Position numbers and translations under genes: made by a program
NCBI RefSeq assembly: GCF_000702905.1
Contig: NZ_JNKR01000015.1
Location: forward strand, 1-57,480
DNA: 57,480 bases
Origin: Mitsuokella jalaludinii DSM 13811
Lineage (GTDB): Bacteria > Bacillota > Negativicutes > Selenomonadales > Selenomonadaceae
Reading direction: 5' to 3'
Shown here: positions 1 to 57,480 of the stretch, one piece after another
How positions within the stretch are numbered: position 1 is the stretch's first letter
Layout: every line of letters begins with the position of its first letter
The notes under the pieces: model-generated
What the model was told of the DNA's origin: nothing
What the model saw: only the letters and a program-made list of their open reading frames with translations
Database searches by the model: none

Positions 1-690
1 ATCTGCAATGCACGCCACGATACGGCCATGTTCGAGTTGCCGGATTCGACGGCAGGCCGTCGCGGCCGTCCACCAAAGTATGGTAAACGCTTGATGCTGG
101 ACGAGATTGCCAATGATCTCACGAATTACCTTTGCCGGATGGACAACTATTTTGTTGCTCACCGTCTGGTGAAAACGCGCATCTTTGGCGACCATACCGT
201 CCATGCCTATGTGACGTTGAGCAAGAGTGGCTCGTACCGTCTCTTTTTCAGCACAATAGATCCGATGGCGCTGCATATGAGCATTGCTTGGCAGGAGAAC
301 AAAGGACTCCGCAACACCAGTTCCAAGCATATGGCGATTTCCCCGCTCAAGCTCTACAAGCTCCGCTGGGGCATTGAGACGAACTACTACGAGCAGAAGA
401 TGTTCTGGGAGCTCGGCAGCTACAAAGTTCGCACAAGGACTGCGATTGAGCATCTGCTGAACCTGACGAATGCCGGACACGCTCTTATGAAGATCCTGCC
501 GTACGAGGACGAGCGGCTGAGTGCCTACCAGGACAAGAGCCCGCAAGAGCTGCGGCACGCACTGAGCCAGCAGATCCACAAGGAAGTATTTTTCGCCACT
601 TTGGTGTCCAAAGCCCAAAGTAGCATAAATTCAAGCACATTGCTCAGGGCCTTGCAAGCATTGGCTCGGGGCGATGAGCAAGCGGCTTAA
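1..690 (+). CDS. DDE transposase, C-terminal part (IS4/IS701-like)
   Basis: The frame is open from the first base, so the N-terminal part lies outside the window; about 229 residues are visible and the C-terminus is complete. Near the visible start are RHDTAMFELP and a GRPPKYG linker. Later comes the block LRWGIETNYYEQK, whose Glu (bases 376-378) is the likely third acidic residue of a DDE catalytic centre, followed by a helical tail. This layout is typical of IS4/IS701-type transposases, which cut and rejoin DNA ends. The family assignment below superfamily level is uncertain because the N-terminal half and both IS ends cannot be compared. A remnant of pglZ begins within about 30 bases of the stop codon, so the right end of the element must lie near 690-720. 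Confidence 0.8.
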   Translation: MCNARHDTAMFELPDSTAGRRGRPPKYGKRLMLDEIANDLTNYLCRMDNYFVAHRLVKTRIFGDHTVHAYVTLSKSGSYRLFFSTIDPMALHMSIAWQENKGLRNTSSKHMAISPLKLYKLRWGIETNYYEQKMFWELGSYKVRTRTAIEHLLNLTNAGHALMKILPYEDERLSAYQDKSPQELRHALSQQIHKEVFFATLVSKAQSSINSSTLLRALQALARGDEQAA

Positions 691-718
691 AAGCTGTAAA
701 CTGCTGTATTCTAATCAC

Positions 719-1923
719 GAGCCGCATCTTCGTCATCATCTCGGATGCCATGCGCTACGAGGTCGCCGCGACGCTCGCGCAGGAGCTCGAGCGCGACATC
801 CCGAGCGAGGTCCAGCTCACGAGAGCTACCAGTCCATGTTCCCGAGCATCACGAAGTTCGGCATGGCAGCGCTGCTGCCGCACAAGGAGCTGACAGTCGC
901 GCCAGCGGGAAGCGGCCTCGCCGTACTCGCCGACGGCCAGTCGACCGAGGCTCCGAACCGCGACGCTGTGCTCAAGGCCGCCAATCCGAAGAGCGTCGCC
1001 CTCAAGGCCACGGACATCATCGCCATGAAGCGCAGCGAGCGCTCTGCCAAGGTGCGCGGCATGGATGTCGTCTACATCTACCACGACACCATCAACGCAG
1101 CCAGCCACACGGACGACAAGAAGGTCTTCCCCGCCTGCGAAGAGGCCATCGCCGAGCTCAAGAACCTCGTGCGCATCATCGTCAACGAGTTCACCGGCAC
1201 GAGCATCCTGCTGACAGCCGACCACGGCTTCCTCTACACGATGAAGCCCCTCACCGAGGACAGCAAGGCAGGGAGCGGTCTGCAGAAGGACCAGGTCATC
1301 GAGCAGGCCCGCCGCTACGTCATCACCACACCGGACGCCGAGTCCGATCACCTGCTGCCCGTGAACTTCATGAAGGGCGCTGCGCCCTACAAGGCCTTCG
1401 CGCCACGCGAGCAGAGATCCGCCTGAAGATCAAGGGCAGCGGCCTGAACTTCGTCCACGGCGGCGCCAGCCTGCAGGAGATGGTCGTGCCCGTCATCGAC
1501 TTCAAGCACATCCGCTCCGACTCGGCCGCCTACAAGAAGCACGCCGAGCAATACGCCATGAAGCCCGCGAGCGTCCGACTGCTGAGCTCTGGCCACAAGG
1601 TCAGCAACATGAGCTTCAGCCTGAACTTCTACCAGGTCGAGGCCGTCGGCACAGGCTTCATCCCCGCGAACTTCGACGTCTACTTCACCGACGCCTACGG
1701 CAACGTCGTCAGCGACATCCAGAAAATCATCGCCGACAAGGTCAGCCAGGAAAATGCCGACCGCATCTTCCGCTGCACCTTCAACCTCAAGGCAGGCGAC
1801 TACAACCGCAATGCCGAGTACTTCCTCGTCATCCACAACACCGACAACGGCGAGATCGTGCAGAAAGTCTCCTTCCAGATTGACACCGTCTTCCAGAAGG
1901 ATGACTTCAACTTCATGGAGTGA
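719..1923 (+). pseudogene. pglZ: pglZ remnant (BREX phage-defence alkaline phosphatase-like protein), truncated and frameshifted
   Basis: About 400 C-terminal codons of a PglZ-domain protein are readable, but in three frames. Frame 3 from about 723 gives IFVIISDAMRYEVA, the PglZ metal-binding segment. Near 822 the frame moves to frame 2 (SYQSMFPSITKFGMAALLPH, then VYIYHDTINA and LLTADHGFLYT). Near 1410 it moves to frame 1 (IRLKIKGSG, FVHGGASLQEMVVPVI) and runs to the stop at 1923. The first shift fits a duplicated AG in GAGAGC at 821-826; the second fits loss of one base. The N-terminal half is missing, replaced by the insertion sequence ending near 690-720. In BREX systems PglZ works with PglX, BrxC and others to block phage replication; none of those is here, so this copy is almost certainly dead. 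Confidence 0.82.
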
Positions 1924-1940
1924 TTCTCTGCAAAAATCAA

Positions 1941-1976
1941 GGAGCCGCATGACAGCACGTCATGCGGCTCCTTTCT
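1941..1976 (+). terminator. Rho-independent terminator after the pglZ remnant
   Basis: A 13-bp perfect stem (1941-1953 with 1959-1971, beginning GGAGCCGCATGA) with a 5-nt loop is followed by a T-rich run CTTTCTT. It lies 18 bases after the pglZ stop and probably ended the original transcript. Confidence 0.85.
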
Positions 1977-1980
1977 TGCA

Positions 1981-2015
1981 CAAAAAGTCCCACCGGCCAA
2001 GGACCGGTGGGACTT
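1981..2015 (-). terminator. Rho-independent terminator of rplM-rpsI
   Basis: A 12-bp stem pairs AAGTCCCACCGG (1985-1996) with 2004-2015, with a 7-nt loop. Read on the minus strand it ends in a run of five T, 24 bases after the rpsI stop. It stands back to back with the plus-strand terminator at 1941-1976, so the two converging units are well insulated. Confidence 0.85.
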
Positions 2016-2038
2016 GTATGTTCGTGTAAAGCGAGTGA

Positions 2039-2431
2039 TTAACGCTTCGAGAACTGGGAAGCCTTGCGGGCTTTCTTGAGGCCATACTTGCGGCGCTCTT
2101 TCTCGCGCGGATCACGCGTAACGAAGCCAGCCTTCTTGAGGGCCGGACGGAGCTCTGCGTTCATTTCCATGAGCGCGCGGGTGATGCCGTGGCGGATTGC
2201 GCCAGCCTGGCCCGTGACGCCGCCACCAGCAACGTTTGCGATGACGTCGTACTTATCAACCGTCTCCGTGAGGTTCAGCGGCTGACGAACGATGAGTTCG
2301 AGAGTCTTGAGACCAAAATACTCTTCCATGTCGCGACCATTGATCGTGACTTTGCCCTCGCCTGGAACCAGACGAACACGGGCAACGGACGATTTTCTGC
2401 GGCCAGTGCCGTAGTAGATGACTTCTGCCAT
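2039..2431 (-). CDS. rpsI: 30S ribosomal protein S9
   Basis: This is the S9/uS9 protein of the small ribosomal subunit, 130 residues, the usual length. The start ([20 protein letters not shown]), the middle segment [15 protein letters not shown] and the basic C-terminus ending SQFSKR are diagnostic; the C-terminal tail reaches the P-site tRNA anticodon loop in known ribosomes. It follows rplM by 24 bases, the standard bacterial L13-S9 pair, and both share one promoter and one terminator. Confidence 0.98.
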
Positions 2432-2455
2432 GTGTTATGTTCCTCCCTTTCCAGA

Positions 2456-2896
2456 TTAGCGGATGTTCAGCTCAAGCTTCTCCGGCTTCTGAGCTGCATG
2501 CGGATGCTCCGGGCCAGCGTAAACGCTGAGCTTGCGGTACATCTGAGCGCCGAGACGGTTCTTCGGCAGCATGCCCTTGATTGCATGCTCGAGAACGCGC
2601 TCCGGGAAGCGCTCCAGCATGTGGCCAGCCGTCGTGAACGTCGTGCCACCCTGGTAACCGGAATGACGGAAATACGTCTTATCCGTGAGTTTCTTACCCG
2701 TGAACTTTACTTTCTCTGCATTGATGACGATGACGTAATCACCCGTATCAACGTGCGGAGTAAAGGTCGGTTTATTTTTACCGCGAAGAACTTTTGCGAC
2801 TTCAGCTGCGAGGCGGCCGACAGTCTGGCCTTCAGCGTCTACAACGTACCATTTGCGCTCGATATTGGATGCATTTGCCATAAACGTTGTCTTCAT
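2456..2896 (-). CDS. rplM: 50S ribosomal protein L13
   Basis: L13/uL13 of the large subunit, 146 residues. Family blocks visible are [41 protein letters not shown], the H-S-G-Y-GG turn and GMLPKNRLG. The chosen ATG follows a G-rich ribosome site (GGGGG); an internal ATG five codons on ([11 protein letters not shown]) is possible but lacks its own site. It is the first gene of the rplM-rpsI operon. Confidence 0.98.
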
Positions 2897-2943
2897 GCGA
2901 TTTCCCCCCTAGAGTTTTTTCAATGTCAATTATTCATGTAGTA

Positions 2944-2997
2944 TGATGTATCGAAACAGGCTTCCGGGGCTAATGGAAACGCTCGTCCATGACATCA
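2944..2997 (-). promoter_or_regulatory. Structured 5' leader of rplM (possible L13 autoregulatory element)
   Basis: The rplM transcript would begin near base 3000 and carry a leader of about 100 nt. In it UGAUGU (2997-2992) can pair with ACAUCA (2949-2944), enclosing an inner AUGG/CCAU stem (2990-2987 with 2976-2973) and a GC-rich single-stranded part. Leaders that bind L13 are known in Firmicutes. That this one does so is inference from position and foldability only. Confidence 0.45.
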
Positions 2998-3006
2998 CAT
3001 AGAATT

Positions 3007-3035
3007 ATTCTAAAGAAAAGTCCCGAGAAAGTCAA
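3007..3035 (-). promoter_or_regulatory. Promoter of rplM-rpsI
   Basis: On the minus strand TTGACT (-35, 3035-3030) and TAGAAT (-10, 3012-3007) are exactly 17 bases apart. It lies just after the cobC stop and starts a leader of about 100 nt before rplM, so the ribosomal genes do not depend on the cobalamin operon. Confidence 0.8.
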
Positions 3036-3059
3036 GGGATTTTTCACCAGAAAATAAAA

Positions 3060-3686
3060 TTAATCCACAGTCCCCTGTGCATACTTCAGATGTCCTGTGC
3101 CATTGAGCAGTTCGACTGTCGTGCCGTGCTCGGTGTACGTCACGATGTTGACGGCCGTGTTGAACTGGCGGATGGTCCAGACGTACTTGAGGTCCATGTG
3201 CAGGGCGGCCGTCAGGATGGTGCGCAGGATGGCGCCGTGCGCAAAGACGGCAACGGTCTGCTCAGGGTGGCAGGCCACGATCTTCTCGACGGCATCGAGC
3301 GCACGCTCGCGCAGCTTCGGGAAGCTCTCACCGTGCGGGATCTCGAGGACGTCGGGATGCTGGAAGAAATTATTGAGGGCATCGGGCCACTTGGCGACGA
3401 TTTCGTCGTACGTCAGGCCCTCCCAGTCGCCGAAGTTGAGCTCGCGCAGCTCGGGGCGCGGCTCGACTGTCAGGCCGAAGCGGTCGGCGACGCAGCGGGC
3501 CGTCATCATGGCGCGCACGAGGTCGCTCGAGTAGACGGCCTCCACCTTGTCCACGGGGAAGTGTGCCGCAAGCTTCTCAGCCTGCTCGATGCCGAGCGGC
3601 GAGAGTGCGATGTCCGTCTGGCCCTGGTAGCGGCCGAGCACATTCCACTCGGTCTGGCCATGGCGCACAAAAATGATCTTTGTCAT
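3060..3686 (-). CDS. cobC: Histidine phosphatase, probable alpha-ribazole phosphatase
   Basis: A member of the histidine (phosphoglycerate-mutase-like) phosphatase superfamily, 208 residues. The N-terminal RHGQTEWN block holds the catalytic His 9, followed by LSPLGIEQAEKLA, YSSDLVRAMMTA, ELNFGDWEGLT and the second His in FAHGAILRTIL. CobC removes the 5' phosphate of alpha-ribazole-phosphate or of cobalamin-5'-phosphate in nucleotide-loop assembly. The sequence alone would also allow a general phosphatase, but it is the last gene of the cobalamin operon, directly after cobD. The start MTKII is preferred over a longer frame because GGAGAG stands 6 bases upstream and the longer form would overlap cobD. 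Confidence 0.85.
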   Translation of the reverse strand: MTKIIFVRHGQTEWNVLGRYQGQTDIALSPLGIEQAEKLAAHFPVDKVEAVYSSDLVRAMMTARCVADRFGLTVEPRPELRELNFGDWEGLTYDEIVAKWPDALNNFFQHPDVLEIPHGESFPKLRERALDAVEKIVACHPEQTVAVFAHGAILRTILTAALHMDLKYVWTIRQFNTAVNIVTYTEHGTTVELLNGTGHLKYAQGTVD

Positions 3687-3727
3687 AGGAACTCTCCAAT
3701 CCATCCAGAATCTATCCAAAAATAAGG

Positions 3728-4816
3728 TCATGGGTCCATGCGGTCAAAATCCCGCCAGGCGGCGAGCAGTGCCTCGTTCTCTGCGCGCGTGCGCACGGCG
3801 AGGCGCAGGAAGCCCGGCGCTAGACCGGGGTAGTGCTGGCAGTCGCGCACGAGGATATGGCGCGCGCGCAGATACTTTACGAGCCGTTCTGCCCGCTCCG
3901 CGGGAGCAAGCTTCACGAGGATGAAGTTGACGCTCGGCGGGAAGACGGTGACACCGTGCAGAGCGGCCAGTGCCTGAGCCAGGCGCGCCTTCTCCCCTGC
4001 GATGAACGCGCGCGACTCTACCTGATAGGCCGTGTCGGCAAGCGCCGCCACGCCCGCGGCCTGCGCGAGCACGTTGACATTCCAGACGTCCTTGGCTGCC
4101 TCCATCCGCGCGAGCAGCGCGGGGCTGCCGATGGCGAAACCGAGGCGCAGGCCGGGGATTGCGAAGAACTTCGTTAAGGAGCGCACGAGAAAGAGATTTT
4201 CTAGACGCTCTTGGCGCACGGTAAAGCGCGCCTCATCCTCGCGGAAGTCGAGGAAGGACTCGTCGACGACGAGCTGTGTGCCGAGCGGCAGGAGCTCCCG
4301 CGCGAGGTCTGCAATGGCCTCGCGCTCCACGAGCGTGCCCGTCGGGTTGTTGGGGTTGCCGATCACGATGCAGTCGGCCTCGACGCGCCGCGCTTCCTCT
4401 GCCAGGAAGATGAGGTCCGGCTCGAAGCCCTCCCTCTCCTCGAGCGGGCTGTACGACACGGCAGCGCCCGCGGCATGCGCGGCCCGCTCGTACTCGCTGA
4501 AGGCGGGCACAGGCAAGAGGACACGCTTCGGCCGCGTGACGAAAGCGTAGAGGTAAAAGAGTTCCGCCGCGCCGTTGCCGAGGATAAAGTCGCCGGGAGC
4601 CCTGCCATAATAGGCAGAGAGGGCCGTCCGAAGCTCGCGCATCGCGGGGTCGGGATAGTGGATGACCCCGTCGAGATGCGCCGCGAGGGCCTCTTTCACG
4701 CGCGGCGAAAGGCCGAGCGGATTGATGTTGGCCGAAAAGTCAAGCCATGGCTCTCCATCTGCCGTCGGCTCATAGACATTGCCGCCGTGGACAAAGCGAA
4801 GTTCTTCCTGCATCAT
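3728..4816 (-). CDS. cobD: L-threonine-O-3-phosphate decarboxylase
   Basis: A PLP-dependent class I/II aminotransferase-fold enzyme, 362 residues, that makes (R)-1-amino-2-propanol phosphate, the linker between corrin ring and nucleotide loop. Visible are HGGNVYE and DFSANINPLG near the N-terminus, IGNPNNPTG (about residues 152-160), DESFLDF, and the PLP lysine K216 in SLTKFFAIPGLRLG. These are shared with histidinol-phosphate aminotransferase, but the N-terminal HGGN and the neighbours pduX and cbiB support CobD. It overlaps the end of pduX by a few bases, indicating translational coupling; together they make the aminopropanol arm from L-threonine. Confidence 0.92.
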   Translation of the reverse strand: MMQEELRFVHGGNVYEPTADGEPWLDFSANINPLGLSPRVKEALAAHLDGVIHYPDPAMRELRTALSAYYGRAPGDFILGNGAAELFYLYAFVTRPKRVLLPVPAFSEYERAAHAAGAAVSYSPLEEREGFEPDLIFLAEEARRVEADCIVIGNPNNPTGTLVEREAIADLARELLPLGTQLVVDESFLDFREDEARFTVRQERLENLFLVRSLTKFFAIPGLRLGFAIGSPALLARMEAAKDVWNVNVLAQAAGVAALADTAYQVESRAFIAGEKARLAQALAALHGVTVFPPSVNFILVKLAPAERAERLVKYLRARHILVRDCQHYPGLAPGFLRLAVRTRAENEALLAAWRDFDRMDP

Positions 4817-5700
4817 GCATCATCCTTTCTCATATATTCTATACCACCGCTGCGCATCAAAGAGATGCCGAGGCAGGTGAGCTCGGGAAACTGCCGGACA
4901 AGGTGTGCCGAGCGGCACTCGATCTGCCCGCGCGCCATCTGCGATGGCCAGATGACGCCGATGACCGTGCCGCTGTGCGCGGCCACGAGCCCCAGAGCAC
5001 CAATGTCCCTCGCCTGCTGCAACAGGGCTTCGAGGCAATGTTTTGGCAGTCGTGCCTGATTCCAGAGCGCACTCTGCGTCGCGGCCTCTGCCATGCGCCT
5101 CTCTCCCTCTGCCAAAGCTTCGAGCAAGTCCGTCCAGGGACGGCTGCCGCGCTCTCCCGCTATTGCAGCACAGGCATGGCAGTCGGCCGTGTCGACCGTG
5201 CCGCCCGTATCGAAGATGGTCAGGTACGGATGCGAGAGACGACGGTAAACGCGCTGCACGCGCCCCGTCACCTGATTGAGGCAGACGATGCCCGGGAGGA
5301 AGACGGCGTCCGTCGGCTCGACCTGCACGGCAAGGTGCAGGATGGCCTCGGGCGCGAGCGGCCGCCCGAGCGCAAGCGATGCGGCCGCGAGGACGGCGGC
5401 GATGTCGGCGCTCGACGAGGCCATGCCCTTGCCCCGCGGCAGCTCGGACGTGAGCTGCATGCCAAAGGGAAATTTCTCGATGCCCGCCTCGCGCAGGTAG
5501 AGCTGCAATGCGCACCGCGTCTTCTCACCGAGGCCGATGAGCCCCTGCAGGGAAGTTGCGGCCCTGACTGTCGTATAGCGCGCGATCGGGCAGGTCACGA
5601 GGAAAGGCTCGCCGCGATGCCAGCCCTGCAGCAGCTCACCGCAGGACCCCGGCACTCGCACTGTGACATCCAACACTTCCATCACGTCCATCGAATCCAT
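4813..5700 (-). CDS. pduX: L-threonine kinase (GHMP family), PduX-like
   Basis: A GHMP-superfamily small-molecule kinase, about 295 residues. Motif 1 is near the N-terminus (VRVPGSCGELLQG), the ATP-binding glycine/serine loop is ELPRGKGMASSSAD, and the C-terminal motif is GLVAAHSGTVIGV. PduX phosphorylates L-threonine, giving the substrate for CobD, whose gene follows with an overlap. The ATG at 5700 shares bases with the cobS stop (TGATG). A GTG one codon earlier and an ATG a few codons later are alternatives; no strong ribosome site separates them, consistent with coupling to cobS. Confidence 0.88.
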   Translation of the reverse strand: MDSMDVMEVLDVTVRVPGSCGELLQGWHRGEPFLVTCPIARYTTVRAATSLQGLIGLGEKTRCALQLYLREAGIEKFPFGMQLTSELPRGKGMASSSADIAAVLAAASLALGRPLAPEAILHLAVQVEPTDAVFLPGIVCLNQVTGRVQRVYRRLSHPYLTIFDTGGTVDTADCHACAAIAGERGSRPWTDLLEALAEGERRMAEAATQSALWNQARLPKHCLEALLQQARDIGALGLVAAHSGTVIGVIWPSQMARGQIECRSAHLVRQFPELTCLGISLMRSGGIEYMRKDDA

Positions 5701-6476
5701 CACATCCAGAGGAAGCAGCCCGCGCGGTCAAATGGGAGCACGGCGAAGAGGAACAGGACGAAGAGCACGAGCACCTCTGTCATGAGCTCGATGGCGCCGT
5801 AGACATCGCCCGTCAGGCCGCCGAGCTTCTTTTCCGCATAGCGGCCAAACAGGAAGGCAAAGAGCAGCCCGATAAGCAGGGCGGCGATGGCGGCAATACC
5901 CCACGGCGCGACAAAGACTAGCGAAGTCACGAGGCCGATGAGGACTGCCCTGCGGTCGGCCATCGCCGCAAAGGCCTGCCCCATGCCGCTCGGACGCGCG
6001 TACGGGAAGTGCGCGACGGCAAGAAGCATGGCCATGCGGCCGATGATGGGCATGATGAAGATGCCGATGAGCAAGACGGGCGCCGGCAGGTCGAGCAGCA
6101 GCGACCAATTGAGCAGCAGCAATCCGGCAAACGCGGCGACGCCAAATGAACCCGTGCGGCTGTCCTTCATGATCTCGAGCATGCGCTCGCGGCTGCGGCC
6201 CGAGAAGAGGCCGTCCACCGTGTCCATGAAGCCATCGGCGTGCAGGCCGCCTGTCAAGAGGAGCGGCAGCAAGACGAGGATGGCCTTGCCCGTGTAGGAC
6301 GGCAGGCCGAGGAAGGCCAGGCAGGCGAGTGCAGCCAGCAGGTAGAGCGCGCCGAGCACGACGCCGACGAGCGGGAAGAAGCGCGTGCTGCGGCCGAAAT
6401 CCTCCGCCGTCAGGTTCTCCTGCCGGACGAGATGGATGCGCGTGAGGAACTGAAGTGCAGTCAGAAAGCTTCGCAA
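5700..6476 (-). CDS. cobS: Adenosylcobinamide-GDP ribazoletransferase (cobalamin synthase)
   Basis: An integral membrane enzyme, 258 residues, that joins adenosylcobinamide-GDP to alpha-ribazole (or its phosphate) in the last steps of cobalamin synthesis. The family signature GGLHADGFMDTVDGLFSG is present near residues 76-93, preceded by FFPLVGVVLG, and most of the rest is hydrophobic helices. The start is a TTG with AAAGGAG seven bases upstream. It follows cbiB by 12 bases and touches the pduX start. cobT, which activates dimethylbenzimidazole, is not in the window. Confidence 0.93.
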   Translation of the reverse strand: MRSFLTALQFLTRIHLVRQENLTAEDFGRSTRFFPLVGVVLGALYLLAALACLAFLGLPSYTGKAILVLLPLLLTGGLHADGFMDTVDGLFSGRSRERMLEIMKDSRTGSFGVAAFAGLLLLNWSLLLDLPAPVLLIGIFIMPIIGRMAMLLAVAHFPYARPSGMGQAFAAMADRRAVLIGLVTSLVFVAPWGIAAIAALLIGLLFAFLFGRYAEKKLGGLTGDVYGAIELMTEVLVLFVLFLFAVLPFDRAGCFLWM

Positions 6477-6488
6477 TGTGATTCTCCT

Positions 6489-7439
6489 TTAATATCCCAT
6501 GCACTTCAAGAGCGCATAGGCAAAGATCAGAAAAAGGACGGTCGCCGTGTACATCATGCGGATGGCCTCCATGATGTGCTTGGGGGCCGTGCGCTCGATG
6601 GCCTCGCCCATGTAGGCGCGGAACGACTTCTTGCCGAAGTACGAGTTGATGCCGCCGAGCCGGATGTGCAGTGCACCGGCCACCGTCGCCTCCGCATAGC
6701 CGCCGTTCGGGCTCGGGTGCTTGGCGGCATCGCGGCGCATCATCTGCATGGCATTGCGGGAGTCGAAGCCCAAAAGCCAGGCTGAGATGATGAAGAGCAC
6801 CGCGGTGATGCGCGCGGGGATGTAGTTGAGCACATCGTCGAGCTTCGCCGCGGCCTTGCCAAAATAGAGATACTTCTCGTTCTTGTAGCCGATCATCGAA
6901 TCCATCGTGTTGGCCGCGCGATAGAGGAAGGCCAGCGGCACGCCGCCGATCACGAAGAAGAAGAGCGGCGCGATGACACCGTCGACCGTGTTCTCGGCGA
7001 TTGTCTCGACGGTCGCGCGCGCGACCTCCGACTCATCGAGCTCCTCTGTGTCGCGCCCGACAATCCAGCCGACGGCCTTGCGCGCCTTGTCGAGCTCATT
7101 CGTCAGGAGCAATGCGTAGATGCCGCGGCCGGCCTTCGCGAGGCTCTTGGGCGAGATCGTGAAGGCGAGCAGCAGAGCCTCGACGGCCATCGTGCCCCAC
7201 TCCCACGGAATGGCGTACGAGAGGTAGATGATGCCCGCCGCCACATCGTAGGTGATGAAGAGCACGAGCAGCACGAGGATGGCACCGCAGAGGAATTTCT
7301 TCTGGTCGCCGTCCGCCTCGCGGTAGTAGAGCCGCTCGAGGAAGGAGATGAGCTTGCCGATCAGCACGACGGGATGGAAGCGCGAGCGCGGATCGCCGAT
7401 GATCGTGTCGATGATAAAGGCAAAGATCGCAACGTTCAT
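6489..7439 (-). CDS. cbiB: Adenosylcobinamide-phosphate synthase
   Basis: A membrane protein, about 316 residues, that attaches aminopropanol (phosphate) to adenosylcobyric acid. Diagnostic segments are DTIIGDPRSRFHPVVLIGKLI near the N-terminus, RATVETIAENTVDGVIAPLFF in the middle, ANTMDSMIGYKNEKY and the DAAKHPSPNGGYAEA block. The ATG at 7439 overlaps the cbiP stop as ATGA and has GGGGGGAG upstream; a GTG two codons earlier is possible. It acts directly after CbiP and uses the product of CobD. Confidence 0.95.
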   Translation of the reverse strand: MNVAIFAFIIDTIIGDPRSRFHPVVLIGKLISFLERLYYREADGDQKKFLCGAILVLLVLFITYDVAAGIIYLSYAIPWEWGTMAVEALLLAFTISPKSLAKAGRGIYALLLTNELDKARKAVGWIVGRDTEELDESEVARATVETIAENTVDGVIAPLFFFVIGGVPLAFLYRAANTMDSMIGYKNEKYLYFGKAAAKLDDVLNYIPARITAVLFIISAWLLGFDSRNAMQMMRRDAAKHPSPNGGYAEATVAGALHIRLGGINSYFGKKSFRAYMGEAIERTAPKHIMEAIRMMYTATVLFLIFAYALLKCMGY

Positions 7440-8989
7440 TCGCACTCCCCCCTATCGCACTGCTCTTCTGCCATCTCCGCCATAATGGCTCTGACTCTTT
7501 CCATATCCAAGGCACTCTCGACGACGTCGGCCAGATGCTCGTAGGCGCGCTCTTTCTGCTGGCGGCGATTGCGCTGGATGGCGAGCGGCGGCAGGCCCTT
7601 CTGGATGCGCAGCGTATTGATGAGCTGGCGGCGGAAGGCGTCGTCGTCGAAGAGGCCGTGGATGTAGGTGCCGAAGACAAGGCCGTCCTCGCGCAGCGCA
7701 CCGTCCCAGCGGCTCGTCTCCCCCCTCTCCGCATGGATGTAGAAGGGATGGCGCACGGGCGCAGTGAACTCCGTCTCGCCCATATGGATCTCGTAACCGG
7801 CCATCCCGCGGCCCAGAAGCGTGCAGCCAAAGAACTCCATGCCCGGGCAGTCGGCCGTGACCTGGCGCGTGTGCTTCTGCTCGGCAAAGGTCGTCTTCAT
7901 CGGCAGGTAGCCGAGTCCCTTGACCTCGCCGTGCTCCGACTCCACGCGATGCGGGTCGGCAATCGCTTCGCCGAGCATCTGGTAGCCGCCGCAGATGCCG
8001 ATGAGCGGCGTGCCCCCCTCGACGCTCGTGCGGATGGCCGCCTCGAGGCCCGACTCGCGCACGAAGAGCAGGTCCTCCGTCGTGTTCTTCGAACCGGGCA
8101 GGATGATGAGGTCGGGGCTGCCGAGCTCTTCTGGCCGGCGCACATAGGTGACTTCGACGTCCGGCTCGTCGGCGAGCGCGTCGAAGTCCGTGAAGTTCGA
8201 GAGCTTCGGCAATTCGATGACGGCGATGCGGATCTCGGCCTTCTTCTCCTGCTTTTCCTCACGCTCTTCGAGCGAGACGGAATCCTCGTCATCGATGCCC
8301 ATGTCCTCGATGTAGGGCACGATGCCGAGCACTGGCTTGCCCGTCTTCTCCTCGAGGAAGTCGATAGCTGGCGTGAAGAGCGAGACATCGCCGCGGAACT
8401 TGTTGATGACGAGCCCCTTGACGAGCGCGCGCTCTTCCTCATCGAGGAGTTCCAGCGTACCGACAAGCGAGGCCAGTGCGCCGCCGCGGTCGATGTCCGC
8501 GATGAGCAGCACGGGTGCCTGCAGGTATTTTGCCACGCGCATGTTGACGATATCGTGCGACTTGAGGTTGACTTCAGCGGGGCTGCCGGCCCCTTCGACG
8601 ACGAGCGTGTCGAAATCCTGCTGCAGGCGCGCGAGGGCCGCCTTGACCTCGCCGAATGCCTCGAGCGAATAGCCGGCATGGTACTCCCGCGCGCTCATCG
8701 TGCCGATGGAGCGGCCCGCGAGGATGACCTGCGAGCGGGAATTGCCCGTCGGCTTCAAGAGCACGGGATTCATGTCCACCATCGGCTCAAGGCCGGCTGC
8801 CTCCGCCTGCGCGACCTGCGCCCGGCCCATCTCCAGGCCATCCTTCGTGACATACGAGTTGAGCGCCATGTTCTGCGCCTTGAACGGCACGACGCGCCGC
8901 CCTTCGCGGTAGAAGATGCGGCAGAGCGCCGTCGTCAGGATGCTCTTGCCGACGTGCGAACTCGTGCCCATGAGCATAATGGATTCCAA
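7436..8989 (-). CDS. cbiP: Cobyric acid synthase (glutamine-hydrolysing)
   Basis: About 517 residues. This two-domain enzyme amidates four side chains of adenosylcobyrinic acid a,c-diamide, using glutamine and ATP. The N-terminal synthetase domain starts with the P-loop-like MGTSSHVGKS; the C-terminal class I glutamine amidotransferase domain has the nucleophile Cys in GICGGYQMLG and a His in TYIHGLFDD. Start choice: a GGAGG lies only one base before an ATG at 8995, too close to serve it, but seven bases before a TTG at 8989, which I prefer; the difference is two residues. It overlaps cbiB by 4 bases. Confidence 0.93.
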   Translation of the reverse strand: MESIMLMGTSSHVGKSILTTALCRIFYREGRRVVPFKAQNMALNSYVTKDGLEMGRAQVAQAEAAGLEPMVDMNPVLLKPTGNSRSQVILAGRSIGTMSAREYHAGYSLEAFGEVKAALARLQQDFDTLVVEGAGSPAEVNLKSHDIVNMRVAKYLQAPVLLIADIDRGGALASLVGTLELLDEEERALVKGLVINKFRGDVSLFTPAIDFLEEKTGKPVLGIVPYIEDMGIDDEDSVSLEEREEKQEKKAEIRIAVIELPKLSNFTDFDALADEPDVEVTYVRRPEELGSPDLIILPGSKNTTEDLLFVRESGLEAAIRTSVEGGTPLIGICGGYQMLGEAIADPHRVESEHGEVKGLGYLPMKTTFAEQKHTRQVTADCPGMEFFGCTLLGRGMAGYEIHMGETEFTAPVRHPFYIHAERGETSRWDGALREDGLVFGTYIHGLFDDDAFRRQLINTLRIQKGLPPLAIQRNRRQQKERAYEHLADVVESALDMERVRAIMAEMAEEQCDRGECE

Positions 8990-9031
8990 AACCATGCCTC
9001 CTATCTGTCTTATCTGTCTCACTGGAACATA

Positions 9032-9577
9032 TCACTTGATGCGCAGCGGGATGCCGCAGAGCACGGCGTAGACTGCATCGGCGGCCGCGGCGAGCTGCTG
9101 GTTCGAAAGGCCCGCGAGGTCGCGGTAGAGACGCGCGAGGCGGTTCTCCGGCACGATGCCGGCCCCGACCTCATTCGTCACAAAGAGGACTTCCGCCTCT
9201 TGGGGCAGTCCTTGTACCGCCTCGACAAGTGCCGCCATCTCGCCCCGCACGAGCGCGGTCAGGTGCGCCTCATCATACGGCTCCGCCTCGCGGCAGAGCA
9301 TGTTGCTGAGGTAGATGGTCACGCAGTCAAAGAGGATGACGCCGTGCTCCCGTCCCGCCTCACGGATGACTGCAGCTGCCTCGCGCGGCGCCTCGTACGT
9401 CTTCCAGCCAGCGGGCCGTCGGCTGCGGTGCAGGGTGACGCGGTGCGCCATCTCCTCATCCCAGACCTCGGCCGTCGCGATGTAGGCCACGCTACCACAG
9501 CTCTCGCGAGCCAGCTGCTCGGCAAACGCGGACTTGCCGCTGCGCGCGCCGCCCGTGACGAGGATCATCTTGCCCAT
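9032..9577 (-). CDS. cobU: Adenosylcobinamide kinase / adenosylcobinamide-phosphate guanylyltransferase
   Basis: A bifunctional enzyme, about 181 residues, that phosphorylates adenosylcobinamide and then transfers GMP to it, giving the substrate of CobS. The P-loop GGARSGKS is at the N-terminus, followed by AYIATAEVWDEEM, HRSRRPAGW (with the His that takes GMP in known CobU), a DCVTIYLSN block and FVTNEVGAGIVPE. The ATG at 9577 is chosen, with GGAGG ten bases upstream. The gene overlaps the end of cbiA by about 13 bases and lies between the two amidating enzymes. Confidence 0.93.
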   Translation of the reverse strand: MGKMILVTGGARSGKSAFAEQLARESCGSVAYIATAEVWDEEMAHRVTLHRSRRPAGWKTYEAPREAAAVIREAGREHGVILFDCVTIYLSNMLCREAEPYDEAHLTALVRGEMAALVEAVQGLPQEAEVLFVTNEVGAGIVPENRLARLYRDLAGLSNQQLAAAADAVYAVLCGIPLRIK

Positions 9578-10926
9578 GAAGTGCAAGCCTCCACAAAGTG
9601 AGCGGCGGCCTCCGGGCAGCCGGCGAAGTGCAGGTGCAGGTAGCTGCCGAGCACGTTCCCGCGGCTCGCGCCCGCCTCATAGCGCTCGCCCGTGCGCAGC
9701 TTCTCGAAGCGAAGCGGGCGCTTGCCCTCGACAGCGTCCTCCGAGAAGTGGAACTCGTGGCCGCGCAGCTTCGTGCCGGCCTTGCCGAGCACCGTATCCC
9801 CCATGAGCTCGGCCTCGACGTAGCCGACCATCTGGAGCTTCTCTTTCATCGCTGCCTTGCCGGGCAGCACATCGCACATCGCGTATTCCGTGCCCGTGAA
9901 ATCCTGGAGCGAGTGCATGAGGTACATGTAGCCGCCGCATTCTGCGTAGATGGGCATGCCCTTTTCCGCGGCCTTCTTGATGGAAGCGCGCATTGCGGCA
10001 TTTTCCTGCAGCTTCGCGGCGAACATCTCGGGAAAGCCGCCGCCGAGGAAGAGGCCGTCGACATCCGGGAGCTCTGCGTCGTGCAGCGGGCTAAACGGCA
10101 CGAGCACCGCACCTTCATGCTCGAGCACGGCGAGGCTGGCCGGGTAGTAGAAGGAGAACGCCTCATCGCGCGCGATGCCGATGCGGCACGAGCGCTCCGC
10201 CACCTGCCCGAGGTCAAACGGCTCGGCCTCGAGCTCCGGCGCGAGGCAGGCGAGGTGCAGGATGGCCTCGATGTCGAGCGACTTGGCGACGGCCGTGCCC
10301 ATCGACTCGATGGCCTCGCGCTCCCTCTCGTTCTCGGCGGCAGGCACAAGACCGAGGTGGCGCTCCGGCATCTTGAGCGAGTCATCGCGGTGCAGCGCGC
10401 CGAGCACACGGATTCCCGCATCCTTCATGGCGCTGCGGATCATCTCCTCGTGCGTCGCGGAGCCGAGGCGGTTGAGGATGACGCCGGCGAAGTCGACCTC
10501 GTGGTCGTAGTCGCGGAATCCCTGCGCGATGGCCGCGGCCGACGCGCCCATCGACTTGACATCGAGCACGAGCACGACAGGCGCCTTGAGCAGCTTGGCG
10601 ATGGAAGCCGTCGAGCTGATGCCCTCGCGGCCGCCGTCATAGAGGCCCATGACGCCCTCGATGACGGCGATATCCGAGCCGTCCATCGCCTTGGCGAAGA
10701 GCTTCGGCAAGACCTGCTCCGGCACGAGCCAGCTGTCGAGGTTGTGAGCGGGCCGGCCGCTGGCCATCGCGTGGTAGCCCGGGTCGATGTAGTCGGGGCC
10801 GACCTTGAAGGACTGGACCGCAATGCCCTGCTCGCGCAGCGCCGAGAGAAGCCCCGTCGCGATCGTCGTCTTGCCAGAGCCGGACTGCGTCGCGGCAATC
10901 ACTAAGCGTGGAATCGAATAGCGCAT
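9565..10926 (-). CDS. cbiA: Cobyrinate a,c-diamide synthase
   Basis: A 453-residue two-domain enzyme that amidates the a and c carboxylates of cobyrinic acid using glutamine and ATP. The N-terminus has the ATP loop ATQSGSGKTT, then FKVGPDYIDPGYH and EGVMGLYDG; the C-terminal glutaminase domain has the Cys in YAECGGYMYLM and a final SYLHLHFAG. The start has AGGAGG six bases upstream. The family also includes hydrogenobyrinate synthase CobB; the cbi context fits the anaerobic CbiA. Confidence 0.95.
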   Translation of the reverse strand: MRYSIPRLVIAATQSGSGKTTIATGLLSALREQGIAVQSFKVGPDYIDPGYHAMASGRPAHNLDSWLVPEQVLPKLFAKAMDGSDIAVIEGVMGLYDGGREGISSTASIAKLLKAPVVLVLDVKSMGASAAAIAQGFRDYDHEVDFAGVILNRLGSATHEEMIRSAMKDAGIRVLGALHRDDSLKMPERHLGLVPAAENEREREAIESMGTAVAKSLDIEAILHLACLAPELEAEPFDLGQVAERSCRIGIARDEAFSFYYPASLAVLEHEGAVLVPFSPLHDAELPDVDGLFLGGGFPEMFAAKLQENAAMRASIKKAAEKGMPIYAECGGYMYLMHSLQDFTGTEYAMCDVLPGKAAMKEKLQMVGYVEAELMGDTVLGKAGTKLRGHEFHFSEDAVEGKRPLRFEKLRTGERYEAGASRGNVLGSYLHLHFAGCPEAAAHFVEACTSWAR

Positions 10927-10994
10927 GATAAACCTCCTGATGAATGACTGAATCCTATCGAGACGTGCATCTGGTACATCTTACACAAGAAAAA

Positions 10995-11630
10995 TCAATC
11001 GCGGCTGTTGTCGATCTCATAGAGCATCGCGTTGACAGCTGCAGCGGCAATCGGACTGCCGCCCTTCGTGCCCTCGACCGTGATGTAGGGCACGAGACGA
11101 TTCTCGGCTAGTGCCTTCTTGGAGTCGGCCGCGCCGACGAAGCCGACGGGGATGCCGACGATGCAGGCGGGGCGCACGCCCTCTTCGCGCACAAGGCGCA
11201 GGACCTCGAAGAGCGCCGTCGGCGCATTGCCAATGGCAACGACGCTGCCCGTCAGCGCTGCTCCGAAGCTGCGCATGGCGGCAAGCGAGCGCGTCACGCC
11301 CTGAGCCTTGGCCTGCGCCGCGATCTCCGGATCCTGTATCCGGCAGTGGACCGCTCCGCCAAATGAGGCGAGCTTGCGCTTGTTGATGCCCGTGCGGACC
11401 ATCTCGACATCCGTGTAGATGTCCGCACCGCCGCGCAGAGCCGCGATGCCTTCCTCCACCGCCGTCTCTGAGATGCGGATGATCGGCGCGTATTCGACGT
11501 CGCCGGCCGCGTGGATGATGCGCGAGTATACCTTCTTCTCGGCTTCGCTCAGGGAAAGTCCCTCGATGTACGGCGCGATGAGCTCCATGCTGCGGCGCTC
11601 GATTGCCATCGGCTGCTTGATAAATTCCAT
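10995..11630 (-). CDS. cbiC: Cobalt-precorrin-8 methylmutase
   Basis: About 211 residues. It moves a methyl group from C-11 to C-12 of the corrin ring, giving cobyrinic acid. The catalytic His lies in YSRIIHAAGDVEYA, and the C-terminus has the family block KGGSPIAAAAVNAMLYE; VGIPVGFVGAADSK is also typical. Three tandem start codons overlap the cbiJ stop; the ATG at 11630 has the best spacing (7 bases) from GGAGG. The 68-base gap to cbiA is the longest inside the cobalamin operon and shows no terminator. Confidence 0.95.
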   Translation of the reverse strand: MEFIKQPMAIERRSMELIAPYIEGLSLSEAEKKVYSRIIHAAGDVEYAPIIRISETAVEEGIAALRGGADIYTDVEMVRTGINKRKLASFGGAVHCRIQDPEIAAQAKAQGVTRSLAAMRSFGAALTGSVVAIGNAPTALFEVLRLVREEGVRPACIVGIPVGFVGAADSKKALAENRLVPYITVEGTKGGSPIAAAAVNAMLYEIDNSRD

Positions 11631-11632
11631 CA

Positions 11633-12412
11633 TCAATCCTCCAGATTGTTCACAAAAGAAAGGACATCCTCATAGCAATGCACGAGGCGGTCGTACGCGA
11701 GGACAGGTCGGTCGATGACGACGACGGGCAGGCCGAGCTCGACGGCCGCCGCGATCTTCGTGTCCGTACCACCGATCGCGCCGCTGTTCTTCGTCACAAC
11801 GACGTCCGCCCTGTACTGGCGGAACATCTCCCGATTGAGCGCTTGCGAGAATGGCCCCTGCATGGCGACGATCTGCTTCGGCGAAAGACCAAGACCCTCA
11901 CAGAGCGCGATGACTTCGGCCGTCGGCAGCACGCGCGCGATCAGCGTGCAGTCCGAGAGAGCCGGCGACTCGGTGAACTGCCGCAGGTTGCGGCTGCCCG
12001 TCGTCAGGAAGACGACCTTGCCGCGCCGCGAGGCTTCCTCAGCCGCCTCCTCGTACGAGTGAACGAGGCATATCGCCGAACGCCACGTATCCTCGAGCTC
12101 TGTCAGCGACCGCTCGTAGCGCAGATACGGGATGGCGAGCGCACGGCAGGCCGCCATCGCGTTCTCTGAGACGTTCACGGCATAGGGATGGCTCGCGTCG
12201 ACGAAGCAGGATGCCCGGTGCTCGCGCAGATAAGACTCCAGCGCCTCACGGTCCAGTGGCTTGTCGTTGATGGTCAGTCTCTCGCTGCCGCAACGCTTGA
12301 GCAGCTGCTCGCCGTAATGGCTGACGACAGAGGCCGTCACACGATGGCCCGCGTCGAGCAGCAGCTTCGTGAGTTCGCGCCCATCCTGTGTCCCCGCTGC
12401 GACAAAGATCAT
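11633..12412 (-). CDS. cbiJ: Cobalt-precorrin-6A reductase
   Basis: About 259 residues. The enzyme reduces the macrocycle of (cobalt-)precorrin-6A with a nicotinamide cofactor. It begins MIFVAAGTQDGRELTKLL; the segments DASHPYAVNVSENA, LRYERSLTEL, TGSRNLRQF and TKNSGAIGGTDTKIAAA are characteristic of the CbiJ/CobK family. The start is chosen because GGAGAG lies seven bases upstream and the ATG overlaps the cbiH stop; a longer frame would run into cbiH. Confidence 0.94.
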   Translation of the reverse strand: MIFVAAGTQDGRELTKLLLDAGHRVTASVVSHYGEQLLKRCGSERLTINDKPLDREALESYLREHRASCFVDASHPYAVNVSENAMAACRALAIPYLRYERSLTELEDTWRSAICLVHSYEEAAEEASRRGKVVFLTTGSRNLRQFTESPALSDCTLIARVLPTAEVIALCEGLGLSPKQIVAMQGPFSQALNREMFRQYRADVVVTKNSGAIGGTDTKIAAAVELGLPVVVIDRPVLAYDRLVHCYEDVLSFVNNLED

Positions 12413-13173
12413 AGACCGCTCTCCTTCCTGCCGTAGCCGCGCGGCGTCAGCATCCATCCTTCCTTGACGTATGTCTGGGAGTTGCCGATGATGACGAGCG
12501 AGAACATGTTGATCGTCTCCTTCGTGAAATCCGCGAGCGTCGAGATGGCCTTTGACTGCTCCGCACGGCTCGCCGCGGTCACGATGCCGACAGGCGTCTC
12601 AGGAGCCCGGTGCTTCAGCACGATGCGGCGGATCTCCTCGATCTGCTGCACGCGCTTCTTGCTCTTCGGGTTGTAGAGCGCGATGACGAAGTCGCCGGCC
12701 GCCGCCATCTCCGCGCGCTTGCAGATGGTCTCCCAAGGCGTCAGAAGGTCCGAGAGGCTGATGACGGCGAAGTCGTGCATGAGTGGTGCGCCGAGCACAG
12801 AGGCCGCTGCGTTGACAGCCGATACGCCGGCGATCACGCCGCCAAAATCCGGGCGTTCTGCCGACGGCTTCTGCAGCACCAGTTCGAGCACGAGCCCGGC
12901 CATGCCGTAGACGCCGGCATCGCCGCTCGAGACGACGACCGTCTCCTTTCCCGAAGCAGCCGCTTCGACTGCCATGCGGCAGCGGTCGATCTCCTGCATC
13001 ATGCCCGTGCCGATGACTTCCTTGTCTGATTGGCCCGCGAGCAGCGGCTCGATCAGGCGGATGTACGTCGTATAGCCCGCGACGACCTCCGCGCGCTCGA
13101 TTGCCGCGCGCGCCCGCGGCGTCATGTCGAGAAGACTGCCCGGGCCAATGCCCACTACTGTGATTCTTGCCAT
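12409..13173 (-). CDS. cbiH: Cobalt-precorrin-3 C17-methyltransferase
   Basis: A SAM-dependent tetrapyrrole methylase, about 254 residues, that methylates C-17 and drives ring contraction. Visible are the N-terminal VVGIGPGSLLDMTPRA, VVSSGDAGVYGMAGL, GVSAVNAAASVLGAP, ALYNPKSKKR and IIGNSQTY near the end. It starts at the ATG with AAGGAG seven bases upstream, almost touching the cbiG stop. The longer form sometimes seen in this family, with a fused Fe-S domain, is not present. Confidence 0.94.
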   Translation of the reverse strand: MARITVVGIGPGSLLDMTPRARAAIERAEVVAGYTTYIRLIEPLLAGQSDKEVIGTGMMQEIDRCRMAVEAAASGKETVVVSSGDAGVYGMAGLVLELVLQKPSAERPDFGGVIAGVSAVNAAASVLGAPLMHDFAVISLSDLLTPWETICKRAEMAAAGDFVIALYNPKSKKRVQQIEEIRRIVLKHRAPETPVGIVTAASRAEQSKAISTLADFTKETINMFSLVIIGNSQTYVKEGWMLTPRGYGRKESGL

Positions 13174-13175
13174 AT

Positions 13176-14231
13176 TTACTGCTCCTTGTTCTGCCATACG
13201 AGTGCCACCGTCACTCTCTCAAATCTTGTCTTGCCGAGCGCCATGCGCCCGCCTCCTGCCGCAAGAGCCGCCGCCTCACAGACGTTGCCGATGCCGATTG
13301 TCTGCCGCACGAAATCGGACTCCGCGAGCCCGTACCGCTCGATGACGGGCTGCAATTCTTCATTCGTGTAAAAGGTCAGCGGGATGCAAAGCTCTGCCGC
13401 TGCTTCGTGAAGCCCCCTCTCCTCCTGTTTGAACACAGTCGACGAGAGCGAGCTGATGGCCGCGAGCGGCATGGCGATGCGCGAGACGGCCTCGCGAAGT
13501 GCCGCGAGTATCGCGTCCCTCGACGCCCCCTTGCGGCAGCCAACGCCCGCGCGCAGCATCATCGGGTGCAGGAAGAGTCGGCCTGCCCGTCTCCCGCAGG
13601 AATCAGGGCTGATGATGACCTGCATCCCTTCATCCTGCTCTGCCGCGCCAAAGTCGCAGACGGAAAGGCCGCGCTGCCGCAAGGCCCCTTTGTAGGAGCT
13701 GGCCAGATGACAGCGGGGATCGACGTAATAAGCGACAGACCTTCCGCGCAGCAGGGCGCTGTTAACGGCCTGGATGGCCTCGTGCGGCTCGGGGAAGAGA
13801 CCGAGTTCCATGCCCAGCGCGTCAGGCGCCACGATTCCCTCGACATCGGTCGCCGTCGTGATGACAGGCTCTGCGCCGAGCGACGCTGCGAGCTCACGCG
13901 CCAGGCGGTTCGCCCCGCCGACATGGCCTGAGAGCAGGCTGATGACGTGCTGCCCGCGCTCGTCGAGCACGAGGACGGCGGGGTCCTCGAGTTTGCTCAC
14001 GAGGTGCGGCGCGATACTGCGCACGGCGATGCCAGACGCCATGATGAATACGAGCGCATCGTAGCGCGCAAAATTCTCCTGCACCGCCGCGCGCAGGCGC
14101 CCGAAGGTCTGCGCCCCCTCGACGGGATGGCGGCTGCTGACAAAGAGCACAGCCGAACCTCCTAAGGCAAGCTTCACCCGCATTGCCATCTGCGCGCCCG
14201 CCTCTGTCAGCGCAAAGACGGCCGTCCTCAT
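13176..14231 (-). CDS. cbiG: Cobalt-precorrin 5A hydrolase
   Basis: A 351-residue protein that opens the delta-lactone of cobalt-precorrin-5A and releases acetaldehyde in the anaerobic route. Its N-terminal half has FIMASGIAVRSIAPHL, KLEDPAVLVLDERGQHVISLLSGH and GGANRLAREL; the C-terminal domain has AGVGCRKGAS and the last block TIGIGNVCEAAALAA. The start ATG overlaps the stop of cbiF (ATGA). The presence of cbiG, cbiD and cbiJ shows that the oxygen-independent pathway is used. Confidence 0.94.
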   Translation of the reverse strand: MRTAVFALTEAGAQMAMRVKLALGGSAVLFVSSRHPVEGAQTFGRLRAAVQENFARYDALVFIMASGIAVRSIAPHLVSKLEDPAVLVLDERGQHVISLLSGHVGGANRLARELAASLGAEPVITTATDVEGIVAPDALGMELGLFPEPHEAIQAVNSALLRGRSVAYYVDPRCHLASSYKGALRQRGLSVCDFGAAEQDEGMQVIISPDSCGRRAGRLFLHPMMLRAGVGCRKGASRDAILAALREAVSRIAMPLAAISSLSSTVFKQEERGLHEAAAELCIPLTFYTNEELQPVIERYGLAESDFVRQTIGIGNVCEAAALAAGGGRMALGKTRFERVTVALVWQNKEQ

Positions 14232-14983
14232 CGGCTCGCCTTGCGGAACATGTGCGAGAACTCCGGCGCGTAGAGGCGCGAGAGCTCGTAGTCCGCGCCG
14301 AGGCAGCGGCTGACAACGATCATCGCCGTGCGGTCAATCTTGGCCTCAGCTGCCTGCTCTGCAATCGTCGCGAGCGTACCGCGCACGATCTTCTGCTCAG
14401 GCCACGACGCCTTCTGCACGATGGCGATTGGCGTGTCCGCCGCGTAGCCGCCCGCCATCAGTTCAGCGATGACCGTCTCGAGCATCGTGATAGAGAGGAA
14501 GATGCACATCGTCGCCTGATGCGCGGCGAGTGCGCGCAGCTGCTCGCGCTCCGGCACAGGCGTGCGCCCGGCCTGACGCGTGATGATGACCGTCTGCGAG
14601 ATGCCGGGCAGCGTGTACTCCTGGCGCAGAGCAGCGGCCGAGGCAAGGAACGAGCTAACGCCCGGCACGACGTCGTAAGCGATGCCTTTCTTCGCCATCG
14701 CATCCATCTGCTCCTGGATGGCCCCGTAGATGGCGGGATCGCCCGTATGCAGGCGCACCGTCATCCTGCCCGCGGCCTCAGCCTCCTCGATGACCGCAAG
14801 GACTTCCTCGAGCGTCATCTTCGCCGAATTGTGGATGACGGCGTCCTCGCGGCAGACACCTAATAGCGCCGGGTTGACGAGCGAGCCCGCGTAGATGACG
14901 ACATCCGCTTCTTCGAGATAGCGCCTGCCCTTGACCGTGATGAGCTCCGGGTCTCCGGGGCCGGCTCCAACGATGTGTACCAT
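14228..14983 (-). CDS. cbiF: Cobalt-precorrin-4 C11-methyltransferase
   Basis: A SAM-dependent methylase, 251 residues, that acts at C-11. The SAM site is shown by the N-terminal VHIVGAGPGDPELITVKG, by YAGSLVNPALL, LHTGDPAIYGAIQEQMD, VVPGVSSFLASAAAL and the late FLSITML block. An AGGAGG lies eight bases before the ATG. It precedes cbiG with a 4-base overlap and follows cbiT by 3 bases. Confidence 0.95.
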   Translation of the reverse strand: MVHIVGAGPGDPELITVKGRRYLEEADVVIYAGSLVNPALLGVCREDAVIHNSAKMTLEEVLAVIEEAEAAGRMTVRLHTGDPAIYGAIQEQMDAMAKKGIAYDVVPGVSSFLASAAALRQEYTLPGISQTVIITRQAGRTPVPEREQLRALAAHQATMCIFLSITMLETVIAELMAGGYAADTPIAIVQKASWPEQKIVRGTLATIAEQAAEAKIDRTAMIVVSRCLGADYELSRLYAPEFSHMFRKASR

Positions 14984-14986
14984 GAA

Positions 14987-15565
14987 TCAAACCTCCTTCG
15001 TGCAGGTAATGATGTAAACGGGATTCTGTGCATCGGCCATGTCGTAGGGTCCCACACGGCGCAGGCGGCTGACCTGCACCTGGATGGCCTCGTAGCGGTA
15101 GACCGCCTCATGCGCATGGAGGTAGTCGAGCGCCGCCGCCAATGTCTGCACGGTGATGCAGTTGAGCACAAGGCGGCCGCCCTCGCGCATTTTCCCTGCC
15201 ACACAGTCAAGTATCGATGCGAGATGGCCGCCGCTACCGCCGATCAGCACGGCGTCGGCCAGCGGCAAGTTCTCGAGGCCAGCTGGTGCCTCCGCCTCAA
15301 TGACGGATAGATTCTCGAGGCCGAAGCGCTCGCCATTCGCCTCAATGAGGCGGATGGCTTCTTCTTTGCGCTCGACGGCATAAACATGGCCCTCTGGCGC
15401 GAGACGCGCCGCCTCGATGGAGAGCGAGCCCGTCCCCGCGCCGATGTCGTAGACGATATCGCGCGGCCCGATCTGCGCCTTGACGAGCGTCAGGATGCGA
15501 ATCTCCTGCTTCGTCATCGGCACCTTGCCGCGGACGAATGCCGCATCCGGCAGTCCCAGCTTCAT
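14987..15565 (-). CDS. cbiT: Cobalt-precorrin-6B C15-methyltransferase (decarboxylating)
   Basis: A class I Rossmann methyltransferase, 192 residues, that methylates C-15 and removes the acetate carboxyl at C-12. It begins with the family segment FVRGKVPMTKQEIRIL and has the SAM-binding loop DIGAGTGSLSIEAARL and the later DAVLIGGSGGHL. It overlaps the end of cbiE by 4 bases. In many bacteria CbiE and CbiT are fused as CobL; here they are separate but coupled. Confidence 0.94.
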   Translation of the reverse strand: MKLGLPDAAFVRGKVPMTKQEIRILTLVKAQIGPRDIVYDIGAGTGSLSIEAARLAPEGHVYAVERKEEAIRLIEANGERFGLENLSVIEAEAPAGLENLPLADAVLIGGSGGHLASILDCVAGKMREGGRLVLNCITVQTLAAALDYLHAHEAVYRYEAIQVQVSRLRRVGPYDMADAQNPVYIITCTKEV

Positions 15566-16224
15566 TTGCAGTCCCCCTCTTTCTTTTCCGTCTCGTCCAC
15601 CGCGATCAGGATGACGCCGCCCAGCTCAGGCAGCTCCTGCGCCTCGGACAATCGCGTCGCCACAATCTGCTCGTCCTCATAAGAAAGACGCGCACAGATG
15701 AAGAGGCGCGTCTCTGGCGGCCAGCCGTGCGCGAGCAGCACAGCCGGTATGGTCTTCGATGTGAATGTCCTGTCGGTCAGCATGCCGAGCACACTGCCGG
15801 GATGATAGGCGAGGCGCTCTGCCGCGGGCTTCCTGCCGTGGAACGACAGCAGGCGCGCCTCATGCCACGGCAGGGCAAGCCGCGCAAAGGCCAGCTGCAT
15901 GGCGCTGAGTCCCGGTATCACGCGGAGGCACGCGGGCGGGAAATGGCGGCGCAGCGCGTCGAGCAGCGAGAAGTAGCCCGGATCGCCCGAAACCATCACC
16001 ACGACGGATGACAGCTCCAGCTTCTCGCGGATGAACTGCATGACAGAATCGATGTCGCCCGTCACGGCCATCGTCAGCTGGCCTTCGCCCCGCGGCCGCG
16101 CGAACTGCGCGAGCGCGCGACGGCCGCCCACGAGGACCTTCGCCTCGCGGATGGCGCGCTCTGCCGCCGGCAGCATGTAGTCGGGATGGCCCGGGCCGAT
16201 GCCGGCCACGATGATCTCATTCAT
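15562..16224 (-). CDS. cbiE: Cobalt-precorrin-7 C5-methyltransferase
   Basis: A 220-residue tetrapyrrole methylase that acts at C-5. Family marks are the N-terminal IIVAGIGPGHPDYMLPAA, VMVSGDPGYFSLLDAL, VIPGLSAMQLAFARL and LLSFHGRKPA. It starts 15 bases after cbiD, with a GGAGAG upstream, and overlaps cbiT. Confidence 0.93.
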   Translation of the reverse strand: MNEIIVAGIGPGHPDYMLPAAERAIREAKVLVGGRRALAQFARPRGEGQLTMAVTGDIDSVMQFIREKLELSSVVVMVSGDPGYFSLLDALRRHFPPACLRVIPGLSAMQLAFARLALPWHEARLLSFHGRKPAAERLAYHPGSVLGMLTDRTFTSKTIPAVLLAHGWPPETRLFICARLSYEDEQIVATRLSEAQELPELGGVILIAVDETEKKEGDCK

Positions 16225-16239
16225 GTTTCTCTCCTGCTC

Positions 16240-17331
16240 CTATTTGCTGATATGCCAGTGATACTTCTCCCCGATCTCGCGCGCCGTCTCATCCATGCCG
16301 AGCAGCCTGCCCTGCAGTGTCACCATGGCGACGCCCACCTTCATCTTGCCGAATAGGTAGCGCTCGGCGCGCACCGAGGCGCGCTCCGCGATGGCACGGC
16401 AGACTGCCTGCTCGAGTCCCGCTTCGCGCAGGACAGTCAGGGCGTCCTCCGTCGTATTGCTCGCGAGCACGCGGCGCGCGCCTTCGGTGCTGAGCCCCGC
16501 GGCTGCCGCATAGGCGGCAATCGTCTCGAGGCGCGCATCTGCGATGCGGTTGTGTGTGTAGAAGACGCCCGCTGCCACCTTGCTGAGCTTGCCAATATGT
16601 CCAAAGAGCATGACGCGGGCAATCCCGCGCTCCGCAGCCCTCTCGAGCATGAAGCCGATGAAGTTGCTCGTCTGCACGAGCCGATTCTGCGGCAGGCCCC
16701 ATGCCTTCGCCAAGTTCTCGCCGATCTTGCCGGGCACGAAGATGAGCTCCTCTGCCCCAGCCGCGCGCGCGACATCGATCTGCGGCACGAGCGAGTTCTT
16801 GAAGCCCTCTTCTGACATGGGCCGCAGGACACCCGTCGTGCCTATGACAGAGATGCCACCCTTGACGCCGAGCACGGGGTTCAGCGTCTTCTCGGCCAAT
16901 CCTTTCCCCGCCGGGATTGCAATGGTGACATGCAGGCCGTCGCTCGTGCCGAGGACATCAGAGGCCGCGCGGCGCATGAGCTCGCGCGGCCCGGGATTGA
17001 TGGACGGCTGGCCGACGGGGACCGAGAGGCCCGGCTTTGTCACCGTGCCGATGCCCTCGCCTGCGGCGAACGTCATCGCACCTCCGTCCTCGTGACGGAC
17101 CGTCGTAAAGACGGAAACGCCGTCCGTGATGTCGGGGTCATCGCCCGAGAACTTGACGACCTCTGCACAGATGCCCCCCTCCGTCTGCGTGACTGCCTTG
17201 ACGGGAATCGTCAGCTCTGTGCCGTCGAGCGCCGTGAGATGGACTGTCTGCCAGGGTCTCCCTGCTTCGAAGAGCAGTGCCGCCTTGACGCCGGCCGCCG
17301 CACAGGCGCCTGTCGTATAGCCGTTCTTCAT
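16240..17331 (-). CDS. cbiD: Cobalt-precorrin-5B C1-methyltransferase
   Basis: About 363 residues; the enzyme methylates C-1 with SAM and is specific to the anaerobic route. It begins MKNGYTTGACAAAGVKAAL, the CbiD signature, and contains GDDPDITDGV, INPGPRELMRRA, GGISVIGTTGVLRPM and the LFGHIGKLSKVAAG block. The ATG at 17331 is chosen: GAGGTGG, which overlaps the stop of the upstream flippase gene, stands five bases before it. As the first cbi gene it has no room for a riboswitch or promoter upstream except inside the preceding gene. Confidence 0.95.
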   Translation of the reverse strand: MKNGYTTGACAAAGVKAALLFEAGRPWQTVHLTALDGTELTIPVKAVTQTEGGICAEVVKFSGDDPDITDGVSVFTTVRHEDGGAMTFAAGEGIGTVTKPGLSVPVGQPSINPGPRELMRRAASDVLGTSDGLHVTIAIPAGKGLAEKTLNPVLGVKGGISVIGTTGVLRPMSEEGFKNSLVPQIDVARAAGAEELIFVPGKIGENLAKAWGLPQNRLVQTSNFIGFMLERAAERGIARVMLFGHIGKLSKVAAGVFYTHNRIADARLETIAAYAAAAGLSTEGARRVLASNTTEDALTVLREAGLEQAVCRAIAERASVRAERYLFGKMKVGVAMVTLQGRLLGMDETAREIGEKYHWHISK

Positions 17332-17341
17332 GACAGCCACC

Positions 17342-18328
17342 TCAGCGCAGCTGACGGTTGAGGAAGTCGCGCCCGAATACCGTCAGCGTGTAGTAGAGCC
17401 CGATGAGGAACGGGATGTACTCTGCAATCAGGCGCCAGCAGACCGCGATGATGCCGACTGTGCCCGCAGGCACTGTGTCGCTGAACAGCAGCACGAAGCC
17501 GCCCTCAGCGATGCCCGAACCGCCCGGCGTCGGCGTGAAGTAGAGCAGCATGTTCAGGAAGATCATGCGTCCCATGACGCTGTACCAGTCAGCATCCGTG
17601 ACGCCGAGGCCCAGGAGCAGGCACGGCACGATGGCGTAGATGCAGAGCAGGTTGAGCCCCGACTCCGCAAAGACGAGCAGCATGGCCTTCGGCGAGGCCG
17701 CGAGCAGCGCGATGGCGCTCTTCGTATCGCGGTAGAAGGCGATAATCTTGCAGCGCCGCTCCTTCTTCGTGTGGCGGGCGATGCGGACGACGAGGTAATC
17801 GAGATAGCCGCGCCTTGCGCCCACGACGATGGCGATGATGACGACGAAGGCCGTCAGCGTGATGGCCATGAGCGTGTCGTTCGAGATGCCCGGCACGATG
17901 CCCGCATCGTGCATGAAGATGAACGGCATGCAGAGGACGAGGAACAGGATGGAGAGCAGCGTGCGCACGATGACGAGCACGGCTGCCTTGCCTGTCGGCA
18001 CGCCGGCATGGCGCAGGAACATCAGCTGCGCCACCGCGCCGCCCGTCGCCCCCGGCGTCAGGAGCGCGAGGAAGTAATTGCCGAAGATGACCTGCACGGC
18101 CTGATACAGCGTGATCTTCTCGTCCGATATCTTGACGAGATGCATGAGTCGGCTGCCGTCGAAGAAGAGCCCGAGTGACACGGCAAAGATAGCCAGCGCA
18201 ATCGACCACGTCTTGAACTGAGTCAGGTTTTTAAGCGTGTTGATGTCCACCGTCGTGTAGATGACGGTCCCGGAAATCACGAGCACCAGGACGATCAATA
18301 TCAGGAATCGCTTGTAAAACTTATTCAT
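17342..18328 (-). CDS. Flippase-like membrane protein (lysylphosphatidylglycerol synthase TM region family, UPF0104)
   Basis: A 328-residue polytopic membrane protein with about eight hydrophobic helices, a short basic cytoplasmic stretch (RHTKKERRCK) and the family blocks LFFDGSRL, LLTPGATGGAVAQLMFLR and YFTPTPGGSGIAEGGF. These are shared with the transmembrane part of MprF and with glycolipid or phospholipid flippases. The soluble lysyltransferase domain of MprF is absent, so lysine transfer is unlikely. The substrate cannot be told. The stop codon lies inside the ribosome site of cbiD, so the two genes are translated from one message, though no link between this family and cobalamin is known to me. 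Confidence 0.8.
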   Translation of the reverse strand: MNKFYKRFLILIVLVLVISGTVIYTTVDINTLKNLTQFKTWSIALAIFAVSLGLFFDGSRLMHLVKISDEKITLYQAVQVIFGNYFLALLTPGATGGAVAQLMFLRHAGVPTGKAAVLVIVRTLLSILFLVLCMPFIFMHDAGIVPGISNDTLMAITLTAFVVIIAIVVGARRGYLDYLVVRIARHTKKERRCKIIAFYRDTKSAIALLAASPKAMLLVFAESGLNLLCIYAIVPCLLLGLGVTDADWYSVMGRMIFLNMLLYFTPTPGGSGIAEGGFVLLFSDTVPAGTVGIIAVCWRLIAEYIPFLIGLYYTLTVFGRDFLNRQLR

Positions 18329-18363
18329 GAAAACTCCAATCCAGCTGTCGTGCCGCCTTCTCT

Positions 18364-19152
18364 TCAGACGACCGTTTCTTCATGAGCCGCAAACGCATTG
18401 TGGTTGTGGATGGACTCGTAATTCTCACATTCAATCGAGAACCAGGCGATGCCCGGCAGGCTGCGCAGGGCGAGCACCGTGTCGCGCAGGATGTCCTCGA
18501 CGAACTTGGGATTCTCGTAGGCAGCTTCCGTCACGTACTTCTCATCCTCGCGCTTCAGGAGCGGATAGATGGGCGAAGAGCCCTGCTTCTCGATGAGCGC
18601 GGCGAGGTCTTCGATGAAGATGCACTCCGTACCCTCCTGGAAGCGCACGGCCGTGCGGCAGACGGAGCGCTGGTTGTGCGCGCCGTACTTTGAGATCTCC
18701 TTGCTGCACGGGCAGAGCGAGGTGAAGGGAACGTCGACGCCGAGCGTGAACGCCATCTTATCCCCGCGTGCCTTCGTGCCACGGAAGAAGCAGTCGAGGT
18801 CCAGGACGGACTTGCGGCCGCTGACGGGCGCCTCCTTGTCGATGAAGTACTTGAAGGAGAGCTCGACTTCAGCTGACTGCGCGTCGAGGCGCTCGAGCGC
18901 CTCTTCGAGCATGGCCTCCATTTCCGGCTCTGCCAGCGGCTTCTTGCTCCACGGCATGAGAATCTCGAGGAAGCGGCTCATGTGCGTACCCTTGTACTCC
19001 ATCGGTAGCGCGACCGTGAAGAGGATGCGCGCAAGGACCTGCTGGAAGCCGCCGTCCTTTGTCTTGATCAGGAAAGGCAGCTGCGCATCCTTGATGCCGA
19101 CGCGCTGGATGGCAATGCCGCGCGCATCTGCCTGGTTCTGTACGTCGCGCAT
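18364..19152 (-). CDS. folE2: GTP cyclohydrolase FolE2 (type IB)
   Basis: A 262-residue GTP cyclohydrolase of the metal-flexible IB class, which makes 7,8-dihydroneopterin triphosphate from GTP for folate or 7-deazaguanine synthesis. Key blocks are MRDVQNQADARGI and RVGIKDAQLPF at the start, the Cys-containing VPFTSLCPCSKEISKYGAHNQR, FVEDILRDTVLAL and ECENYESIHNHNA near the end. The start overlaps the queC stop as TGATG. This pairing suggests it feeds preQ0 synthesis; a role in folate synthesis is also possible. Family knowledge: FolE2 can replace the zinc enzyme FolE when zinc is scarce. Confidence 0.94.
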   Translation of the reverse strand: MRDVQNQADARGIAIQRVGIKDAQLPFLIKTKDGGFQQVLARILFTVALPMEYKGTHMSRFLEILMPWSKKPLAEPEMEAMLEEALERLDAQSAEVELSFKYFIDKEAPVSGRKSVLDLDCFFRGTKARGDKMAFTLGVDVPFTSLCPCSKEISKYGAHNQRSVCRTAVRFQEGTECIFIEDLAALIEKQGSSPIYPLLKREDEKYVTEAAYENPKFVEDILRDTVLALRSLPGIAWFSIECENYESIHNHNAFAAHEETVV

Positions 19153-19835
19153 CAGATTTCCCTCGTCTCGTAGTCGATGGGATCTTCGACACCCGCCTCA
19201 GCGAAACCGCGCAGGCGCAGCTTGCAGCTGTCGCAGATGCCGCAGGCCTTCTCGCCGCCCTTGTAGCAGCTGTGCGTGAACTGGAATGGCGCGCCGAGCT
19301 TTGTGCCGAGCAAGACGATGTCCTTCTTCGAGAGGTCCTGCAGCGGCGTCTCAATCGTGATCTTCCTGCCCTCGACGGCCGTTGCTGTCGTCGCGTAGTT
19401 GGCGAGCGCCTGGAACTTCTGGATGAACTCCGGGCGGCAGTCCGGGTAGCCCGAGTAGTCGACGGAGTTGACGCCAATGTAGACGTGCGTCGCACCGAGC
19501 ACCTCCGCGTAGCCCATCGCGTACGAGAGGAAGATCAGGTTGCGCGCCGGCACGTACGTCGGCGGCACCGAGTGGCGATTGACATCGCCTTCCGGCACCT
19601 CGATCTTCTCGTCTGTCAGCGCGGAACCGCCGATGGCCTCCATGTTCGTCTCGATGATCAGATGCTTCTTGACACCGTAGTACGCGGCAATCTTCTTGGC
19701 GCCCTCAAGCTCGATGCTGTGGCGCTGGTGGTAGTTGAAGCTGATCGGGTATACGTCATACCCCTTGCTCTTGGCCACGGCCATGCACGTGCAGCTGTCG
19801 AGGCCGCCCGAAAGTAAAACGACTGCTTTTTCCAT
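19152..19835 (-). CDS. queC: 7-cyano-7-deazaguanine (preQ0) synthase
   Basis: A 227-residue ATP-dependent enzyme that turns 7-carboxy-7-deazaguanine into preQ0, the precursor of queuosine in tRNA. The PP-loop SGGLDSCT is near the N-terminus; YVPARNLIFLSYA and GVNSVDYSGYPDCRPEF follow. The zinc site is the C-terminal CYKGGEKACGICDSC set of four cysteines. It is coupled to folE2; queD and queE are not in the window. Confidence 0.95.
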   Translation of the reverse strand: MEKAVVLLSGGLDSCTCMAVAKSKGYDVYPISFNYHQRHSIELEGAKKIAAYYGVKKHLIIETNMEAIGGSALTDEKIEVPEGDVNRHSVPPTYVPARNLIFLSYAMGYAEVLGATHVYIGVNSVDYSGYPDCRPEFIQKFQALANYATTATAVEGRKITIETPLQDLSKKDIVLLGTKLGAPFQFTHSCYKGGEKACGICDSCKLRLRGFAEAGVEDPIDYETREI

Positions 19836-19866
19836 GATGATTACTCCCTATCGTCTAGAACGGCTG

Positions 19867-20511
19867 TCAGCCGCGGATCTTCTTGATGGCTTCTGCGACA
19901 TCCTCTGCACCGTAGATGGCCGAACCGGCCACGAGCACATTGGCGCCGGCCTGGCGGACGAGCAGGCTCGTCTCCTCATTGATGCCGCCATCTACCTCGA
20001 TGTCACACTCAAAGCCCATGTCCTGGATCGTGTGACGCAGCATGTGGATCTTGTCGAGCTGCGACTCGATGAACTTCTGGCCGCCGAAGCCCGGGTTGAC
20101 CGTCATGATGAGGACCATGTCGAGATCCTGCAGGAGCTCCTCAATCATCGCGAGGCTCGTGCCCGGATTCAACGCGATGCCCGCCTTGCACCCGGCAGCC
20201 TTGATCTGCTGCACGATGCGGTGGCTGTGCTTAGCCGCCTCGACGTGGAAGGTGATGATGTCGGCACCGGCCTCAGCAAAGGCCTCGATCTGCGTCTCGG
20301 GATGCTCGACCATCAGGTGCACGTCAAAGACGGCATCCGATGATTTGCGCAGGCTCTTGACGACAGGCGAGCCCAGCGTGATGTTCGGCACGTATGTGCC
20401 GTCCATGACATCGATGTGGATGTAATCCGCGCCAGCATCCTGGACGCGCTTGACCTCATCGGCCAGGTGGGCAAAGTCGGCGGAAAGGATGGACGGTGCA
20501 ATCTTGATCAT
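19867..20511 (-). CDS. rpe: Ribulose-phosphate 3-epimerase
   Basis: A 214-residue TIM-barrel enzyme of the pentose phosphate pathway that interconverts ribulose 5-phosphate and xylulose 5-phosphate. It begins IKIAPSILSADFAHL and has HIDVMDGTYVPNIT with metal ligands, DVHLMVEHPE, LIMTVNPGFGGQKF, EVDGGINEET and the phosphate loop LVAGSAIYGAED. It overlaps the rsgA stop by 4 bases, the usual rsgA-rpe order of Firmicutes. Confidence 0.97.
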   Translation of the reverse strand: MIKIAPSILSADFAHLADEVKRVQDAGADYIHIDVMDGTYVPNITLGSPVVKSLRKSSDAVFDVHLMVEHPETQIEAFAEAGADIITFHVEAAKHSHRIVQQIKAAGCKAGIALNPGTSLAMIEELLQDLDMVLIMTVNPGFGGQKFIESQLDKIHMLRHTIQDMGFECDIEVDGGINEETSLLVRQAGANVLVAGSAIYGAEDVAEAIKKIRG

Positions 20512-21404
20512 TTGTATTCCTTCTTTCTGGCAAGCATCTGTGCTTCCTTGACTTCTTGGAGTATCTGTTCGTAGGCATCGTAGCGCTCTCGCGCGATACG
20601 CCCTTCTTCGACGGCCGCCTTGACGGCACAGCCCGGCTCGTGCGTGTGGCTGCAGGGCGAGAAGCGGCAGGTGCCCTCGTAGTTGCGGAATTCCGGGAAA
20701 TAATGCGGCAGGTCCGTGACTGAAAGCTCGGTCATCTCCATGGCGCTGAAGCCCGGCGTATCGACGATGTAGCCGCCTTCGTAGGGAAGGAGCTCCGCGA
20801 CGCGCGTCGTGTGGCGGCCGCGCTTGATCTTCTCGCTGACATGGCCTGTCGCGAGCGTCAGCGACGGATCGATCTCGTTGAGCAGCGAGGACTTGCCGAC
20901 ACCGGATGGCCCGGCAAAGACGGAGACTTCGCCGCTGAGGCGGCTACGCAGCGCTTCGATTCCCCGCCCCTCATGGGCAGAGACGCGCACGACGGGATAG
21001 CCGATTGCCTCGTAATCGTGCAGGAAATCCTGCCAGGGGCCTTCATGGAGGTCCATCTTGTTGACGCAGATGACGATCTTCGGGATGCCCGACCACTCCG
21101 CGAGCACGAGGAAGCGGTTCAGGAGCAGCGGATGGAGATCGGGCTCTGCCGCCGCAAACGTCAGGACGACCTGCGTGAGATTGGCCACCGCCGGGCGGCG
21201 CAGCAGGTTCTCGCGCGGCAGCTGCTGCTCGATGACGCCCGTGCCGTCGGGCAGCTGGTCAATGACGACGCGGTCGCCCGGCACGACGCCGGCGCTCTGA
21301 CGCCGCTTCTTGAACCTGCCGCGGAGCTTGCAGCTCACGAGCCCCGCCTCTGTCATGACATAGAAAAAACTGTTGTAGGCCTTGATGACGCGACCTTCTA
21401 GCAT
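20508..21404 (-). CDS. rsgA: Ribosome small-subunit assembly GTPase RsgA
   Basis: A circularly permuted GTPase, 298 residues, that checks late 30S subunit assembly. An N-terminal OB-fold (VIKAYNSFFYV, CKLRGRFKK) is followed by the GTPase motifs in permuted order: CVNKMDL (G4), GPSGVGKSSLLN (G1) and VDTPGFSAME (G3). A C-terminal zinc module shows CRFSPCSHTHEPGC. The start has GGAGG upstream. It sits 40 bases after prkC, the same order as in Bacillus, where the kinase phosphorylates RsgA (family knowledge). Confidence 0.97.
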   Translation of the reverse strand: MLEGRVIKAYNSFFYVMTEAGLVSCKLRGRFKKRRQSAGVVPGDRVVIDQLPDGTGVIEQQLPRENLLRRPAVANLTQVVLTFAAAEPDLHPLLLNRFLVLAEWSGIPKIVICVNKMDLHEGPWQDFLHDYEAIGYPVVRVSAHEGRGIEALRSRLSGEVSVFAGPSGVGKSSLLNEIDPSLTLATGHVSEKIKRGRHTTRVAELLPYEGGYIVDTPGFSAMEMTELSVTDLPHYFPEFRNYEGTCRFSPCSHTHEPGCAVKAAVEEGRIARERYDAYEQILQEVKEAQMLARKKEYK

Positions 21405-21443
21405 AAAGCCTCCTACTCTCTGTACACAGGCAAAGGCGGCTTG

Positions 21444-23222
21444 TCACCGCTCTTTGCCATTCTCATTCTGTTTGGAGGGCACTTTCGCCTCACTGTTGCT
21501 GTTCTTCTCCGGGTCTTTCTTGTCCGGTTTCTGGACCTGCTGCTTGACTGGCTCTGCGATGACGAGGCTGATGCTCGAGCCCTCTTCTACCTCACCGCTT
21601 GCCGGCGACTGGCTGATGACCGTGCCCGTTGCCTGGCGGCTCTCCTGCTTCGAGACGCTGCCGACTCTGAGGCCGTGGCTCTGCAGAGCGGCCTTCGCTG
21701 CGTCGAGCGAGACACCCGTCACATCCGGCACGCTGACCTTGTGGCTCTGCTTGCCCTTGCTGACTGTAATGTCAACCGTCTGGCCGCGGCTGATCTTCGT
21801 GCCGGCCTTCGGGTCCTGCTTGATGACGGTGCCCGCTTCTTCATTCGAGTACTTCTCGTAAACGGAGCCGAGCTTCAGGCCCATCTTCTTGAGCTGTGCC
21901 TCTGCATCTGACTTTGAGAGGCCCGTGAGGTCCGGCATCTCGATCTCTTCGCCGCCCTTGCTGACGTAGATTGTGACGAGGCGCTGCTCCTTGACCTTGG
22001 AGCCAGCCGTCGGATTCTGCGAGACGACCTGTCCGGCTGGCACGTCAGCGTTGTACGTCTCCGCTACGTTGACGCGCAGCTTCTTGTCCTCGAGGATCTG
22101 GCGCGCGAGTGTCATCTGCTTGCCCGTGACATCTGGGACCGTGACTTCTGCCGTGCTCCAGAACTTGCCGTAGCTCATGAAGGCGCCGATGAAGAAGCCG
22201 GCTAAGAGGACGACGAGCAGTCCTGCTATGAATTTCTTCGACTTGAAGATGGACTTCTCCTGCTCGGGTTCATCCTGTTCGTACACCTCATTCTGCGGCG
22301 CACGGCGCGGCGGGATGGACTGCTGCACAGGCTGGACGCGCGGCAAGACCTGCGTTGCGTCGGGGTCCTGCGCCATCATGGCAGGAGTCTGCGGAGTCCC
22401 TGCCATGAGCATGCGCTCCGCCTGGCTGATGTCCTGCACGAGCTCTGCGCTCGTCGGGCGCATGGCCGGGTCCTTGCTCATCGCCTTCGAGACGATGGCC
22501 TCGACGACTGGCGGGATGGCGGGGTCGATCTGGCGCACTGGCACAGGCTCTTCCTGCAGGTGCTTGACGGCAATGCTGACGGGGTTTTCCCCGGTGAACG
22601 GCAGCTTGCCGGTCAGCATCTCGTAGAGCACGACGCCTAGAGAGTAGACATCCGACTTCGGCGTGATCATCGTGCCCTTGGCCTGCTCGGGCGAGAAGTA
22701 ATGCACCGAGCCGATGACATTGCCGCTGTACGTCATCGTGGACTCGGTGACGGCGCGCGCGATGCCGAAGTCAGCTACCTTGGCGTGGCCGTCGGCCATC
22801 ATGAGGATGTTGTGCGGCTTGATGTCGCAGTGCACGAGGTTATTGGCATGCGCGTGGGCGAGTGCCTCTGCGATCTCTCGTGCGACCCGCAGGGACTCGC
22901 TGACGGAAAGATGGCCTTCCTGGCGGATGCGATCCTTGAGGGTACGGCCCGGCACGTATTCCATGACGATGTAATGGTCGCCATCGGCCACGCCGACATC
23001 GTAGATATTGACGATATTCGGATGCGAAAGACGTGCTGCCGCCTGGGCTTCACGCTGGAATTTATCGATGAATTCCTTGTCCTGCTTGAATGCCTCATGC
23101 AGGATCTTGACGGCCACAGGCCGGTTGAGCAGGCGATCCTTTGCCCTGTAGACATCGGCCATGCCGCCTCCGCCGATCAGCTCCTCGAGTTCATAGCGCT
23201 GATCTAAGATACGCTGTACCAT
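21444..23222 (-). CDS. prkC: Membrane serine/threonine kinase with three PASTA domains
   Basis: A 592-residue Hanks-type kinase. The kinase domain occupies residues 1-270: glycine loop IGGGGMADVY, ATP lysine K39 in VAVKIL, catalytic D133 in HCDIKPHNIL and the DFG at 151-153. A proline- and charge-rich linker leads to one membrane helix at about 330-350, then three outward PASTA repeats beginning VPDVTG, MPDLTG and VPDVTG, and a lysine-rich tail. PASTA domains bind muropeptides or lipid II, so the kinase reports on cell-wall growth. The HRD motif reads HCD, so it is a non-RD kinase. Neighbouring genes encode its likely phosphatase (stp) and two FHA readers. Confidence 0.95.
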   Translation of the reverse strand: MVQRILDQRYELEELIGGGGMADVYRAKDRLLNRPVAVKILHEAFKQDKEFIDKFQREAQAAARLSHPNIVNIYDVGVADGDHYIVMEYVPGRTLKDRIRQEGHLSVSESLRVAREIAEALAHAHANNLVHCDIKPHNILMMADGHAKVADFGIARAVTESTMTYSGNVIGSVHYFSPEQAKGTMITPKSDVYSLGVVLYEMLTGKLPFTGENPVSIAVKHLQEEPVPVRQIDPAIPPVVEAIVSKAMSKDPAMRPTSAELVQDISQAERMLMAGTPQTPAMMAQDPDATQVLPRVQPVQQSIPPRRAPQNEVYEQDEPEQEKSIFKSKKFIAGLLVVLLAGFFIGAFMSYGKFWSTAEVTVPDVTGKQMTLARQILEDKKLRVNVAETYNADVPAGQVVSQNPTAGSKVKEQRLVTIYVSKGGEEIEMPDLTGLSKSDAEAQLKKMGLKLGSVYEKYSNEEAGTVIKQDPKAGTKISRGQTVDITVSKGKQSHKVSVPDVTGVSLDAAKAALQSHGLRVGSVSKQESRQATGTVISQSPASGEVEEGSSISLVIAEPVKQQVQKPDKKDPEKNSNSEAKVPSKQNENGKER

Positions 23223-23253
23223 ATCCGTTCCCCCTACTATACCAGGAATAAAG

Positions 23254-24648
23254 TTACATCAGACTCTCTATCATTTGTTTCGCGATTGGTGCGGCCTCGA
23301 TACCGCCTCCACCGCCGTTCTCTACGATGATGGCGAAGACGATCTTGCGCTCCGGCAGCTCGGCTGAACCGATGAACCAGGCGTGATCCTTGCCCGCTGG
23401 ATTCTCGGCCGTGCCGGTCTTGCCCGTCACGCGGACGCCCTGCACCCTAGCCGCCGTGCCCGTGCCCTTCGTCACGACATCTTCCATATAGCTGTCGATG
23501 AGAGCCGCCATCTCCGGCGTCGTGGCCGTCAGCCAGCGCGAGGGCTGTGCCTTGTAGACGACTGTGCCGCCCGGCGTGATGACGTCCTGCACGAGGTACG
23601 GCTTCATGATCTTGCCGCCATTGGCGAAGGCGTCAGCGAGCAATGCCATGTGCATCGGCGTGACGAGCAGGGCGCTCTGGCCGATGGCCGTCTGCGCCTG
23701 ATCGCCCTTGGAGAGCGTGCCGAAGTCGGGGAAATGCGACTTCGTCATGAGGATCTCGTCGCCGATCTCGCGGTCAAAACCGAAGCGCGAGAAGGCTTTC
23801 TTGAGCTTCTCGTCACCCATGCGCATGCCGAGCGTGCCGAAGGTGACGTTGCACGACTCCGTGACGGCCTGTCTGAGGTCAACGCGGCCGTGGACTTCGC
23901 CATGGCTCTCGCGTATCGTGTGGCCGCCGCCGACGTCGAGCACGCCGTCGCAGTCAAAGACCTCCGACGTGTTCGTCACGCCGTCCGTCAGCGCCGCATC
24001 GGCAATCATCACCTTGATGGTCGAGCCCGGCGGGTAGAGCCCCTGGACGGCGCGGTTGAGAAGCGGGCTGTCCTCCTGCCCCGAGAGCGCCTTCCAGTTC
24101 GACTCGATGTCATTCGGGTCATACGAGGGCGAGCTCACCATCGCAAGCACGGCTCCCGTCCGCGCGTCGAGCGCGACGACGGCGCCGCGACGCTTGCCGA
24201 GAGCTGCGGCGGCTGCCTTCTGGGCGGCCGGCTCGATGGTCAGCTTGACGTCATTGCCGCGCTCCGACTGCAGGAGCTGCGAGAGCGGGCCGAGGCGGCT
24301 CATATCGGCCGTCAGGCCGAGCAACGCCTGGTTGGCGTGCCCCTCGATGCCGGCGCTGCCGATGTTCTCGCCGTTGTAGCCCGTGACGGCAGCCATGGTC
24401 GTGCCGAACGGGTAGACGCGGCTGCCGTCCTGGCGCGTCTCGGCCAGGATCTGGCCGTCGGCCGCGAGGATGGAGCCGCGCTGGATGTCGGCCCGAGCCG
24501 CCGCACGCCTCATGTTGAGCGGGTTCTTGGCGAGGTCGTCCGCCTCCCAAGTCGACAGGTAGATGATATAGACAGCCAGCAGTCCGAACAGGACCATCGC
24601 AAAAGATGCCGCCCTGAGGACCTGCCGCTTGATTTTCCAATCAGACAT
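23254..24648 (-). CDS. Class B penicillin-binding protein (transpeptidase)
   Basis: A 464-residue cell-wall transpeptidase with one N-terminal membrane anchor (residues about 12-31). It has a short N-terminal domain and a C-terminal transpeptidase domain with all three active-site motifs: SxxK in PPGSTIKV, SxN in ESCNVTFG and KTG in VTGKTGTAENP. It is shorter than FtsI or PBP2 and lacks PASTA domains, matching the PbpA type that is paired with a RodA/FtsW gene next to a PASTA kinase. It overlaps the end of that SEDS gene, so the two probably work as a glycan polymerase and cross-linker pair. Confidence 0.92.
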   Translation of the reverse strand: MSDWKIKRQVLRAASFAMVLFGLLAVYIIYLSTWEADDLAKNPLNMRRAAARADIQRGSILAADGQILAETRQDGSRVYPFGTTMAAVTGYNGENIGSAGIEGHANQALLGLTADMSRLGPLSQLLQSERGNDVKLTIEPAAQKAAAAALGKRRGAVVALDARTGAVLAMVSSPSYDPNDIESNWKALSGQEDSPLLNRAVQGLYPPGSTIKVMIADAALTDGVTNTSEVFDCDGVLDVGGGHTIRESHGEVHGRVDLRQAVTESCNVTFGTLGMRMGDEKLKKAFSRFGFDREIGDEILMTKSHFPDFGTLSKGDQAQTAIGQSALLVTPMHMALLADAFANGGKIMKPYLVQDVITPGGTVVYKAQPSRWLTATTPEMAALIDSYMEDVVTKGTGTAARVQGVRVTGKTGTAENPAGKDHAWFIGSAELPERKIVFAIIVENGGGGGIEAAPIAKQMIESLM

Positions 24649-25909
24649 TTTTCCTCTCCTTTGACAGAGACAGGAGCATGCCGAGCAAGATGAAGCCCGA
24701 CACCATCGAGCTGCCGCCGTAGCTGATGAACGGCAGCGTGATGCCCGTCAGCGGCAGGAATTTCGTCACGCCGGCAATGATGATGAAGGCCTGCATGAGG
24801 AGCAGCGCACTGCATCCGGCCGCGAGCAGCAGCTCTTTCTCCTGCGGGCACGAGAGCGCGATGCAGATGCCGCGCCAGAAGGCCATGACATAACAGGCCA
24901 TGAGCATCAGCGAGGCGATGAGGCCCATCTCCTCCGCGATAGCGGCGAAGATGAAGTCCGTGTGTACCTCGGGGATGAAGCCCGGGTGGCCGTAGCCGAA
25001 GCCCGTGCCCCAGACACCGCCCGTACCGAAGGCGAAGAGCGACTGGACGACCTGATAGGCCATGCCGTTGGGGTCCTGCCAGGGGTTGAGCCAGATGTCG
25101 AAGCGCACGCGCACGTGGGCAAAGCCCATGTAGCAGATGGTCGCGGCAAGGCCCATGAAGAGCAACGCCAAGAAGACATAGGACTTGCTCCCCGTCGCCA
25201 TGTACGTCATGAGCACGGCAATGCCGAAGAAGAGCAGTGCCGAGCCGAGGTCCTTCTCCACGACGAACATCAGCACCGCGATGCTCCAGATGCAGATGAG
25301 CGGCGCGATGAAGCGCAGCGGCGGCAACTGCAGGAAGAGCAGGCGGCGCTTCGGCAGGGATAGGACCTTGCGGTGATCCGAGAGGTACGCCGCGAGGAAC
25401 AGGACGATGAGGATCTTGCCGAATTCCGACGGCTGCACCGAAAACGGCCCGAGCACGAGCCAGTTGCGGCTGCCGCCGATCTCTGTGCCGAAGAGAATGG
25501 GCAGGAAGAGCACGACGACGCAGCAGATCCCCGTGATGTACGGGTAGTCGACGAGCCTGACGATGCGGCTCCAGAAGCGGATGACGAGGAACATCAGGAC
25601 CATCGCGATGAGCAGCCAGCGCAACTGCGGTATGAGCAGCGCGGGCTTTAGGCGGGCGATCTCGACGACGCCGACACTCGCGAGCAGCATGACGAGCGGA
25701 AAGAGGCACGTGTCCATGTGCCGGCGCACGAGGACGCCCTGCAGGATGACGGCCGCGACGATGACGGCTGCGAGCCACGGCAGGTACGCGATGCCCAGGA
25801 GGTCCTGCGTGTGGACGACGCCCGGCTGCGGGTGCGCCTTGAGGTAGAGCACAGCGAGCCCAGAAATCAGGATGCCGAACGGCGGTAAGAGAAGACTCCA
25901 GTTCTTCAT
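24641..25909 (-). CDS. SEDS-family peptidoglycan polymerase (FtsW/RodA/SpoVE)
   Basis: A 422-residue protein with about ten membrane helices. Conserved parts include GGSRNWLVLGPFSVQPSEFGKI, VVEKDLGSALLFF with the Asp needed for glycosyl transfer in RodA, and near the end TGITLPFISYGGSSMV. SEDS proteins polymerise lipid II. Whether this one serves division (FtsW) or elongation (RodA) cannot be told from sequence; the pairing with a PbpA-like protein and a PASTA kinase resembles actinobacterial rodA. The start overlaps the stp stop as ATGA. Confidence 0.93.
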   Translation of the reverse strand: MKNWSLLLPPFGILISGLAVLYLKAHPQPGVVHTQDLLGIAYLPWLAAVIVAAVILQGVLVRRHMDTCLFPLVMLLASVGVVEIARLKPALLIPQLRWLLIAMVLMFLVIRFWSRIVRLVDYPYITGICCVVVLFLPILFGTEIGGSRNWLVLGPFSVQPSEFGKILIVLFLAAYLSDHRKVLSLPKRRLLFLQLPPLRFIAPLICIWSIAVLMFVVEKDLGSALLFFGIAVLMTYMATGSKSYVFLALLFMGLAATICYMGFAHVRVRFDIWLNPWQDPNGMAYQVVQSLFAFGTGGVWGTGFGYGHPGFIPEVHTDFIFAAIAEEMGLIASLMLMACYVMAFWRGICIALSCPQEKELLLAAGCSALLLMQAFIIIAGVTKFLPLTGITLPFISYGGSSMVSGFILLGMLLSLSKERKNV

Positions 25910-26610
25910 ACGCCGTACACCACCACGACTGCCGTGACATTGTCGCGCCCGCCCGAGCGCAGTGCCGCCTCGATGAGGGCCCTGGCCGGGTCCTGCTGCC
26001 CCTGCTGCAGGATGGATGCGATCTCTTCCTCTCGGACCATGTTCATGAGGCCGTCTGTCGCCAGGAGTAGGATATCCCCCGTCCGGACGTCAAAGCGGCC
26101 GCTGTCCACCTCGAGCGCTTCCGCGACGCCGACGGCGCGCGTCAGCATGTTCTTCTGCGGATGGATGCGCGCCTCTGCCTCCGTGAGCTCGCCGTGCTCG
26201 ACGAGGTCCTCGACATACGAATGGTCGCGCGTGACCTGATGCAGCACACCGTCGCGCAGGAGGTAGAGGCGGCTGTCCCCGACATGGGCCCAGAAGGCCA
26301 GCCCCTGCTCCGTGTGCAGCAGCGTCGCCGTCGTCCCCATGCCCTGGCAGTCAGGATTCTCTGCCACCGTGGCGAGGATCTCGCGGTTGGCGCGGTGGAT
26401 GGCGCGGCAGAGCGCCTGCTCCTCAATCGATCCGCAGTCAGCGAGATCGTCCCGCACTGCCTTGACGAGAATGTGGCTCGCGACTTCTCCAGCCGCATGG
26501 CCGCCCATGCCGTCTGCCACGACGTAGACCTCCGGGTCGAATACCGCAGCGCTGTCCTCATTGATCGGCCGCACACAGCCGACATCGGTCGCTTCATAAA
26601 CCTTACTCAA
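25906..26610 (-). CDS. stp: PP2C-family protein phosphatase
   Basis: About 234 residues. A manganese-dependent Ser/Thr phosphatase that reverses the action of the PASTA kinase. Motifs: TDVGCVRPINEDS, VVADGMGGHAAGEVAS, WAHVGDSRLYLLRDG, LLATDGLMNM and GGRDNVTAVVV supply the metal-binding aspartates. A TTG at 26610 with GAGGTG six bases upstream gives a usual N-terminus; a GTG three codons earlier overlaps the fhaB stop but has no spaced ribosome site. It overlaps ftsW by 4 bases. Confidence 0.94.
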   Translation of the reverse strand: MSKVYEATDVGCVRPINEDSAAVFDPEVYVVADGMGGHAAGEVASHILVKAVRDDLADCGSIEEQALCRAIHRANREILATVAENPDCQGMGTTATLLHTEQGLAFWAHVGDSRLYLLRDGVLHQVTRDHSYVEDLVEHGELTEAEARIHPQKNMLTRAVGVAEALEVDSGRFDVRTGDILLLATDGLMNMVREEEIASILQQGQQDPARALIEAALRSGGRDNVTAVVVVYGV

Positions 26611-26615
26611 AATTC

Positions 26616-27068
26616 TCACCTCTCGAACCGAAGGGTGACGAGCCCGATGCGGATCTTGTCACCAGGGCGAAGGTACGCCCTGCCCTCCAGGATTTGACCG
26701 TTCACATACGTATGGTTGATACTGCCGAGATCTTCGATGACGTACTGATTGCCATGGCGATAGATCTGCGCATGATGATGCGAGACATAGCCCTCGGGTA
26801 TCACGATGTGGTTGTCGCGGCCGCGCCCCACCATGAGCTGTTCGCCGAACGCAAAGCGCTTACCCGCGAGTTCCGGCTCCGGCGCCTCCAGCACAGAAAC
26901 GACGGCCTCCTGCGGTTTCGTCTCCGGCCTGCGTATGGCCGCTGACTGCTTGCGCACCGCCCCGAAGAGGCGCCTTGAGAGCGTCACCGTGAACCACAGG
27001 AGCCAAAGGAGCATGCCATATTCGAGCACCACGCGGATGCCTTTGAGAAAAACGGCTGTCACCGCCAA
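26616..27068 (-). CDS. FHA-domain protein with N-terminal membrane helix (FhaB-like)
   Basis: A 150-residue protein: one hydrophobic helix near residues 14-30, then a forkhead-associated domain (about 70-150) with MVGRGRDNHIVIPE, VSHHHAQIYRH and INHTYVNGQ. FHA domains bind phosphothreonine, so this is a likely membrane-bound reader of the neighbouring kinase. It starts at TTG, with GAGGTG upstream, one base after fhaA. Its counterpart in actinobacteria (FhaB/FipA) acts in cell division; that function here is inferred from gene order. Confidence 0.88.
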   Translation of the reverse strand: MAVTAVFLKGIRVVLEYGMLLWLLWFTVTLSRRLFGAVRKQSAAIRRPETKPQEAVVSVLEAPEPELAGKRFAFGEQLMVGRGRDNHIVIPEGYVSHHHAQIYRHGNQYVIEDLGSINHTYVNGQILEGRAYLRPGDKIRIGLVTLRFER

Positions 27069-27803
27069 TTATATCACCTCATATCGCAGGACCGTCATGC
27101 CGATCCGTATCTTGTCCCCATGCTGCAGACGGCAGGAATCGATGCGCCGCCCGTTGACGAACGTGCCATTCGTGCTCTGTGCATCGTAGAGCTCGTGGCG
27201 ATGGTGCTCGTACGAGATCCAGGCGTGGAGCCGCGAGGCATTCGTGTCCGTCAGGATGAACTCGTTCTTGTCACGCCGGCCGATGTAGACCTGCTTCTCC
27301 CCGATCTCGAGGTAGGCATCGAGGTCGGGACCCTCGACGACAGTCAGCGAAGCCATCGCGTGGAAGGCCGGCAGGTTGAGCGGTACGCGGCCGTCAAGCG
27401 ACGGCCGCTTCTGGAGGACGAGCGTGTTGGCCGAGATGTCCTCCACCTCGTCGGAGCGCCCGCAGCGCAGCTTGTAGACACCGCGACTCAGCTTGCCGCT
27501 CTGCTCCATGCGCACGGTGATGACACCGTCCGCCGCGCAGTCCTGCAGGATGATCTGGCGCGCTACCATCGTCCTGAGGTCCTCGATGACGCGCCGCGCA
27601 CAGAGGCGGTGGTAGTCCTCCGGATTCAGCGAGAAGATGAATGCCGTGTCGATATCCTGCCGCCTCTTGCCAGAGGACTGGCGCTTGACCTCACGCTCAA
27701 GGCCGTTCATGAGCTCGACAGCCTCAAGGCTGCTGCTGAACTTCTTGTTGAAGAAGCCCTCGATATGATTTGCCAGATACGATTCCCATGTCCCTAGACC
27801 CAT
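27069..27803 (-). CDS. FHA-domain protein with N-terminal DUF3662 domain (FhaA-like)
   Basis: About 244 residues. The N-terminal half (MGLGTWESYLANHIEGFF, ELMNGLEREV, YRLCARRVIEDLRTMV) matches the DUF3662/FhaA N-terminal domain; the C-terminal half is an FHA domain with YIGRRDKNEFILTD, ASRLHAWISY and QSTNGTFVNGR, all key phosphothreonine-binding residues included. In actinobacteria FhaA binds the phosphorylated MviN/MurJ pseudokinase and regulates peptidoglycan synthesis. The start at 27803 is set by GGAGG eight bases upstream. An extended -10 promoter lies 43 bases ahead, so it is probably the first gene of the fhaA-to-prkC unit. Confidence 0.9.
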   Translation of the reverse strand: MGLGTWESYLANHIEGFFNKKFSSSLEAVELMNGLEREVKRQSSGKRRQDIDTAFIFSLNPEDYHRLCARRVIEDLRTMVARQIILQDCAADGVITVRMEQSGKLSRGVYKLRCGRSDEVEDISANTLVLQKRPSLDGRVPLNLPAFHAMASLTVVEGPDLDAYLEIGEKQVYIGRRDKNEFILTDTNASRLHAWISYEHHRHELYDAQSTNGTFVNGRRIDSCRLQHGDKIRIGMTVLRYEVI

Positions 27804-27845
27804 GGTTTTCGCCTCCGTTTCTTTCGCTATGACCACTATCCGTAC

Positions 27846-27854
27846 ATTATAGCA
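27846..27854 (-). promoter_or_regulatory. Extended -10 promoter upstream of fhaA
   Basis: On the minus strand TGC-TATAAT (27854-27846) forms an extended -10 element in the gap between rlmN and fhaA; no good -35 hexamer lies at the right distance. It would let the kinase and cell-wall block be transcribed apart from the translation genes upstream. Confidence 0.6.
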
Positions 27855-27893
27855 GATATCGGATGAAAAAGCTGTGAATTTATTGGGAAATGG

Positions 27894-28937
27894 TCACTCT
27901 TCCAGGTGCTTATTGCGGAGCTGGCCGCAGGCTGCCTGGATGTCCGTCCCCATCTCGCGCCGCACCGTGACCGTCAGATGATGCGCCGTGAGGTAGTGCT
28001 CGAACCAGTCGATGCGTGCGGCAGACGGGCGCAGCAGATGACGCTCAGCCACAGGATTGATGGGGATGAGATTGACGCTGGCCAGCTGGCCGCGCAGCAG
28101 TGAGACGAGTTCTCTTGCCTGCGCCTCCCCGTCATTGACGTGATCGATGAGGATGTACTCGTACGTCACGCGGCGCTTCGTCGTCTCCGCGTAGTGGCGC
28201 GCCGCGCGCACGACATCAGCGAGCGGGTACTTGCGATTGATTGGCATGAGCTCGCTGCGGAGTTCCTGGTTCGGCGCGTGCAGCGAGACAGAGAGCGAGA
28301 TGGGGATTCCCTCATCTGCGAGCTTGTACATCTGCGGCACGATGCCGGAAGTCGAGATCGTGATGCTGCGGTAGCTCAGGCCGAGGACGTATTCCTCATG
28401 CAGCAGTCGGATGAAGCCGAGCACGTTCTCGTAGTTCATCAGAGGCTCGCCCGAGCCCATGATGACGACGGTGTCGACCTTCTCCCCGCGCCCTTCCCCG
28501 CGCAGCATGTCGTTTATCGCGATGGCCTGCGAGAGGATCTCGCCCTTCGTCAGGTTGCGCGCCATGCCGTGCAGCGTCGATGCGCAGAAAGCACAGCCCA
28601 TGTTGCAGCCGGCCTGCGTCGAGACGCAGATGCTATTGCCGTAGGGCTGGCGCATGAGCACTGTCTCTACGGCCGTGCCGTCAGCAAATTCCAGCAGGAA
28701 CTTCGTCGTGTGGCCGTCGGCCGAATCGAGGCGGTCCTTGAGGCGCGGGCGGCCAATCGCCAGTGAAGATGACAGCTCCTCGCGCAGCTTCTTCGAGAGG
28801 TTCGTCATATCACCGAAGCTCGTGGCACCGCGCTGGTACATCCACTCCGCGATCTGCTTGGCGCGGTACTTCGGCAGCGAGAACGGCTGCAGCGCTGCCT
28901 GGAGTTCCTGGCAGGTCAACCCAAAAATATCGTTCAA
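27894..28937 (-). CDS. rlmN: 23S rRNA (adenine-2503-C2) methyltransferase
   Basis: A 347-residue radical-SAM enzyme that methylates A2503 of 23S rRNA and A37 of some tRNAs. The Fe-S site is CNMGCAFCAST; MGSGEPLMNYENV and STSGIVPQM follow, and the second catalytic Cys is in DIQAACGQL near the C-terminus. The start is TTG with AAGGA seven bases upstream. It follows rsmB by 4 bases. The cfr gene gives resistance by methylating C8 of the same base; the gene neighbourhood and sequence here fit housekeeping RlmN. Confidence 0.96.
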   Translation of the reverse strand: MNDIFGLTCQELQAALQPFSLPKYRAKQIAEWMYQRGATSFGDMTNLSKKLREELSSSLAIGRPRLKDRLDSADGHTTKFLLEFADGTAVETVLMRQPYGNSICVSTQAGCNMGCAFCASTLHGMARNLTKGEILSQAIAINDMLRGEGRGEKVDTVVIMGSGEPLMNYENVLGFIRLLHEEYVLGLSYRSITISTSGIVPQMYKLADEGIPISLSVSLHAPNQELRSELMPINRKYPLADVVRAARHYAETTKRRVTYEYILIDHVNDGEAQARELVSLLRGQLASVNLIPINPVAERHLLRPSAARIDWFEHYLTAHHLTVTVRREMGTDIQAACGQLRNKHLEE

Positions 28938-28941
28938 CGTC

Positions 28942-30300
28942 TTATCCTTTCTTGTCTGTCTTGCTTGTCTTTTTCATGCGGCAGATGAAGAAGCCATCCG
29001 TGCCGTCGACATGCGGCAGCAGCTGAACCATCTTCGACTCCGCATGCTTCGTCGGCAGCGGCAGGTAATGGCCCGTCGTCTCCAAGGCGAACTCCGGATG
29101 CGCTTCGAGGAAGCGGCTGACGACGCCCTGATTCTCGGCGAGCTCGATCGTGCAGGTGCTATAGACGAGCACCCCGCCCGGCTTGACGGCCATCGCTGCG
29201 CTCTCGAGAATGGAAAGCTGCAGGTCAGGCAAGGCCGCGATCTCGTCTGCCGTCTTGCGCCAGCGGGCATCCTGCTTGCGGCGCAGCACGCCGAGACCGG
29301 AACACGGCGCGTCGACGAGGACGCGGTCGGCCATCGCCTCATACTGCTCGCCGATCTCTCGCGCGTCAATCTCCTCCGTCTCGATGATCTGGATGCCGAG
29401 GCGCGCGGCATTCTCCTCGATGCGTTGGAGCTTGTGGTCATAGATGTCACCGGCGAGGATGCGGCCCTTGTCGTGCATGAGCGCCGCCATGTGCGTCGTC
29501 TTGCCGCCTGGCGCCGCACAGCAGTCGATGATGAACTCTCCAGGCTGCGGCCCTACGACATGTGCGACGAGCATCGAGCTCTCATCCTGCACCTGGCAGC
29601 GCCCCTGCTGCAGCGGTGCGAGCGCATCGAGTGCGCCGTGACGGCGCACGAGGATGCCCTCGGGAGCCCAGAGCGAAGGCTCGACTTCCGCGCCTGCCTG
29701 CCTGAGCTCTTCGAGCAGCGCATCGCGTTCCGTGCGCAGCGTATTCGTGCGCACGGAGAGGAGAGGCTGCTCATTGTCAAAGCGGCAGAGTCTCTCCGCC
29801 GCCTCAAAGCCGAACGTCTTGACCCAGCGGCGCACGAGCCACTCCGGATGCTGGCTGGAGAGGGCGAGGTTTTCCGTCGCATGGCCCTTCCCGCTCGGGA
29901 ATGCGGCCTTCTCCGGCTCGCGCACTGCCGTGCGCAGCACGGCATTGACAAAGCCCGCGAGCCCTTTCATGCCCATGCCCTTGGCCAGCTCTACAGCCGT
30001 GTTGCAGGCTGCCGAAACCGGCACCTTGTCGAGGTAGAAGAGCTGGTAGAGACCGAGCCGCAGGATCTCGCGGACGAGCGGCTGGATCTTGCGCACGGGT
30101 CGGTTGACGTAGCGGCGCAGGATCCAGTCGAGCGTGCCGCCGGCCTTGACCGTGCCGTAGACGAGCTCCGTGACAAAGCGACGGTCCTGCTCGCCAAGCT
30201 CTGCCTGGCGCAGTGCCTTGGCAAGCGCCACATTGGCATAGGCGCCATTCTCATGTACTTCGTATAGGATGCGGACTGCCGTCTCGCGCGCTTTATCCAT
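28942..30300 (-). CDS. rsmB: 16S rRNA (cytosine-967-C5) methyltransferase
   Basis: A 452-residue enzyme that methylates C967 of 16S rRNA. The N-terminal NusB-like RNA-binding domain (about 1-140; LYQLFYLDKVPV, ELAKGMGMKGLAGFVNAVLR) is joined to a Rossmann methyltransferase domain with CCAAPGGKTTHMA, DAPCSGLGVLRRKQDARW and YSTCTIELAENQ, which holds the catalytic Cys pair. The start has GAGGTGG four bases upstream. It lies between the DUF116 gene and rlmN, as in the conserved def-fmt-rsmB-rlmN cluster. Confidence 0.96.
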   Translation of the reverse strand: MDKARETAVRILYEVHENGAYANVALAKALRQAELGEQDRRFVTELVYGTVKAGGTLDWILRRYVNRPVRKIQPLVREILRLGLYQLFYLDKVPVSAACNTAVELAKGMGMKGLAGFVNAVLRTAVREPEKAAFPSGKGHATENLALSSQHPEWLVRRWVKTFGFEAAERLCRFDNEQPLLSVRTNTLRTERDALLEELRQAGAEVEPSLWAPEGILVRRHGALDALAPLQQGRCQVQDESSMLVAHVVGPQPGEFIIDCCAAPGGKTTHMAALMHDKGRILAGDIYDHKLQRIEENAARLGIQIIETEEIDAREIGEQYEAMADRVLVDAPCSGLGVLRRKQDARWRKTADEIAALPDLQLSILESAAMAVKPGGVLVYSTCTIELAENQGVVSRFLEAHPEFALETTGHYLPLPTKHAESKMVQLLPHVDGTDGFFICRMKKTSKTDKKG

Positions 30301-30345
30301 AGATCCACCTCATTTGTCTTGACTCTTGACTACGTATCGTATCAC

Positions 30346-31146
30346 TCATTGTTTCTCTTTTAGTTTCGGTATGATGATCTTCTCGAGTTGTGCCCGCACC
30401 TCCTCGATGTCGACGTGCGTGTTGTAGCACGGTCCGTTCGGACGGATGTTGAGCACGCCGACGGCCGGCAGCGGGTAGACGTCCTGGATGCCGCTCATGA
30501 GGTCACGCTCGCAGGCAATGGCCAGCACGGCTTTCGGCTTCGTCTTGTAGACGATCTGGCGCGCGAGCGTGCCGCCCGTCGCCACGAAGAAGTGGAAGCC
30601 CATCTCATGCGACAGCGTCACGAGGGCGCCGATATCGCAACGGCCGCAACGCTTGCAGTTCTCCGGGTCCCGCGTGATCTTGTGCGGGCATGAGGCGAGC
30701 TGCAGGCAGTGCGGTGTCACGACGAGCAGCCGGTCGGCTGGCACGCGGATGCCCATGCGGTTGAACAGGAGATTGCTCACCGCGATGAAGGAGCCCTCGA
30801 GCTTGCGGCGCCGGATGCCGAAGATGCTGCCGAGGCGCACGGCCAGCGGGAAGAGCAGGTTGATGAGCTCATACGTCTGGCGCTGCAGGAACGGCAGGTA
30901 CGGCAGATGTGCGACAGCGAGGACCATGTTGAAGATGCTGAAGAACGCCCCTGCCACCAAGAAGGTGAACACAGCGCCGATGAGCCAGGGCAGCATGGGC
31001 TGGATGGCGCGGAGCCCCGGCACGCCGATGTACCAGATGGCGTAGAGGATGACCGCCATGAGGACGGCCGTCAGCGAGAGCATGCCGATGAACAGCCGCT
31101 TCTTCGGGCGCCCCGTCAGCACGTGATCATTCTTTGCTTTTGTCAT
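30346..31146 (-). CDS. DUF116 membrane protein with cysteine cluster
   Basis: About 266 residues. Two or three hydrophobic helices occupy residues 17-75, followed by a cytoplasmic DUF116 domain. The domain has LLVVTPHCLQ, a six-Cys pattern (C-P-H-K then NCKRCGRCDIG) that could bind zinc or an Fe-S cluster, FVATGGTLARQIV, LAIACERDLMSGI and NGPCYNTHVD. The biochemical role of the family is unknown to me. Its place between fmt and rsmB, with the ribosome site inside the fmt end, suggests a role connected to translation or protein maturation, but this is inference. The ATG at 31146 is preferred to a TTG two codons earlier. Confidence 0.85.
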   Translation of the reverse strand: MTKAKNDHVLTGRPKKRLFIGMLSLTAVLMAVILYAIWYIGVPGLRAIQPMLPWLIGAVFTFLVAGAFFSIFNMVLAVAHLPYLPFLQRQTYELINLLFPLAVRLGSIFGIRRRKLEGSFIAVSNLLFNRMGIRVPADRLLVVTPHCLQLASCPHKITRDPENCKRCGRCDIGALVTLSHEMGFHFFVATGGTLARQIVYKTKPKAVLAIACERDLMSGIQDVYPLPAVGVLNIRPNGPCYNTHVDIEEVRAQLEKIIIPKLKEKQ

Positions 31147-31148
31147 AT

Positions 31149-32087
31149 TCAATCCTCAAACGTTGCGGGCAGAGCAATCGCGTGACCATTGAGGTAATCC
31201 TTCGCGGCCATACGCTTCTTGCCAGGCGCTTGGAGCTCCGTGATCTCGAGCACGCCGTCGCCCGCTGCTACAAAGAGGCCTTCTTTCTTGTCGGCCCTAA
31301 GGATGGTGCCCGGCTGCGCTTCCGTCTTCTCAGTCGTACAGCGCGTGCGCCAGATCTTGTATTTCTTGCCTGCAAGGAAGGTGTAAGCCCCCGGCCACGA
31401 GTCGAGGCCGCGCACGAGATTGTGTATCTTCTGTGCACGGTCCTGCCAGTGGATGTGGCCCGTCTCCTTCGTCAGCATCGGCGCGTAATTCGACTCGCCC
31501 GTCTGCGGGATGCGCTTGAGCGTCCCGGCCGAGAGCTCCTCGAGCGTATCGATGAGCACCTTGGCGCCGAGCGCCATGAGGCCGTCGTGCACCTCCTCGA
31601 GCGTCGTGTCCGGACCGATCGGGAACTCCGCCTTCAGCAGCATGTCGCCCGTGTCGAGCCCAGCGTCCATGAACATCGTCGTGATCCCCGTCTTCTTCTC
31701 TCCGTCGATGACGCACCACTGCATCGGCGCCGCGCCGCGGTAACGCGGCAGGAGTGAACCGTGTACATTGATGCAGCCATAAGGCGGGATGTCGAGGATG
31801 CGCTGAGAGAGAATCTGGCCGAAGGCCACGACGACCATGAGGTCGGGCTTCTGCTCTTCGAGGAAGGCCGTGAAGTCTTCCTCCTTGATTCTCTTCGGCT
31901 GCCAGACCGGCAGGCCGTGCGCCTCCGCCCAGGCCTTGACCGGCGACGGCACGAGCTTCTGGCCGCGCCCTCTCGGCTTGTCGGGCTGCGTCACGACGCC
32001 GATGACGTCGCAGTGCTCATAAAGAGCTGCGAGGCACGGCACGGCAAATTCCGGCGTGCCCATGAAAATGACTCGGAACTTTTTCAC
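31149..32087 (-). CDS. fmt: Methionyl-tRNA formyltransferase
   Basis: A 312-residue enzyme that formylates initiator Met-tRNA. The N-terminal catalytic domain begins FRVIFMGTPEFAVPCL and has VTQPDKPRGRGQK, VVAFGQILS and the active-site INVHGSLLPRYRGAAPMQW; the C-terminal domain binds tRNA. It starts at GTG overlapping the def stop (GTGA), with GGGGGA seven bases upstream. Together with def it starts the translation cluster. Confidence 0.97.
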   Translation of the reverse strand: MKKFRVIFMGTPEFAVPCLAALYEHCDVIGVVTQPDKPRGRGQKLVPSPVKAWAEAHGLPVWQPKRIKEEDFTAFLEEQKPDLMVVVAFGQILSQRILDIPPYGCINVHGSLLPRYRGAAPMQWCVIDGEKKTGITTMFMDAGLDTGDMLLKAEFPIGPDTTLEEVHDGLMALGAKVLIDTLEELSAGTLKRIPQTGESNYAPMLTKETGHIHWQDRAQKIHNLVRGLDSWPGAYTFLAGKKYKIWRTRCTTEKTEAQPGTILRADKKEGLFVAAGDGVLEITELQAPGKKRMAAKDYLNGHAIALPATFED

Positions 32088-32551
32088 GCCTGATTCCCCC
32101 TGTGCAGACTCTTTGCGATATCGATGAAGAGCTGGCCCTCGAGATGGTCGAGCTCATGCTGGATGCAGCGTGCCAGAAGGCCCGTCGCCGTCAAATGCTG
32201 CTTCTTGCCGCGGCGGTTGAGGAACTCCACCTTGACCTTCGCTGCGCGCTCCACCTCGCCGTAGATGCCCGGCACGGAGAGGCATCCCTCGGTATCCGTT
32301 GCCGTGCCCTCACGGAAGGTGATGACCGGGTTGATGAGCTCGATGAGTCCGTGGTCGTCCTGGCAGTCGATGACGACGACGCGGATGGGACGGCCGATCT
32401 GCGGCGCAGCGAGGCCGACGCCGTCGCTCTCGTACATCGTGACGGCCATGTCGTCGAGCAGCTTGCGCAGTCCCTTGTCGATCTTCTCCACCGGAGCGCA
32501 GACCTCCTTGAGGACCGGCGCCCCTGCTTTCTTGATTTCCAGTATTGCCAT
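32084..32551 (-). CDS. def: Peptide deformylase
   Basis: A 155-residue iron or zinc hydrolase that removes the formyl group from new proteins. All three motifs are visible: GVGLAAPQIG, EGCLSVPGI and QHELDHLEG. The start MAILEIKK is chosen because an AGGAG lies about nine bases upstream and matches the family; the longer frame adds unrelated residues. It precedes fmt with a 4-base overlap. Confidence 0.97.
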   Translation of the reverse strand: MAILEIKKAGAPVLKEVCAPVEKIDKGLRKLLDDMAVTMYESDGVGLAAPQIGRPIRVVVIDCQDDHGLIELINPVITFREGTATDTEGCLSVPGIYGEVERAAKVKVEFLNRRGKKQHLTATGLLARCIQHELDHLEGQLFIDIAKSLHRGNQA

Positions 32552-32620
32552 AAAGAAAAATCTCCTTTTATCTGTCTGATTGCTTGTCTCATCAGTCGGA
32601 TATCCGCATATCCATAACAC

Positions 32621-32647
32621 TGACGCGCCAGGTTGCCTGACGCGTCA
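32621..32647. repeat. Hairpin between pepT and def
   Basis: TGACGCGCCAGG (32621-32632) pairs with CCTGACGCGTCA (32636-32647) over 12 bases with one G-U pair on the minus strand and a 3-nt loop. No T-run follows on either strand, so it may slow rather than end transcription from pepT, or protect the mRNA end. Confidence 0.5.
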
Positions 32648-32663
32648 ATTCATTGCTGCATTC

Positions 32664-33932
32664 TCATTTGCCAGCCTTGCCCTTGCAGGAAGCTGCCTTG
32701 ACCATGATCGCAAGGACGAGCTCCGCCGCCTTCTTCAGGGATGGCAGCGGCAGGTACTCAAAGCGGCCGTGGAAGTTCGCACCGCCCGTGAAGAGATTCG
32801 GGCACGGCAGACCCATGAACGAGAGGCGTGCGCCGTCAGTGCCGCCGCGGATGGGCTGGACATCCGGCTCGATGCCAATCTCCTCCATCGCCTCGCGCGC
32901 GAGCTCCACGACATAGAGATTGCCATCCTCGATCTTCTCGAGCATGTTGTAGTAGACATCGCGGTGATGCACCTCGACGGAACCCTCGCCGTACTTCTTG
33001 TTGAAGAATGCGGCCATATCGTCGAGCAGTGCCTTGCGCCGCTCGAAGTGCGCGCGGTCGTGGTCGCGCACGAGCATCTCCATCGTGACGAGCTCGACAC
33101 TGCCCGCGACGGTGTGAACATGGAAGAAGCCCTCATGCCCCTCCGTGTACTCCGGCTTCTCGCCGGCCGGCAACATCTGCTGCCACTCCGCAGCCATCGA
33201 GACGGCATTCTTCATCTTGCCCTTCGCGTCGCCCGTGTGGACGCTGCGGCCATGGAAGAGGATGGTCGGGTTCGCCGCATTGAAGTTCTCGTACTCCAGC
33301 CCGCCGATCTCGCCGCCGTCGACCGTGTAGGCAAAATCCGCGCCGAACGCCTTGACATCGAAGCGGTCTGCACTGCGGCCCGTCTCCTCATCCGGCGTGA
33401 AGCCCAGGCGGATCTTGCCGTGCGAGATTTCCGGGTGCGCCATGAGGTATTCCGCAGCGCTGACGATGGCCGTGACGCCGGCCTTGTCATCTGCACCCAA
33501 AAGCGTCGTGCCGTCTGTCATCATGATGTCCTGGCCCTTGTAGCGCTCGATGCCCGGGAAGTCCGCGACCGAGAAGACGATTCCCTTCTCTTCGTTCAGC
33601 ACGATATCGCCGCCCGCATACGCGTGGATGATCTGCTCGTGGATCGGGCCGCCCGCCGCATCAGGACTCGTGTCGAGATGCGAGATAAAGCCGACGACAG
33701 GCGAATCGTCCCCGTTGTTCGCCGGCAGCGTCGCCATGACGTAGCCGTGCTCGTCCACCGTCACCTCCGTGAGGCCGATGGAGCGAAGCTCGTCAGCCAA
33801 GTGCTTGGCCAACACCATCTGGCCGGGCGTCGACGGGCATTCCTTGTCGTTTGCCTCATCCGACTGTGTATTGAAGGAAATATAGTCGCGGAACCGCTTC
33901 ACGACGGTTTCCATCTCGATCTCCATTGTCAT
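32664..33932 (-). CDS. pepT: Peptidase T (tripeptide aminopeptidase)
   Basis: A 422-residue M20-family zinc peptidase that removes the N-terminal residue from tripeptides in the cytoplasm. It has FISHLDTSPDAAG (metal ligands), TLLGADDKAGVTAI, TPDEETGRSADRFDV, NPTILFHGRSVHTGDAKGK-type dimer segment and IRGGTDGARLSFMGLPCPN near the end. The start ATG at 33932 has GAGG eight bases upstream; a GTG in that ribosome site is less likely. It has its own promoter with an operator-like palindrome and ends before a hairpin, so it is probably a single-gene unit. Confidence 0.95.
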   Translation of the reverse strand: MTMEIEMETVVKRFRDYISFNTQSDEANDKECPSTPGQMVLAKHLADELRSIGLTEVTVDEHGYVMATLPANNGDDSPVVGFISHLDTSPDAAGGPIHEQIIHAYAGGDIVLNEEKGIVFSVADFPGIERYKGQDIMMTDGTTLLGADDKAGVTAIVSAAEYLMAHPEISHGKIRLGFTPDEETGRSADRFDVKAFGADFAYTVDGGEIGGLEYENFNAANPTILFHGRSVHTGDAKGKMKNAVSMAAEWQQMLPAGEKPEYTEGHEGFFHVHTVAGSVELVTMEMLVRDHDRAHFERRKALLDDMAAFFNKKYGEGSVEVHHRDVYYNMLEKIEDGNLYVVELAREAMEEIGIEPDVQPIRGGTDGARLSFMGLPCPNLFTGGANFHGRFEYLPLPSLKKAAELVLAIMVKAASCKGKAGK

Positions 33933-33944
33933 TCCAATCACCTC

Positions 33945-33962
33945 ATATGATAGTCATCATAT
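33945..33962. promoter_or_regulatory. Operator-like palindrome in front of pepT
   Basis: ATATGAT-agtc-ATCATAT is a perfect 7-bp inverted repeat. It lies just after the -10 box, over the expected start of transcription and next to the ribosome site, a typical place for a repressor. The bound protein is unknown; the LysR gene ends next to the promoter. Confidence 0.5.
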
Positions 33963-33963
33963 A

Positions 33964-33992
33964 ATTATATCAATATTACGGAACATCGACAA
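33964..33992 (-). promoter_or_regulatory. Promoter of pepT
   Basis: On the minus strand TTGTCG (33992-33987) and TATAAT (33969-33964) are 17 bases apart. The -35 box touches the end of the upstream LysR gene. Confidence 0.75.
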
Positions 33993-33993
33993 G

Positions 33994-34917
33994 TCAGCGC
34001 GCCGCGTTTCCTCTGCCATCGGGCTGCGTCAGTGGAATATCCCCCTCGTGCACGAAGTGGTGGATGGTGAACTGCTGGAAGGTCATAGCTGCCGGCGAGA
34101 GTGGCCGCGAAGTGTTCCAGGCGATGCCGACGGCGCGCTTGCAGAGCGGGAAGGATATCGGCACGAAGACGACGCCGAGGTGCTCTGTGCATGGCACGTG
34201 CGGCAGGACGCTGACGCCGAGATGCGCCGCGACGAAAGAGACGAGCGTGTGGACTTCATCGCCCTCGAAGATGATCTGCGGATGGCTCTCTGCGAGGTCG
34301 AGGAACTGGTTGACCTGCTGGCGCAGCGTGTACTCGGGCTTCAAAGCGACGAACGGCTCATCCCCGACTTCGCGCAGGCTGACGCGCGACTTCTGCGCGA
34401 GCGGATGGTCCTCCGGCACGACGAGGAACATTTCTTCCGACCAGAGGTACATCCAGGCCGTATCCGGTTCATTCATCGTCGAGCAGAGGCAGATATCCGT
34501 CTCGCCGCTCGTCAGCTGCTCGGCGAGCATCGAAGAACTCTGCTGGTTGAGCTTGACATCGATGTGCGGGTAGCGCTCATGGAACTGGCGCAGGATCAGC
34601 GGCAGGAACGTGTCGCCGAGCGAGTGCAGGAAGGAGAGATGCACGACGCCTGCACCGCCGTTGTCGAGTTCGATCTCCTGTTCCGCCAGCGCAAGCTCGC
34701 GGATCACGCGGTCGACATGGAACAGGAATTTCTGCCCGGCCTCCGTCAGATCCGAGGTGCGGCCATGGCGTTCAAACAGGGTGACGCCGAGCTCCTGCTC
34801 CAATTTCTGGATGGAGCGAGAAAGAGCCGACTGCGAGACGGCCATCTCTTCGGCTGCCTGCGTGAAGTGACGGCACTTGGCCATCGCCTGGAAGTACTTC
34901 AGTTGTGTCAATTCCAT
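33994..34917 (-). CDS. LysR-family transcriptional regulator
   Basis: About 307 residues. The N-terminal winged helix-turn-helix is clear (MELTQLKYFQAMAKCRHF, AAEEMAVSQSALSRSIQKLE, GVTLFERHGR), followed by a periplasmic-binding-like effector domain. The start is set by GAGG six bases upstream. It is transcribed away from the MFS exporter gene at 35060/35378, the usual arrangement of a LysR regulator and its target. The effector is not evident. It has its own promoter within the shared region. Confidence 0.92.
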   Translation of the reverse strand: MELTQLKYFQAMAKCRHFTQAAEEMAVSQSALSRSIQKLEQELGVTLFERHGRTSDLTEAGQKFLFHVDRVIRELALAEQEIELDNGGAGVVHLSFLHSLGDTFLPLILRQFHERYPHIDVKLNQQSSSMLAEQLTSGETDICLCSTMNEPDTAWMYLWSEEMFLVVPEDHPLAQKSRVSLREVGDEPFVALKPEYTLRQQVNQFLDLAESHPQIIFEGDEVHTLVSFVAAHLGVSVLPHVPCTEHLGVVFVPISFPLCKRAVGIAWNTSRPLSPAAMTFQQFTIHHFVHEGDIPLTQPDGRGNAAR

Positions 34918-34956
34918 TTTGTTCCTCGTTTCTTGCATATCGTGCATAATTACTTT

Positions 34957-34987
34957 AGGTTATAGTCTATTATATGCACGGTAACCT
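34957..34987. promoter_or_regulatory. Candidate LysR operator between lysR and the MFS gene
   Basis: AGGTTA (34957-34962) and TAACCT (34982-34987) form an interrupted palindrome that covers the lysR -10 box. LysR proteins often bind such sites to control both themselves and the divergent gene. Only position and symmetry support this. Confidence 0.4.
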
Positions 34988-34997
34988 AGGCTGACAA
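34969..34997 (-). promoter_or_regulatory. Promoter of the LysR gene
   Basis: On the minus strand TTGTCA (34997-34992) and TATAAT (34974-34969) are 17 bases apart, about 50 bases before the start codon. Confidence 0.75.
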
Positions 34998-35059
34998 CGT
35001 TTTCCTGCTTCATTTCCATGATTATTTTGCATTGTATTCATGTATACAAGGAATCTCGC

Positions 35060-36658
35060 ATGCATTTTCTGCAAAAAACGGCAGGGATCGCCACGATTAT
35101 GCACAATTTGCATCCTATTTGTGAAAATTATACATTAGACGTGCTCTCTGAAGATGACTATACTAAGTTTCAGATTTCATTCATAGATATTTTAGATAAG
35201 CAGGTGAACGCATTGAATTATCGGATTCCCTCGGATTATGTTGAAGCGCTCTGTGCAGAGACTGGCATGTCAGCGAGCGATGCCCATCGCATGCTGACGG
35301 TCGCGCACTGCACAGCGGTCCATCATCCGCGCCATCATCATAAGAAACAGGTTTCGCTTGGAAAGGAGTCTTCTGTCATGGCAGATTCAGCTGCCCCGAC
35401 GCGCCTCTGGACGCGTGACTACGTATTTGACATCGGTGTCAACTTCCTCGTCTACTCGGTCCACTTCCTCTTGATGCTCTGGTCTACGGCCTATGCCATC
35501 TACACCTGGAATGCTTCCATCAGCATGGCCGGCCTCGCCTCTGGCCTCTTCATCGTCGGTGCCCTGTTCGCCCGCATCCCAGCTGGACGCTTCATCGATT
35601 TCGTCGGCCGCCGCAAGATGTTCCTTGCCGGCACGCTGATGTTCTTCCTGCTCGTCCTCTGCTACGAGCTCGCGCCGTCGCTCGAGGTCTTCATGCTCGT
35701 CCGCTTCCTGCATGGCCTGTCTTTCGGCACGACCTCGACGGCAGCGAGCACGGTCGTCGCCGCACTCGTCCCGCTCAAGCGCATGGGCACGGGCATCGGC
35801 TACTTCACGCTCGGCGTCACGATGGCTTCGGCCATCGGCCCCTTCATCGCCATGAACCTCACGTCCGCCAAGGAATTCACGCTCGCCATCGAGATCTGCG
35901 CGGCCGCAACCTTCCTGATCTTCGCGCTCTCCTTCTTCATCAAGGCGCCGGAGCGCACGATCCTGCCAGAAGAGAAAGCAGATCTCCACAAGATCTCGTT
36001 CGACCGCTTCTTCTCCATCAAGGCACTCGCCATCTCCTGCATCGCCCTGATGGCCGGTGTCTGCTACTCCACGGTCCTGAGCTTCCTCGGCGCCTACACG
36101 GCTCACATCGGCATCACGGGCATCGGCGCGACGGGCTTCTTCCTCTGCTTCGCCGCTACTTCCTTCATCAGCCGCCCGCTGACTGGCTACCTGCTCGACC
36201 ACTTCGGCGGCAACATCGTCATCTACCCGGCACTCATCTGCATGGCCGTCGCCATGGGCTTCATCGGTACGGCCAGCACGGACGCAGCCATGCTGATCGG
36301 CGCACTCTTCCTCGGCTTCGGCTACGGCACGACGACGGCTTCCTGCCATGCTCTTGCCGTCCACTGCGCACCGATGCATCAGGTCGGCGTCGCGACGAGC
36401 ACTTACTTCGTCCTGCTTGACTTCGGCATCGGCGTCGGCCCATACACGCTCGGCAGCTTTGTCCCGGCCTTCGGCTTCTCCTTCGTCTACATCGCAGCTG
36501 GTGCCATCTCCCTCATCGGCATCGTCCTCTACTACTACCTGCTCGCCCGCCATCACCGCTTCACGCGCCATCAGATGGACCGCGACAGCGAAGCCAAGAC
36601 GATCATCGCCCAGCGCCGCCAGCGCTTCTACGAGAAGCGCCTTGCCGGTGCACACTGA
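35060..36658 (+). CDS. MFS transporter with an in-frame N-terminal extension
   Basis: The membrane part, from MADSAAPTRLWTRDYVFD at 35378 on (about 426 residues), is a twelve-helix major facilitator: ARIPAGRFIDFVGRRKMF between helices 2 and 3, FLHGLSFGTTSTAASTVV, and the half-repeat SRPLTGYLLDHFGG. It resembles drug or metabolite exporters; the substrate is unknown. Two starts are credible. The ATG at 35378 has AAGGAG nine bases upstream and gives a normal-length transporter. The ATG at 35060 has AAGGA seven bases upstream and adds 106 residues that stay in frame, are AT-rich, and end in a His-rich stretch HHPRHHHKK. I give the longer form because the frame has no stop, but the shorter is equally likely. 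A LysR gene diverges upstream. Confidence 0.75.
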   Translation: MHFLQKTAGIATIMHNLHPICENYTLDVLSEDDYTKFQISFIDILDKQVNALNYRIPSDYVEALCAETGMSASDAHRMLTVAHCTAVHHPRHHHKKQVSLGKESSVMADSAAPTRLWTRDYVFDIGVNFLVYSVHFLLMLWSTAYAIYTWNASISMAGLASGLFIVGALFARIPAGRFIDFVGRRKMFLAGTLMFFLLVLCYELAPSLEVFMLVRFLHGLSFGTTSTAASTVVAALVPLKRMGTGIGYFTLGVTMASAIGPFIAMNLTSAKEFTLAIEICAAATFLIFALSFFIKAPERTILPEEKADLHKISFDRFFSIKALAISCIALMAGVCYSTVLSFLGAYTAHIGITGIGATGFFLCFAATSFISRPLTGYLLDHFGGNIVIYPALICMAVAMGFIGTASTDAAMLIGALFLGFGYGTTTASCHALAVHCAPMHQVGVATSTYFVLLDFGIGVGPYTLGSFVPAFGFSFVYIAAGAISLIGIVLYYYLLARHHRFTRHQMDRDSEAKTIIAQRRQRFYEKRLAGAH

Positions 36659-36683
36659 GATCTGCATCCCATGCTCAACAGAA

Positions 36684-36716
36684 ATACGGTATCCTAGACG
36701 GATACCGTATTTTTTG
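36684..36716 (+). terminator. Terminator of the MFS gene
   Basis: ATACGGTATCC (36684-36694) pairs with 36700-36710 around a 5-nt loop and is followed by six T. It stands 26 bases after the stop. On the minus strand it is also followed by some T and may serve the facing amidohydrolase gene. Confidence 0.88.
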
Positions 36717-36743
36717 TTGCCGATTCACTTTGTCCGATATGCA

Positions 36744-37574
36744 TCAGCTGTCGAGCATCGCTTCTGGCTTCAGATGGTAGATGCGCATGGCATTCTTGTA
36801 GAATACCTCATCCCAATGCTCCTCTGGGATGATTTCCTTCGTGAAGGCGATGTAGTCCCCGAGATTGGCAAGCGGCCAGTCCGTGCCGAACATGAAGCGG
36901 TCGTAGAGGTCGAGGTATTCGAGCCAGCCCTTGAGGCGCTCGATGTAGAAATGCTTCTTCTCGCAGAAAGCCCCAAAATCCGGGATCTTGCGCTCTAAAA
37001 GGCCCGAGAGGTCTGCCGCCACATTGGGGTTCTTCTCAATGACGGCTGCCGCATCCGTAAACCACGGCTCGCCAAAGTGGCACATGACGAACCGCACCTT
37101 GCGGAACTTCGTCGCCGCCTCATCCATGACGAGCGGATGGCTGTACTTCAAGAGCGCGTTGTCTGTCGCCGTCAGGCCCGTATGGACCGCGACCGGCTTG
37201 TCGTAGCGCGCGGCGAGCTCGTAGACTGGCGCAAGCCTGTCGTCGTAGAGGTAAAACGAAGCGTAGCCCGGGTAGAGCTTGATGCCGACACAGCGATCGC
37301 TCCTCAAATGCTGCTCGATGAGATGGAGCTTCTGCGGCAGCTTCTCCATGTCGAATACCTGGCTGTCAAGCCCGATGCAGTACGAAAGGAAGGGCGGATA
37401 CGCTGGCGCGAGCGCTTCGACGGGCAGATTGCCCATGACGATGCCGTGCACCATGCCGCGCATCCTGTACTGCTCGAGCAGGTGGTCGGCGCTGTTCTCA
37501 TGCTCGGCTGCCTTCGCGATCTCGTCAAAGTAGGCATCCGACCCAAAGTGAAGATGTGCATCGATGATTTTCAT
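36744..37574 (-). CDS. Amidohydrolase-2 family metal-dependent hydrolase
   Basis: A 276-residue TIM-barrel hydrolase. It begins KIIDAHLHFG, with the HxH metal ligands, and has GIKLYPGY, KPVAVHTGL, RFVMCHFGEPW and near the C-terminus RFMFGTDWPLANLGDY with the conserved Asp. This matches the amidohydrolase-2 group, which includes decarboxylases and lactonases; the substrate is unknown. It follows the M20 peptidase gene by 28 bases and shares its promoter, so the two may act on the same amide or peptide-like compound. Confidence 0.85.
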   Translation of the reverse strand: MKIIDAHLHFGSDAYFDEIAKAAEHENSADHLLEQYRMRGMVHGIVMGNLPVEALAPAYPPFLSYCIGLDSQVFDMEKLPQKLHLIEQHLRSDRCVGIKLYPGYASFYLYDDRLAPVYELAARYDKPVAVHTGLTATDNALLKYSHPLVMDEAATKFRKVRFVMCHFGEPWFTDAAAVIEKNPNVAADLSGLLERKIPDFGAFCEKKHFYIERLKGWLEYLDLYDRFMFGTDWPLANLGDYIAFTKEIIPEEHWDEVFYKNAMRIYHLKPEAMLDS

Positions 37575-37602
37575 TGCTTACCCCTTATCTTGGCGCATCG
37601 CC

Positions 37603-38736
37603 TCAGAGGCGCACAAAGGCCTCCACGGCGAGTCTTGCCATATATCTGGCAGCCGGTCCGAGTGCTGCCGGATCAACGTGGAATTTCGGATTGTGGTTAG
37701 CCGGCGACTTGCCCGTGCCGACGAGCACGAATACGCCGGGGATCTCCTCCTGGTAGTAGGCGAAATCCTCGCCGGCCAGATTGACGGGCGCGGGCACGAC
37801 GTCCAGCTCCGCCTCCTTCGCCACCTCGATGGCAAAGTCCGTCCAGTCCGGCGTGTTATCCGTCGCCGGCGGGCCGGCATACCAGGTGAGTTCTGCATGA
37901 CCGCCAAAGGATGCGGCCTGCCCCTCTGCCAGCTCGTAGATGCGTTTCTTGATGAGCTTCCGGTCCTCTGCCGTCAGGCAGCGCACCGTGCCCTCCAGCC
38001 ACGAGGATTCAGGGATGACGTTCCAGGTATTGCCGCTCTCGATGTGCGTGATGGAGACGAGGCCCGGGTGTGCCGGGTCGATATTGCGCGAGACGATGCT
38101 CTGCGCAGCCGTGACGAAGCTCGCGGCCATGACGATGGGGTCGATGCCGCGCTCCGGATGAGCTGCATGCGTGCCCTTGCCGTGGAACGTCACGGTGAAC
38201 TTGTCGACAGACGCCGTCACCGCGCCCGAGCGGATGCCGAGCGTGCCGACATCGTAGAGCGGCGAGGTGTGCAGGCCAAAGATGGCCTGTACGTCCTTGA
38301 GCACCCCCGTCTCCATGACCTTGCGCGCGCCGCCCGGCGCCTCTTCTGCCGACTGGAAGATCAGGTAGACTGTGCCGCGAAGCTCGCGCTCCTTCGCCTT
38401 GAGCAGGTACGCCGAGCCGAGCACCGCACTGATGTGGAAGTCATGGCCGCAGGCGTGCATGCGGCCCGCGTGCTCAGACGCATAGGCAAGACCCGACTCC
38501 TCCTGGATCGGCAGGCCGTCGATATCGCAGCGCAACGCGATGAACGGCGCCTCACCTGTGCCAACCTTGGCGACAAGGCCCGTCTTGAGCGGCAGGTCGA
38601 GGACCTCGATGCCAGCAGCCGCGAGGTCCTCTCGGAGGCGCTTTGTCGTCTCGACTTCCTCGTAGGAGAGTTCCGGGTGACGGTGGAACCAGTAAAATTC
38701 ATCGGTTATCTTCTGGAAGATGTCCTGTTCGTTCAT
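37603..38736 (-). CDS. M20-family amidohydrolase / peptidase
   Basis: A 377-residue zinc-dependent hydrolase of the M20D (aminoacylase, indole-acetyl-amino acid hydrolase) type. Marks are FHRHPELSYEEVET at the N-terminus, ALRCDIDGLPIQEESGL, MHACGHDFHISAVLG with metal ligands, QSAEEAPGGARKVMETG and the dimer-domain segment HGKGTHAAHPERGIDPI. Such enzymes split N-acyl amino acids, N-acetyl-diaminopimelate or hippurate; which one cannot be said. It is first in a two-gene operon with a strong promoter. Confidence 0.9.
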   Translation of the reverse strand: MNEQDIFQKITDEFYWFHRHPELSYEEVETTKRLREDLAAAGIEVLDLPLKTGLVAKVGTGEAPFIALRCDIDGLPIQEESGLAYASEHAGRMHACGHDFHISAVLGSAYLLKAKERELRGTVYLIFQSAEEAPGGARKVMETGVLKDVQAIFGLHTSPLYDVGTLGIRSGAVTASVDKFTVTFHGKGTHAAHPERGIDPIVMAASFVTAAQSIVSRNIDPAHPGLVSITHIESGNTWNVIPESSWLEGTVRCLTAEDRKLIKKRIYELAEGQAASFGGHAELTWYAGPPATDNTPDWTDFAIEVAKEAELDVVPAPVNLAGEDFAYYQEEIPGVFVLVGTGKSPANHNPKFHVDPAALGPAARYMARLAVEAFVRL

Positions 38737-38786
38737 ATCTATCCCTCGCTATCTATATACATAGTTAATTAATATGTTTTACTGAC

Positions 38787-38815
38787 ATTGTAATATAGAG
38801 CGATGATGCTGTCAA
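38787..38815 (-). promoter_or_regulatory. Promoter of the M20 peptidase operon
   Basis: On the minus strand a consensus TTGACA (38815-38810) and TACAAT (38792-38787) are 17 bases apart, about 50 bases before the start codon and directly after the lysS terminator. Confidence 0.85.
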
Positions 38816-38827
38816 TCTCTGCAAATA

Positions 38828-38860
38828 GAAAAACTCCTGGCACCAGAAGGCGCCAGAAGT
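38828..38860 (-). terminator. Terminator of greA-lysS
   Basis: ACTTCTGGCGCC and GGTGCCAGGAGT (38860-38849 with 38844-38833, one mismatch) form a stem around TTCT, followed on the minus strand by TTTTT. It begins about 10 bases after the lysS stop. Confidence 0.88.
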
Positions 38861-38870
38861 CTGCCAAGTC

Positions 38871-40382
38871 TTATTCAGAGAGCGGCTTCATCGTCGGGAA
38901 GAGCAGGACGTCGCGGATGGACGGCGCGTCCGTCAGCAGCATGACGAGGCGGTCGATGCCGATGCCGACACCGCCCGTCGGCGGCAGGCCGTACTCCATG
39001 GCCGTGATGTAGTCGCGGTCCATGACGTGAGCCTCATCGTCGCCGGCTTCGCGCTGCTTGAGCTGATCGAGGAAGCGGCCCTCCTGGTCGATTGGGTCGT
39101 TGAGCTCCGTGAAGCCATTGGCCAGCTCGCGGCCGTAGATGAAGAACTCGAAGCGGTCGGTGATGCGCGGGTCTTCCGGATTGCGCTTCGCGAGCGGCGA
39201 GATCTCCGTCGGATGGCCCGTGATGAACGTCGGCTGCATCAGTGTCTCCTCGACCTTCTCCTCGAAGGCCTGGTTGAGGATGCCGCCGATGCCGTGGCGC
39301 GGCTCGTACGGGACGCCGATCTCGTCAGCCATCTTGCGGGCCTCTTCGACGGTCTTGCAAGAGAGGAAATCCTTGCCCGTCGCCTCTTTGACGGCATCGT
39401 TCATGCTGATGCGCTTGACCTTCGAGAGATCGATCTCGACGCCCTGGTAATTGATGACCGGCGTGCCGAGAACGCTCTTGGCGGCATTGACGACAATGCC
39501 TTCCGTGATGTCCATCATGTCCGTGTAGTCAGCGTACGCCTGGTAGAACTCGATCGTCGTGAACTCCGGGTTGTGGCGGACATCCATGCCCTCGTTGCGG
39601 AAGACGCGGCCCATCTCGTAGACGCGGTCGAAACCGCCGATGACGAGGCGCTTGAGGTTGAGCTCCGTCGCGATGCGCAGGTAGAGGTCGATGTCGAGTG
39701 CATTGTGGTGCGTGACGAACGGGCGCGCTGCTGCGCCGCCGGCGATCGTCGAGAGTACCGGCGTCTCGACCTCGAGGTAATCGCGATCATCGAGGTACGT
39801 GCGGATGGACTGGATGATCTTCGTGCGCTTGCGGAAGGTGTCGCGGACCTCCGGGTTCATGATGAGGTCGAGGTAGCGCTGGCGGTAACGGATGTCGACA
39901 TCCTGCAGGCCGTGGAACTTCTCCGGCAGCGGGCGCAGCGACTTCGAGAGCAGGTCGAAGTCCTCGACGCGGACCGTCACCTCGCCGCGGTGCGTCTTGA
40001 AGACGATGCCGCGGATGCCGACGATGTCGCCGATATCGAGCTTCTTGAACTGGTTCTTGTACTTGTCCTCGCCGAGCACATCGATCTTGAAGTAGACCTG
40101 GATGTTGCCCGTGCGGTCGTTGAGCGTGCAGAACGACGCCTTGCCATGGCCGCGGATGGCCATGAGACGGCCGGCGATGCGGACCTCGCCGCCCTCTTCA
40201 TCGCCTTCAAGATGTGCGTATTTCTCCTTGATTGGCTCTGCATAATCCGTGACTTCGTAACGATGGCCAAACGGCGGCACGCCCATCGCGCGGAATTCTT
40301 CCATCTTTTCGCGGCGGACCTTCATCATCTCATTGAGGTCTTCCACAGGAGCCTGCTGCCCCTTCTGCTTCTTATCTGCCAT
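38871..40382 (-). CDS. lysS: Lysyl-tRNA synthetase (class II)
   Basis: A 503-residue class II aminoacyl-tRNA synthetase. An N-terminal OB-fold anticodon-binding domain ([22 protein letters not shown]) is followed by the catalytic domain: motif 1 region with [10 protein letters not shown], motif 2 with [23 protein letters not shown] in part, and motif 3 [14 protein letters not shown]. The ATG at 40382 (MADKKQ) is preferred to one three codons upstream because of spacing from GGAG. It forms an operon with greA, 38 bases upstream, the usual Firmicute pair. Confidence 0.97.
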
Positions 40383-40420
40383 ACTTTCCATTACTCCAAT
40401 CTAAACGATCCGCTGCGCTC

Positions 40421-40891
40421 TCAGCCCTTGATTGCGAGGATCTCGTACTTGATGATGCCGGCCGGAGCGTGCACGTCGATGACGCTGCCGCTCTTCTGTC
40501 CGAGAAGTGCCTGACCGAGCGGGGACTCATTCGAGATCTTGCCCTCGTCCGGGTCAGCCTCCGTCGAGCCGACGAGCATGAAGGTGTCCTCATCGCCGAA
40601 CTCGATGTCCTTGACCGTGACCTTGCTGCCCATCTGGACGATATCGCCGGCACCAGCCTTGATGATGTGCGAGTTGCGGATCTTGGCCGTGAGGTCCTGG
40701 ATCTCGCCCTCGAGGAATGCCTGCTCGTTCTTGGCATCGTCGTACTCCGAGTTCTCGGAGAGGTCGCCCAGTGCGATGGCGGCCTTCAGGCGCTCTGCAA
40801 TCTCGATGCGCTTGACGCTCTTGAGGTAGTTGAGCTTTTCTACGAGTTTATTATAGCCTTCTTCGGTCAGCATGACCTGTTTATCTGCCAT
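40421..40891 (-). CDS. greA: Transcription elongation factor GreA
   Basis: A 156-residue protein that binds in the secondary channel of RNA polymerase and triggers cleavage of backtracked RNA. The N-terminal coiled coil (LTEEGYNKLVEKLNYLK to FLEGEIQDL) carries the acidic tip region DLSENSEYDDAKNEQ, and the C-terminal FKBP-like domain ends SVIDVHAPAGIIKYEIL. It is driven by a perfect consensus promoter inside the end of the GIY-YIG gene and precedes lysS. Confidence 0.97.
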   Translation of the reverse strand: MADKQVMLTEEGYNKLVEKLNYLKSVKRIEIAERLKAAIALGDLSENSEYDDAKNEQAFLEGEIQDLTAKIRNSHIIKAGAGDIVQMGSKVTVKDIEFGDEDTFMLVGSTEADPDEGKISNESPLGQALLGQKSGSVIDVHAPAGIIKYEILAIKG

Positions 40892-40922
40892 GATAAAACG
40901 CCCCTTTATGTTTCAGTTTAAC

Positions 40923-41192
40923 TTATTCATTATAATTTCTTTTCTCAGCTGTGTCAATCAAGGCAAGCTTCGCCGCGCGCGTCATCTTCTTGATGGCGGC
41001 CTCGCGCGAAAGTGCCTCTCCCTTCGTCGCGAAGGACTCGAAGTAGACGAGATGGACCGGGCGGTGCGAGCGCGTGTACTTCGCGCCGCGCCCTGCATTA
41101 TGCGCCTTGACGCGCCCCGCCAGGTCATTCGTCCAGCCCGTGTAGAAGCTGCCGTCCGCACATTCGAGGATGTAGGTGTAGGCCTCTGCCAT
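40923..41192 (-). CDS. GIY-YIG nuclease-domain protein (UPF0213/YhbQ-like)
   Basis: An 89-residue single-domain GIY-YIG protein. It begins YTYILECADGSFYTGWTNDL, the GIY-YIG core with its Tyr pair, then the Arg helix RVKAHNAGRGAKYTRSHRP and EALSREAAIKKMTRAAKLALI. Family members are small structure-specific nucleases; functions of the stand-alone type are poorly known. The start shares one base with the stop of the cyclophilin gene (TGATG). Its last dozen codons contain a perfect promoter for greA. A longer reading of this frame overlaps the cyclophilin and is rejected. Confidence 0.9.
   Translation of the reverse strand: MAEAYTYILECADGSFYTGWTNDLAGRVKAHNAGRGAKYTRSHRPVHLVYFESFATKGEALSREAAIKKMTRAAKLALIDTAEKRNYNE
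40929..40957 (-). promoter_or_regulatory. Perfect consensus promoter of greA-lysS
   Basis: On the minus strand TTGACA (40957-40952) and TATAAT (40934-40929) are exactly 17 bases apart, full matches to the sigma-70/sigma-A consensus. It lies inside the last codons of the GIY-YIG gene, about 40 bases before greA. Confidence 0.88.
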
Positions 41193-41803
41193 CACTCCGG
41201 ATACTTGATCTCGATGGTCTTGATGACAACGTCCTCGAGCGGGCGGTCGGCCATGTCTGTCTCCGAATGGCCGATGCGGCGCACGACATCCATACCTTCC
41301 TTGACCTTGCCGAAGATCGTGTGATGGCCGTTGAGCCACGGCGTCTTATCGAGTGTGATGAAGAACTGGCTACCGCCCGTGTGCGGCATGCCCGTGTTGG
41401 CCATCGCGAGGATGCCCTCACCGTCGAAGCGCAGATCGTCGAGGAACTCATCCTCAATCGTGTAGCCCGGGCCGCCCATGCCCGTGCCCTCCGGATCGCC
41501 GCCCTGGATCATGAAGCCGTCGATGACGCGGTGGAAGATGACGCCATCGTAGAAGCCCTTCTCGGCGAGGTCGATGAAGTTCTCCGTCGTGATTGGCGTC
41601 TGGTCCTCAAAGAGCTCCACGCTGAAGTTGCCGAGGTTCGTCTCAAATACTGCAATGCGATTTACCATTTTCTTATCTCCTCCATGAACATCTTTGACGG
41701 TCTGGCCGTCTTGAATGCTTGTTGTTTTCTCACTGCCGGATGCGGCAAGGCAACTGCCCGTCATCACGAGCATGGCGAGCAGCAGCAAGAACACCTTCTT
41801 CAT
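41192..41803 (-). CDS. Exported cyclophilin-type peptidyl-prolyl isomerase
   Basis: A 203-residue protein. A signal peptide (KKVFLLLLAMLVMTG) precedes SCLAASG; cleavage after CLA is likely, though a lipoprotein form using the Cys cannot be excluded because the lipobox is weak. The cyclophilin domain (about 48-200) has FHRVIDGFMIQGGDPEGTGMGG, MANTGMPHTGGSQFFITL and HTIFGKVKEGMDVV, so the active-site Arg, Phe and Gln residues are present. It should help proteins fold outside the cytoplasm. It lies between an MBL hydrolase gene and the GIY-YIG gene. Confidence 0.92.
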   Translation of the reverse strand: MKKVFLLLLAMLVMTGSCLAASGSEKTTSIQDGQTVKDVHGGDKKMVNRIAVFETNLGNFSVELFEDQTPITTENFIDLAEKGFYDGVIFHRVIDGFMIQGGDPEGTGMGGPGYTIEDEFLDDLRFDGEGILAMANTGMPHTGGSQFFITLDKTPWLNGHHTIFGKVKEGMDVVRRIGHSETDMADRPLEDVVIKTIEIKYPE

Positions 41804-41841
41804 TTTACCTTATATCCTCCTATGTTTTCAATAGTCGACCG

Positions 41842-42579
41842 TCAGTCTGCGAGGAATTGGCCATCTTTGAGGCAGGCCTTCTCGCCCGGCGTGCGCGGCG
41901 ACCAGACGGGAATGGAACGGCCTGCTCCGAAAAACCCCTCTGGCGGCTGCCAGGCTGGATAGCCGACGGAGTGCATCGTGACGAGCGCGCGCACCTCCGT
42001 CTCGGCGCAGAACACCTTTGCGCCCTTGTCGATGCTCGGGCCCAGGCGGCCGTCGACGGGGAAGAAGGCCAGATCCGCCTCTAGCCCCTTGAGCTTCTTC
42101 ATCTGCTTGCGGAAGGCGTTCTCGGCGAGCTTCCGCTGCTCCTGGGGCTCGCCCGTCCAGTCCCACCAGTTGAAGTCACCGGCATGGAAGATTGTTACGC
42201 CCTCGTCCTTGAGCACGACGCGGAACGATGTGCCGATGTCCGTCGAGTCGAAGGACTCCACGGCGATGTGCTCGTCCTGCCAGGATGCGTACGTCTTGAG
42301 GAAGACGAGCTTCGCCTGGTCAAAGCTGCTGAGGGCCTTTGTGCAGCGGATGTCATCGCTGAGGATGTAGCGTTCTGTCTTTGCCTCGTAAGTGCAGATG
42401 TGCGCATCGAAGTGGTCGAAGTGGCCGTGCGACGCGAAGAAGTAGAGGTGGTCAAAATCCGCCGCTTCGACGGCCACATCGACGGCTCCCGCCGGGTCCT
42501 TGAAGTCGTCGAATACGAGCAGTGTGCGGCCGACGCGCACGAGGAAGCCGCTGTTCAGCAGGTAGGTGATCTCAATCAT
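41842..42579 (-). CDS. MBL-fold metal-dependent hydrolase
   Basis: A 245-residue beta-lactamase-fold hydrolase. The metal motif HxHxDH is seen in FASHGHFDHFDAHI; a further ligand region is FHAGDFNWWDWTG, with VDGRLGPSIDKGA and LVTMHSVGYPAW after it. It is of the short UlaG/YcbL-like kind and likely cytoplasmic. The substrate is unknown, and no neighbour suggests one. It begins 13 bases after a GGAAG site and follows yitT by 29 bases. Confidence 0.85.
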   Translation of the reverse strand: MIEITYLLNSGFLVRVGRTLLVFDDFKDPAGAVDVAVEAADFDHLYFFASHGHFDHFDAHICTYEAKTERYILSDDIRCTKALSSFDQAKLVFLKTYASWQDEHIAVESFDSTDIGTSFRVVLKDEGVTIFHAGDFNWWDWTGEPQEQRKLAENAFRKQMKKLKGLEADLAFFPVDGRLGPSIDKGAKVFCAETEVRALVTMHSVGYPAWQPPEGFFGAGRSIPVWSPRTPGEKACLKDGQFLAD

Positions 42580-42608
42580 GTGGATTCTTCCTTTCTTTTG
42601 GTAGAGGC

Positions 42609-43541
42609 TCAGCGCTCATCGTGCCATTTCAGATGCTCCGGATGCTCTAGCTGTACCTTGTCCTTGTTGATGAAGCGCCGGAAGGCGATGCCGGGTTCAC
42701 TGAAGCCGCGGCCCATGACCTCGTTGGCCGACATGATGATCATGAAGGCGTGTGGGTCGACCGCATGCGCGATGAGCTTGATCTTGCTGACCTGCGTGAG
42801 CTTGACGACGACGAAGACGACATTGCGCTCCTTGCGCGTGAAGGCGCCCTGCCCGTGCAGGAAGGTCACGCCGCGGCCGACTTCCATGATGCCGTCCGCG
42901 ATCTGCTGCGCGCGGTCCGAGACGATCAGCACGGCCTTGCGGCTGTTGAAACCCGCAATGACCTTGTCGGTGACCATCGCATTCATGTACATGCAGATCA
43001 GCGTGAACATCGCGGGGGCCACGCCGAACAAGAAGGCCGCCACACACATGATCATGCAGTTGAAGGCGAAGATGACGCCGCCCATGTTGAGCGAGTAGTA
43101 CTTCTTGGCGATGGCGCCGACGATATCGAAGCCGCCCGTGCTGCCGTTCATGCGGAAGACAATGCCGTAGCCGATGCCGTTGAAGACACCGCCGAAGATG
43201 GCTGCGAGCATGATGTCATTGACAGGCGCGTAGGCATTGAGGAAGCGCGTGAGATCGAGGCACAGCGAGAAGATGCCCGTGCCGATGATGACATCGACCG
43301 TGTAGCCGTGCCCGAGCGTCTTCCAGGCTGCCATGAGAAGCGGGATGTTGTAGAGGAAGGTCTGCAGGCCGATGGGCAGCTGCGCCAGGTAGTAGACGAT
43401 GATCGCGATGCCCGTCGCGCCGCCCGTCAGGAGATGGGAAGGCACGAGGAAGAGGTTGATGGAGCAGCTTGCGATCAGGCAGCCCACGGTGATGCCGAGA
43501 TAGCGCAGCAGGCGGTGGCGCATCATCTTGAGGTGAATCAT
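42609..43541 (-). CDS. YitT-family membrane protein (DUF161/DUF2179)
   Basis: A 310-residue protein with about five or six hydrophobic helices in the first 190 residues (NLFLVPSHLLTGGATGIAIIVYY, FGGVFNGIGYGIVFRMNGSTGGFDIVGAI in parts) and a C-terminal cytoplasmic DUF2179 domain of about 90 residues (GRGVTFLHGQGAFTRKERN, IKLIAHAVDPHAFMIIMS). This is the common YitT layout; the transported compound, if any, is unknown. The start overlaps the exported protein gene upstream by 4 bases. Confidence 0.9.
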   Translation of the reverse strand: MIHLKMMRHRLLRYLGITVGCLIASCSINLFLVPSHLLTGGATGIAIIVYYLAQLPIGLQTFLYNIPLLMAAWKTLGHGYTVDVIIGTGIFSLCLDLTRFLNAYAPVNDIMLAAIFGGVFNGIGYGIVFRMNGSTGGFDIVGAIAKKYYSLNMGGVIFAFNCMIMCVAAFLFGVAPAMFTLICMYMNAMVTDKVIAGFNSRKAVLIVSDRAQQIADGIMEVGRGVTFLHGQGAFTRKERNVVFVVVKLTQVSKIKLIAHAVDPHAFMIIMSANEVMGRGFSEPGIAFRRFINKDKVQLEHPEHLKWHDER

Positions 43542-44173
43542 GGCCGTACCTCCTTGAGGACGGGTGGCTCTGCCTTCCCGAGTGCGGAGGTGTCGATTTC
43601 CTTCTCGGCAAAGCGCGGTTCGAGTTCCCCTTCTTCCGCATCGTCTTCCAGCGCCCGCTTTTCCGCTTCCTCATCCGTCAGCGGCAGAGACGTGATGCGC
43701 ATCGACGTCAGATACCCATCCTGCGCATCGATGCCCAGTAGGAGATGGTCGTGCGGATGGCCCTCGCGCGTGTAGATGTAGTACGCCGCCCCGTCGAGAC
43801 GCTGACGCTCTGTCTTGCCGTACGTCTTCTGAATCCAGTACGAAGTCGCGCCGAGCCGGATGCCGTTCCTCGCCTCGTAGCGGTCGTTCTTGATGAGGAA
43901 GTCGACGACGTGGCCACTCTTGTCGACGGCGGCCTCGTAGTGGTCCTTGTAGACGTAGACCTTGACCGTCACGCCCTGGCGTATCTCCGTCCGGTCAAAG
44001 AGCGGCTCCCCCCACGCTTTGAAAAGCTCCGCTTCGCTCGCGCCGAGCATTGCGCCGCGGCAGGAAAAATCCGCATCCTGGAGCCCCTCTGCCTCTGAGC
44101 GCCCCGCTGGCAGGCAGAGTGCCGCCAAGACCAGCACGAGCGCCGTGAAGATGCCTAGAGTCCTCTGCATCAT
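43538..44173 (-). CDS. Exported protein of unknown function with a duplicated module
   Basis: About 211 residues. A signal peptide (RTLGIFTALVLVLAALCLPAG) ends near SEAEG. The mature part holds two similar modules: GAMLGASEAELFKAWGEP followed by a Tyr-rich strand, and IRLGATSYWIQKTYGKT followed by another strand. This pattern resembles CAP-associated or SmpA-like small domains but the match is only by eye. The tail is acidic (EEAEKRALEDDAEEGE). I do not recognise a function. The second of two ATG options is set by GGAG five bases upstream. It overlaps the genes on both sides, so it is part of the same operon. Confidence 0.72.
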   Translation of the reverse strand: MMQRTLGIFTALVLVLAALCLPAGRSEAEGLQDADFSCRGAMLGASEAELFKAWGEPLFDRTEIRQGVTVKVYVYKDHYEAAVDKSGHVVDFLIKNDRYEARNGIRLGATSYWIQKTYGKTERQRLDGAAYYIYTREGHPHDHLLLGIDAQDGYLTSMRITSLPLTDEEAEKRALEDDAEEGELEPRFAEKEIDTSALGKAEPPVLKEVRP

Positions 44174-44199
44174 CCCATCTCCTTTCTGTCTCCTATGCG

Positions 44200-45432
44200 T
44201 CAAAAAGCGAAATTGCCCTCATGGAATACCTGCACCTCCGTGCCGTCACGGCGCGTGCCGACGATCTCGAGGTCGCGGCTGCCGACCATGAAGTCCTCGT
44301 GCATCAGCGAGTCGTTGACGCCGTGCTGCAGGAGCGTCACGCTGTCCATCTTCTCGCCGTCCTTGAGACAGGTCGGATATGCCTTGCCGAGCGCCAGATG
44401 ACAGGCAGCGTTCTCGTCGAACAAGGTGTTGTAGAAGAGCACGCCGCTCTTCGAGATAGGCGAGTCATACGGCACGAGCGCCACTTCGCCGAGGAAGTGC
44501 GAGCCCTCGTCCGTCTCGATCAGCCCCCTGAGGATCGCCTCGCCTTTCTTCGCGGCGAAGTCTGTGACGCGGCCATTCTCGAAGCGCAGCCAGAAGTCCT
44601 CGATGAGATTGCCGTTGAAGTTCAACGGCTTCGTCGCGTAGACAATGCCGTTGACACCGTCGCGCTTCGGCAACGTGTAGACCTCTTCCGTCGGCATGTT
44701 TGCGGCAAACACCGTGCCAAGCTCCGACTTCTCGGCGCCCCCCGCCCAGATATGACCCTCCGGCAGTTCGATAGTCAGGTCCGTGCCGAGACGATTCGTG
44801 TAGTGGAGCTTCTGGAAGTCATTCGCGTTGAGGAAATCGGCCGCCTTGTGCAGGAAGGCGATGTGCTCCTGCCACGCCTTGACCGTGTCGATGCCCTCGC
44901 CGACGCGGACCGTCTTGTAGATCTCACACCAAAGGCGTGCGACGGCCTCATCCTCTGCAAGCTCTGGGAAGACCTTCTTTGCCCAGCCCTTTGTCGGCAC
45001 CGAGACGACGCACCATGTATTGCGGTTGTTCATCAGGCGCTCCCGGTACTCCATGAGCGCCGCGCCCGCTGCCTGATTGGCCAGCTTGAGCTTCTCCGGG
45101 TCGATGTCGCCGAAGATCTCCGGGTCGCGCGCGGCGATTGAGACGAAGGCCGCTCCCTGCGCCGCATAGTCCTCATAGAAGGCGCGACGCCACTCGGGGA
45201 ACTCTGTGAAGAGCGCTTTCTTGCCGCCCGCATAGCGGATGTGAGCGAGCTGCTCATCGTTCCAGCTCACGACGACATCGTGGGCGCCCGCTGCAAAGGC
45301 CTCCTTGGCAATGGCGCGAGCAAACTCTGCGCACTCGATTGGCGCATTGATGACGAGGATCTGTTCGCGCTGCAGATTGACGCCGACACGCACGACGAGA
45401 CGTGCATAATTGTGCAGTAAATTCATATTCAT
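44200..45432 (-). CDS. M29-family aminopeptidase
   Basis: About 410 residues. It matches the AmpS/aminopeptidase T group (M29), metal-dependent enzymes that remove N-terminal residues: LLHNYARLVVRVGVNLQ at the start, NYASENW-type blocks absent, but RLGTDLTIELPEGHIWAGG, NMPTEEVYTLPKRDGVNG, EGSHFLGEVALVPYDSPIS and LFDENAACHLALGKAYP are all typical, with metal-binding Glu, His and Asp residues. The start at 45432 (MNMNLL) has GGGGGAAAGGC just upstream; a longer frame would overlap dtd. Confidence 0.9.
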   Translation of the reverse strand: MNMNLLHNYARLVVRVGVNLQREQILVINAPIECAEFARAIAKEAFAAGAHDVVVSWNDEQLAHIRYAGGKKALFTEFPEWRRAFYEDYAAQGAAFVSIAARDPEIFGDIDPEKLKLANQAAGAALMEYRERLMNNRNTWCVVSVPTKGWAKKVFPELAEDEAVARLWCEIYKTVRVGEGIDTVKAWQEHIAFLHKAADFLNANDFQKLHYTNRLGTDLTIELPEGHIWAGGAEKSELGTVFAANMPTEEVYTLPKRDGVNGIVYATKPLNFNGNLIEDFWLRFENGRVTDFAAKKGEAILRGLIETDEGSHFLGEVALVPYDSPISKSGVLFYNTLFDENAACHLALGKAYPTCLKDGEKMDSVTLLQHGVNDSLMHEDFMVGSRDLEIVGTRRDGTEVQVFHEGNFAF

Positions 45433-45458
45433 GCCTTTCCCCCTGTCTGACTCTATCC

Positions 45459-45902
45459 TTACAAGCAATCGGTATCAAAGAGCAGCGTGACCGGGCCATC
45501 ATTGACAGAAGCCACCTTCATATCCGCACCGAATTCACCGTGCTCTACCGCAAAGCCTTTTTGGCGCAGATCCTCCATGAAGCGCTCGTAGAGCGGTGCC
45601 GCGATCTCCGGCTTAGCTGCATGCGAGAACCCGGGGCGCCGCTTCTTGAGGTCAGCGTAAAGCGTGAACTGCGAGATGACGAGGAAGGCCCCGCCCACCT
45701 GGTCGATGCTCAAGTTCATCTTGCCTGCCTCATCCGAGAAGACGCGCACATGGGCGACCTTCTCGGCCAAGCGGTCACAGGACGCCTCATCATCATCAGG
45801 GCCAACGCCGAGCAGGACGAGAAAGCCCTGTCCTATGGCACCGCACACCTTGCCCTCAATCTCAACGGATGCCTGCTGCACCCTTGTCACAACTGCTTTC
45901 AT
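45459..45902 (-). CDS. dtd: D-aminoacyl-tRNA deacylase
   Basis: A 147-residue enzyme that frees tRNA wrongly charged with D-amino acids or glycine. It begins KAVVTRVQQASVEIEGK and carries both active-site motifs, SQFTLYAD (Ser-Gln-Phe-Thr) and NDGPVTLLFDT (Gly-Pro). It overlaps the end of the alpha/beta hydrolase gene by 4 bases. In many Firmicutes it follows relA; that gene is not here. Confidence 0.96.
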   Translation of the reverse strand: MKAVVTRVQQASVEIEGKVCGAIGQGFLVLLGVGPDDDEASCDRLAEKVAHVRVFSDEAGKMNLSIDQVGGAFLVISQFTLYADLKKRRPGFSHAAKPEIAAPLYERFMEDLRQKGFAVEHGEFGADMKVASVNDGPVTLLFDTDCL

Positions 45903-46858
45903 TTCTGTTCCTCCATATAGGGCTGCACGAATTTCCGGATGGTCCGGAAGTACGTCTGCTGATCTGCCTGACTCGCCGCCGCGTGCACGGCCCCCGGTAT
46001 CATCAGCAGTTCCTTTTTCGGCGCATTGGCCGCCGCGTAGAGCTGCTCCGCCATGTTCGGTGGCACGAGCGTGTCCTTCGTGCCGTGGATGAAGAGGATT
46101 GGCACGCGGGCATGGCGCACAGCATCAATCGGCGCCGCATCGTGCAGGTTGAAACCCGCCACCTTCTCGCAGCGCCAGTTCAGGAGATTCATGGCCGGGA
46201 AGGCGGGCAGGCCGAACGAGTTCTCCATCTGCATGGCGATGAGCTCATCCGCATTCGTGTAGCCGCAGTCCTCCACCGCCGCGACGACTTCCGGCGGCAG
46301 ATCCTCGCGGCCCGCGGCCATCATGACCGTCGCCGCCCCCATCGAGACGCCGTGCAGCACGATCTTGGCCTGCGGATAGAGCTCAGCGACTCGCTTCGCC
46401 CAGAGCACGATGTCCTCGCTCTCGCGGTAGCCGAGCGTCAGATAGCGCCCGCCGCTGAGCCCCGAGGCCCGCAGGTCCGGCGTCAGCACGTGGTAGCCCA
46501 TCGATAGGTAATGCTCCGCGATGTAATAGGAATTCTGCTGCGTGCAGCCGTAGCCGTGCGCGACGATGACCCACTTGTCCGTCGCGCGCTCCGGCTTGAA
46601 ATGCGTCGCCGCGAGGTAGATGCCGTCCTCCGACTCGATGTTCCAGTTCTCCGAAGCGTAGTTCGGCTTGTCAAAATGGCGCGCCTCCGGCGGCATCAGC
46701 AACGCATAGGCCCGCGGGGGCTCCTGCGGATTCTCCGCCGTCCCGCGCTCCAGGCCGAAGTGCACGCAGTAATTGCCAATAAAATATCCCGCCTCGATGA
46801 CAAGCGCCGCCGTCACGATGACTGCCGTCAAGAGGCAGGATATGAGGATCTTCTTCAT
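45899..46858 (-). CDS. Membrane-anchored alpha/beta hydrolase
   Basis: About 319 residues with one N-terminal helix (ILISCLLTAVIVTAALVIEAGY) that likely anchors it with the enzyme outside. The hydrolase core shows the oxyanion segment VIVAHGYGCTQQN, the nucleophile Ser in LHGVSMGAAT, an Asp in IHGTKDTLVP and a His in PGAVHAAAS. It resembles YqkD/BAAT-like serine hydrolases; the substrate is unknown. The ATG at 46858 is chosen for its normal signal-anchor; a GTG six codons upstream is an alternative, and the nearby AAAGGTGG does not settle it. Confidence 0.87.
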   Translation of the reverse strand: MKKILISCLLTAVIVTAALVIEAGYFIGNYCVHFGLERGTAENPQEPPRAYALLMPPEARHFDKPNYASENWNIESEDGIYLAATHFKPERATDKWVIVAHGYGCTQQNSYYIAEHYLSMGYHVLTPDLRASGLSGGRYLTLGYRESEDIVLWAKRVAELYPQAKIVLHGVSMGAATVMMAAGREDLPPEVVAAVEDCGYTNADELIAMQMENSFGLPAFPAMNLLNWRCEKVAGFNLHDAAPIDAVRHARVPILFIHGTKDTLVPPNMAEQLYAAANAPKKELLMIPGAVHAAASQADQQTYFRTIRKFVQPYMEEQK

Positions 46859-46873
46859 AAAAGCGTCAAGAAC

Positions 46874-46948
46874 CACCTTTCTGCTCTGCCAAAATGTGCT
46901 TCTATTATATCATCATTATCGGGAAAAAAGGTGGCATCTGCCAAAATT
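46874..46948. promoter_or_regulatory. Promoter region of the alpha/beta hydrolase operon with paired repeats
   Basis: On the minus strand an extended -10 element TGA-TATAAT lies at 46913-46905. Around it an 8-bp inverted repeat CCACCTTT (46874-46881) / AAAGGTGG (46928-46935) and a direct repeat TCTGCCAAAAT (46886-46896 and 46938-46948) are placed. They may be protein-binding sites; one copy of AAAGGTGG on the minus strand also forms the putative ribosome site. Confidence 0.45.
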
Positions 46949-47083
46949 TTTCCCCCGTCTCCCAGCCGCCTCGCAGGCCGCATATGGAACGAGGTCCGCA
47001 TTCTGTATCAGTCCCGCATAGGAAATCCACACGGGAAGGGCGAATACGTCTAGGAAAAAGAACTCAACAGGAGGCATTCACAT

Positions 47084-48772
47084 ATGGCAGAAGAACAGAA
47101 GGCCTGGTGGAAAGAGGCCGTCATCTATCAGATTTATCCGCGCAGTTTCCAGGATTCGAACGGCGACGGCATCGGCGACCTGCCTGGCATCACGCGCCGC
47201 ATCCCGTATCTCAAGAAGCTCGGCGTCGATGTCATCTGGCTCTCCCCGATCTACCAGTCGCCCAACGACGACAACGGCTACGACATCTCCGACTACCGCG
47301 CCATCATGAAGGACTTCGGCACGATGGCCGACTTCGACACGCTGCTGAAGACGGCACATGAGGCGGGCATCAAGCTCGTCATGGACCTCGTCGTCAACCA
47401 CACGTCTGACGAGCACGCCTGGTTCATCGAGAGTCGCAAGTCCCGCACGAACCCGTACCGCGACTTCTACATCTGGAAGGACGGACGAGACGGCAAGGAA
47501 CCGAACAACTGGGAGTCGTACTTCAGCGGCCCGGCCTGGCAGTACGATGCGGCGACGGACCAGTACTACCTGCACTGCTTCTCCAAGAAGCAGCCGGACC
47601 TCAACTGGGAGAACACGAAGGTGCGCGATGCCGTCTTCGACATGATGACCTGGTGGTGCGAGAAGGGCATCGACGGTTTCCGCATGGATGTCATCTCAAT
47701 GATTTCCAAGGACCAGTCCTTCCCGGACGGTCCCCTCAAGGCAGACGGCTACGGCGACCTCTCGCCGCACGTCTGCAACGGGCCGCGCGTCCACGAGTAC
47801 CTGCAGGAAATGAACGATCGCGTGCTCTCGCATTACGACCTGCTGACCGTCGGCGAGGCAGCGGGCGTCACGATCGACGAGGCCAAGAAGTACGCCCGCA
47901 GCGACGGCAAGGAACTCGGCATGGTCTTCCAGTTTGAGCACGTCGGCCCGGAAAACGGCAAGGGCAGCATCATCGACAAGTGGACGACGGGCAAACCGCA
48001 GATGCCGGATGTCCGCGCCATCCTCAACAAGTGGCAGCTGGAGCTTGAGGGCAAGGCCTGGAACTCGCTCTACCTCGACAATCACGACCAGCCGCGCTGC
48101 GTTTCGATGTTCGGCAACGACAGCCCCGAGTGGCGCGTGCTCTCCGCCAAGATGCTCGCGACTTGCCTGCACATGCAGAAGGGCACGCCCTACATCTACC
48201 AGGGCGAAGAGCTCGGCATGACGAACACGACGTTCCACTCGCTCGCTGACTGCCAGGACCTCGAGGAGATCAACGCCTGGCACCAGTACGTCGACGAGCA
48301 GAAGAAGGTCACGCCCGAGACGATGCTCGCGTGCTTCAACACAGTCGCCCGCGACAATGCGCGCACACCAATGCAGTGGGATGCCAGCGACAATGCCGGC
48401 TTTACCGACGGCACGCCGTGGCTCGCCGTCAATCCGAACTACAAGACGATCAACGCCGAGGCCGCGCTCAAGGATCCCGATTCCACCTTCTACTACTACC
48501 AGAAGCTCATCCGCCTGCGCCACGCCTACCCGATCATCGTCTACGGCACCTTCGAGCCCCTCTTGGAGGAAGACCCGTGCGTCTATGCCTTTGCACGTCA
48601 CCTGGACAATGAGACGCTCCGCGTCGCCTGCAACTGGACCGATAAGGAAGTCCCCTGCACGCTGTTTGAAGGGCTCGAGGGCGAGACGCTGATCTCCAAC
48701 TACGAGCAGCACAAGGCGGACTGCCTGCAGCCGTACGAAGCGCGCGTGCTCCTGACGAGAGACGCCCGATGA
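47084..48772 (+). CDS. malL: GH13 alpha-glucosidase (oligo-1,6-glucosidase type)
   Basis: A 562-residue glycoside hydrolase of family 13, which splits isomaltose-type or short malto-oligosaccharides in the cytoplasm (no signal peptide). Seen are YQIYPRSFQDSNGDGIGDLPG, DLVVNHTSDEHAWF, the nucleophile Asp in GFRMDVISMISK, the acid Glu in LLTVGEAAGV and the stabilising Asp in YLDNHDQPRCVS. The Val in MDVI is typical for alpha-1,6-acting members. Trehalose-6-phosphate hydrolase is a close relative and cannot be fully excluded. AGGAGG lies nine bases before the ATG. It stands alone on the plus strand with a terminator behind. Confidence 0.9.
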   Translation: MAEEQKAWWKEAVIYQIYPRSFQDSNGDGIGDLPGITRRIPYLKKLGVDVIWLSPIYQSPNDDNGYDISDYRAIMKDFGTMADFDTLLKTAHEAGIKLVMDLVVNHTSDEHAWFIESRKSRTNPYRDFYIWKDGRDGKEPNNWESYFSGPAWQYDAATDQYYLHCFSKKQPDLNWENTKVRDAVFDMMTWWCEKGIDGFRMDVISMISKDQSFPDGPLKADGYGDLSPHVCNGPRVHEYLQEMNDRVLSHYDLLTVGEAAGVTIDEAKKYARSDGKELGMVFQFEHVGPENGKGSIIDKWTTGKPQMPDVRAILNKWQLELEGKAWNSLYLDNHDQPRCVSMFGNDSPEWRVLSAKMLATCLHMQKGTPYIYQGEELGMTNTTFHSLADCQDLEEINAWHQYVDEQKKVTPETMLACFNTVARDNARTPMQWDASDNAGFTDGTPWLAVNPNYKTINAEAALKDPDSTFYYYQKLIRLRHAYPIIVYGTFEPLLEEDPCVYAFARHLDNETLRVACNWTDKEVPCTLFEGLEGETLISNYEQHKADCLQPYEARVLLTRDAR

Positions 48773-48803
48773 CCAGCTGGACCTCTCAATCACTCGAACA
48801 CAC

Positions 48804-48840
48804 AAAAATCCGGACCAATCGCTTGGCCCGGATTTTCTTT
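48804..48840. terminator. Bidirectional terminator between malL and leuA
   Basis: AATCCGGACC pairs with GGCCCGGATT (one mismatch) around an 8-nt loop. T-runs follow on both strands, so it can end malL from the left and leuA from the right. Confidence 0.85.
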
Positions 48841-48865
48841 TGATATACGTATGTACTTACGGTTA

Positions 48866-50536
48866 TTACTTGCCTGCCTTCATGCGGTTGATGGCGCTGA
48901 TCAAGGCCTGGATGGATGCCGTGATGATATCCGTGTCCATGCCGGCGCCCCAGGTGATGTGGCCGTCGTCGTTCGTGATGCCGATGTAGGCCATCGCGCG
49001 GCTATTCTGGCCGATCTCCAGCGCATGCTCGCTGTACGTCAGATCCTTGTAGGCAATGTCGAGGTTTGCCTGCAGCGCATTGGAGACGGCGTCGAGGCGG
49101 CCGTTGCCGCGTGCGAGGAAGGTCTTCGGCTCGCCGTTGACAAAGATATCGACCGTGCCCTTGCGCGTGCCGTCCGGCTCCTTCTGGAGCAGGAAGTCAT
49201 GGAGCTTGTACGGCGTATCGACGTTGACGTACTCATCCTGGAAGATCTGGTAGATCTCATCCGGCATGAGTTCCTTGTGCTTGTGGTCGGAAACGCCTTT
49301 GACGCAGTAACCGAAGTCCTCGCGCATCTTCTTCGGCATGTCGATGCCGTATTTCTGCTCCATGATGAAGCCGACGCCGCCCTTGCCGGACTGGCTGTTG
49401 ATGCGGATGACGTCGCCGTCGTACTCGCGGCCGACATCCTTCGGGTCGATGTAGAGGTACGGCAGTGTCCACTTTTCCGGATTCTTCTCTTCCTTCCAGT
49501 GCATGCCCTTCGCGATGGCATCCTGATGGGAGCCGGAGAAGGCGGCGAAGACGAGGTCGCCGGCGTACGGCTGGCGCGGCGAGACGTGCATGCGCGTGAC
49601 GCGCTCGTACATCTCGACGAGTTCCGGCATATTCGAGAAGTCGAGCTGCGGATCGACGCCGAGTGCGAACATGTTCATGGCAACCGTGATGATGTCGACG
49701 TTGCCCGTGCGCTCGCCGTTGCCGAACAGCGTGCCCTCGATGCGGTCCGCACCGGCCAGCATGCCCATCTCGGCATCAGCTACGCCGCAGCCGCGGTCAT
49801 TGTGCGGATGGAGCGAGAGCACGACATTGTCGCGGTACTTGAGGTGCTTGTTCATGTAGGCGACCTGCGTCGCGAAGACGTGCGGCATGCTCATCTCGAT
49901 GGTCGCCGGCAGGTTGATGATGGCCTTGCGGTCAGCCGTCGGTTTCCAGACATCGAGGACGGCATTGCAGACCTCAAGTGCGTACTCCGGCTCCGTGCCC
50001 GTGAAGGACTCCGGCGAATACTCGAAGCGGTAGTTCGCACCGGCCTCTTCCGTGAGTTCCTGCAGGAGCTTTGCACCATCGACAGCCATCTGCTTGATCT
50101 GTTCCTTGTTCTTGCGGAAGACCTGCTGGCGCTGTGCAACAGAAGTCGAGTTGTAGACGTGGACGATGGCGTTCTTGACACCCTTGAGGGCATCGAACGT
50201 CTTGCGGATGATGTGCTCGCGTGCCTGCGTGAGGACCTGTACCGTCACATCGTCTGGGATCAGGTCTTCCTCTACGAGGCGGCGCAGGAACTCGAACTCC
50301 GTTTCCGATGCAGCCGGGAAGCCGATCTCGATTTCCTTGAAGCCGACTTTGAGGAGCATCTTGTAGAATTCCATCTTCTCGTCAAGGCTCATCGGGATGA
50401 CGAGCGACTGGTTGCCATCGCGAAGGTCAACGCTGCACCAGATTGGCGCATGGTCTGGGGCATCCTTCTTCGCCCACTCCAGGTCAATCTCCGGCGGCAT
50501 GAAATAACCTTTGCTGTACTTCTGATAATTCATCAT
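48866..50536 (-). CDS. leuA: 2-isopropylmalate synthase (yeast/actinobacterial type)
   Basis: About 556 residues; the first committed step of leucine synthesis, joining acetyl-CoA and 2-oxoisovalerate. The catalytic TIM barrel has WCSVDLRDGNQSL, EIEIGFPAASETEFEF and the metal site LSLHPHNDRGCGVADAE; the C-terminal part (about 430-556) is the leucine-binding regulatory domain. Length and the opening PPEIDLEWAKKDAPDHAPIW fit the longer LeuA class known from yeast and corynebacteria rather than the E. coli class. The start has GAGG nine bases upstream. It is controlled by a leucine T-box. Confidence 0.95.
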   Translation of the reverse strand: MMNYQKYSKGYFMPPEIDLEWAKKDAPDHAPIWCSVDLRDGNQSLVIPMSLDEKMEFYKMLLKVGFKEIEIGFPAASETEFEFLRRLVEEDLIPDDVTVQVLTQAREHIIRKTFDALKGVKNAIVHVYNSTSVAQRQQVFRKNKEQIKQMAVDGAKLLQELTEEAGANYRFEYSPESFTGTEPEYALEVCNAVLDVWKPTADRKAIINLPATIEMSMPHVFATQVAYMNKHLKYRDNVVLSLHPHNDRGCGVADAEMGMLAGADRIEGTLFGNGERTGNVDIITVAMNMFALGVDPQLDFSNMPELVEMYERVTRMHVSPRQPYAGDLVFAAFSGSHQDAIAKGMHWKEEKNPEKWTLPYLYIDPKDVGREYDGDVIRINSQSGKGGVGFIMEQKYGIDMPKKMREDFGYCVKGVSDHKHKELMPDEIYQIFQDEYVNVDTPYKLHDFLLQKEPDGTRKGTVDIFVNGEPKTFLARGNGRLDAVSNALQANLDIAYKDLTYSEHALEIGQNSRAMAYIGITNDDGHITWGAGMDTDIITASIQALISAINRMKAGK

Positions 50537-50556
50537 TTGACAAAACCTCCCCAAAT

Positions 50557-50855
50557 AGAAAAGCCCCCCGTCTCATGAGACGAAGGGCTGTACCTGCGTG
50601 TTACCACTCAAATTCATACTCCTTGCGGAGTACCTCTACGGATTCTAGCAAATCCTCCTGCTGTAACGGTCAGGCTCCGTCCCTGCCTAATCATGCACTC
50701 ACTGCATACAATCGTGTACGCCGATGCACTTTCAGCGAGCTGCTTCAAGGTGAGTTCCAGATCCTTTCCCGACTGCCTCGCACCAGACGGCAGCTCTCTG
50801 ATCGTTCCGGGGTCCTTACTATTCCTCTTCAACGCATTTCCCTGTGTTGGGTACT
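50557..50855 (-). promoter_or_regulatory. T-box leader of leuA, specifier CUC (leucine)
   Basis: Read on the minus strand, the leader has the AGAGAGCTG stem I region, the specifier loop GAA-CTC-ACC (CTC at 50754-50752, a Leu codon), the T-box GAGTGGTAACACGC (within 50610-50595) that pairs with the free tRNA end, and a terminator stem GTCTC-AT-GAGAC flanked by GCCC/GGGC with a T-run (50589-50557). Uncharged Leu-tRNA should stop termination and switch leuA on. Confidence 0.9.
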
Positions 50856-50884
50856 AGAATAGCACAGGAGAAACTGTTTTGCAA
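50856..50884 (-). promoter_or_regulatory. Promoter of leuA
   Basis: On the minus strand TTGCAA (50884-50879) and TATTCT (50861-50856) are 17 bases apart, just ahead of the T-box leader. Confidence 0.7.
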
Positions 50885-50925
50885 GCATTTTTTGTAAATC
50901 TGTAAACTTTTTTACAGGTCTGCGC

Positions 50926-51447
50926 TCATTTTTTCTCTTCTGGCTCGCGCAGCGTCTTCTTGGCCTGGCTGAGCTTCTTCTCGACCTCGCGCTGCTGGCG
51001 CTTCTGCTCCTTGTGCGCCTCATAGCGGCGGCGGCCTTCCTCAAAGGCCTTTCTCGCCTCTTCCGTGTCGATGATGAGCGGCGGCACAGCCTTCGGGCGC
51101 GAATTGCGGTCGAGAGCGACCATCGTGAAGTAGGCTGTCAGCGCGCGCTGCGGCTTGCCCTCCTGATCGAGATCCTCTACATCGACGTTTACCGTGACTT
51201 CCATCGAGCTGTGGCCGACGAAGACAATCTCTGCCGTGCAGGTGACGAGGTCGCCGACGAGGATCGGCAGGTGGAACTCGAGCTCGTCCACGCGAGCCGT
51301 AACGACATTGCAGCGCGCGTACTTGCGCGTCACGGCATAAGCCGCCGAGTCCATCATCTTCATGATATCGCCGCCGTAGATGTTGCCGCTCGGGTTCGTC
51401 TGGTTCGGCATCATGACCTGGCTGATTATGAGTTTATTCTGTGCCAT
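50926..51447 (-). CDS. Acyl-CoA thioesterase (hotdog fold, YciA/BACH-like)
   Basis: About 173 residues. A single hotdog domain with NQTNPSGNIYGGDIMKMMDSAA (active-site Asn/Asp region), VTARVDELEFHLPILVGDLV and ALTAYFTMVALD, followed by a charged helical tail rich in Lys, Arg and Glu (about 140-173). These enzymes split acyl-CoA of varied chain length; the natural substrate is unknown. The start is fixed by AGGAGG seven bases upstream. It has no clear operon partner. Confidence 0.9.
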   Translation of the reverse strand: MAQNKLIISQVMMPNQTNPSGNIYGGDIMKMMDSAAYAVTRKYARCNVVTARVDELEFHLPILVGDLVTCTAEIVFVGHSSMEVTVNVDVEDLDQEGKPQRALTAYFTMVALDRNSRPKAVPPLIIDTEEARKAFEEGRRRYEAHKEQKRQQREVEKKLSQAKKTLREPEEKK

Positions 51448-51523
51448 GGAAAAACCTCCTGATCTATCGATGCAGAGCACGCGCTCCGCTCATGTTATAG
51501 AAATGATATACGGACATATTGCC

Positions 51524-51550
51524 TATAGGATACAGGACTAGGATATAGGA
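51524..51550. repeat. Short tandem heptamers TATAGGA
   Basis: Four units in a row read TATAGGA, TACAGGA, CTAGGA and TATAGGA, between the thioesterase start and the CsoR gene end. They may be a protein-binding array in the thioesterase promoter region or a chance low-complexity run; no other copy was noticed in the window. Confidence 0.5.
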
Positions 51551-51595
51551 TTCACACGGGAAATACCGTGACTGACTCACAAAACCGCGCGCACC

Positions 51596-51982
51596 TCACT
51601 TGATGAAGCGGTCAATAGCCCGGTTGAGCTGGTCCAATGCCTCTTGGTCGTTGTCGCGCACGGCATCGACGATGCAGTGCTCGAGATGGTCCTTGAGGAT
51701 GATGCGGCTGACGCCCTTGATGGCGCTGTCGACCGCCGAGAGCTGCACGAGCACCTCGCTGCAGTCGCGCCCGTCCTCGATCATGTGCTTGATGGATTCG
51801 AGGTGGCCGATGAGCCGCGCCATGCGGTTGAGCACCGCCTTCGTCTGCGTGTGGCTGTGCTGATGGCCGTGCGCGCCATGTGTATGGTGGAGCACCGTGC
51901 CATCGGCCAGCACATGGATATGTTCCGTATGTCCATCCTGTCCATGATGTCCATTGTCCTGATTTCGATTGTTCTCGTTCAT
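51596..51982 (-). CDS. CsoR/FrmR-family metal-sensing repressor with His-rich N-terminus
   Basis: A 128-residue DUF156 repressor. The all-helical core (about 46-128) has Cys 74, His 99 and Cys 103, the same spacing as the Cu(I) site of CsoR (Cys-25-His-4-Cys). The first 45 residues contain about 12 histidines (HHGQDGH, HHTHGAHGHQHSH), as in nickel- or cobalt-sensing relatives. It should release DNA when it binds metal. No metal pump or chaperone lies next to it, so the target is unknown. The ATG at 51982 is likely; a GTG five codons earlier also fits. Confidence 0.88.
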   Translation of the reverse strand: MNENNRNQDNGHHGQDGHTEHIHVLADGTVLHHTHGAHGHQHSHTQTKAVLNRMARLIGHLESIKHMIEDGRDCSEVLVQLSAVDSAIKGVSRIILKDHLEHCIVDAVRDNDQEALDQLNRAIDRFIK

Positions 51983-52071
51983 TCGCTTCAGTATCACCTG
52001 CCTGGTATTCTCGTTGCAAAGGACTATTGTCTATATTCGTGTTTTACTTCTGTTTTTCCTTCTTTCCCGCA

Positions 52072-52106
52072 ATAAAAAAATCTCCTCATCAAGAGGAGAT
52101 CTTTTT
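52072..52106. terminator. Terminator after ileS (bidirectional)
   Basis: ATCTCCTC (52080-52087) pairs with GAGGAGAT (52093-52100) with a 5-nt loop. A run of seven T follows on the minus strand and five T on the plus strand. It ends ileS 23 bases after its stop. Confidence 0.88.
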
Positions 52107-52122
52107 ATGGTCAGCGGGGAAA

Positions 52123-55100
52123 TCAGTCAACCGAGAGGGTCACCGTCTCACCGTTGATGTTCCACTCTTTCTCGTGGCCGGACGTCGTGCCGTACGTGAC
52201 TTCGTCAGCGAGCGTGATGTCCTTGAGGAAGCTCTCGTTCTTCTTGACGAGGTTCTCGAGCTTCTCGTTGCCCTTGAGGCCGACCTTGATGTGATCCGTG
52301 ACCTCATAGCCATTTTCCTTGCGCATCGTCTGGACCTTGCTGATGATCTCGCGGACAAAGCCCTCTTCGAGCAGCTCTTCGCTGAGCGTCGTCTCCAGCG
52401 CAATCGTCACGCCGTTGTAGCGCTGGCAGTTGAAGCCCTCCGTCTGGGCCATCGTGACCTCGACGTCTTCCGGCAGCAGCGTGACATCGCCATCCGGCAA
52501 TGCGACGACGAGCTTGCCCGTCGTGTCGAGCTCTTCCTTGGCTTTGTGGCCGTTGACCGCCTTCAGAGCCTTCTGGATGGCGCCCATCTTCTTGCCAACC
52601 TTTGGTCCGAGGACACGGAACTGCGGCTTGAAGCTGTACGTGAGGTATGCCTCCATATCGTCCGTGAAGACAACTTCCTTGACGTTGAGCTCCTCTTCGA
52701 CGATTTCCTTGTAGAAGTCCGGCAGCACGACAGGTGCCTTGACAAACATCTTGCCGATTGGCTGACGGTTCTTGATGTTGGCCTCATTGCGCGCAGCGCG
52801 GCCGAGCACGACGATCTCGAGGACCTCGCCCATGTTCTTCTCGAGCTCCTTGTCGATATGTGCCTCATTGGCCTTCGGGAAGTCGCAGAGATGGACGGAT
52901 TCCGGTGCCTTCTCATCGATGCTGCAGACGAGGTTGCGGTAGATGGACTCCGTCATGAACGGAATCATCGGTGCAGCGGCCTTGGCCGTCGTGACGAGTG
53001 CCGTGTAGAGCGTCATGTAGGCATTGATCTTGTCCTGTTCCATGCCCTTTGCCCAGAAGCGGCTGCGGCTGCGGCGGACGTACCAATTCGAGAGCTCGTC
53101 GACGAACTCCTCGAGTGCCTTGGCGGCTTCCGTCACGCGGTAGTTCGAGAGGTCGTAGTCGACGTCCTTGACCATCGTGTTGAGGCGCGAGAGGCACCAC
53201 TTGTCCATGACTGGCAGCTTATCGTAGTCGAGCGTGTACTTCGTCGCATCGAAGTTGTCGATGTTGGCGTAGAGCACGAAGAACGCGTACGTATTCCAGA
53301 GCGTGCCCATGAACTTGCGCTGGCCTTCCTGGACGGCATCGTCGTGGAAGCGGTTCGGCAGCCACGGTGCGCTGTTCTCGTAGAAATACCAGCGGATGGC
53401 GTCAGCGCCGTGCTTCTGCAGTGCCTCCATCGGGTCGACGGCATTGCCCTTCGACTTCGACATCTTGCGGCCTTCCTTGTCCTGGACGTGGCCGAGGACG
53501 ATGACATTGCGATACGGTGCCTTGTGGAAGAGCAGCGTCGAGATGGCGATGAGCGAGTAGAACCAGCCGCGCGTCTGATCGACAGCCTCCGAGATGAAGT
53601 CCGCCGGGAAGCGCTTCTCGAAGATCTCCTTGTTGTCGAACGGATAATGCCACTGCGCGAATGGCATGGACCCCGAGTCAAACCAGCAGTCGATGACTTC
53701 CTTGACGCGGTGCATCTCCTTGCCGCACTCCGGGCACTTAATCGTGACCTTGTCGATGTACGGACGGTGCAGCTCGATATCATCCGGACAGTTCGAGCTC
53801 ATGGACTTGAGTTCCTCGATCGAGCCGATGACATGCTGATGGCCGCATTCGCACTGCCATACCGGCAGCGGCGTGCCCCAGTAGCGGTTGCGCGAGAGGC
53901 CCCAGTCCTGTACATGCTCGAGCCAGTTGCCGAAGCGGCCCTCGCCGATGGACTTCGGGATCCAGTTGACCGTCTTGTTGTTGGCGACGAGCTCGTCCTT
54001 GACGGCCGTCATCTTGATGAACCAGGTCGGGAACGAATAGTAGAGCAGCGGCGTATCGCAGCGCCAGCAATGCGGATAGCTGTGCGTGAATTCCGGAGCC
54101 TTGAAGAGCAGCCCCTTCTTCTCGAGGTCTGCGAGGATCAGCGGGTCAGCCTTCTTGACGAAGAGGCCCGGCCAATCCGTCTCAGCCGTGAGCTCGCCCT
54201 TGCTGTTGACGAGATTGACAAAAGCGACGCCGTACTTCTGGCAGACGCGGTTATCGTCTTCGCCATATGCCGGAGCCATGTGGACAATGCCCGTGCCGTC
54301 TTCCGTCGTGACGTAGTCATCGCAGGTCACGATGAATGCCTTCTTGCCGCGCTGGTTCTTGACCTTCTCGACAGCGTACGGATAGAGCGGCTCATACTCG
54401 CGGTACTCGAGATCCTTGCCCTTATAGCGCTCGAGGATCTGGCGCTCGCCTTCGACACCCTCGAAGACCTTGTCGACGAGTGCCTCAGCGAGGACGTACT
54501 TCTTATCGCCGACCTGTACCTTGACGTAGTCGACCGCGGGGTTCACGCAGAGCGCCATGTTCGACGGCAGCGTCCACGGCGTCGTCGTCCAGGCGAGGAA
54601 CGAGTAGTCGCCGTCCTTGGCCTTGAACTCGACCATAGCCGAGCGCTCCGTGACATCCTTGTAGCCCTGTGCCACCTCGTGCGAGGAGAGCGGTGTGCCG
54701 CAGCGCGGGCAATACGGGACAACCTTGTAGCCCTCGTAGAGCAGGCCCTTCTTCCAGATTTCCTTGAGTGCCCACCACTCCGACTCGATGAAGTCGTTCT
54801 CATAGGTGATGTACGGGTGCTCCATGTCAGCCCAGAAGCCGACGACATCGGAGAACTCCTCCCACATGCCCTTGTACTTCCAGACGGACTCGCGGCACTT
54901 CTTGATAAACGGCTCGATGCCATATGCCTCGATCTGTTCCTTGCCGTTGATGCCGATCTGCTTCTCGACTTCGAGCTCGACCGGCAGGCCGTGCGTATCC
55001 CAGCCAGCCTTCCTGAGGACCTTCTTGCCCTTCATCGAGGCGAAGCGCGGCAGCATGTCCTTGATGACGCGCGTCAGGACATGGCCGATATGCGGCTTGC

Positions 55101-55254
55101 CGTTGGCCGTCGGCGGGCCATCGTAGAACGTGAAGGTATCGCAGCCCTCGCGCTGGTCGATTGCCTTCTGAGCGATGTCATGTGCTTTCCAGAACTCGCG
55201 GATCTCCTTCTCGCGTTCCACGAAATTCAAGTTCGTATCTACTTTCTTATACAA
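52123..55254 (-). CDS. ileS: Isoleucyl-tRNA synthetase, type 2
   Basis: A 1043-residue class I synthetase. The HIGH motif is in PTANGKPHIGHVLTRV and KMSKS in GRKMSKSKGNAVDP; between them lie the editing domain (WTTTPWTLPSNMA, TGIVHMAPAYGEDD) and the C-terminal anticodon-binding part. Length, the long insertion after DTHGLPVE and the C-terminus ending in ETVTLSVD fit the eukaryote-like IleS2 class rather than the usual 920-930-residue IleS1. IleS2 enzymes are generally resistant to mupirocin (family knowledge). It is governed by an isoleucine T-box and ends at a terminator. Confidence 0.96.
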   Translation of the reverse strand: MYKKVDTNLNFVEREKEIREFWKAHDIAQKAIDQREGCDTFTFYDGPPTANGKPHIGHVLTRVIKDMLPRFASMKGKKVLRKAGWDTHGLPVELEVEKQIGINGKEQIEAYGIEPFIKKCRESVWKYKGMWEEFSDVVGFWADMEHPYITYENDFIESEWWALKEIWKKGLLYEGYKVVPYCPRCGTPLSSHEVAQGYKDVTERSAMVEFKAKDGDYSFLAWTTTPWTLPSNMALCVNPAVDYVKVQVGDKKYVLAEALVDKVFEGVEGERQILERYKGKDLEYREYEPLYPYAVEKVKNQRGKKAFIVTCDDYVTTEDGTGIVHMAPAYGEDDNRVCQKYGVAFVNLVNSKGELTAETDWPGLFVKKADPLILADLEKKGLLFKAPEFTHSYPHCWRCDTPLLYYSFPTWFIKMTAVKDELVANNKTVNWIPKSIGEGRFGNWLEHVQDWGLSRNRYWGTPLPVWQCECGHQHVIGSIEELKSMSSNCPDDIELHRPYIDKVTIKCPECGKEMHRVKEVIDCWFDSGSMPFAQWHYPFDNKEIFEKRFPADFISEAVDQTRGWFYSLIAISTLLFHKAPYRNVIVLGHVQDKEGRKMSKSKGNAVDPMEALQKHGADAIRWYFYENSAPWLPNRFHDDAVQEGQRKFMGTLWNTYAFFVLYANIDNFDATKYTLDYDKLPVMDKWCLSRLNTMVKDVDYDLSNYRVTEAAKALEEFVDELSNWYVRRSRSRFWAKGMEQDKINAYMTLYTALVTTAKAAAPMIPFMTESIYRNLVCSIDEKAPESVHLCDFPKANEAHIDKELEKNMGEVLEIVVLGRAARNEANIKNRQPIGKMFVKAPVVLPDFYKEIVEEELNVKEVVFTDDMEAYLTYSFKPQFRVLGPKVGKKMGAIQKALKAVNGHKAKEELDTTGKLVVALPDGDVTLLPEDVEVTMAQTEGFNCQRYNGVTIALETTLSEELLEEGFVREIISKVQTMRKENGYEVTDHIKVGLKGNEKLENLVKKNESFLKDITLADEVTYGTTSGHEKEWNINGETVTLSVD

Positions 55255-55275
55255 ACAGAATGCCTCCTCACATAT

Positions 55276-55515
55276 GAAAAGCCTGCACCCAAATAGGATG
55301 CAGGCTCATGATACCTACAGGATAACCACCTATTTCCACGCACCACCATGCGCTGTCCCGTAACGGGGGATGCCGGCAAGGCTTACTCGATTCGTTCAGC
55401 CCGCTGCTCCGGAGTGATTTTCCCCTGCAGGTACGCACGCCCGGCTCTCACCTTTCCCGGTTCGCTTCCGCTCTCTCTGCAGTCTACTCTCTCCATCGAT
55501 GCATTTACATGTTGA
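55276..55515 (-). promoter_or_regulatory. T-box leader of ileS, specifier AUC (isoleucine)
   Basis: On the minus strand the leader has the stem I region AGAGAGCGG, a specifier loop GGAAA-ATC-ACTCC (ATC at 55418-55416, an Ile codon), a T-box reading AGGTGGTTATCCTG (within 55332-55315), which departs from the usual GGTGGTACCGCG, and a terminator AGCCTGCA/TGCAGGCT with T-run (55306-55276). It should raise ileS expression when Ile-tRNA is uncharged. Confidence 0.85.
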
Positions 55516-55525
55516 CAGGCTTTAT

Positions 55526-55554
55526 TGTACCACAGGGATGGACAGATTTCAAAT
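55526..55554 (-). promoter_or_regulatory. Promoter of ileS
   Basis: On the minus strand TTGAAA (55554-55549) and TACAAT (55531-55526) are 17 bases apart, about 20 bases before the T-box structure begins. Confidence 0.75.
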
Positions 55555-55579
55555 ACATTTTGAGCGTTCCTAGGCTCTC

Positions 55580-55608
55580 TTCTCAAGCCATCCGCTTTAC
55601 GCTATAAT
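55580..55608 (+). promoter_or_regulatory. Promoter of lgt
   Basis: A full TATAAT (55603-55608) with a weak -35 TTCTCA (55580-55585) 17 bases before it. It lies back to back with the ileS promoter. Confidence 0.6.
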
Positions 55609-55653
55609 GAAGGTTGTTTGAGCAAACAAGAACACTGAAAAGGAAGGGATCTC

Positions 55654-56463
55654 ATGCATCAGTATCTTTTCTATATCGGAGACTTCCCGATACGGGCCTA
55701 CGGCCTCGTGCTGTCTCTCTCCATCATCCTCGCGACAGGCGTCGGCTACTTCCTGACAAAGGCGGACGGCCGCGGCTACGAGAAGTACATCGTCGACCTC
55801 GGCATCTACTGCGGCGTCGCTGGACTGCTCGGCGCGCGCCTCTGGGACGTCTTCTTCTTTGACTGGGATTACTACGGCCATCATCTGACCGAGCTGCTGA
55901 ACGTCTGGCAGGGTGGCATGGCCATCCAGGGCGGCGTCTTCCTCGGCGTGCTGACGGGCGTCTGGTACTGTCACCGCCATCATCTTGACACCGTCCACCT
56001 CATGGACGTGCTCGCACCGGCCATCATCCTCGGCCAGGCGCTCGGCCGCTGTGCCAACCTACTGAACGGCGACGCCTTTGGCGCACCGACGGGCAGCTCA
56101 TTCGGCATCATCTATCCGACGACCACGCTCGCCTACCACACGTACGGCGACCAGCCGCTCTGGCCGGCTGAAGTCTGGGAAGGACAGCTCGACGTCGTTA
56201 TCTTCGCACTGCTCTTGCTCTTCCGCACGACAAACCACGCCAAGGGCCAGTGCTTCGCCCTCTACGTCATGCTCTACAGCCTCGCGCGCTTCGGGCTCGA
56301 ATTCCTGCGCGGCGATTACACCGAAAAAGTGCTCGGCCTCGTCACGAGCGCCCAGGCCACGAGCATCACCGCCTTCCTGATTGCCGCCATCTTCTTCATC
56401 GGTCTCCAGCTCTATGGAAAGAAACCGAAAAAAATCAGAACGAATCCCGGCCATAAAGTTTGA
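55654..56463 (+). CDS. lgt: Prolipoprotein diacylglyceryl transferase
   Basis: A 269-residue membrane enzyme that moves diacylglycerol from phosphatidylglycerol to the lipobox Cys of lipoproteins. About seven membrane helices; the conserved parts are FPIRAYGLVLSLSI, WQGGMAIQGGVFLGV, GQALGRCANLLNGDAFG (the Lgt signature) and ARFGLEFLRGDYTE. The ATG has AAGGAAGGG upstream. It is followed by the SpeD-like gene, which has its own promoter overlapping the lgt stop. Confidence 0.96.
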   Translation: MHQYLFYIGDFPIRAYGLVLSLSIILATGVGYFLTKADGRGYEKYIVDLGIYCGVAGLLGARLWDVFFFDWDYYGHHLTELLNVWQGGMAIQGGVFLGVLTGVWYCHRHHLDTVHLMDVLAPAIILGQALGRCANLLNGDAFGAPTGSSFGIIYPTTTLAYHTYGDQPLWPAEVWEGQLDVVIFALLLLFRTTNHAKGQCFALYVMLYSLARFGLEFLRGDYTEKVLGLVTSAQATSITAFLIAAIFFIGLQLYGKKPKKIRTNPGHKV

Positions 56464-56489
56464 CGGAACCGAATCCCATCTACTATAAT
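56460..56489 (+). promoter_or_regulatory. Promoter of the SpeD-like gene
   Basis: TTGACG (56460-56465) overlaps the lgt stop codon, and TATAAT (56484-56489) follows after 18 bases; the start codon is 44 bases further, with AAGGAG upstream. Confidence 0.7.
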
Positions 56490-56532
56490 GGAACATGGAA
56501 TCATAAAAAATGCATGAAGGAGTAACGAATTC

Positions 56533-56991
56533 ATGAAAATCTTAGCACGTCATCTCACCGTCGATCTCTTCAACTGCAAGAACAGCAAACTCAAAGATAT
56601 CGACCAGATCAAAGACTATATAGCAGAACTGCCCGAACATTTCACGCTGACGAAGATCTCCGAGTGCTCCGAGCACCTGACGGATGAGCACTACGCCATC
56701 ATGATGCTCTTCCGCGAGGGACACATGGTCCTGCACGTCTACACCAAGCTCAAGTACGTCGCCATCGACATCTTCCTCTGCCAGGAAAACGCCGAACCAG
56801 AGCACATCGCCAAGGACATGCGCGATTTCTTCAAACCGGACAAGACGAAGACCACGCTCTTGAAGCGCGGCGACTTCGGTTCCGCCAAAGACATCCGCCC
56901 CAAGGTCAAGACGCGCGTCGCTCCGCTGCGCAAGATCCACAACACGGGCGCCAAGGTCCTGCGCGTGCTAGCCCGCCGCAACCGCCAGTAA
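56533..56991 (+). CDS. SpeD-like (AdoMet decarboxylase family) protein lacking the pyruvoyl serine
   Basis: A 152-residue protein of the prokaryotic S-adenosylmethionine decarboxylase fold: ARHLTVDLFNC at the start, then REGHMVLHVYTKLKYVAIDIFLC. In true SpeD the block reads ESHxxxHTWPE, where Ser 63 splits off and becomes the pyruvoyl group. Here position 63 is Gly, while His 68 and Cys 83 are kept, and the usual WPE reads YTK. Self-cleavage and decarboxylation as known are therefore not expected. The C-terminal 30 residues are rich in Lys and Arg (KTRVAPLRKIHNTGAKVLRVLARR). It has its own promoter and terminator and no polyamine gene nearby. Function unknown; it could be a regulator, a binding protein or a subunit. 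Confidence 0.75.
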   Translation: MKILARHLTVDLFNCKNSKLKDIDQIKDYIAELPEHFTLTKISECSEHLTDEHYAIMMLFREGHMVLHVYTKLKYVAIDIFLCQENAEPEHIAKDMRDFFKPDKTKTTLLKRGDFGSAKDIRPKVKTRVAPLRKIHNTGAKVLRVLARRNRQ

Positions 56992-57017
56992 ACAATCCGT
57001 CTCATCCACACATGATA

Positions 57018-57063
57018 AAGGGCTCTGCCTCAAAGCATTTACTTTGGAGCAGAGCCCTTCTTG
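57018..57063 (+). terminator. Terminator-like hairpin after the SpeD-like gene
   Basis: AAGGGCTCTGC pairs with GCAGAGCCCTT, extended by CAAAG/CTTTG with a small mismatch, around a loop. Only CTTCTTGT follows, a weak T-run. It may instead be connected with the insertion sequence that starts nearby. Confidence 0.65.
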
Positions 57064-57174
57064 TATCGTAAGCGCTAAATCACCCGGTGTATCAATCGAC
57101 TGCTTTGATAGCTCACCTTTTCATGGTACTGTCAATATTCTTTCGCAAAATCATGAACCGCATCCTCGTTGCAA

Positions 57175-57480
57175 TTAGTCAAGGATGGTCTCGGCATCAC
57201 ATCCATATAGATGCTTCATGTCCATATATTTTTTTGCGCCCCATTGGGAACTCACGACATGACGTAATCTGGCGCAGACGAGCATCAACGCACTCTCTCC
57301 ATCAGGGAAGGTGCCAATGACGCGCGTCCGGCGACGAATCTCCCGGTTGAGGCGTTCTATGGTGTTGTTGGTACGGATTTTCTTCCAGTGTTCTTCCGGA
57401 AAGTCCATGTACGTCAAGGTCTCAGCAATGCCATCCAGCAGCTTGTCGGCTGCCTTGTTCAGCTTCATCCTGCGGAGCTT
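57175..57480 (-). CDS. IS256-family (mutator-type) transposase, C-terminal part
   Basis: The frame is open at the window end, so only the last 101 codons are visible. They contain the IS256/mutator signature region: WKKIRTNNTIERLNREIRRR, RVIGTFPDGESALMLVCARL and SSQWGAKKYMD, following the third catalytic acidic residue region. The transposase cuts and joins IS ends with a DDE centre. The IS end should lie in 57065-57174; a stretch near 57122 (TGGTACTGTCAATATTC) is a possible terminal repeat, but the other end is outside the window. Confidence 0.88.
   Translation of the reverse strand, partial: KLRRMKLNKAADKLLDGIAETLTYMDFPEEHWKKIRTNNTIERLNREIRRRTRVIGTFPDGESALMLVCARLRHVVSSQWGAKKYMDMKHLYGCDAETILD

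Follow-up and report, generated by a model that had tools for sequence, protein, structure and literature searches.

A tailed SpeD homolog of Negativicutes, mostly without the pyruvoyl serine, as a candidate pseudoenzyme

Described relatives of SpeD and the Mitsuokella locus

Dead relatives of SpeD, the AdoMet decarboxylase (AdoMetDC), are already known. The trypanosome AdoMetDC prozyme, which belongs to the eukaryotic AdoMetDC class, lacks the processing serine, as does the protein considered here. According to the available portions of its source, the prozyme activates a paralogous AdoMetDC (PMC5201418). Two bacterial examples appear in the accessible parts of PMC10407285. In SpeD-SpeDC fusions (Victivallis vadensis; Desulfobacter latus), a degraded second domain has lost active-site residues and remains fused to SpeD. 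SpeDA and SpeDC are arginine and ornithine decarboxylases neofunctionalised from SpeD; they are pyruvoyl enzymes that use the same serine, and four residues (Gln, Thr, Phe and Tyr; Fig. 8 of that source) are diagnostic of SpeDC. Active SpeD-derived and other decarboxylases are also described in the available text of PMC9992855 and PMC8503589. Finally, the N-domain of human spermine synthase has a SpeD-like fold and, in the portions of PMC11203672 at hand, is associated with dimerisation.

We looked in the open-access literature for a Ser-less bacterial SpeD, a Negativicutes SpeD or the diamine transferase gene, and the accessible portions contained no report of this protein. Within the same portions, none of the dead relatives compared here is at once free-standing, tailed, spread through a bacterial class and kept without another SpeD. 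The gene of interest lies near the end of the window, by which we mean the whole 57,480-nucleotide stretch of Mitsuokella jalaludinii DSM 13811 that was analysed. Its features are as follows.

55654-56463, plus strand: lgt, prolipoprotein diacylglyceryl transferase, the upstream neighbour (ORF list, Pfam)
56460-56489, plus strand: sigma-70-like promoter, TTGACG-18 nt-TATAAT, overlapping the end of lgt (11/12 matches)
56517-56522, plus strand: ribosome binding site AAGGAG, 10 nt before the ATG (by eye)
56533-56991, plus strand: candidate tailed SpeD pseudoenzyme, 152 aa, ATG start (ORF list, Pfam, profile alignment to 1TLU, structure model)
56719-56721, plus strand: codon 63, GGA (Gly), the pyruvoyl-serine position (register with 1TLU)
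56734-56736, plus strand: codon 68, His, retained processing residue (register with 1TLU)
56779-56781, plus strand: codon 83, Cys, retained catalytic residue (register with 1TLU)
56872-56988, plus strand: class-specific tail, residues 114-152, 39 residues (profiles, alignment, model)
57012-57069, plus strand: stable hairpin followed by T-rich TTCTTGT, probable terminator (z -6.9)
57175-57480, minus strand: 3' part of a Mutator-family transposase at the contig end (Pfam Transposase_mut, 67 bits)

The preliminary description had credited the gene with its own promoter and a ribosome site. Both sequences are in place, but the promoter-like pattern was found once against a mean of 0.8 in shuffled sequences, so that its count is not significant. 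A separate pattern scan of the window did not list the plus-strand terminator at 57012-57069. With promoter-like and ribosome-binding sequences ahead of it and a strong hairpin behind, the ORF reads as a putative transcription unit of a single gene, flanked by lgt and the partial transposase. An lgt-like cluster lies near tailed speD in 42 of 182 loci, at a median of 89 bases upstream and on the same strand in 39. Contig ends are also found near several tailed speD genes in other genomes.

Profile searches bore out the claim that the 152-residue product has the SpeD fold. AdoMet_dc (PF02675) was its sole Pfam family above cut-off, at 78.3 bits (cut-off 25), with all 107 profile positions covered by residues 7-113. 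T. maritima AdoMetDC (1TLU) aligned without a gap, over residues 1-115, to a profile of 26 tailed relatives. This alignment places Gly63, His68 and Cys83 in the register that had been read from the sequence alone: the pyruvoyl Ser63 is replaced by Gly, His68 and Cys83 are present, and WPE has become YTK in the window protein. An AlphaFold2 model (pLDDT 92, pTM 0.82) matched T. maritima SpeD 1VR7 with Z 15.9, rmsd 2.1 and 117 aligned residues, in a fold look-up whose rows mostly cover residues 1-131 and barely include the tail helix. Judged by its sequence, the ORF at 56533-56991 is a full-length class-1b SpeD homolog, which shares with the T. maritima type the whole fold, the gapless register to residue 115, His68 and Cys83. 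Unlike that type, it bears a 39-residue basic tail, and it scores 68.9 bits with NCBIfam TIGR03330 (B. subtilis type AdoMet decarboxylase), below the equivalog cut-off of 75.65.

The other described relatives are set apart by similar features. PDB entry 1TMI, the S63A variant of the T. maritima enzyme, is titled 'non-processing mutant'. With Gly63, the window protein lacks the serine that SpeDA and SpeDC retain; at 152 residues it has no aminopropyltransferase domain of the kind to which the spermine synthase N-domain is fused, and that domain (3C6K; Z 10.9, 99 aligned) aligns only to residue 113 and has no counterpart of the tail. A viral fold library returned only SpeD relatives and weak matches to the model. 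Separately, B. subtilis YwmB (2FPN) resembled residues 1-115 of model mf23a1d793a6e (Z 8.2, 99 aligned, rmsd 3.2), which may reflect distant relationship or merely a common arrangement.

Distribution of the tail and replacement of Ser63

We compared relatives to assess how widely the tail and the serine replacement are conserved. The first search detected a relative in 58 of 60 related genomes; each of the 30 loci that it returned, the window among them, had Gly63. A scan of named genomes, some of which overlap those of the first search, gave 146 relatives; the best 80 of the 146, labelled Mitsuokella, Selenomonas, Anaerovibrio, Megamonas sp. and unnamed Selenomonadaceae, Selenomonadales or Veillonellaceae, were likewise all Gly63. 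Taken as distinct sequences, the window's family (34/34) and the 80 named loci (62 further distinct sequences) had Gly63 in 96/96. Gly63 and the basic tail are thus conserved across the clade, as the preliminary description had supposed for a functional change, and a single mutated copy is ruled out. Serine in homologs of the same clade had been named as grounds for doubting this. It does occur in the wider clade, where other families keep Ser63, but not in the window's own family. Ser46, which had been put forward as an alternative cleavage site, was rejected, as serine stands there in just 24-25% of rows.

A profile of the tailed SpeD matched 145 of 150 Negativicutes genomes, and among the matches listed each genome's best match extended to at least profile position 139. 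The one weak case was G116, in which the tailed speD copy is split between two frames. In a 299-genome phylum sample, 196 genomes matched, 186 of them outside Negativicutes. Among the matches listed, those outside the class ended by position 126, without the tail, except for four that reached 139-140 only by crossing one or two stop codons apiece. These observations suggest that the tail marks Negativicutes as far as sampled. Five of the 150 genomes were without the tailed gene; three (G054, G061 and G067) are 73-87% complete, and the nearly complete G050 and G136 look like true absences. A tblastn search of plasmids gave no match, and a viral scan gave 20 pattern matches, with no relative among them.

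The pyruvoyl serine itself, which class-1b enzymes require, is missing from most tailed proteins: position 63 is Ser in 42 of 193 distinct sequences and another residue in 151. The Ser-His-Cys triad is whole in 28 of the 193, and Cys83 is missing in 14 of the 42 Ser bearers. When residue 63 was tabulated by family (131 distinct rows, with the named loci left out), Gly63 occupied every row of f1 (the window's, 34 rows), f2, f5, f6, f9, f15, f17, f22, f29 and f33, as well as 3/4 rows of f10. Ala was found in 4/5 rows of f4, Cys or Phe in 10/10 of f25, Thr in f7, His in f21 and Cys in 1/11 of f23; the remaining families have Ser. Six different residues stand in for Ser63, Phe and His included, and Cys83 is gone in several families. 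Proteins L188, L190 and L192 of f23 retain Ser63 but have Tyr in place of Cys83 and an RGDFG motif three residues shorter, which by sequence is a putative different route to active-site loss.

Untailed proteins provided reference states. All three residues were kept in 39/39 class-1b SpeDs from other classes (40 control loci: 39 were best-scoring rows of the phylum scan, and the arbitrary stretch L270 gave no match), and Ser63 was present in 8/8 untailed copies within Negativicutes; both sets come from best-scoring rows, not random ones, and so lean towards good SpeDs. A quick rooted tree, with column 63 included, gathered the tailed proteins into one clade against the eight untailed copies (SH-aLRT 100). 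In a 92-row tree built without column 63, the Ser/non-Ser state changed at least eight times (bootstrap 8-9) and Gly alone six; the bootstrap was not fully settled (0.984), and f9, f13 and f21 have long branches and unsure placement. Constraining the 68 non-Ser rows to one clade cost 218 log units and was rejected (p-AU 0.000225). Since the outgroup carries Ser, most changes are best read as losses, with reversals possible (e.g., L147 within f4). That other families of the class keep Ser63 shows, on the evidence of sequence comparison, that the tail came first and that loss of Ser63 was later and repeated.

Selection and the basic tail

We then considered what has been kept once the serine was gone. 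In Ser-less rows, D79, R112 and P123 were kept in 100%, and D11, C15, H64, T108, G113 and [DE]120 in 98-99%; decay was seen at P71 (54%), E72 (32%) and E62 (52%), the first two of which we take to be on the substrate side. Within-family pairs gave median dN/dS values of 0.103 (Ser-bearing) and 0.105 (Ser-less) for the core, and 0.029 and 0.049, respectively, for the tail. These values are rough, with synonymous sites near saturation in many pairs: the 80 pairs are not independent, three of them mix Ser and non-Ser, and each median rests on 15 to 43 usable pairs after saturated-dS pairs were dropped. For the window gene against its relative L005, dN/dS was 0.19 in the core and 0.12 in the tail. 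The medians indicate that the tailed protein is under purifying selection, which is stronger on the tail than on the core.

This pattern is hard to reconcile with a gene decaying on its way out. Such decay would account for the two nearly complete genomes without the gene and for the split copy in G116, but the low Ser-less medians in both core and tail, together with matches in 145 of 150 genomes, leave us giving it almost no credence.

Two other readings assign a new function to the emptied site. As a metabolite sensor, a role that the preliminary description had raised as ligand sensing, the protein would bind AdoMet, MTA or a polyamine there, and the tail would relay this binding event to a partner or to RNA or DNA. 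H64, H68, Y70 and D79 are largely kept in Ser-less rows and the tail is basic in the rows listed, in keeping with this idea; the decay of P71, E72 and E62 speaks against it, and we regard a sensor as unlikely. The second reading is another, pyruvoyl-free chemistry such as AdoMet cleavage. Retention of His68 (92%) and Cys83 (76%) in Ser-less rows could mean that the pocket was kept with a different chemistry, and this counts against calling the protein a pseudoenzyme; phage SAM lyase 6ZNB also matched the window model. That fold match is poor, however (E 0.0022, TM 0.36 and 0.41), and a site in which six residues, even Phe and His, substitute for the serine and from which several families have lost Cys83 makes such chemistry very doubtful.

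The tail has consistent features of its own. It carries the motifs D-F-G and [DE]-x-[KR]-P, and its model consists of a short helix, then a strand (124-129) and lastly a basic amphipathic helix (131-151); in f25, where the tail is longer, the model has the strand together with a helix of 33 residues. In the rows listed, net charge from residue 120 on was +6 to +20, against -11 to +2 for the remainder of the protein (two rows without the anchor motif left out). The median hydrophobic moment of the tail was 0.55, compared with 0.33 for shuffled tails, and 125/125 rows lay above the shuffled median (6 of 131 tailed rows, without the anchor motif, were dropped). For the basic tail the preliminary description had proposed nucleic-acid binding; the modelled basic amphipathic helix would suit either this or attachment to a membrane. 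The tail alone had no Pfam match, and a tail-only profile run on 2.1 Mb of loci gave 30 non-SpeD matches with E up to 10. The best of these, at E 0.018, was an incomplete duplicate of the tail in L032. This locus (G013:C57, L032/L276) holds, just downstream of tailed speD and at the contig end, a second copy of approximately residues 91-131, which follows the first part of a gene that by eye resembles cobT.

Polyamine genes and candidate roles

The preliminary description had suggested a regulatory subunit for a true SpeD, and a canonical speD is indeed encoded elsewhere in the window genome: a class-1a (E. coli) type protein with its Ser intact (G000:C2, 411.6 bits). Class-1a SpeD was detected in 62 of the 79 Negativicutes genomes tested. 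A Ser-less protein that pairs with the genome's active class-1a SpeD and controls whether it is active would thus have both a partner in this genome and a precedent in the dead trypanosome paralog that activates AdoMetDC. When the window protein is the query, however, this class-1a SpeD is too distant to be detected. Moreover, the pairing fails as a rule: among the matches listed, the Ser-less tailed protein was the only AdoMet_dc match in 14/79 genomes (G017, G026, G037, G056, G065, G074, G089, G102, G106, G108, G121, G132, G144 and G158), of which G037 and G056 are 84% drafts and the others at least 96% complete. Because the Ser-less protein persists in these genomes with no other SpeD found, an obligate role in activating SpeD is ruled out, the regulatory-subunit proposal is not supported as a class-wide account, and we consider a prozyme-like activator quite improbable for the window protein. 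The tailed protein, with any residue 63, was the only AdoMet_dc match in 38 of 145 genomes (by eye, among the matches listed).

Spermidine genes vary in the same 14 genomes. SpeE and NspC above curated cut-offs were absent from six (G026, G037, G089, G121, G132 and G144), which had at most weak matches; in the remaining eight, NspC was above or slightly under its cut-off. Obligate SpeD activation, or spermidine synthesis, is unlikely as a class-wide role. Tailed speD has no conserved neighbourhood: its flanking genes vary with the family, and they pointed to no partner. The 25 largest neighbour clusters, each identified by eye from the opening residues of a single member, included no conspicuous polyamine gene; a function based on the operon was ruled out on these grounds.

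Other loci illustrate the arrangement of polyamine genes in the class. In L271 (G017:C15:29000-37000), L272 (G065:C14) and L275 (G050:C5), SpeE is present, no AdoMet decarboxylase was found, and speE clusters with nspC and a carboxyspermidine dehydrogenase-like gene (by eye). In the window genome, nspC, an agmatinase-like gene (by eye), speE and class-1a speD lie close together (L273, G000:C2:154000-164000), and from this proximity two spermidine routes may run side by side.

With some confidence, we favor the reading that the window protein is a SpeD-derived pseudoenzyme that serves as a tail-presenting scaffold or adaptor. In the Negativicutes, one SpeD copy bears a C-terminal extension, modelled as a strand and basic amphipathic helix; its pyruvoyl serine was later replaced in several lineages (by Gly in the window's family), and purifying selection has continued to act on the fold, a structural residue set and the tail. 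The cofactor cannot form without the serine, and a protein without Ser63 would therefore make no cofactor of its own and be no decarboxylase. The earlier expectation of a non-decarboxylase role holds up as probable, given the missing cofactor source and the conservation of Gly63 and the basic tail. What remains would be a folded, probably dimeric carrier, if dimerisation is taken from its relatives, whose two basic tails would be held to something acidic, be it the inner membrane, a nucleic acid or the ribosome, or a partner protein of acidic character. It would act there as an adaptor or regulator, and its partner probably occurs across the whole class and is not SpeD itself. The families with the whole triad (28/193 proteins) may, from their sequences, be active enzymes, in which case the tail's original job may belong to an active SpeD.

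One specific form of the adaptor reading concerns the envelope. In Negativicutes, OmpM anchors the outer membrane to polyaminated peptidoglycan, according to the accessible parts of PMC10628300. The phrase 'diamine transferase' is absent from all ten open-access papers listed on this question. To our knowledge, no gene is known for the enzyme that attaches the diamine to peptidoglycan. Tailed SpeD might be a Negativicutes-defining, cytoplasmic, membrane-bound adaptor that aids attachment of putrescine or cadaverine to peptidoglycan, an old polyamine-enzyme fold being reused; such a role would account for the persistence of the protein where SpeD is absent, for its basic amphipathic helix and for the several losses of catalysis, and we offer it as a highly speculative suggestion.

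Stand-alone SpeDs found throughout a class, in which the serine was lost several times and the tail kept, would be a natural experiment in the passage from enzyme to non-catalytic protein. The gene name 'adenosylmethionine decarboxylase' would mislead models of the polyamine pathway in Selenomonas, Mitsuokella and their relatives. As a small conserved gene, tailed speD would be a deletable candidate in the outer-membrane-bearing Firmicutes, in a class, Negativicutes, that is common in gut and mouth.
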